From positions 1-33,940 of the forward strand of contig JAFGSX010000300.1 in assembly GCA_016934455.1 (NCBI GenBank): a stretch of 33,940 nucleotides of DNA, given 5' to 3'. Shown here piece by piece: positions 1 through 33,940 of this stretch. Every line of letters starts with the position of its first letter. Position 1 is the first letter of the stretch. Below the pieces are notes generated by a model, which was given only the letters and a program-made list of their open reading frames with translations, ran no database searches and was not told the origin of the DNA. A program made the position numbers and the translations under genes. The DNA is from Deltaproteobacteria bacterium (GTDB taxonomy: Bacteria; Myxococcota; JACRCW01; JAFGSX01).

Positions 1-64
1 CGCTGCTCGGGTGAAGTCGGTCGGGATTCACTCCCGACCGACGAGGGGCTGGCCGACAGCCCCT
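1..64 (+). repeat. Dispersed two-hairpin repeat, copy A (may begin before the window)
   Basis: Perfect hairpin GTCGGTCGGG(16-25)/CCCGACCGAC(33-42), loop ATTCACT; then perfect hairpin AGGGGCT(44-50)/AGCCCCT(58-64), loop GGCCGAC. Flank CGCTGCT...GTGAA is shared with the copy at 21096-21161 (-). Confidence 0.7.
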
Positions 65-78
65 GGAAAGGTAGCCAG

Positions 79-630
79 ATGTCGACGACAGAGATCAAGA
101 TCGGTGGGCTCGGCGGGCAGGGAGTGGTGCTCGCTGGCATGATCATCGGCAAGGCGGCCGCGCTGTTCGACCAGAAGGACTCGGCGATGACCCAGGCCTT
201 CGGGCCCGAGGCGCGCGGCAGCTCCTGCTCGTCGCAGGTGATCGTCTCGGACCAGAGCATCCTCTACCCGTACGTCTCGCGGCCCCAGATCCTGGTGGTC
301 ATGTCCCAGGACGCCTACAACAAGTTCCTGCCCGAGCTGGCGCCGGGCGGCACGCTGCTGATCGAGGAGGAGCTGGTCACGCCCGACAACCTGACCCCGG
401 GCATCACGCTCTATGGCATCCCGGCCACCCGGCTGGCCGAGGAACTCGGCCGCAAGATGGTGCTCAACATCGTGATGGTCGGCTTCTTCGCCTCCACCAC
501 CAGGCTGATCAACGCCGACGCCATGCGCAAGGCGGTCGCCGACTCGGTGCCCAGGGGTACCGAGAAGCTCAACCTGGGCGCCTTTGACAAGGGCTTCGAG
601 TGGGGCGCCAAGCTGGTCGGCAAGGCGTAG
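79..630 (+). CDS. korC: 2-oxoacid:ferredoxin oxidoreductase, gamma subunit (KorC-like)
   Basis: 183 aa; N-terminal KIGGLGGQGVVLAGMIIGKAA and QAFGPEARGSSCSSQVIVSD are typical of the POR/KOR gamma family; RBS-like GGAAAGG upstream. Confidence 0.88.
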   Translation: MSTTEIKIGGLGGQGVVLAGMIIGKAAALFDQKDSAMTQAFGPEARGSSCSSQVIVSDQSILYPYVSRPQILVVMSQDAYNKFLPELAPGGTLLIEEELVTPDNLTPGITLYGIPATRLAEELGRKMVLNIVMVGFFASTTRLINADAMRKAVADSVPRGTEKLNLGAFDKGFEWGAKLVGKA

Positions 631-652
631 CCACTTCTGCTACAATCCGCAG

Positions 653-3184
653 ATGCCTCGCATCGCCACCCTGCTGCTGTGGAGCGGTCTGAGCCTGACC
701 GCGGCCGGCTGCTCGTTTTGCTCGCAGCAGTTCTCGTCCCAGTGCGAGAACGACGGCGAATGTCCGGCCGACTACTCGTGCCGGGCCGGAGTCTGCGTGG
801 CGCACACGGCAGACGCCGGCTCGGGCGACGCGGCCGGCCTCGATCGCTCGCTGACCGACCTTGCCGCCGCCGATGCCGGCGGCGAAGACAGAGCAGACTC
901 TGACGCCGCTCTGCCCGATGCCTGGTATCCCGAAGGCGCTCGACCTGATGCCTTGCAGATCGATACCGGCCAACCCGACGCCGGCCAGCGCGACAGCGCT
1001 CGGCCCGACTCGCCGCTGTTCGACGGCGGCACTGGCCCGGCGCTGTTTGCGATCCATCCGCCGATTGCCAAGGCCGGCGACACGATCGTGCTCGAGGGGA
1101 TCTTTCCGGCGGGCTCTCTGACGGTGAAGTATGCCGGGATATTGTTCCAACTGGCAACCAGCCCGGCGACCAGCCGGCTGTTCGTGGAGGTGCCGGGCGG
1201 CGCTGGCTCGGGCCCGGTTTGCGTCGTCATCGATGGCGTCCCATCCAATGCAGTGCCGTTTCGCTACACGACGTTTGAGCCGAGGCTCGGCTACTTCTCT
1301 GCCAACTACGAGCAGACGGTCGCCGCGCGCGAGATGCCGAGGCTGCCCAATCCGCGCGCCCACGGCAGTGCGGTGGCCACGTCGCGCTACCTGTACCTGA
1401 TCGGCGGCAGTACTGAAGGAATAACCCAGCAATCCACGGTGCGCGCGCGCATCTTTGCCGATGGCACGCTGGGCCAGTTTACGGACGACTTGACCCACTA
1501 CCTGGACAAGCGTCGAATCGGCGCCGCCACCGCGCTCATCGGCAATCGGGTCTACATTTTGGGCGGTTACAACCACAACGAAGGCAGCACGCTGAAATCG
1601 GTCGAGTACTCAGACATCAGCGTCGACGGCGAGCTCACGTCCTTTGTGGCCGGGCCCGATCTGCCAGATGCGCTGCAGGATGCGGAGGCGATCGCGATCG
1701 GGCGCTACCTCTATCTCATCGGCGGCCGCCACAGCGACGACTGGACCGCATCGATCAGCGAGGTCATCCGCGCGCCGATCGGCAGCGGTTTTGACCTGGG
1801 TCCGTTTGAGCCCGCGCCCTCGCTCCTCGAGAATCGCGATCGCGTGGCCGCGGCAGTGGTCGGCGGCAAGCTCTATGTCTTTGGCGGCACAAGCGCCAAC
1901 GAAACGGCAGAGTGGGCGCCGATCGACGACAACGGCAACCTCGGGTCGTTTTTACCACTGAACATCAACTTTACCCCGCGCCGTTCGGCTGCGGTGGCGG
2001 TGTTCCCATCCGAGCTCTGTCTGATCGGGGGCGAGCATAATAATGCAGAGATCTCCAGCGTCGAGTGCGCGGACATCCTCCCGGATGATTCGCTCGGGAG
2101 TTTCGGTTCGCGTGGCGCACTCGGCGTCGCCCGAGCCTCAGCCATGGCTGCTCTGGTGCACAACCACTTCTACCTGCTCGGCGGCACGGACGAGAACGAA
2201 AGCACGAGACAAGACATCGTGCAGGCGCCGATCAACTTTGGCGCGCTATTCGGCGGCTTCGTCGAGCAGACCAGCTCGGCTCTGCCGTATGCCCTCCGCG
2301 ACCCGGCGTGCGCCGTGGTCGGCGGCAACCTCTATCTTACCGGCGGCAAGACCGGGTCAGTGACCACAAAGGCAGTCCACCGCTTCTTTGTCTCGATGGA
2401 CGGAGAATTGAGCCATGACGATAGTTTTGACAGTGAGCTTCATCAGCAACTATACGGTCATCGGCTGGCCGTGACCGACCAGCACCTGCTGGTGATAGCA
2501 GGCGCAAATGATTATGCGTGGGGCAGGATCGCTGAAATACGAGCCACTGTCATCTCGGATGGAGATCCTGGGTGGGTGTGGGGGGCAAATACGACATACA
2601 TCTCGCCTGCGGTCAGCCACTTCGCCTCGGCCATCGCGGGCAGCAGGCTGTATGTGGCGGGCGGCTCGTTGCCTTACGGAGTTACCAGCGCTGTTCAGTA
2701 CATGGACCTCCGGGGTGCCAGCCCCACGAACTGGACCAATTTGGCGCAGGCGCGCGCCGGCGTCGGAACCGCGGTCCTGGGTAACTCACTCTATGTCGTG
2801 GCCGGCCATGACAGCTTGGAGTACTCGCTGTCCAGTCTTGAGGTGGCGGCCTGCGACGACACAGGCCTTAGTGGTTTTGCATTGTCCTCAAGTAATCTTG
2901 ACACCGACCGGTCAGACCCCATGGTGGCAGTCATCGGCAATGCTCTCTACGTCATGGGCGGGTACAAATACGAAAACAGAGTTACGACAGAGAAATTTAC
3001 CATCGAGTGTGCCGATGAGTGCGCCGATGGCTCGCTGGCAGAATTCTGGTTTTTTCAGCAACACCTGCCATCAGAGGTAAGCCGCGGCGGCTGCCTGGTC
3101 GAGCTGGGCAATTACCTGCACCTGATCGGCGGCTGGGACGGAGTCTCAAGCACCAGAAAACACTGGGCGGCGACCCTCTATTGA
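653..3184 (+). CDS. Kelch-repeat / IPT-TIG domain lipoprotein
   Basis: Start chosen at the internal ATG (653), giving lipoprotein signal MPRIATLLLWSGLSLTAAGC; Cys cluster CENDGECPADYSCRAGVCV; Asp/Ala-rich linker; IPT-like stretch PPIAKAGDTIVLEGIFP; repeated kelch blades (LYLIGGS, VYILGGYNH, LYVFGGTS, LYVMGGYK). Confidence 0.85.
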   Translation: MPRIATLLLWSGLSLTAAGCSFCSQQFSSQCENDGECPADYSCRAGVCVAHTADAGSGDAAGLDRSLTDLAAADAGGEDRADSDAALPDAWYPEGARPDALQIDTGQPDAGQRDSARPDSPLFDGGTGPALFAIHPPIAKAGDTIVLEGIFPAGSLTVKYAGILFQLATSPATSRLFVEVPGGAGSGPVCVVIDGVPSNAVPFRYTTFEPRLGYFSANYEQTVAAREMPRLPNPRAHGSAVATSRYLYLIGGSTEGITQQSTVRARIFADGTLGQFTDDLTHYLDKRRIGAATALIGNRVYILGGYNHNEGSTLKSVEYSDISVDGELTSFVAGPDLPDALQDAEAIAIGRYLYLIGGRHSDDWTASISEVIRAPIGSGFDLGPFEPAPSLLENRDRVAAAVVGGKLYVFGGTSANETAEWAPIDDNGNLGSFLPLNINFTPRRSAAVAVFPSELCLIGGEHNNAEISSVECADILPDDSLGSFGSRGALGVARASAMAALVHNHFYLLGGTDENESTRQDIVQAPINFGALFGGFVEQTSSALPYALRDPACAVVGGNLYLTGGKTGSVTTKAVHRFFVSMDGELSHDDSFDSELHQQLYGHRLAVTDQHLLVIAGANDYAWGRIAEIRATVISDGDPGWVWGANTTYISPAVSHFASAIAGSRLYVAGGSLPYGVTSAVQYMDLRGASPTNWTNLAQARAGVGTAVLGNSLYVVAGHDSLEYSLSSLEVAACDDTGLSGFALSSSNLDTDRSDPMVAVIGNALYVMGGYKYENRVTTEKFTIECADECADGSLAEFWFFQQHLPSEVSRGGCLVELGNYLHLIGGWDGVSSTRKHWAATLY

Positions 3185-3197
3185 CGATCCTCGGCGG

Positions 3198-4541
3198 CTA
3201 TCGGTACCAGCGCTCGAGCTGCGCTCCGGGATAATAGTGGGCCAGGATCTGGCGGTGGTCATACCCCTGCGCTGCCATGGCAGCGGCGCCGATCTGGCAC
3301 AGGCCGACGCCGTGGCCCCAGCCGGCGCCGTGCAGCACAAAGGCATCGGGGCGCGCCGGGTCGCCCTCGGTGTCGACGACAAAGGCCGAGCTGTAGAGGT
3401 GCGACTCGGAGAGCGCGCGCCGGATCTCGAGCTCCTTGCCCACCACCAGCGCCTGTCGCTCGCCGGCGATGCGCAGCCGGTCGATGCGGCCGGAGAGCCC
3501 GCGCGAGAGCGGCGTCAGGGCGAGCACGCGGCCGACCTCGACGCCGAGCTTCCGGCTCACCAGCTCGGCCGCCGAAACGGCGGTCAGCCGTACCTGCCAG
3601 CGGTAGAAGTCGGCGGTCTCCTGATCGTAGCTGGGCAGGATCGAGGAGAGCAGAGCGGCGTCGCGGCAGTTGCAGAAGGCCGGCGGATCGCCGGTGATGA
3701 AGGCGCGCGCTGCCTGCTCGTCGGTCAGCGGCGGCTCCGGCAAGGCCGGGTCGGCCGCGTCGCGCACCGGCACCAGGTACGGGATCGCGGTGTCGGACCA
3801 GGCCACGCCAAAATCCTCGGTCACGCCGCCGCAGCACTTGTAAAAGCGCGCGTCGCAGACCGCGCCGGCGTGGGTCAGCACCTGGCCGCGCGTGTCCTGT
3901 ACCGCGGCCGCGACCCAGGGCGAGGTGATGCGGGTCAGCCCCTGGTAGCGCTGGCAGTGGTCGTCGGCGCAGACGTCGAAATCGCGGTGGGCATCGCGAT
4001 CGTACCAGCGGATGCGCTCGCCCGGCTCGTCGACGGGCGCGGCGGTTTCTCCCCGCGGCACAAGCTGCGCCAGCAGCCACGAGCGCGAGATGACGGCGTG
4101 GCTGCGCAAGAACTCGGGCGGTGAGCCGGCGCCCATCTCGGAGCAGATCACCGACGCCAGATAGGTCTCGAGCGGCACCTCGTCGATCGCGGTCAACCGG
4201 CCGGCGCCGCTGGCGATGATGTGGAGCGCGCCGGCAAAGCGCTGCTCCTCGTCTCGCTGCCAGTGGAAGTCGATGCCGATGGTGGCCAGCAGCGAGAAGT
4301 GGTCTGCCAGCGGATCGCCCGGCGTCAGTCTCAGCTCCGGCGCGCGCTCGGACCTGGCACCCGCGACCCGCATTCCGACGTCAGCCGCCTCGGCCAGGTA
4401 TTCGCCGGCCGGCCAGCTCTGGCCGCGCCCGTCGACGAATGCGCCGTGGAGCTGAAAGCGGATCGCGGGCTTGTCGGCGATGACGCCGACCGCGATCCGC
4501 GGCTCGCGGCCCGCCCTGGCCTCGGCGATCCGATCGCTCAT
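3198..4541 (-). CDS. SpoIID/LytB domain protein (peptidoglycan glycan-processing family)
   Basis: Motifs VICSEMGAGSPPEFLRSHAVISRSWLLAQL and GAGWGHGVGLCQIGAAAMAAQGYDHRQILAHYYPGAQLERWY. ATG at 4541 overlaps the upstream stop by 4 bp (ATGA). Confidence 0.88.
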   Translation of the reverse strand: MSDRIAEARAGREPRIAVGVIADKPAIRFQLHGAFVDGRGQSWPAGEYLAEAADVGMRVAGARSERAPELRLTPGDPLADHFSLLATIGIDFHWQRDEEQRFAGALHIIASGAGRLTAIDEVPLETYLASVICSEMGAGSPPEFLRSHAVISRSWLLAQLVPRGETAAPVDEPGERIRWYDRDAHRDFDVCADDHCQRYQGLTRITSPWVAAAVQDTRGQVLTHAGAVCDARFYKCCGGVTEDFGVAWSDTAIPYLVPVRDAADPALPEPPLTDEQAARAFITGDPPAFCNCRDAALLSSILPSYDQETADFYRWQVRLTAVSAAELVSRKLGVEVGRVLALTPLSRGLSGRIDRLRIAGERQALVVGKELEIRRALSESHLYSSAFVVDTEGDPARPDAFVLHGAGWGHGVGLCQIGAAAMAAQGYDHRQILAHYYPGAQLERWYR

Positions 4542-5509
4542 GTCTCCACCGCGGCAGCGAGCTGCGCGAAGCGCGCTGCGTCGAGCGTCACCTGGTCGTA
4601 GATGTCGCGCACCGCCGCCGCGTCGACCCGGCCGAGGTGGGTCGGCTCGGCCACGACGATCAGCCCGGCCATGTCCAGCGCGCCGGGGCTGATCAGGAGG
4701 TGGTCTTCGCCGCGGGCGAAGAACTGCCGCGGCCGATGCCGCGCGCGCGGAAACAGCAGCACCCGCGTTCCGACGTCGTCGCTGCGCGCGATCAGGTTGA
4801 GCAGCGGCTCGTCCCAATCGCCGGCGATGCGCTGCAGCGCCTCGATCGCGGCCTCGACACGCTCAGCCAGGGCGCCGGCGTCCCAGTCCCACAGCATCAG
4901 GCCGCGGCGGCCGAACCTCTCGAAGGGCAGCGCGCCGGCGCCGGCCTCCGGCGGATCGAGGTCGATCTCGAGCGGCAGGGCATCGATCTGGCCGGCCTGG
5001 AAGTGCAGGTGGTCGGGCGCCGAGGCACCGCAGCGCGGGCCGTTGTAGAGCGCGCTCCAGCACGGGCCGAGGCTGCGGCTAAGCAGCAGCAGATCGCGCG
5101 CCCGGCCCGCGATCGCCTGCGGCCGGTGCTGCCGCGCCACCACCGACAGGTGGCCGGGCAGGATCGGATAGGGATTGCAGAAGGCGATGTAGTCGTCTCC
5201 GAACGCGACGCCGCGCTCCTCCGCCGGCAAACGGTCCTGGCACAGAAAGCAGGGCCGCTGCGCCACCGAAGCCGGATCGACGCTGGCGCTGGTCGAGATC
5301 TTGCGCCGGGCGTTGGCCTGCAGCAGAACGTGGCCGTCGCCACCTTCTATCCGCCGCACGGCGGCCGCGGCCAGCCCGGCCTCGCCCTCGCGCAGCAGCG
5401 GCCAGCTCGCGCGCTGCTGCGCCAGCAGCGCGGCCAGCGCCTCTTCGAGCGGCGCGCCGGCAGCGACCTGTTCGGCAATCCGACCTGCCCACTCTGATCC
5501 GCTGTTCAA
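4538..5509 (-). CDS. DUF4922 / HIT-like (GalT/Ap4A phosphorylase-type) nucleotidyltransferase-like protein
   Basis: CFLCQDRLPAEERG (CxxC), YIAFCNPYPILPGHLSVVAR, and NGPRCGASAPDHLHFQAG containing an HxHxQ-type active-site signature. Confidence 0.75.
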   Translation of the reverse strand: MNSGSEWAGRIAEQVAAGAPLEEALAALLAQQRASWPLLREGEAGLAAAAVRRIEGGDGHVLLQANARRKISTSASVDPASVAQRPCFLCQDRLPAEERGVAFGDDYIAFCNPYPILPGHLSVVARQHRPQAIAGRARDLLLLSRSLGPCWSALYNGPRCGASAPDHLHFQAGQIDALPLEIDLDPPEAGAGALPFERFGRRGLMLWDWDAGALAERVEAAIEALQRIAGDWDEPLLNLIARSDDVGTRVLLFPRARHRPRQFFARGEDHLLISPGALDMAGLIVVAEPTHLGRVDAAAVRDIYDQVTLDAARFAQLAAAVET

Positions 5510-5525
5510 ACCAATCCACCTCGAC

Positions 5526-5607
5526 CGGCGGGGGGCCGGAGCAAGCCTTCTTGTCGTTCCCTTCAGGAACGACGAGGAGGCTTGCGCAGATCAGCGGGGC
5601 CCCGCCG
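5526..5607. repeat. Long nested palindrome (extended hairpin) between two cassette genes
   Basis: GCAAGCCTTCTTGTCGTTCC(5541-5560) / GGAACGACGAGGAGGCTTGC(5566-5585), loop CTTCA: 20-bp stem with two G:T wobbles; flanked by outer arms CGGCGGGG(5526-5533)/CCCCGCCG(5600-5607). Confidence 0.75.
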
Positions 5608-5669
5608 AGAATTGACGCCAAGATCGTCGCTGCGCTTCGATCTGCGATCAAATCCAGGTTCTTGCGCGT

Positions 5670-7157
5670 TCACGTCGCCACTCCCGCGCGCTGTTGCCGC
5701 GCCGCGATCTCGATCGTGCGCAGCCGGTCCTTGTAGGCGTGATAGCGGTTCTGCGTCTCCTGGCTCAGCGCGCTGTCCGAGTTGCCCTCCCAGCGCCGGC
5801 ACCAGTAGAGCGAGTCGTAGACGCGGCCGACCCTGAAGCTGCGGCACAGCCGCAGAACGGCCGCGTAGTCCTCGCCGTAGCTCGCGTTGGGGAAGCCGCC
5901 GACGCTGCGCAGCGTCGGAACGTGATAGCAGCGCGGCGCGCCCAGGCCGTGGACGCGCAGCGCGTTGTTGTGGCCGTTGTCGTCGCTCCACTCGCGGTGG
6001 TCGATCAGGCCCGGCGACAGCGGCGACAGGTCGAATGCGACCGTGGTGTAGGCGCCGATCAGCAGCGCGCAGCCGCCGGCCTCGAGCGCCTCGACCAGCC
6101 GCGCCAGCGCGCCGTCGCCGTCGTAGAGGTCGTCGCTGTCGAGCTGCACCGCGTAGCGGCCGCACTGCGGCGAGAAGATCGCCTCGTTCCAGCAGCCGCC
6201 GATGCCCAGGTCGCGCCGCTCCGGGACCAGGTGCACCAGCCGCCGCTCGCGTTGCGCCAGCTCGGCGAGCAGGGCGCTGGTGCCGTCCGTCGAGTGGTTG
6301 TCGACGGCGATGACGTTGAACTCGAAGCCGGCCCTCTGCGCCAGCGCGCTGCGCACGGCATCGCCGACGGTCTTGACCCGGTCGCGCACGGGGATCACCA
6401 CGCTCGCCCGGACCGGCGGTGCGGACGCATCCGCGGCCAGCGGCTGGCGGCCGGGCGGCAGCCAGGCATCGATGCGGCGCAGGTGCGCGGTCGCCACCTG
6501 CTCCATCTCGAGCTGGTAGTCGCGCTGGCGCGGGTCGAGGTAGTCGAAGACCCGGGCTCCGCTGCCGCGGCGATCGCTTACCGGCCGCAGCAGCAGCGGC
6601 TCGGGCAGGTGCAGCACGGTTCCGATCTCGGCCAGCCGCAGCCGCACGTGGTACAGGGCGCCGTGGCGGAGATCGGGCGGCACCGCCGTCGCATCGGCGG
6701 TGAGCTGTTCGAGCTGCGGGCGGGCGACGAGCAGCGCCGGGCCAAAGTCGAAGTCGTCGCGCAGGCCGCCGGGCTGGTAGTCGATCAGCGGGTGCGGCTG
6801 CAGCCCGCCAGCGCTCTCCTGGTCGAAGAAATCGGCGTAGCCGAGCGCGGCGTCTGTCTCGCGGGTCGCGCGCCACAGCCGCTCGATGCTGCGCGGGGGT
6901 GCGACCGCGACGCCGGGCAGCAGCCAGAGCAGGTGCGTCGCCGCGGTGCGCCTAAACCAATCTAAGATCGACGTCACGCCCGCCGCTGACCACAGGGTCT
7001 CGACCGCGATCGCCGTCGCGTCCGGCGCTGGCGGCGGGGAGCCGGGCAACGCCGCGAGCGCGATCGCGCCGATCTCGGGTGTGCCGCGCAGCGAGTCCAG
7101 TGTCCGCTCGAGCCCGGGCTCGCCGGTCCACGGCAACAGGGCGGCGATCGGCTTCAT
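5670..7157 (-). CDS. Glycosyltransferase family 2 protein with an extra N-terminal GT-like region
   Basis: ASVVIPVRDRVKTVGDAVRSAL...NVIAVDNHSTDGTS...YAVQLDSDDLYDGDGALARLV (DxD-like), GEDYAAVLRL. ATG at 7157 overlaps the upstream stop (7154) by 4 bp. Confidence 0.82.
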   Translation of the reverse strand: MKPIAALLPWTGEPGLERTLDSLRGTPEIGAIALAALPGSPPPAPDATAIAVETLWSAAGVTSILDWFRRTAATHLLWLLPGVAVAPPRSIERLWRATRETDAALGYADFFDQESAGGLQPHPLIDYQPGGLRDDFDFGPALLVARPQLEQLTADATAVPPDLRHGALYHVRLRLAEIGTVLHLPEPLLLRPVSDRRGSGARVFDYLDPRQRDYQLEMEQVATAHLRRIDAWLPPGRQPLAADASAPPVRASVVIPVRDRVKTVGDAVRSALAQRAGFEFNVIAVDNHSTDGTSALLAELAQRERRLVHLVPERRDLGIGGCWNEAIFSPQCGRYAVQLDSDDLYDGDGALARLVEALEAGGCALLIGAYTTVAFDLSPLSPGLIDHREWSDDNGHNNALRVHGLGAPRCYHVPTLRSVGGFPNASYGEDYAAVLRLCRSFRVGRVYDSLYWCRRWEGNSDSALSQETQNRYHAYKDRLRTIEIAARQQRAGVAT

Positions 7158-7888
7158 GGCGGGTCTCCGCGCCGCGGCAGCGCGCGGGCAAAGACCAGAC
7201 CGCGGGTCTGCACGCGCCTGAAAAAATGGCCCAGCGGCTCGGCCACCACGCCGCCGAGAGAGCGCGTGGCGTGGTAGAGCAGCAACCGCTCGCGCGGGCC
7301 GGGCGCCGCCGGCTCCCAGAACAGCAGGCCGGTGTGGCAGAAATCGAGCACCCGCGGCCGCGTCGAGACGAACGCCGCGACCGAGCCGTCGGCGATGCGC
7401 GGTGCAGCGCGCAGCAGGTCGCGGACGCCGACCGCCGGAAACGAGACCTGCCGCGGCGGCAGGCCGCCGATGATCGCGAGCCGGGCGCTGACGGTGCGGC
7501 TGCCCGGCCCGGGCGTATCGAGGTGGAAGAAGCCGGCCGCGGCGTTGCGCTGCAGCCAATCGTAAAAATAATGATTGCGGCGTCGCCACTCGATGCGACC
7601 GCAGTGGTAGCGCAGCGCGATCAGCTGCTGGACGTAGCCGCGCACGCTGCTGGCGCGCGCCAGCGCGAGAACGTTCTCGACATAGGTGACGCAGTCGAAG
7701 CCGGCCAGGTCCACCACCAGCCTCTCGGGCCGGTCCGGGCCGCCGATCAGCGCGCCCGCGACGTAGGGATGCCCGATCAGCGCGCGCGCGACCCGCAGCA
7801 GGCGGGCCGCGAGGTCGCGCTCGGATCGGAGCTGGCGCAAGATCGACGACGCCGTGGCGGCGGTCGCGCGGTCGGTGCAGCGGCGCAT
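7154..7888 (-). CDS. DUF1460 family N-acetylmuramoyl-L-alanine amidase-like protein
   Basis: LIGHPYVAGALIGGPDRPERLVVDLAGFDCVTYVENVLALARAS (catalytic-Cys region of the DUF1460/NlpC-like fold). An alternative start lies further upstream (7933). Confidence 0.75.
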   Translation of the reverse strand: MRRCTDRATAATASSILRQLRSERDLAARLLRVARALIGHPYVAGALIGGPDRPERLVVDLAGFDCVTYVENVLALARASSVRGYVQQLIALRYHCGRIEWRRRNHYFYDWLQRNAAAGFFHLDTPGPGSRTVSARLAIIGGLPPRQVSFPAVGVRDLLRAAPRIADGSVAAFVSTRPRVLDFCHTGLLFWEPAAPGPRERLLLYHATRSLGGVVAEPLGHFFRRVQTRGLVFARALPRRGDPP

Positions 7889-8052
7889 GCGCGCAAGGTA
7901 ACAGAGCGCGGATCGCGCGTCCACGAACACCATTCTCCGTTACCGCCAACGGCGCTAGACTCCACACCGCTTTGCGGCAGCGCGTTCTCCGCTGCCGCGC
8001 GTTACAGGTGGGGCCGGCGCCGACCGCGCCGGACAAACGCTGGAGTCCACCG

Positions 8053-11000
8053 ATGTCGACCCTCATTCGATCGCTGTCGTCGTGTGCCGCGCTGTTCGCG
8101 CTGCTCGCGCTGGGGGCTGCCGCTTGCCCCGATGCCCCCGCGCGCGACGCCGCCGCCGCGAGCGAGGACGGGGCGTCGGCGGTGGCGCAGCTCGCCGTGG
8201 TGGACTGGAACGGCGCGTTCTCGGATGGCTGGAAGCAGTACCAGCAGCTCGTCGACGAGGACAAGTACGAGGCGGCAGCGGCGCTGGTCGAGCAGATGCT
8301 GGGGCAGGCCAAGCAGCGGCAGGACAGCGAGGAGCAGGTGCGCTGCCTGATCCGATGGACCCAGTTGCGCATGGCGCTGCACGGCTACGAGACCGCGGTC
8401 AAGTTCCTGATGGAGCAGCCGTGGCCGTCAGATCTGCTGTCGCAGACCGTGCTCAACCTCTACTACGGCTTTGCGCTGGTCAACTACGCCCAGTCTTACT
8501 CCTGGGAGGTCAACCGGCGCGAGCGCGTCGAGTCCAAGGAGAAGGTCGACCTCAAGGCGTGGACCATGGAGCAGATCTACGCCGAGGCGCAGCGCGCCTA
8601 CGAGCAGGTCTGGCAGCACCGCGATCAGCTCGACCTGCCGATCGGCAAGCTCTCCGACTACATCGAAAAGAACAGCTACCCCGGCGACATCCGGCCGACG
8701 CTGCGCGACGCTGTCAGCTACCTGCGGGTCGAGCTGCTCAGCCAGACCCAGGGTTGGCGACCCGAGCACCAGAACGAGATCTATCGGCTCGACCTGGCCA
8801 GCCTGCTTCGCCCGGCCGCGGCGCCTGCCGCCAGGCCGTCCGCCAAGCCAGCGGTCAATAGCGCGCCGGCGATCTCGCTGCTCGATCCGGAGGTGCACCC
8901 GATCGTCAAGATCGTCGCCATCCTCGATGATCTCGAGCGCTGGCACCTGGATCGCAAACAGAGGGCGGCGGCGCTGGAGGCCAGGCTGGCGCGGCTGCGC
9001 GTGCTGCAGCAGCACTTCAGCCGGGCCGTCGAGCGCGCCGCGATTCGGCGCGACCTAGAGCAGCACCTGGCCGGCCTGCGCGACCACGCCTGGTGGGCGA
9101 TGGGCATGGCCCAGCTCGCCGAGCTGGTGCAGTCCGAGGAGACCGCCGACAGCCTGGTGCGCGCGCGGCAGATCGCGCTCGACGGCGCCAAGGCCTTTCC
9201 CGACAGCGCGGGCGGCCAGCGCTGCCACCACGTCGTCAAGTCCATCGAACAGCCCGAGCTCAACCTGGCCGCGATGTCGCACGACGGCGTGGCCAAGCGT
9301 TCGATCGAGGTCAGGTACAAGAACCTGACCGCGGTCCACCTGCGCGCCTACGCGCTCGACCTGCAGAAGCTGATCGAGTCCCAGGACGACTACGAGCTGT
9401 TTCCCGACTACGACCAGACCACCAGGCTGCTCAAGACGCGGCCGGTGCACGAATGGTCGGTCGAGCTGCCGGCCACCACCGACTACAAACAGCACCGGCA
9501 GTTCGCGGTGCCGCCGATCAAGAAACCCGGATTTTACGTCGTCATCGGATCGGCCAAGAAGGACTTTGGCCGCGCCGACAACCAGATGCCGGCGGTCGAC
9601 ATCATCGTCGGCGATCTGGTGCTGGTGGCGCACCAGCGCCACGACGAGGTCGAGGCGACCGTGCTGTCGGGCGAGACCGGGAATCCGGTGGCCGGCGTCG
9701 AGGTGTCGCTCTACAAGTACGACTGGAACGTCCGCCACAAGGCGGTCGACCGCAAGACCACGCCGGCAACCGGCCAGGTGCGCTTCAGCCGCGATCGGGG
9801 ATCGTCATATTTCCTGCTGGCGCGGCGGGGCGATCAGATCGCCGTCGATCCCGACTACATCTACTTCCAGCGGCCCGGACGGGTATCCGAGCGCACCGCG
9901 ACCCTGCTGTTCACCGATCGCAGCATCTACCGGCCGGGTCAAAAGATCTTGTGGAAGGCGCTGGTCTATCGCGGTCGCTACGACGAGGCAAACTACCGGC
10001 TGGCTCCCAGAACGGCGGTCACCATCGCGCTCAAGGACGCCAACCACCAGACGGTCGAGAGCAAGAGCGTCGCCAGCAACGACTTCGGCACAGCGTCGGG
10101 CGAGTTCACAATCCCGGCCGGCCGCCTGCTCGGCCAGTGGCGGCTCGAGAGCTCGCTCGGGGGCACCGTCGGCGTGCGCGTCGAGGAGTACAAGCGACCC
10201 ACCTTCGAGACCAAGCTGCTCGACCCGGCGGCGCCGCTGCGCCTCAACATTCCAGCGCAGCTCAAGGCCGAGGCGCGCTACTACTTCGGGTTGCCGCTGA
10301 CCAGCGGCAGCGTCCGCTGGCGCGTGCAGCGGGTGCCCGTCTACCCCTGGTGGTACAGCTACTGGGGCTGGCACAGCGGCGGCACGGCCCCGCAGGTGGT
10401 CGCCACCGGTCAGGGTGCGCTGGGCGGCGACGGCCAGTTCGGGTTCAGCTTCACGCCGGCTGCGGACGAGCGCAGCGGCGACAGCGCGCGCGACGTCAGC
10501 TACAGCTACACCGTCCAGGTCGACATCACCGACGAGGGTGGCGAGACGCGCTCGGCCAGCCGCAGCTTCCGCGTCGGCTTTGTCGCGGTCGAGGCCCGCG
10601 TCGAGAGCGACACCGCGTTCATGCTCGACAACGTCGCCGGCGTCATGACCATCACCCGCACCGACCTGGACGGCACGCCGGCGCCGGGCGCGGGCGCCTA
10701 CACGCTGGTCGAGCTGACGCAGCCGGCGACGACGGTGCTGCCCGCGGACCAGCCGCTGCCGCCGCCGCCCGCGGCGACCGGCGCGGCGTCGCTGCGCACC
10801 GAGGGCGACAACCTGCGGCCGCGCTGGGAGACCGACTACCAGCCCGAGGCTGTCGTGCGCGAGTGGAAGGACGGCCGGCCGCTGGCGAGCGGGGCGCTCG
10901 CTCACGACGCCAAGGGCGTGGCCGAGGTCAAGCTGCCGGCGCTGGCCGCGGGCAGCTACCGGCTCCAGTACGAGACGACCGACGCCTTTGGCGCCAAATA

Positions 11001-14000
11001 CCGGACCAGCAAGGAGTTCCTGGTCGCCGGCAAGCAGCAGAGCGTGATGCTGCCGGCGCTGCTGCTGGTCGAACGGTCGTCGGTGGAGGTGGGCGGGACC
11101 GCGCGCATCGTCGCGCTCAGCGGCCTCCGGGACCAGACGTTGTTCCTCGACCTCTATCGCGAGGGCAAGCGCACTCGCCGCGTGCCGCTGGTCGCCGGCC
11201 AGAGCCCGACCCTGATCGAGCTGCCGGTCACCGAGGCCGAGCGCGGCGGATTCGGTATCACGCTGTGGGGCGAGCGCGACCACCAGTTCTTCCAGCTCAG
11301 CGAGAGCGTGATGGTGCCGTGGGACAACAAGCAGCTCAGCGTCGAGTACGCCACCTTCCGCGACCTGCTGCGACCGGGCCAGAAGGAGAAGTGGACGGTC
11401 AAGGTCAAGGGGCCGGGCGGCCGCGACGTCACCGCCCGCGCGGTCGAGATCCTGGCCTACATGTACGATCGCAGCCTCGACGCCTTTGTGCCGCATCACC
11501 CGGCCTCTCCGCTGTCGCTCTATCCGACGCGCACCGGCGTCACCTGGGGCCGTAGCTGCCTGGGCCAGGCGCACACCGCGTGGGTCGAGGCCGACGGTTT
11601 CAGCCCGCCGCCGGGGTATCCGTCGCCGGTCGACGACCAGCTCAAGTTCTACTCCGGCTACGGCATCGGCGGGCCGGGGGGGTACGGCGGCGGCCGCGGC
11701 TCCCGCGGGATGGTGATGGCCGAGGGCGCGCCCGTGGCGCGCGAGGGGGTGCGGCGGCGGATGGCGCGCGAGGACTCCCTCGAGGAGAGCAAGTCCGAGG
11801 CGAAGAAGGCAAAACCCATGGCCATGCCGGCCAGCCCGGCCGCCTCGGTGACGCGAGACGAGGCGCCGGCCGAGAAGAGCGCCGAGGAGGCCGACGGCAC
11901 GCGGGGGCCGGCCGAGGCGCCAGCGGTGGAGCTGCGCAGCGACTTTTCGGAGACCGCGTTCTGGCAGCCGCACCTGCTGGTCGGCGGCGACGGCGGCGTC
12001 AGCTTCGAGTTCAGCGTGCCCGACTCGGTGACGTCGTGGAATGTCTGGGCGCACGCGGTCACCCGCGACCTGATGGCGGGCTCGGTCAAGAAGGAGTCGC
12101 GCACGGTCAAGGATCTGATGGTGCGACCCTACCTGCCGCGCTTCCTGCGCGAGGGCGACCAGGCCGCGATCAAGGTCGTCGTCAACAACGCCTCCGAGGG
12201 CGAGCTCCGGGGCAAGCTCGACTTCGACATCGTCGACCCCGAGACCGGCCAGAGCCTGCTCGGCCAGTTCGGCCTCAAGCCGGCGCAGGCCAAGGCCCAG
12301 CCCTTTGCCGCGCCCAAGGGGAGCAGCGCCAACCTGACCTTCGCGCTGGTCACGCCGGCGCGGGTCGGCCCGATCGCGTTCAAGGTGACCGCCACCTCGG
12401 GCAACCTGAGCGACGGCGAGCTGCGGCCGATCCCGGTGCTGCCCGGCCGCATGCACCTGATGCAGTCGCGCTTTGCCACGCTCAAGGACGCGTCGAGGCG
12501 CGAGCTCAAGTTCGCCGACCTGGCCCGCGACGACGATCCGTCGCTGATCAACGAGCAGCTCGTGGTCACCCTCGACGCGCAGCTCTTCTACTCGGTGCTG
12601 AGCGCGCTGCCCTACCTGGTCAACTACCCCTACGAGTGCACCGAGCAGACGCTCAACCGCTTCGTGTCGACGGGCATTCTGGCCTCGCTGTACGGTCGCT
12701 ACCCGGCGATCGAGCGCATGGCAAAAGAATTCAGCAAGCGCGACACCATGCTCGAGCAGTGGGACCAGCCCGACCCCAACCGCAAGATGGCGCTCGAGGA
12801 GACGCCGTGGGTGATCGAGGCCAAGGGCGGTGGCGTCGACAATAAAGACTTGCTCAACGTGCTCGATCCGCGCATCACCCGCGCGCAGCGCGACAGCTCG
12901 CTGGCCAAGCTGCGCAAGGCGCAGACCTCGAGCGGCGGCTTTCCCTGGTTCCCGGGCGGACCGCCGTCGCCGTACATGACGCTCTATCTCCTGTACGGGT
13001 TCAGCAAGGCGATCGAGTTCGGCGTCGAGGTGCCGCGCGACCTGGTGCAGCGAGGCTGGAACTACCTGCACCGCCACTATGTCGACGAGCTGGTGCGCGA
13101 ATGCATGGCTCGCGACGCCTGCTGGGAGACCATCACCTTTCTCAACTACGTGCTCAGCAACTATCCCGACACCTCGTGGAGCGGCGGCGTGTTCAGCGAC
13201 GCCGAGCGCAAGCAGATGCTCGACTTCAGCTTCAGGCACTGGAAGCAGCACGCGCCCTATCTCAAGGGCTACCTGGCGCTGACGCTCAAGCGCATGGGGC
13301 GCGAGGCCGACGCCCGGCTGGTCTGGGCCAGCGTGCTCGACTCGGCCAAGACCGCCGAGGACCAGGGCACCTTCTGGGCGCCCGAGGACCGCGGCTGGCT
13401 CTGGTACAACGACAGCATCGAGACCCACGCCTTCGCCATCCGCACCACCATGGAGCTGCTGCCGCAGGAGCCCAAGCTCGACGGCATGGTGCTCTGGATC
13501 TTTTTGAACAAGAAGCTCAACCACTGGAAGTCGACACGCGCCACGGCCGAGGTGATCTATTCGCTGGCCCACTATCTCAAGCAGACCGAGCAGCTCGGCG
13601 TGCGCGAGGAGGCCAAGGTCACCATCGGCGACCAGCAGACCCAGTTCGCCTTCGAGCCCGACCAGTACACCGGCCAGAAGAACCAGATCGTGGTGCCTGG
13701 CGAAAAGGTCGACGCCAAGAAATCGTCCACAATCGTCGTCGAGAAGGCGACCAAGGGTTATCTGTTCGCGTCGGCCACCTGGCATTTCTCGACCGAAAAA
13801 ATGCCGACCGAGGATCGCGGCGACTTTTTGGCCATCTCGCGCAGCTACTTCCGGCGCGACACCCAGGGCCGCGAGGCCACGCTCAAGCCGCTCAAGGAGG
13901 GCGCGGCGGTGCGGGTCGGCGACGAGGTCGAAGTGCAGGTGTCGCTCAAGACCAAGCACCAGATGGAGTACGTGCACCTGCGCGATCCGCGGCCGGCCGG

Positions 14001-14265
14001 CTTCGAGCCGTCCAGCAACGTCTCGCGCCACAAGTGGGATCTGGGCATCTACTGGTACGAGGAGGTGCGCGACAGCGGCCAGAACTTCTTCTTCGAGTGG
14101 CTGCCCCAGGGCGAGTACACCTTCAAGTACCGCATCCGCGCCGCCACCGCCGGCACCTTCAAGGCGGCGCCGGCCACGGCCCAGCCGATGTACGCGCCCG
14201 AGTTTGCCGCCTACTCGGCGGGCTCGGTGATCGCGGTGCAGCCGGCAGCGGCACCGGCCAAGTAG
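8053..14265 (+). CDS. Alpha-2-macroglobulin family protein (bacterial, thioester-containing), exported
   Basis: About 2070 aa; signal peptide MSTLIRSLSSCAALFALLALGAAAC; MG-domain strings (YRPGQKILWKALVYRGRY, VEEYKRPTFE); SETAFWQPHLLVGGDGGVSFEFSVPDSVTSWNVWAHAVT; thioester motif YPYECTEQTLNRF; Gly/Ala/Met-rich insert near 11650-11900. Confidence 0.93.
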   Translation: MSTLIRSLSSCAALFALLALGAAACPDAPARDAAAASEDGASAVAQLAVVDWNGAFSDGWKQYQQLVDEDKYEAAAALVEQMLGQAKQRQDSEEQVRCLIRWTQLRMALHGYETAVKFLMEQPWPSDLLSQTVLNLYYGFALVNYAQSYSWEVNRRERVESKEKVDLKAWTMEQIYAEAQRAYEQVWQHRDQLDLPIGKLSDYIEKNSYPGDIRPTLRDAVSYLRVELLSQTQGWRPEHQNEIYRLDLASLLRPAAAPAARPSAKPAVNSAPAISLLDPEVHPIVKIVAILDDLERWHLDRKQRAAALEARLARLRVLQQHFSRAVERAAIRRDLEQHLAGLRDHAWWAMGMAQLAELVQSEETADSLVRARQIALDGAKAFPDSAGGQRCHHVVKSIEQPELNLAAMSHDGVAKRSIEVRYKNLTAVHLRAYALDLQKLIESQDDYELFPDYDQTTRLLKTRPVHEWSVELPATTDYKQHRQFAVPPIKKPGFYVVIGSAKKDFGRADNQMPAVDIIVGDLVLVAHQRHDEVEATVLSGETGNPVAGVEVSLYKYDWNVRHKAVDRKTTPATGQVRFSRDRGSSYFLLARRGDQIAVDPDYIYFQRPGRVSERTATLLFTDRSIYRPGQKILWKALVYRGRYDEANYRLAPRTAVTIALKDANHQTVESKSVASNDFGTASGEFTIPAGRLLGQWRLESSLGGTVGVRVEEYKRPTFETKLLDPAAPLRLNIPAQLKAEARYYFGLPLTSGSVRWRVQRVPVYPWWYSYWGWHSGGTAPQVVATGQGALGGDGQFGFSFTPAADERSGDSARDVSYSYTVQVDITDEGGETRSASRSFRVGFVAVEARVESDTAFMLDNVAGVMTITRTDLDGTPAPGAGAYTLVELTQPATTVLPADQPLPPPPAATGAASLRTEGDNLRPRWETDYQPEAVVREWKDGRPLASGALAHDAKGVAEVKLPALAAGSYRLQYETTDAFGAKYRTSKEFLVAGKQQSVMLPALLLVERSSVEVGGTARIVALSGLRDQTLFLDLYREGKRTRRVPLVAGQSPTLIELPVTEAERGGFGITLWGERDHQFFQLSESVMVPWDNKQLSVEYATFRDLLRPGQKEKWTVKVKGPGGRDVTARAVEILAYMYDRSLDAFVPHHPASPLSLYPTRTGVTWGRSCLGQAHTAWVEADGFSPPPGYPSPVDDQLKFYSGYGIGGPGGYGGGRGSRGMVMAEGAPVAREGVRRRMAREDSLEESKSEAKKAKPMAMPASPAASVTRDEAPAEKSAEEADGTRGPAEAPAVELRSDFSETAFWQPHLLVGGDGGVSFEFSVPDSVTSWNVWAHAVTRDLMAGSVKKESRTVKDLMVRPYLPRFLREGDQAAIKVVVNNASEGELRGKLDFDIVDPETGQSLLGQFGLKPAQAKAQPFAAPKGSSANLTFALVTPARVGPIAFKVTATSGNLSDGELRPIPVLPGRMHLMQSRFATLKDASRRELKFADLARDDDPSLINEQLVVTLDAQLFYSVLSALPYLVNYPYECTEQTLNRFVSTGILASLYGRYPAIERMAKEFSKRDTMLEQWDQPDPNRKMALEETPWVIEAKGGGVDNKDLLNVLDPRITRAQRDSSLAKLRKAQTSSGGFPWFPGGPPSPYMTLYLLYGFSKAIEFGVEVPRDLVQRGWNYLHRHYVDELVRECMARDACWETITFLNYVLSNYPDTSWSGGVFSDAERKQMLDFSFRHWKQHAPYLKGYLALTLKRMGREADARLVWASVLDSAKTAEDQGTFWAPEDRGWLWYNDSIETHAFAIRTTMELLPQEPKLDGMVLWIFLNKKLNHWKSTRATAEVIYSLAHYLKQTEQLGVREEAKVTIGDQQTQFAFEPDQYTGQKNQIVVPGEKVDAKKSSTIVVEKATKGYLFASATWHFSTEKMPTEDRGDFLAISRSYFRRDTQGREATLKPLKEGAAVRVGDEVEVQVSLKTKHQMEYVHLRDPRPAGFEPSSNVSRHKWDLGIYWYEEVRDSGQNFFFEWLPQGEYTFKYRIRAATAGTFKAAPATAQPMYAPEFAAYSAGSVIAVQPAAAPAK

Positions 14266-14268
14266 CGG

Positions 14269-16443
14269 TCATTGGCCAGAGGCGGCGCGCCGTTCCCCTC
14301 GACCAGGGCGCGGTTTCGGCCGTCGGACAGAGAGGCCGGCGACGACCAGCGCGGCCAGCCCGATCGCCCCGGCCGCCGATCCGGTGGTGAGGTCGCGGCC
14401 AGCCGCGCAGGCGCAACCGCCAGAACAGTTTGCGCCCCGGTCCGGCGGGCCGGGCTGGAGACCGCTTTCCGCGGCGCTGCCATCGCCATTTTCCCTCGCG
14501 TCTCGATTCGATCCGCGGTCGCCGATCGATCCCGCGTCTCGACTCGATCCGCCGTCGGCGCCCGTTCCACCGTCGCCGCAGGTCGTGCAGCCGGCGTCGG
14601 CAATCGTCGCCTGGACGGTGAAGACCACCAGGTCCGACACCGCCCGCCGGTTGCAGCCGTCGGCAAACAGCTTGCAGTAATAGGTGCCGTCGGCGAGGTC
14701 TTCGAGCACGGTCTGGTTGACCGCGGTGACCACGGAATTGGCCACGTCGACAACGGCGAAGCCGCCGGCGACAGATAGCGTTGGATCGCGGGTCACGTTG
14801 AGGTAGAGCTGCTGGGCCCGGGAGGGAGCGCTCCAGGCCAGGGTCGCGCGGCGGCCGGAGACCGTGGCCTGCAGCAGCGGCGGCTGCACCCAGCAGACCA
14901 CCTCGTCCAGGGTCTGCCTGACCGCCGCGTGGTCGACGACGACAAAGGCGTTGATGAGCTTGTTGTGGTGGCGCTGGGTGAACTGGCGGATGGCGTCGGC
15001 CCAGGCCGCGCCGCCCGGTCCACCCCATTCGGACACGGCCCAGGCGGTCTCTGCGGTCTGGCCGAGCGTGCTCTCCAGACCGGCCATGCCGTCCGGACCG
15101 CTGGCGCCGGTGTAAAAAGAAAAACCCGGATGGGCGTACGGCGTCAACGCGGCGTCGGTCCCGGCGAAGAGCAGACTGGGATGAGCGGCCGGGTTGTCGT
15201 CGGCGCCGATGTGCAGAAATATCTTGCGCCGGGGGATGCCGATCTCGACCAGCGCCCGGGCCTGGGCGTCCATGTGAATTTGCAGGGCGGCGGTTAGCTG
15301 CTGTGCGGTGAGCGCGCCGCTGCTGCCCAGGCCGGCCGTGGCCACCGCCGCATAGCCCACCTGCCGCGCATTGGAAAACGGATTGCAGTTGGCCGAGCCG
15401 CTGGTGCAGACCGCCTCGTCGACGGGGTAGAAGTAATTGATACCGATGCTGGTCTCCCAGCCCAGCCGGATGCCGGCGAACAGGTATTTTTTTTCGGCGG
15501 CCAGACCCAGATGCCATTCGCGGATGACCGCGCCCAGGGTCTGCAGCGCTTGCTGGTTGGCGGCGATGACCGCCGGGCTGGTGAGGTTGGGGTGGGGCTC
15601 GGACAGCTTGAACGGCGAGCCCCAGTTGCGCCAGCCGAACTGGACCGCGTCGCTCTGGCTCCAGCTCGTCCACTCCACGTTGGCGCGGTTGGCGGGGTTG
15701 TAGCCGGGACCGGCGGAATCCCAGTAGTTCCACAGGTCGGGCCGGCCGCGCCACCACTCGAAGCCGTCGAGGCCGATGAGCACCGGCAGGTCGGCCTCCT
15801 CGGCCACCGCGAGCAGCCGCTGCAGGATCGGCACAAAGGAGGCGGCGTCGGCGACAAAGGTGTAGGGGATGACAAAACCGAAGGCCAGCTTCTTGTTCGG
15901 ATGGAGCCCGCGGGTTTGCACCTTGTTGTCGATCAGGTCGAGCAGATCGGCGGTCTGGATGGTGGCCGCGTCGAACGGGTCCCAGCCGTATTCCGAATAG
16001 GAGCCGCCGGGCCAGCCGATGTTGACGACGAAGTAGTGGGGGTCGACGCTGACCTCGCCGACCACCAAGCTCTGGACCGGGCTGCTCGCGCGCTGGACAG
16101 GATTGCAGCCGTCTGCCACCACCCGCCAGTACAGGGTCTCGCCGATCCGCGGCAGAAAGCGCGCCAGCTCGCCGCTGTAGGTGTGGGTTCCGTCGTCGGC
16201 CCAGTTGATCACGTCGATCACCCGGTCCAGGTCGGGGCTGGTCGACACGTTGAGATACAGGGTGTCGTTGTTGGCGCCGGCGGCCCATGAAAAATCCGGG
16301 GGGCAGGTGACGCGTCGGCCGTCGATCGGCAGCAGCGCCTGGGGCGCGCCGACCTGGCATTGCGCGCTGCCGCGCCCGGGCTGCACCGACGCGGCGACGA
16401 TCAGGCTGACGATCAGAACCGACGGGTGCCCGCGCAGCGACAT
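14269..16443 (-). CDS. Secreted TIM-barrel-like (glycoside-hydrolase-like) protein with MYXO-CTERM-like C-terminal tail
   Basis: Signal peptide MSLRGHPSVLIVSLIVAASVQPGRGSAQC; central LPVLIGLDGFEWWRGRPDLWNYWD...FAGIRLGWETSIGINYFYP; C-terminus CSGGCACAAGRDLTTGSAAGAIGLAALVVAGLSVRRPKPR (Cys motif, hydrophobic helix, Arg-rich end). Confidence 0.65.
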   Translation of the reverse strand: MSLRGHPSVLIVSLIVAASVQPGRGSAQCQVGAPQALLPIDGRRVTCPPDFSWAAGANNDTLYLNVSTSPDLDRVIDVINWADDGTHTYSGELARFLPRIGETLYWRVVADGCNPVQRASSPVQSLVVGEVSVDPHYFVVNIGWPGGSYSEYGWDPFDAATIQTADLLDLIDNKVQTRGLHPNKKLAFGFVIPYTFVADAASFVPILQRLLAVAEEADLPVLIGLDGFEWWRGRPDLWNYWDSAGPGYNPANRANVEWTSWSQSDAVQFGWRNWGSPFKLSEPHPNLTSPAVIAANQQALQTLGAVIREWHLGLAAEKKYLFAGIRLGWETSIGINYFYPVDEAVCTSGSANCNPFSNARQVGYAAVATAGLGSSGALTAQQLTAALQIHMDAQARALVEIGIPRRKIFLHIGADDNPAAHPSLLFAGTDAALTPYAHPGFSFYTGASGPDGMAGLESTLGQTAETAWAVSEWGGPGGAAWADAIRQFTQRHHNKLINAFVVVDHAAVRQTLDEVVCWVQPPLLQATVSGRRATLAWSAPSRAQQLYLNVTRDPTLSVAGGFAVVDVANSVVTAVNQTVLEDLADGTYYCKLFADGCNRRAVSDLVVFTVQATIADAGCTTCGDGGTGADGGSSRDAGSIGDRGSNRDARENGDGSAAESGLQPGPPDRGANCSGGCACAAGRDLTTGSAAGAIGLAALVVAGLSVRRPKPRPGRGERRAASGQ
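14497..14568. repeat. Imperfect 36-bp tandem repeat coding for a 12-aa linker repeat
   Basis: CGCGTCTCGATTCGATCCGCGGTCG... (14497) is followed 36 bp later by CGCGTCTCGACTCGATCCGCCGTCG (14533); encodes the SSRDAGSIGDRG/SNRDARENGDGS-type linker. Confidence 0.6.
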
Positions 16444-16487
16444 TATCTCGACCCCAGTGATCGCGGCGCCGCCGGCGGGCAGACGAC

Positions 16488-18797
<2,310 letters not shown>

Positions 18798-18824
18798 GCC
18801 GTGCGCTCCTCGCGCTCGGCGATC

Positions 18825-19688
18825 TTACCAGCTTTGCCCGATCTGATGCTCGATCTTACCGAAGTCCGGCGGCTCCGGCGGAATTACGGCGTACGCGATG
18901 GCGGCTGCAGCGCCCGCACCGACGAGGAGGAGCGCAGCGGAGCCGGCGATGATCCAGGGCCAAGGTGCTTCGCCCGGCGCTGCTTCTTGCTCGACGGCGG
19001 CTACCTCTGCGGTCTGCTCCGCCACCCGCAACGGGGTGGCCGCGGTGCCGGTGTTGCGCAGCGTGTTCCCGTTGGCGTCGCGCAGCTCGAGATAGTATTC
19101 GAGGACCGCCGGCTCCGGTACCTCGTTGCGGTTCACGGTGAAGAGCACTTCGCCGCGCTCGCGTTGCTCGGCGACCCGGTAGGTCGGATTGTCCGCGCTG
19201 CGCCGCATCAGCCAGACCCCCTGCGCCATGCCGAGCGAATCGGTATCCCAGCGCACCCGCAACTCCAGCCCGCCGGTCGCCGGCCAGTGCTGGACCGGGG
19301 CGTGCTCGAGGAAGCACGGCTGAAGCTTGGAAAAATTGGCCTGCGCGTCGATGAACGGCCGCTGCACCTTGGGCGAGACGTCCGCCGGGACGCTCGCCTT
19401 GGGGTCGATGAGCAGCATGCGCGTGAAGAGATCGACGGCCTCGTCGGTGCGATTGGAGGAGGCCGCGATGATGCCGAGCCTGAGGTGGATCTCGGACAAC
19501 GCGGCCGCCTGGTTGCCGCCCTTGGCCAGCGCTTCGAGGTAGGCGGCCTCGGCCTCGTTGTAACGCAGCTCGATAAAAGCCGCGCGCGCGCGCTGCAGCG
19601 CTGCGTCTTCCGCGCGATCGCTGGTCGGCTGCGCCACCGCCGCCATCGTCAGAGCGATGACTGCCTGAGCCAGAGCCGCGAGCGCCAT
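18825..19688 (-). CDS. TPR-containing membrane protein
   Basis: N-terminal signal/TM; TPR-like AAFIELRYNEAEAAYLEALAKGG..EIHLRLGIIAASSNRTDEAVDLFTRMLLIDP; C-terminal TM WPWIIAGSAALLLVGAGAAAAIAYAVI. Confidence 0.7.
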   Translation of the reverse strand: MALAALAQAVIALTMAAVAQPTSDRAEDAALQRARAAFIELRYNEAEAAYLEALAKGGNQAAALSEIHLRLGIIAASSNRTDEAVDLFTRMLLIDPKASVPADVSPKVQRPFIDAQANFSKLQPCFLEHAPVQHWPATGGLELRVRWDTDSLGMAQGVWLMRRSADNPTYRVAEQRERGEVLFTVNRNEVPEPAVLEYYLELRDANGNTLRNTGTAATPLRVAEQTAEVAAVEQEAAPGEAPWPWIIAGSAALLLVGAGAAAAIAYAVIPPEPPDFGKIEHQIGQSW

Positions 19689-19762
19689 TTTGTCACCCCC
19701 GTTTCGCCAGGAATGCCATCATACTACCACCGGCCGGGAGAGCGCACCAGGAGACGCCGGAC

Positions 19763-20566
19763 TCACCTCTGCGCGATGCCCTTCATCCAGTCTCCGCCGC
19801 GGCGCGGCGCCATGGCCGGGCCAGCGGCCGCCCGGTAAGGGAAGTAGAGCTTGCGGACGAAGCGCGTGAACAGGTGGTTCTCGTTCCACTGCTGGCGCGT
19901 GAAGCCGTAGACGCCCGGCGCCCGCTTGTCGCGCTCGACGAACGCTCCGGCCAGCTCGCGCTCGCTGTAGATGGCGAACACCTCGTCCATGGCCGAGCGC
20001 GAGCCAAAGGCCGGTTGCAGCACCCGGTAGATGAGCTGCTGCTCGTCGCGGGTGAAGGCGAGGTAGTGGATGGCGTGCGCCAGCTCGTGGAATACCAGCG
20101 CCGGCTCCTGGTCGAGCAGATCCTGGCGCAGCGCGATCCGCGCCCGCTGCCAGTCCGGTCGGTTCCAGAACAGGCCGGCGGTCTGCGGCGACACGCCGGT
20201 CGGGTAGCCGAGCGCGGCCATGTTTTTTTTGATCGGCACCAGCTCGATCAGCAGCGGCTTGGCCAGCCACAGGCGATCGACCAGAACGGGATTGCCCTGA
20301 AGCTGATGGACGACGTCGTCGACCACGCGCGTCCGCTGCGCTGCCGGTGCGCCGTGCGCACCGAGCTCGACCCGCGCCTCGACCAGCGACCGCGCGCGCT
20401 GCGCACCGTCTGCCGGCGGAGCGGTCGTGGCATCGAGCACGTCGCCGCCGGCGAGCACGGCAAAGGCCACCAGCGCGTGCTGCTGTCCGTGCTCGAGCGC
20501 GAGCGGCGTCAGCTCGGGCCGCGAGCCATCTCGGGTCTCGAAGCGATCGCGCAGGTCAAAGGCCAT
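19763..20566 (-). CDS. Putative HExxH zinc metallopeptidase-like protein
   Basis: EPALVFHELAHAIHYLAFT contains HELAH; downstream SAMDEVFAIYSERELAGAF could supply the third ligand Glu. Confidence 0.6.
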   Translation of the reverse strand: MAFDLRDRFETRDGSRPELTPLALEHGQQHALVAFAVLAGGDVLDATTAPPADGAQRARSLVEARVELGAHGAPAAQRTRVVDDVVHQLQGNPVLVDRLWLAKPLLIELVPIKKNMAALGYPTGVSPQTAGLFWNRPDWQRARIALRQDLLDQEPALVFHELAHAIHYLAFTRDEQQLIYRVLQPAFGSRSAMDEVFAIYSERELAGAFVERDKRAPGVYGFTRQQWNENHLFTRFVRKLYFPYRAAAGPAMAPRRGGDWMKGIAQR

Positions 20567-20591
20567 GGCTCATCGCCACCTGCACAAAGAA

Positions 20592-20678
20592 AGACCGCCG
20601 CGCACACGACCGAAAGCCCTTACCGTTGCTCCCTTCCGGGCCTGGCGGGGTTCGGACTGGGCCGTTGCGCGGCGGTCA
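20592..20678 (-). ncRNA. ffs: Bacterial small signal recognition particle RNA (4.5S-type)
   Basis: Minus-strand core GAACCCCGCCAGGCCCGGAAGGGAGCAACGGTAAGG matches the SRP RNA apical domain; ends paired by GACCGCCGCGC(20593-20603)/GCGCGGCGGTC(20667-20677). Confidence 0.93.
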
Positions 20679-20754
20679 CAAGCGCCCTGACGGGCGAAAC
20701 TCCATCGACCTCGCGAGCTCTGCCCGGGGGGCCGAGCCTTCTCATCTGGCACAG

Positions 20755-20843
20755 TGGCGGAGAGGGCGGGATTTGAACCCGCGGTACCTTTTGGGTACAC
20801 ACGATTTCCAGTCGTGCACCTTCGGCCTCTCGGTCACCTCTCC
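20755..20843 (-). tRNA. tRNA-Ser (anticodon GGA), CCA encoded
   Basis: Minus strand GGAGAGGTGACCGAGAGGCCGAAGGTGCACGACTGGAAATCGTG...GGTTCAAATCCCGCCCTCTCCGCCA; class II long variable arm. Confidence 0.96.
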
Positions 20844-20991
20844 GTTCTATTTTCACCCAACCAGCACCGCTTTTTCACCCAAGCAGCACTCTCAATGCCA
20901 CTTTGTCGCTGCGCTCCTCGGTGGCGGTGTTGGAAACCAGCTCCTCTGGCCCGCGTCGCATCAGCCTCTATCGCGCGGGCTGCGCAATGTC

Positions 20992-21083
20992 TGGCGGAGA
21001 GCGAGGGATTCGAACCCCCGGTACCGTTGCCGGTACACTAGATTTCGAGTCTAGCGCCTTCGACCAGGCTCGGCCAGCTCTCC
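20992..21083 (-). tRNA. tRNA-Ser (anticodon CGA), CCA encoded
   Basis: Minus strand GGAGAGCTGGCCGAGCCTGGTCGAAGGCGCTAGACTCGAAATCTAG...GGTTCGAATCCCTCGCTCTCCGCCA; class II long variable arm. Confidence 0.96.
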
Positions 21084-21095
21084 GTAACGTCTGTC

Positions 21096-21161
21096 GAGGG
21101 CGTCGGCCGCCCCCTCCCCGTCGAGAATGAATCTCGACGGGGTTTCACCCCGGCAGCAGCG
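21096..21161 (-). repeat. Dispersed two-hairpin repeat, copy B
   Basis: Minus strand CGCTGCTGCCGGGGTGAAACCCCGTCGAGATTCATTCTCGACGGGGAGGGGGCGGCCGACGCCCTC: hairpin 1 at 21116-21126/21132-21142, hairpin 2 at 21096-21101/21109-21114 with loop GGCCGAC, as in copy A. Confidence 0.7.
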
Positions 21162-21245
21162 CAACCACACCAACGTGAGCCCTCCTGCCTGGGTGATGGC
21201 AGACAACAGTGCGCAACCCGCGCGACAAAGCGCGCTATTTTGGTT

Positions 21246-21767
21246 TCAACCTTTGGTGCCGTCAATACCGGCGTCGCTCTCGGCGCCGTTTTCTGCCGCG
21301 GGTGTCTGTCGCGCATCGCGCCGGTCACTAAAAAAGGCTCGCAGCAGCTCCGCCGCCTGGTCGGCCAGCACGCCCGACTCGACAGCGACCCGGTGGTTCA
21401 GGCGCGCGTCGGCAGCCACGTTGAGCACGCTGCCGCAGGCTCCGGCTCGCGGATCGGCGGTGCCGTAGACCAGCCGGTCGACGCGGCCGTTGACCAGGGC
21501 GCCGGCGCACATCGGGCACGGCTCGAGCGTGACGTAGAGCGTGCACCCGTTCAGGCGCCAGCGGCCGAGGTGTGCCGCCGCGGCGCGCAACGCCAGGATC
21601 TCGGCGTGCGCGAGCGGATCCCGGTCGACCTCGCGCCGGTTGTGCGCGGCTGCGATGATCGCGCCATCGTACACGACCACGGCTCCGACCGGGACGTCGG
21701 CGTGCTCGAGTGCCTGCCGCGCCTGATCGAGCGCGGCCTGCATCGCTTGCCGATCTTCCACGTTCAC
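21246..21767 (-). CDS. tadA: tRNA-specific adenosine deaminase
   Basis: DPLAHAEILALRAAAAHLGRWRLNGCTLYVTLEPCPMCAGALVNGRVDRLVYGTADPRAGACGSVLNV (HAE + PCxxC zinc site). GTG start (21767) overlaps the upstream stop. Confidence 0.93.
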   Translation of the reverse strand: MNVEDRQAMQAALDQARQALEHADVPVGAVVVYDGAIIAAAHNRREVDRDPLAHAEILALRAAAAHLGRWRLNGCTLYVTLEPCPMCAGALVNGRVDRLVYGTADPRAGACGSVLNVAADARLNHRVAVESGVLADQAAELLRAFFSDRRDARQTPAAENGAESDAGIDGTKG

Positions 21768-23716
21768 CGCCTCAGAGCGCGCACGAAGATGTTGCCGCCC
21801 ATCCTGTAGATCACCAGGGGCGGGCTGCCGACCACCGGGACCGTCGCCTTGAACCGGCCCGCCTCGTCCGGCTTGACGTTCTTGCCGTTGACGGAGATCT
21901 CGGCGCCCGGCGCGGCCATGCCTCGAGTCTCGACCGTGTTGCCGCGCACCCGGGCACCGGCCCGGGGCTCGAAGATCCGCAGCAGCATCTCGTTGCTGTC
22001 GAACTTGACGGTCAGATCGTACATGTCCGAGGTCGACAGATTCTTGCCGGACGCGTCGAGCACGGTGACGGCCCACAGGTAGCGGCCATCCTTGAGCGTG
22101 CCCGATGCCACTTTGACCTGCGGCTCGCCGACCACCTGCTCGAACACGGGCTGGTCGAACTTGCCGTCGGGCCAGATGTCGATGCGGTAGCTGTCCGCAT
22201 TGGCGGCGGCGGTCCACCTGAAGGTGAGCTCGGGTGGCTGGTACTGCTGGTACAGGACCACGGTGCGCTCGCCCGACGCGTTGACCACGTTCTTGCGCAG
22301 GTCGGCCTCGCCGGTCACCCGGTCCACGCCGAAGCTGACCGCCCGCGCCGGGATCGACTTGGTCGCGTTGCGCACCCGCCACCAGTAGGTGCCGGACTGC
22401 AGGCGATCGGTGACGAAGCTGGTGTCGGGCACGTCGGTCACGATCAGCTTGTTGGCAAAATCCGCGTCGCGCGCCACCTCGATCGTGTAGGGGCCTTCGC
22501 CCTCGAGCTGCGACCAGATGAAGGTGACCGCTGGCATGCGGCCGGCCACCAGCACGCGGCGGACGGTCGGGTTGATCTTGAGCGCGCTGGTCTCTCGGTC
22601 GCGCACCTGGCTGCGGCCGGTGGCGGTGACGGCCGCCTCCTGGTTGGCCCACAGCTCGTGGCGCGCGCCGTCGGCGTCGGTGATCTGAACCCGGCCCTCG
22701 TAGACCCGGATGCGGGTTCCTCTGGCGTCGGTCGTGAATTCGACGTCGGAGCCGCGCGCCGACGCCAGCACCAGCGCGCGGGCCGCCCCGATGGCGACGG
22801 ACTGCCTCATGCCACCGTCGAGCAGCACCTGGGCCGTGCCGCGCCGCGTCTCGAACGACGGGCTGCTGCCCCCGCTGTCGCCACTGCCGACCGCGATGCC
22901 GCTGCGAATCCAGATGCGCGCCTCGCCCAGCCCTCCCAGGTCGACTACGGCCGCTGCTCCGCGCGCCTCGAGCACGTCGCTGGGCGCGAGCTGGGTGCCG
23001 GGTTTGACCGCGCTGAATCGGCCCTTGCCGCCGACCTGGCGCACGGCACCGCGGCCGCTCTTGAGGCTGAGCAGGACCGCCTCGCCCGGCGCGGCGGGGC
23101 CGGCCGCATCCTCCGCGGCTCCGCCGTCCGGAGTCTCGAAGACTATGCCATTGCTGTCGACCCGAACCGAGATACCGGCGCCGACCACCTGGTCGCCGAT
23201 GGTCACCTCGCCGATCAGGGTACGCACGGACAACCCCTGCTCGTTGGCGCTGATGCTGGCCTCGGTGCGGTCGCCCCCGAACTCGATGGCGCCGACCATG
23301 GTCATCACCACCAGCTCGCGGTTGGCACCGACCGCGTCGAGAGAGCCGAACAGCAGGCGCACCTGGTGGGCCCGCAGGCCGCGCGGTCCCGACTCGAGGT
23401 AGACCGAGGTCGACGGCGCGAGCTTGAGCACGCTGCCGCCGGGGAACTTGAGACTGGCTGCGCCGGCCTCGTCGGTGGTGATGGTGTCGCCGGCGCGGGC
23501 GCGGGTTCCGCTGTCGATGAGCTCGGGCTCGGTGGTGCCTCGCGAGAGCGTCACCTTGGGTGTGACGTTCTCGATCACCGCCTCGGGGCCGTGGCCACAC
23601 CAGCCGCACGCCCCCAGCGCGATCGCGGCGTACAGCGCCACGGCACCGATCCGGCCGCGCCATCGAGTTCTCGCTGTGTCACCGTGCGGCATGCCTGTCC
23701 TATGCGGTGCGGTCAC
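21764..23716 (-). CDS. FecR-domain periplasmic/exported protein
   Basis: GTRARAGDTITTDEAGAASLKFPGGSVLKLAPSTSVYLES is FecR-like; N-terminal hydrophobic signal IGAVALYAAIALGACG; C-terminal Ig/FN3-like repeats (YTIEVARDADFANKL, YRIDIWPDGKF). GTG start at 23716 or ATG at 23692. Confidence 0.8.
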   Translation of the reverse strand: MTAPHRTGMPHGDTARTRWRGRIGAVALYAAIALGACGWCGHGPEAVIENVTPKVTLSRGTTEPELIDSGTRARAGDTITTDEAGAASLKFPGGSVLKLAPSTSVYLESGPRGLRAHQVRLLFGSLDAVGANRELVVMTMVGAIEFGGDRTEASISANEQGLSVRTLIGEVTIGDQVVGAGISVRVDSNGIVFETPDGGAAEDAAGPAAPGEAVLLSLKSGRGAVRQVGGKGRFSAVKPGTQLAPSDVLEARGAAAVVDLGGLGEARIWIRSGIAVGSGDSGGSSPSFETRRGTAQVLLDGGMRQSVAIGAARALVLASARGSDVEFTTDARGTRIRVYEGRVQITDADGARHELWANQEAAVTATGRSQVRDRETSALKINPTVRRVLVAGRMPAVTFIWSQLEGEGPYTIEVARDADFANKLIVTDVPDTSFVTDRLQSGTYWWRVRNATKSIPARAVSFGVDRVTGEADLRKNVVNASGERTVVLYQQYQPPELTFRWTAAANADSYRIDIWPDGKFDQPVFEQVVGEPQVKVASGTLKDGRYLWAVTVLDASGKNLSTSDMYDLTVKFDSNEMLLRIFEPRAGARVRGNTVETRGMAAPGAEISVNGKNVKPDEAGRFKATVPVVGSPPLVIYRMGGNIFVRALRR

Positions 23717-25191
23717 TGAGCCAGGTCGACGTTGAGTATCACCACGTCGCCGGGCCTGATCCGTATCTTTTTCTTCTGGGTGCGATACCCTGGCGCGCCC
23801 ACCGCGATGTTGTGATCGCCGACCGGCAATTTGAAGACGAAGGCGCCGGTGGCTGGATCCGAGGCAAAGCGCTCCTTGATGCCGGTGACGACGATGCTCG
23901 CGGCCAGCGGCTTGCCGTCGGCCGCGGCCTTGATGATTCCGCGCAGCTCGCCGAACTGGGCAGCGCCCGCCCGGTCGAGCGCCACCTCGATCGTACGCAC
24001 GCCGTCGGCGCCGACCACGGCGTTGACTTCACCCGCGGTGTAACCAGTGGCGACGACCTTGAGCTTGTACGGCTTGTTGGCGGGCAGCGCATAGGTGGCA
24101 AAGGTGCCGTCCGAGCCGTTGACCACCAGCGCGCTCATCTCGGCGCCGGCGATCTCGACCGTGGCGTCGACGATCGGTGTCCTGGTCTCCCTGTCGATGA
24201 CGACACCTTTGATGCGGCCGGTCGGTGGCGCGACCTCCTTGACCACCTCCTTGATCACCTCCTTGGGCGGTGGTGGTGGCGATGCGGCCGCCACCGGCTC
24301 GGCGAACAGGTTGAAAGCATAAGCCAGGCCGATGTCGACTGCCCACGGCGCTACCGCCGGCACCGCGACCCGGGTCGGATCCGGCCGCAGGTAGGCATAC
24401 TCGCCCCCGATCGTCACCGCCAGCGCGTCGTTGCTGCCGAGGGCGACCCGCAGGCCAGCGCCGATCAGGCCGGCCATCCCCTGCGCGGTGTCGACGCTGC
24501 CGACAGGCAACTGGAAGCTGGTCTCGAGAAACGGGGTCAGGGACATGAACGCGAACGGCGCGTAGCGGTAGTCGACGGCGCCGCCGAGATAGACCCACGG
24601 CGTGTTGGAGACGTGCGCGCTGTAGCGCAGCACGTCGGTGAGCGGTTCTCGGAAGGCGGTCTCGGTGCGGTCCCAGGCCGCGCCCAGGTTGAGCGTGCCA
24701 GTGAGCCCAAACGGTGCATGCAGGCCGACCGCGGTGGTCAGCTTGGGCGAGATCGCCCCGAACTCGACGCCGATGTCGCGGCTGGCGGTCGGCAACGCCA
24801 GCTCGAATTCACCCGCCAGCGAGAGCCAGGGAAAAAATCGGTAGCCGCCGCGCAGCAACGCCGACGGATCGCCGACGGTCTGGCTCACCGGCGGAAGGCG
24901 GGTCGAGTGGTCGTTGGCGCGGGTGCCCAGCGCCAGGCCGACCTGCAGGAAATCGAAGGCCGAGGCAAAGGCCTTGAGGCGCGCCGCGACCAGCGTGTCG
25001 GTGGCCCCGTCGTTGAACAGGTTATCGGCGTAGCTCAGTCCGCCCAGGGTCGTGAAAGAGAGCGTGCCCTGATTTTGAATGCGCGCGTCGACCACCCGCA
25101 GATAGTGTGTGCCGGGAGGGGCGGGGAGGTCTTCGGCCAAGGCGTTGGAGGCTGCCGCGAGACTCAAGGCCAATGCTATCCATCGCCACAT
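23713..25191 (-). CDS. Outer-membrane beta-barrel-like protein with carboxypeptidase-regulatory-like/PEGA-like C-terminal domains
   Basis: Signal peptide MWRWIALALSLAAASNALA; alternating barrel-like strands; hinge PPPPPKEVIKEVVKEVAPPTG; GRIKGVVIDRETRTPIVDATVEIAG and KLPVGDHNIAVGAPGYRTQKKKIRI. Confidence 0.72.
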   Translation of the reverse strand: MWRWIALALSLAAASNALAEDLPAPPGTHYLRVVDARIQNQGTLSFTTLGGLSYADNLFNDGATDTLVAARLKAFASAFDFLQVGLALGTRANDHSTRLPPVSQTVGDPSALLRGGYRFFPWLSLAGEFELALPTASRDIGVEFGAISPKLTTAVGLHAPFGLTGTLNLGAAWDRTETAFREPLTDVLRYSAHVSNTPWVYLGGAVDYRYAPFAFMSLTPFLETSFQLPVGSVDTAQGMAGLIGAGLRVALGSNDALAVTIGGEYAYLRPDPTRVAVPAVAPWAVDIGLAYAFNLFAEPVAAASPPPPPKEVIKEVVKEVAPPTGRIKGVVIDRETRTPIVDATVEIAGAEMSALVVNGSDGTFATYALPANKPYKLKVVATGYTAGEVNAVVGADGVRTIEVALDRAGAAQFGELRGIIKAAADGKPLAASIVVTGIKERFASDPATGAFVFKLPVGDHNIAVGAPGYRTQKKKIRIRPGDVVILNVDLAQ

Positions 25192-25374
25192 GAGACCGTG
25201 CTCCTTGTCATCGTGACACAATTATCCACGATAACAGAGATTTTCTCTCCGGACTGAGCCGTCAAGTCAAGTTGCATCGATGCAAATGGATGATAGACTC
25301 CACCCGTGTGAGCTGAGGCGCTTGGTCCAACCCTTGACCGCGGGCCGCACGGATCCGGCACGCGATAGTAGACC
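25192..25374. promoter_or_regulatory. Divergent intergenic control region with several palindromes
   Basis: AT-richer than its surroundings; TTGCATCGATGCAA (25272-25285, perfect 14-bp palindrome), AGAGATTTTCTCT, TCGTG...CACGA; lies between genes starting at 25191 (-) and 25375 (+). Confidence 0.5.
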
Positions 25375-27066
25375 GTGTCTGAATTCTGCACCTACTGCGG
25401 CTCGCCGCGCGAGCGCGAAAACCTACATCCCTGGCGGTGCCACCGCTGCAACGCGCTGGTGCCGTGGTGCCCGGAGCCACCGCCCGGCGATCCGATCATG
25501 TTCGGGCCCTACATGCTGGTGCGACGGATCGCAGCCGGCGGCATGGGAGTGGTCTACGAGGCGCGGCGCAAGACCGTCAAGGATTTCGAGAAGGTTTTTG
25601 CCATCAAGAGGCTGTTGCCGTCGCTGACCCACGACCAGGACTTCATCTCGATGCTGGTCGAGGAGGCCAAGATCTGCGTAAAGCTCGAGCACCCCAACAT
25701 CGTGCAGGTGTTCGAGCTCGACAAGATCGACAGCGAATATTACCTGGCGATGGAGTACGTGCCGGGCGGCAACTTCGCCAACATGCTGCGCTTCAGCGCA
25801 GCCACGCGGCGTCTGCTGCCGGTGCCAGTGGTCGCCCACTTTGCCTCCGAGGCGCTCAAGGGCTTGGCATACGCGCACGGCGTCGGTCGCGGCGGGGGCG
25901 AGGAGACCTTTACCCATCGCGACGTGTCGCCGCAGAACATCATGGTCGGCCGCGACGGGCGGGTGAAGCTGACCGACTTCGGCATCGCCAAGGCGATGGC
26001 GTCGTCGACCGCGAGCCGGGTCGGCACCATCAAGGGCAAGCTCGCCTACATGGCGCCCGAGAGCCTCACCGGTGGCCGGGCATCGCCGTGCATCGACGTG
26101 TTCGCGATGGGCGTGGTCATCCACGAGGCGCTGGCCAGCCGCCGCCTGTTTCGCGCCGCGACCGAGGCGGCGCTGGTCGCGACCGTGCTGCGCGGCCAGG
26201 TGCCGCCGCTCAACCGCTATCGCAACGACGTGCCGCGCGGTCTCGAGCGCGTCATCCGGACCGCGCTCGCGGTGAATCCCTCGTTGCGCTACCAGGATGG
26301 CGGCGCCCTGCGCGACGATCTGGTCAAGGCGCTGCCCCCCGGCATGCTCGAGGAGGGCATGCGGCAGGCCGGACCGTACGTCGAGGAATACTTCAAGTGC
26401 GTGGGGCTGCCGGGAGAGCCGCTCGATCCGGTGGCCGATGCGCCGGTCGGCGTGCGCGGTGCGACGGCGCAGGCGATGAAGGCATTTTCCCATTCCATTT
26501 CCGATTCGTTCCCGACGGTGCCGACCGGCGGCGAGCGTCGCTCGCTGCGGCTCTGGATCGCGTTTGCCGTCGCCACCGGGCTGTGCGGGCTGGTGGGCGC
26601 TGCCGCGGCGGTCTACTTCGCGTTGATCGAGCCGCGGCTGCAAGGTCAGCCCGACGCCGGGCCGCGCGTGGTCTTCGCCGATGACGGCGGGTCAGCCGAC
26701 GCCGAACCGATCGCGCACCGGGATCTCGACGCGGCGCTGGCGGCGGCAGACCGCTCGTCGCAGGCGGCGGATAACCGCCCGCGCAAGCTCACGGTCGGCG
26801 ACATCGAGCGCGCCATCATGCGCAACATGGCCGGCCTCAATAGCTGCGCAGCGCGCTACCGCAGCGCGGTGCCGAAGAGCGGGGTCAGGTTCTCGCTCGT
26901 GATCAGGCGCGATGGCAGGGTCACCGATGCGGTGATCGCTCCGGCCTCGCTCCGCGGCACCGGTCTCGACACCTGCCTGGCCGATGTGGTGGCCAAGCTG
27001 CGTTTTCCGCGGCACTCGGAGCCCGAGGTGCGAGTCACGGTGCCGCTCAAATTCCAGATCGAGTGA
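25375..27066 (+). CDS. Serine/threonine protein kinase with N-terminal zinc-ribbon and C-terminal AgmX/PglI-like domain
   Basis: MSEFCTYCGSPRERENLHPWRCHRCNALVPWC; kinase motifs IAAGGMGVVYEAR, HRDVSPQNIMVGRDGRVKLTDFGIAKA; TM LWIAFAVATGLCGLVGAAAAVYFALI; C-terminal LTVGDIERAIMRNMAGLNSCAARY...VIRRDGRVTDAVIAPASLRGTGLDTCLADVVAKLRFP. GTG start. Confidence 0.9.
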   Translation: MSEFCTYCGSPRERENLHPWRCHRCNALVPWCPEPPPGDPIMFGPYMLVRRIAAGGMGVVYEARRKTVKDFEKVFAIKRLLPSLTHDQDFISMLVEEAKICVKLEHPNIVQVFELDKIDSEYYLAMEYVPGGNFANMLRFSAATRRLLPVPVVAHFASEALKGLAYAHGVGRGGGEETFTHRDVSPQNIMVGRDGRVKLTDFGIAKAMASSTASRVGTIKGKLAYMAPESLTGGRASPCIDVFAMGVVIHEALASRRLFRAATEAALVATVLRGQVPPLNRYRNDVPRGLERVIRTALAVNPSLRYQDGGALRDDLVKALPPGMLEEGMRQAGPYVEEYFKCVGLPGEPLDPVADAPVGVRGATAQAMKAFSHSISDSFPTVPTGGERRSLRLWIAFAVATGLCGLVGAAAAVYFALIEPRLQGQPDAGPRVVFADDGGSADAEPIAHRDLDAALAAADRSSQAADNRPRKLTVGDIERAIMRNMAGLNSCAARYRSAVPKSGVRFSLVIRRDGRVTDAVIAPASLRGTGLDTCLADVVAKLRFPRHSEPEVRVTVPLKFQIE

Positions 27067-27257
27067 GGCGGCCGGCACCTCGCGCCGGCGCCGCCAGACG
27101 AGGTCGGGTCATGATGCGCGAGATCGATCGCCGCCGCCGATGGGGTCGAGGGCGTCCCCAGCGCGCCATGACCTTGCGCGGCGCGGACCGCAGCGAGTAA
27201 TGTCTCGGCTTTCGGCATCGGCGCGGCTCGGGCGAGCGCGCCCAGGGGAGAGATCAC

Positions 27258-28622
27258 ATGGCACCTGCGACCGAGAATCACACCAACACCCGGCGCCCGC
27301 TGCTGACCCTGCAACAGGCGGTGGCCGAGGCGCACCGCTGTCTGCTCTGCCACGACGCGCCCTGCAGCAAGGGTTGCCCCGGCGGCACCGATCCGGGCAC
27401 GTTCATCCGGCAGCTCCGCTTCTACAATCTCAAGGGCGCGGCTCGCACCGTGCTGCGCAATAACCCGCTCGGCGGGACCTGCGCCGCGGTCTGCCCGGTC
27501 GAGTCGACCTGCGTGCGCGAGTGCCTGCGCAGCGGCATCGATCGGCCGATCGACATCGACGGGCTGCAGGCGTTCGCCGTCGCCTACGGCCGGCAGCACG
27601 GCGTCAGGGCGCTGGCGCGCGGCGCCGCCCGCAAGGAGAAGGTGGCCATCGTCGGCGCCGGCCCGGCCGGACTGACCGCGGCCGCCCGGCTGGCGCAGCT
27701 CGGCTACCCGGTTACGTTGTTCGAAGCGCGGCCCAAGGCCGGCGGCATGCTGCGCTACGGCGTGCCGCCGAGCCGGTTCGAGGAGCACCTGCTCGACGCC
27801 GACCTCGAGGAGATCCTGGGGCTTGGGATCGAGCTGCGCACCGGCTCGCCGATCCAGGGCGACGACGGTGCGGCCCACCTGCTGGAGCAGGATTTCCAGG
27901 CGGTCTTCGTGGCCCCCGGGCTGTGGCGCTCCTATCGGCTCGAGGTGCCGGGCAGCGAGCTCAAGGGCGTGACCACTGCTCTCGAATTCCTGGCCGACGT
28001 GCACAACGACGCGGCCAAGGCGGCGGCGCTGGTCAAGGGCCGCAACATCGCCATCGTCGGCGGCGGCTCGGTGGCGATGGACGTGGCGCGCTGCTGCCGC
28101 GAGCTGGGCGCCGGGCGCATCTACGCGATCGCGCTCGAGAGCATGACCGAGCTGCCGGCGCAGCCGGACGAGCTGGACCAGGCTCTCAAGGACGGCGTGA
28201 TCATCAAGCCGCAGTGCCAGGTGGCGCGCATCGTCCCCCTGCGGGGACTTCCCGGGGTCGCCGGCGCTGGCGACGAGGTGGCCGGCGTCGAGGGCCACGA
28301 GACCGAGTGGATCGAGCCGGGCAAGCTGGTGCCGCAGAACGCGCGGCCGGTCGAGGGCACCGGCTTCAAGCTGCGCGTGGGCGCGGTGATCCAGGCCATC
28401 GGGCAGGGGCCGACCGACGAGATCGGCAAGATCCTGACCCAGGTCAAGAAGAGCGGCCCGCGCTGGGCCGTCGACGAGGCCACCCAGGCGACCGCGGTCA
28501 ACCGGGTCTACGCCGGCGGCGACGTGGTGCGCGGCGCCGGCACCGTGGTGCAGGCGGTGGCCGACGGCAAGCGGGCGGCCGACGCGATCCATGCGCTGCT
28601 CGACGGAAAGGAGCGTGCGTGA
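27258..28622 (+). CDS. preT: NAD(P)-dependent dihydropyrimidine dehydrogenase subunit PreT / glutamate synthase small-subunit-like flavoprotein
   Basis: HRCLLCHDAPCSKGCPGGTDPGTFIRQ, GGTCAAVCPVESTCVREC Fe-S motifs; VAIVGAGPAGLTAAARLAQLGYPVTLFEA FAD site; adjacent to preA. Confidence 0.85.
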   Translation: MAPATENHTNTRRPLLTLQQAVAEAHRCLLCHDAPCSKGCPGGTDPGTFIRQLRFYNLKGAARTVLRNNPLGGTCAAVCPVESTCVRECLRSGIDRPIDIDGLQAFAVAYGRQHGVRALARGAARKEKVAIVGAGPAGLTAAARLAQLGYPVTLFEARPKAGGMLRYGVPPSRFEEHLLDADLEEILGLGIELRTGSPIQGDDGAAHLLEQDFQAVFVAPGLWRSYRLEVPGSELKGVTTALEFLADVHNDAAKAAALVKGRNIAIVGGGSVAMDVARCCRELGAGRIYAIALESMTELPAQPDELDQALKDGVIIKPQCQVARIVPLRGLPGVAGAGDEVAGVEGHETEWIEPGKLVPQNARPVEGTGFKLRVGAVIQAIGQGPTDEIGKILTQVKKSGPRWAVDEATQATAVNRVYAGGDVVRGAGTVVQAVADGKRAADAIHALLDGKERA

Positions 28623-29845
28623 TGACGACCACACCGACCCTCAAGGTCAACTTCTGCGGTGTCGAGTTCCCCAACCCGTTCTGTCTGTCGTCGTCGCCGG
28701 TCAGCAACACCTACGACATGTGCGCGCGCGCCTTCGACCTCGGCTGGGGCGGCGTCGTCTACAAGACGGTCGGGCCCGACTACGATGTCAAGATCACCCA
28801 CCCGTCGCCGCGCCTCAACGCGCTGCACCGCGGCATCGACCGCGTGATCGGGCTGCAGAACGTCGAGCAGATCTCGGACCGGCCGACCAAGGACAACTTC
28901 GAGGACATCGCCCGGCTCAAAAAAAACTACCCGAAGAACGTGGTGGTGTCGTCGATCATGGGCCTGACCCACGCCAACGACTGGGCGGTGCTGGCCAGGC
29001 AGGCGCAGGAAGCGGGCGCCGATCTGATCGAGTGCAACTTCTCCTGTCCGCAGATGACGGTCGAAGGCACCGGCCACAAGGTGGGCCAGGACGCGGCCAT
29101 CATCGAAAAACTGACGTCGATCACCAAGGGCGCCTGCAGCATCCCGGTGATGCCCAAGATGACTCCCAACGTCGCCGACATGCTGCCGGTGGCGCTGGCG
29201 GCCAAGGCCGGCGGCGCCGACGCGATCTCGGCCATCAACACGGTCAAGGCGATCACCGGCGTCGACCTGGAGGAGCTGGTGCCGCTGCCCAACGTGGCCG
29301 GCAAGTCGTCGACCAGCGGCTACTCGGGCAGCTCGTGCAAGCCGATCGCGCTGCGCTTCATATCGGACATGGCGCGCGACCAGCGGCTCGGCCTGCCGCT
29401 GTCGGGCATGGGCGGCATCTACACCTGGATCGACGCGGTCGAGTTCATGCTGCTGGGCGCCACCACCCTGCAGGTGACGACGGCGATCCTGCAGCACGGC
29501 TACCGCATCGTGCAGGACATGGCCGAGGGGCTGCTCGATTACCTGGCCGACCACGGCCACCGCTCGCCGCACGACATCATCGGCAAGGCGCTCAAGAACG
29601 TGGTCGACCCGTCCGAGCTCAGCCACCAGACCCAGGCGGTGTCGCAGATCGACCACGACAAATGCGTCGGCTGCGGCCAGTGCTACCTGACCTGTCGCGA
29701 CGGCGCGGCGCAGGCGATCACCATGAACGAGCAGCGCAAGCCGGTGGTCGACGAGGACGCCTGCTTCGGCTGCCTGATGTGCAAGCACATCTGCCCGGTC
29801 GATGGCTGCATCAGCTACAAGATCGTCCCGCATCATCTTTTGTAG
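28622..29845 (+). CDS. preA: Dihydropyrimidine dehydrogenase subunit PreA
   Basis: NFCGVEFPNPFCLSSSPVSNTYDMCARAFDLGWGGVVYKT; LIECNFSCPQMT; C-terminal ferredoxin CVGCGQCYLTC and CFGCLMCKHICPV. Start overlaps the preT stop (TGATG). Confidence 0.9.
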   Translation: MTTTPTLKVNFCGVEFPNPFCLSSSPVSNTYDMCARAFDLGWGGVVYKTVGPDYDVKITHPSPRLNALHRGIDRVIGLQNVEQISDRPTKDNFEDIARLKKNYPKNVVVSSIMGLTHANDWAVLARQAQEAGADLIECNFSCPQMTVEGTGHKVGQDAAIIEKLTSITKGACSIPVMPKMTPNVADMLPVALAAKAGGADAISAINTVKAITGVDLEELVPLPNVAGKSSTSGYSGSSCKPIALRFISDMARDQRLGLPLSGMGGIYTWIDAVEFMLLGATTLQVTTAILQHGYRIVQDMAEGLLDYLADHGHRSPHDIIGKALKNVVDPSELSHQTQAVSQIDHDKCVGCGQCYLTCRDGAAQAITMNEQRKPVVDEDACFGCLMCKHICPVDGCISYKIVPHHLL

Positions 29846-29913
29846 GGAGGTCTTGCAGCCGCCGGTTCCGAATGCGGTCCATTCTACGGCGCCGTTGCCG
29901 TGTTGGCTGGTAG

Positions 29914-30804
29914 TTAGCCGCGCGCGTTGCGCAGCGCCAGCAGCCCCCACTCGCCGCGCACGCGCCGCTCCAGCTCGCTCAGACCGCGCGCCGTGTACGG
30001 TTGGCGCACAGCGTCGAGCTGGCCGACCAGCAGCCCGGACAATATCAGCGTAGCACCGGGCGCCATTCGCCGCACGATGGCATCGGCCAGCTCGCACAGC
30101 GCGTCGAGCAGGATGTTGGCGACCACCAGGTCGAACCGGCCGGCCACGCCGACGTCGTGGCTGACCGCCAGCCGCAGCCGGTCGGCCAGGCCGTTGGCGG
30201 CGGCATTGGCGTGCGCGATCGCGATCGCATCGGGGTCGTCGTCGACCGCGACCACCGGCCGGGCGCCGAGTCGCGCTGCGAACAGCGCCAGGATGCCGGT
30301 GCCGCAGCCGACGTCGAGCAGCGAGCGGCCGTCCGGGTCGAGCTGTTCGATCGCCTCGGCGCACAGCCGGGTGGTCTCGTGGGTGCCGGTCCCAAACGCC
30401 ATGCCCGGGTCGAGCCGCAGCACCACATCGTGGGGGGCGGCATCGAAGTCGCGCCACGACGGTACCACCACCAGCCGTCGACCGATGCGCTGCGGTTGCC
30501 AGCGCTCTTGCCACGCGGTCGCCCAGTCCTTCTCGACGACGTCGTGCCACTGCAGCGTCGCCCGCGGTGGCGGCTCGATGGCGCCGAACAGCGCGCTCAG
30601 CGCGGCCGCGGCGCGCGCCTCGAGACCGGGGGCGGCGGTGAAGCAGGCGCGAACCTCGGCGCGTCCGGTCGGCGCGGCACCGGGATCGGCGCCGGAGCGG
30701 GTCTCGTCGTCGACGATCTCGATGGCGGGAGCGCCCAGCTCGGTCAGCAACGAGGCCACCGCGTCGACAAGGTGATCGTCGACGCCGACCTGGAGCTGAC
30801 GCAC
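29914..30804 (-). CDS. prmA: Ribosomal protein L11 methyltransferase
   Basis: DPGMAFGTGTHETTRLCAEAIEQL, SLLDVGCGTGILALFAARLGA, VVANILLDAL; start uncertain (GTG 30804 favoured over TTG 30840). Confidence 0.9.
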   Translation of the reverse strand: MRQLQVGVDDHLVDAVASLLTELGAPAIEIVDDETRSGADPGAAPTGRAEVRACFTAAPGLEARAAAALSALFGAIEPPPRATLQWHDVVEKDWATAWQERWQPQRIGRRLVVVPSWRDFDAAPHDVVLRLDPGMAFGTGTHETTRLCAEAIEQLDPDGRSLLDVGCGTGILALFAARLGARPVVAVDDDPDAIAIAHANAAANGLADRLRLAVSHDVGVAGRFDLVVANILLDALCELADAIVRRMAPGATLILSGLLVGQLDAVRQPYTARGLSELERRVRGEWGLLALRNARG

Positions 30805-30823
30805 GTCAGGGCTGCGGATGTGG

Positions 30824-31156
30824 CTACTGGATTTTGCCAAAGACGGAGAAGGCGATGACCAGACCGTAGATGACCAGCGACTCGATCAGCACCAGGCCGA
30901 GGATCATGGGCACGAACAGCTTGCCCGAGGCGCCCGGATTGCGGGCGATGCCCTCGAGCGCGGCCGCCGAGGCGCGACCCTGGCCGAAGGCACCGCCGAG
31001 GGCGGGCAGGCCGATCGCGATGGCGGCGGCGATCGCGTACCATGCGTTGTCCGAGGCGCTGCCGCCGGCTGCTGCTGCGGCTGGGTCGTGGGCGAACGCC
31101 ACGGCTGCCAACAGCGTGCCGACCATGACCAGGGCCAAGTTACGGGCGATCCTCAT
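30824..31156 (-). CDS. atpE: F0F1 ATP synthase subunit c with N-terminal signal-like extension
   Basis: [55 protein letters not shown] loop and membrane Glu; N-terminal [16 protein letters not shown]. Confidence 0.92.
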
Positions 31157-31272
31157 CTCGTGCTCCTTGTCCCCCTCGACGGGCGCCGCTGTCGCGCGCT
31201 GCGCCGCACAGACTCTATTTAGTTCTGCGCTCCGTCGCCACTTTTTTCCGCGCTGGCATGTGGCGCGGGCGA

Positions 31273-32061
31273 TCAGTGCGCGGGTTGCTCCTCTTCGTGC
31301 TGCGCGGCGGTGGCCATGCCGATGTAGGTCGCGGTCAGCAGGCAGAACACCAGCGCCTGGATCACGCACACCAGCAAACCCAGCGCCTGGAACGGGATCG
31401 GCACCAGCAGCGGAATCATCCCGGCAAAGCCCAGCACCACGGCGTGGTCGCCGACCATGTTGCCAAACAGTCGCAGCGTCAGCGACAGCGGCCGCGCCAG
31501 GTGGCCGATCAGCTCGACCGGGAACATCAGCGGCGCCAGGAACCAGCCCCACCAGGATCCCATCGGGTTGGCCATGTGCGTGATGTGGCCGAGGCCGTTC
31601 ACGCGCAGCCCCTGGTAGTTGTAGTAGAAGAAGACGAACAGAGCGCAGGCGGCGTTGGTGCTGACGTTGTTCGTCGGTGGCTCGAAGCCGGGGATCAACC
31701 CGAGGGCGTTGCAGAAGAAGATGTAGAGCGCGAGCGTGCCGATCAGCGGGAAGTAGCGCTTGGTTTCGGGCCCGATGATGTCCTTCGAGATGCCGTAGAG
31801 GGCCTCGACCACCAGCTCGAGCGCGGCCAGCAGGCCGAGCTTGCCGTCGGGGACGATGTTGGCCTCGAGGTTGGCCAGGCGGCGGTTGGCAACCAGGGCG
31901 AGCAGCATCAGCACGATCAGCACCAGCAGCGCGCCGAACACGTGCTGCACCGCAAACGCCGTCGGCCCGAGCAGCGTGGCCTGGGCATGGCTGTGCCGCA
32001 GGAAGGCCGCTAGCTGTTCGTAGCCGGGCAGAAAATTGAACCAGGTCATCCCGTGCGGCAT
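31273..32061 (-). CDS. atpB: F0F1 ATP synthase subunit a
   Basis: [65 protein letters not shown]. Confidence 0.94.
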
Positions 32062-32062
32062 C

Positions 32063-32491
32063 TCATTCCTTCGAACTACGGCTGCGCAGGAACTGCGCGA
32101 TGCGCTGCCTTTGCTCGCCGCTCCGGATCGCCAGCACCAGACCGGCCAGCGCCGGCATCGCAAACCCGATGCACAGGCCGAGCGCGTACTGCGGCCTTGT
32201 ATACAGCACCGCCACCACCACTGCAAACAGTGCCAGCACCTTGAGCAGCGCCAGGGCGACCAGCCTGGCCCCGGGCTGGGAACCGCTCAGGACCTGGGCG
32301 CACAGGCGCGCGATCGCCGACAGGTTGAGCAGGGCGAGCAGCGCGCCGATCGCCACACCCCACAGGTGCTGGGCCGGGAAGAGCAGGCCGACCGCGATCA
32401 TGAGCAAGGCCGCGATGGCGCTGGCGATCAGGAGATCGCGGCGGGCGCCCTGCAGGGCGGTCTCCAGTCGTTCGGTCGGCTTGTCGTTCAC
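32063..32491 (-). CDS. atpI: ATP synthase subunit I-like membrane protein
   Basis: About 142 aa with four hydrophobic segments, immediately upstream of atpB and overlapping AtpZ-like stop at 32488. Confidence 0.7.
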   Translation of the reverse strand: MNDKPTERLETALQGARRDLLIASAIAALLMIAVGLLFPAQHLWGVAIGALLALLNLSAIARLCAQVLSGSQPGARLVALALLKVLALFAVVVAVLYTRPQYALGLCIGFAMPALAGLVLAIRSGEQRQRIAQFLRSRSSKE

Positions 32492-32715
32492 TTCTCACCG
32501 AGGTCGGTGTGCCTGATCAGGCGCACCACCACCTTGATCGACGCGGCGATGCCGGCTGCACCCAGCAACATCATCAGCAGTGGGAAGGTGCCAAAACGCC
32601 GGTCCAGCCAGAGGCCGCCGCCCAGGCCGAGCACGACGCAGAGCGCGATCTCCAGGCCGATCGCCGAGATGCGATAGCCCTCCCGCAGCATGTCGCGGCC
32701 ATCGTCGTCGAGCAC
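32488..32715 (-). CDS. atpZ: AtpZ/AtpI-type F0F1-ATPase accessory protein
   Basis: 75 aa, two TM: GLEIALCVVLGLGGGLWLDRRFGTFPLLMMLLGAAGIAASIKVVVRLIR. Confidence 0.75.
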   Translation of the reverse strand: MLDDDGRDMLREGYRISAIGLEIALCVVLGLGGGLWLDRRFGTFPLLMMLLGAAGIAASIKVVVRLIRHTDLGEK

Positions 32716-32748
32716 ACGGTCACCCGCGGTGCCGGAAACGCGGGTCGA

Positions 32749-33447
32749 TCACGGAACCGAGGTGGGAGTCACGCCGCCCGTCTCGCCGGTCGGCGTCTCG
32801 CCAAAGGCATCGAAGGTCCAGGCAAAGGCGAGGCTGAGCTGCAGATTGTGAAAGGCGTTGAACTCGCCCGGCTGGATGTTCATGTAATTGACCGCGATGT
32901 TGCGCGGCGCGTAGATGACGTCGCGCACGTCGAGCCGCAGCATGGTGCCCTCGAGCATGTCGGCGATCTCGCCCAGGTAGACGCGGACGCCGGCCGCCGC
33001 CGCGCCGGAGAACTCGACGTCGGGCTTCTTGGCGGTGATGCCGGACTGGAACGTGATGGTGTCGCCGAGCCACTGATTGTCCACAAAGCCGATCAGACCG
33101 ACGCCCAGCCCGACGTAGGGGCGGATCCAGCCGGTCAGAAGATCCACCGTGCCGTCGAGATGGGGTTGCAGCACGTAGGTCAGCCGGTCGGCGCCCACCA
33201 CGACCGTGGGGGTGAACTCGAGACCGACGTCGAGCCGCAGCCGGTCGGCGAACAGCGCCCCGCCGCGGGCGCCGACGATCACGCCGTTCTGGATCGTCTG
33301 ATCGCGGCCGAGCCCCGGCCCGTCCAAGCCGCGGAAGAACTGTGCGCCCAGCACTGGTGCCACCTCGACCTGCGGCGGCGGTTCGGCCAGGGCGGCGGTG
33401 GCGAGAAGAGCCGAAATCAGCGCCAATGCCCGCAGTAGGCAATGCAT
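32749..33447 (-). CDS. Outer membrane beta-barrel-like protein
   Basis: Signal peptide MHCLLRALALISALLATAALA; alternating strand pattern (LRLDVGLEFTPTVVVG, PYVGLGVGLIGFVD). Confidence 0.65.
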   Translation of the reverse strand: MHCLLRALALISALLATAALAEPPPQVEVAPVLGAQFFRGLDGPGLGRDQTIQNGVIVGARGGALFADRLRLDVGLEFTPTVVVGADRLTYVLQPHLDGTVDLLTGWIRPYVGLGVGLIGFVDNQWLGDTITFQSGITAKKPDVEFSGAAAAGVRVYLGEIADMLEGTMLRLDVRDVIYAPRNIAVNYMNIQPGEFNAFHNLQLSLAFAWTFDAFGETPTGETGGVTPTSVP

Positions 33448-33586
33448 GTTGTCTCCCTCCACCCAACGTCCTGTGAAGGCGTCGGTTTTTGCAGATGGCG
33501 CAGCATCCTACGCAAAGAGCATGGTGAAGGGTAGCGAAAAAAAAAGCCGCGCAGTAGGGTAGGCCCAAAGCGCGTTCGGGGGCCAC

Positions 33587-33940
33587 ATGCCAACCAAATT
33601 GACATGGCTGCTGTTCTTGGGGATCGCCGGTTGCGGCGGCGGTGCGCTCGCGCCGTCGTATGACCTGGCTTCGGATCCGCTGGTGCTGGCGCTGCCGCCG
33701 GGCACCACGCTGCTGGTCGGCATCGATGCCCGGTCGCTGCGGCAGGCGCCGGCCTTTGGCGCGGCGATCGCGCACTCGGGGATCGACCTGCCGGCGCTGG
33801 AGCGCCGGTTGCGCGAGCGCGGCGGCCTGAGCTCGGGCGCCGATGCCGTCGCGCAGGCGCGGATCGGCTGCGGCGATCAGGGCTGCGCCGCGCTGGTGGA
33901 AGGCGATCTGCACGGGCTGTCGGTGCCCTGGGTCGCGACC
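33587..33940 (+). CDS. Putative lipoprotein, truncated by window end
   Basis: ATG at 33587 opens a frame reading MPTKLTWLLFLGIAGCGGGALAPSYDLASDPLVLALPPGTTLLVGIDARSLRQAPAF...; lipobox IAGC; no stop before 33940. Absent from the supplied ORF track. Confidence 0.65.
   Translation, partial: MPTKLTWLLFLGIAGCGGGALAPSYDLASDPLVLALPPGTTLLVGIDARSLRQAPAFGAAIAHSGIDLPALERRLRERGGLSSGADAVAQARIGCGDQGCAALVEGDLHGLSVPWVAT

Follow-up and report, generated by a model that had tools for sequence, protein, structure and literature searches.

A dispersed, REP-like two-hairpin repeat with predicted mobility in the draft genome of a Deltaproteobacteria bacterium

Introduction

The window analysed here is a stretch of 33,940 nucleotides, contig C478 of a 5.60-Mb draft genome (613 contigs, 82% complete). 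It raises the question of what kind of element places the same pair of hairpins, with nearly identical loops and different stems, ahead of an oxidoreductase gene and again beside a tRNA gene. A sequence-only reading had located copy A at 1-64 on the plus strand and copy B at 21096-21161 on the minus strand, and the sequences, when re-read, were as it had given them. The neighbours that it named were confirmed as well, with copy A before korC and copy B between tadA and tRNA-Ser(CGA). The features are as follows, with bit scores from two covariance models, R1 and the refined R2.

1..66, plus strand: copy A (5' box, foot, hairpin 1, hairpin 2); 75.7 bits with R1, 75.3 bits with R2
1..6, plus strand: 5' box of copy A, consensus TGCTG[C/G]; its last base, C at position 6, covaries with G at position 52, where loop 2 begins
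8..15, plus strand: conserved foot of copy A, CGGGTGAA, A-type
16..42, plus strand: hairpin 1 of copy A, 11-bp stem, loop TTCAC (27-31)
44..64, plus strand: hairpin 2 of copy A, 8-bp stem, loop GCCGA (52-56)
65..74, plus strand: 3' tail of copy A, GGAAAGGTAG, the purine-rich tail of the family
79..630, plus strand: gene for a 2-oxoacid:ferredoxin oxidoreductase gamma subunit (korC-like)
20992..21083, minus strand: tRNA-Ser(CGA), downstream neighbour of copy B
21094..21161, minus strand: copy B; 81.1 bits with R1, 74.8 bits with R2
21096..21114, minus strand: hairpin 2 of copy B, loop GCCGA (21103-21107)
21116..21142, minus strand: hairpin 1 of copy B, loop TTCAT (21127-21131)
21153..21158, minus strand: 5' box of copy B, TGCTGC; C at 21153 covaries with G at 21107
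21246..21743, minus strand: tadA, tRNA adenosine(34) deaminase, upstream neighbour of copy B

Results

Structure of the two copies

Both hairpins of both copies form, as RNA and as DNA (z scores of -4.5, -4.2, -5.1 and -3.5 against shuffles), and the pattern ATTCAYT-N6..20-GGCCGAC occurs in the window in copies A and B only, with none expected from shuffled sequence. The paired stems described earlier therefore stand, with shorter loops: instead of the 7-nt ATTCAYT and GGCCGAC, the true loops are the 5-nt TTCAC or TTCAT and GCCGA, because the A-T and G-C pairs that close them are part of the stems. The near-identical block at the 5' end likewise exists, as the box TGCTG[C/G], but its earlier alignment on CGCTGCT had set A and B one GCT unit out of register; copy A has C in place of the first T of the box (1-6), and the box of copy B runs from 21158 to 21153. 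A pseudoknot between GTGAA in the foot and TTCAC in loop 1 was considered and rejected: GTGAA is kept in copies whose loop 1 is changed or shortened, so the complementarity is not general.

The first base of the contig is the start of copy A, whose tail GGAAAGGTAG probably doubles as the ribosome-binding site of the gamma-subunit gene. Another contig, C63, carries korA followed by a second gene that is probably korB by its position, with two copies before korA and one cut-off copy after the second gene; the gene order would make C63 and the window adjacent, korC opening the window behind copy A. Around copy B, the tRNA-Ser(CGA)-tadA cluster is adjoined by a small SRP RNA (20586-20681, minus strand) and tRNA-Ser(GGA) (20755-20843, minus strand). 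The Rfam matches in the window were the SRP RNA and tRNAs only, and nothing credible was returned at E ≤ 5 for four copy-bearing loci.

Size and organization of the family

Further copies were sought across the genome by pattern, then by blastn, and then with R1 and R2, 150 candidates being scored. Blastn gave at least 29 copies; R1 gave at least 110 matches at E ≤ 1, some of them weak or single hairpins read on the opposite strand, and at least 101 copies over the fetched loci at E ≤ 0.01, at which threshold R2 gave at least 98 in this genome. The two copies thus belong to a dispersed family of at least 98-101 members in the 5.6-Mb draft. These totals are lower limits, because scoring was confined to the 150 candidates and because about one-fifth of the copies are found no more than about 200 nt from the end of a contig, a position to be expected were the repeats breaking the assembly.

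The canonical unit is about 75 nt long and reads 5'-TGCTG[C/G]YN-GGGTGRR-hairpin 1-hairpin 2-purine/A-rich tail-3'. A-type units have GGGTGAA at the foot of hairpin 1, and G-type units have GGGTGGG. In a composite type, hairpin 1 is preceded by a 5' hairpin (TGGCCGCGC...GCGCGAGCCGGGTGGGGGG) and followed by a different 3' hairpin with a GCAG loop; units of this type have neither the 5' box nor loop 2. A canonical unit is nested in a composite unit at four loci with the same junctions, indicating that the nested form itself has spread. Two further observations concern sequence in and beside the copies. A module of about 27 nt, CGACCCTKGGAARTCCCCGNNGGGGGA, interrupts hairpin 1 or hairpin 2, behind the letters CCGA, in about 10 copies (L042 around 6785-6815, L071, L133 1947-2040, L097 3574-3667, L128-L131 and L139), and is possibly a second, smaller mobile repeat. 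In this GC-rich genome, runs of 7-9 A directly adjoin several copies (L035 1-14, L055, L059 and L036).

Covariation and a long-range pair

We asked whether the exchange of stem letters with preserved pairing, seen earlier in two copies, extends to the family. In the 101-copy alignment, which was fitted to the model and so favours structure, although the effect is very large, all 19 stem pairs had changed on both sides (299 double-change cells), 93.3% of cells were paired, and none of 500 shuffles matched this; with the partner slid by one base, pairing fell to about 50%. In a structure-blind alignment of the first 16 copies, 10 of 19 pairs had changes on both sides, and again none of 500 shuffles reached the observed covariation. 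The compensated stems and conserved loops of the sequence-only reading are thereby borne out, as is the significant covariation that it expected of a covariance model. Within loop 1, alignment columns 38 and 42 also covary (T-A in 46 copies, C-G in 22). A comparison of G-U with A-C mismatches, which would bear on the strand, gave 52 against 26 cells, reduced to 19 against 16 when counted by position and too weak to use.

A further covariation, like that within loop 1 absent from the sequence-only reading, links the 5' box to loop 2. Among the 81 canonical copies with letters on both sides, base 6 of the box (TGCTG[C/G]) and the first base of loop 2 ([G/C]CCGA) form a Watson-Crick pair in 75 (C-G 50, G-C 24, U-A 1, other 6). 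The corrected mutual information of this pair is the sixth highest among all column pairs, with 26 double changes, and the adjoining G7-C105 match is invariant. The switch recurs across different hairpin 1 backgrounds. About 16 state changes were counted on a tree built from the other columns, most of whose branches are unsupported; on the supported branches there are four independent pairs, concordant in 3.9 of 4 on average and never opposite, a number too small for significance. This covariation makes a contact between the 5' box and loop 2 probable, in the form of a pseudoknot or kissing pair.

Template switching at replication (quasipalindrome correction) is an established mutational process that keeps palindromes perfect and could leave compensatory changes with no function and no selection on structure. 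The stems, both near-perfect palindromes, are what it would produce, but the process cannot account for covariation between box and loop 2, for loops that stay fixed, or for composite units lacking both box and loop 2, and we consider it a highly improbable account of the family.

Genomic placement

The copies are concentrated between genes: a home-made codon-usage gene finder, trained on this genome, places 89 of 101 outside genes, compared with 10.6% of random positions drawn from those loci, and some of the other 12 may be intergenic too. The many intergenic copies that a dispersed element of this kind was expected to have are therefore present. At a typical site, a stop codon precedes the copy and the ribosome-binding site of the following gene comes after it. 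In 22 cases a co-directional gene ends no more than 12 nt upstream of a copy; 15 of these genes stop with TAG, which often runs straight into the box (TAG followed directly by TGCTG), and the downstream start codon is commonly 5-20 nt past the tail. Conserved operons are interrupted by copies at rplK/rplA, in the gap after rplA, and at korA-korB-korC. In a separate, unusual break of a conserved operon, an opposite-strand Sel1-repeat gene splits nusG from rplK (L141, contig C461), with repeat copies in the surrounding gaps.

Orientation differs between the types: 36 of 48 A-type copies point the same way as the gene downstream, compared with 9 of 33 copies of the G-type and composite type (Fisher p = 3e-5). 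Such placement might be read as that of a host-serving intercistronic RNA element, whose fold sets mRNA stability, processing or translational coupling and whose structure is kept by selection. The A-type copies would suit this, since between co-directional genes, and between stop codon and ribosome-binding site, 27 of 36 lie in sense and 9 do not (p = 0.004), including those in the rplK/rplA and kor gaps. In addition, the 5' box could form a small GU-rich stem on the plus strand only (TGCT/GGTG, with T-G and G-T pairs), but its C5-G14 pair is broken in 12 copies without compensation. Most G-type and composite copies (24 of 33) run antisense to the gene that follows, the family has no consistent gene partner, and the tandem and nested copies fit mobility better, so that we regard a host-serving role of this kind as unlikely. 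Still less can be said for a family of transcription terminators or attenuators. Stable GC-rich hairpins beside stop codons would be in keeping with one, but the tail after hairpin 2 is rich in A rather than in T (frequencies of about 0.6 and about 0.05-0.11, respectively, over tail positions 3-5), and many copies are internal to operons and are followed by a gene in the same direction; a termination function is scarcely credible.

Evidence for mobility

Three features together indicate mobility: identical cores in unrelated surroundings, units arrayed head to tail, and the nesting of one unit in another. Cores identical at 65 of 65 positions occur with different flanks on contigs C428 (two copies) and C29, and arrays with a spacing of 75-81 nt were found on C103, C428, C461 and C247. 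Neighbours less than 150 nt apart are head-to-tail (C103, C428 with 2 and 3 units, C461, C63, C247 and C269), and no inverted pair of the BIME kind occurs among them. No clear target-site duplication was found, the mean longest flank match being 4.14 against 3.68 in shuffles. PF01797 (Y1/RAYT), the family of the RAYT/TnpA-REP transposase to which the sequence-only reading had pointed, was not found in this assembly, which is 82% complete and broken at repeats; nor was a Y1/RAYT gene found in three other genomes that carry look-alike repeats (G191, G192 and G075), and 10 genes situated between adjacent copies are not transposases. The sense bias of the A-type copies (27 of 36), which a purely selfish element need not show, argues against an element of that sort.

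Judged from sequence comparison, the family is probably a REP-like, non-autonomous mobile repeat. Its box-to-loop contact would give a compact plus-strand fold, and some enzyme may recognise the folded single-stranded DNA, or RNA, by the loops and the box rather than by the letters of the stems. Recognition of this kind would explain why the stems drift with compensation and the loops stay. Copies would then persist after landing in the gap that separates a stop codon from the ribosome-binding site behind it, where they are probably transcribed as intercistronic hairpins that may secondarily affect mRNA stability or coupling.

Look-alikes in other genomes

We searched for relatives of the family outside this genome. 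No credible relative was found in about 85,000 GTDB species and viral contigs (by exact pattern) or in phages and plasmids (by blastn); three single exact-pattern matches in unrelated organisms, with R2 scores of 19-27 bits, were taken as chance. As relatives, 38 further genomes from the phylum were sampled, the nearest of them sharing only the class; none gave a match at E ≤ 0.001, and R1 and R2 found no copy in G001, the nearest relative compared, which is of the same class. Among 195 genomes of the phylum, 17 had a match, including this one, and those in the others were weak (28-44 bits).

Several of these look-alikes are multicopy (at least 29 copies in G055 and at least 40 in G192), and in G192, G055 and G057 their cores sit inside larger repeats with different ends. 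In G192, the core lies between CAGGCTGCTG... and ...GCACCCTG in near-identical dispersed repeats of about 150 nt (L201-L220, L161 and L184-L186), and most of the complete copies are flanked by matching YTAR direct repeats (CTAG/CTAG, TTAG/TTAG, CTAA/CTAA); Y1_Tnp was not found in that genome. In G055 (L221-L235), at least 17 copies share one model score and have the core between the hairpins TGAGAGCTTGTCGAAGAATTCGACGAGCTCTCA and TCAAGGCCCGTCGATTGTTCGACGGGCCTTGA, some of them truncated; most start at TGA, and the flanking hairpins are long. In G057, the core lies between CTAAAC and GTTTAG. The shared GGGTGRRG foot, joined in G055 by the letters GTGAAG...ATTCACT, is suggestive of common descent, but the GC-rich hairpin pairs could have converged instead.

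The G192 repeat appears to be a cut-and-paste MITE driven by a DDE transposase, and the present family might be one too: a similar core sits there in a repeat with inverted termini and matching 4-nt flanks in most complete copies, and TAG is enriched on both sides of the copies in this genome. The canonical units here, however, lack both a terminal inverted repeat outside the core and clearly matching flanks, which makes a MITE very unlikely. A broader reading, tentative and rather doubtful, would make the core (GGGTGRR foot and hairpins 1 and 2) an old module of the phylum, carried by unrelated mobile elements with different ends and free-standing here, where it would form the box-loop 2 pseudoknot or kissing contact and be read as a folded strand by a new kind of mobilising enzyme.

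For the preferred reading, a REP-like mobile repeat, the structural signature, unusually clear and including a covarying pair over long range, suggests what the recogniser must read, namely the 5' box and both loops, all on a single strand. REP-like repeats with no known enzyme are an open question, and the approximately 100 copies, some of them in essential operons, provide an ordered list of targets for the question whether these repeats move in the form of folded single-stranded DNA and how they act on operon mRNAs.

Comparison with known repeat systems

Literature searches on repeats of this sort in myxobacteria-like organisms turned up nothing relevant. The earlier proposal of a dispersed REP/BIME-like element holds as a selected structure that is REP-like; "REP" itself does not, because the family has neither the GTAG nor the CGTC tag and no inverted BIME arrangement; no RAYT gene was detected in this assembly, which is 82% complete. 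Like GTAG-tagged REP/BIME elements, the repeats are short, palindromic, intergenic and high in copy number, with complementary changes in their stems (PMC3733652, PMC8266576). They differ in having two unlike hairpins in one direction, where GTAG-tagged elements have one palindrome or an inverted pair, and in having no GTAG at the hairpin foot, no detected RAYT, and a long-range box-loop pair. The foot reads GGGTGAA or GGGTGGG, the motif [GA][TC]AG being enriched only in the tail (42 of 83 against 18-20 of 83), with a weak enrichment 5' of the box (19 of 83 against 5 of 83). CGTC-tagged REPs resemble the family in their stems of about 8-11 bp, loops of 4-5 nt and lack of a known transposase (PMC3733652). 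Unlike them, the present units have no unpaired CGTC at either end, where TGCTG (5') and purine/A-rich sequence (3') stand instead, the only CGTC being inside the hairpin 1 stem, and form no inverted dimers.

Two other groups invite comparison. Candidate mobile or repeat motifs from scans of intergenic regions are likewise structured and strongly covarying, with dozens of copies per genome, but the motif reported in that work consists of one long stem carrying a UYCCGG repeat, where the present one has two hairpins (PMC11109978). The ends of IS200/IS605 elements and of their MITEs share strand-specific folded hairpins and a 5' guide that base-pairs (PMC8266576); the IS200/IS605 guide pairs with the cleavage site, whereas the covarying partner here is hairpin loop 2, and Y1_Tnp, the HUH transposase that acts for such elements on folded single-stranded DNA, was not found in this genome. 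TnpA-REP and IS200/IS605 enzymes recognise a folded single strand through its loops and a 5' motif (PMC8266576), and loops with a 5' single-stranded motif are also the candidate recognition features of the present family, as in GTAG-tagged REP/BIME elements with TnpA-REP (PMC8266576, PMC3733652). REPs adjoin the 3' ends of open reading frames and often supply the TAG stop codon (PMC3733652), and the present family shares with REP families its dispersal, arrays, nesting, recombining modules and stop-codon-adjacent placement. Collectively, and on present evidence, the element works like a REP while standing outside the described REP families.
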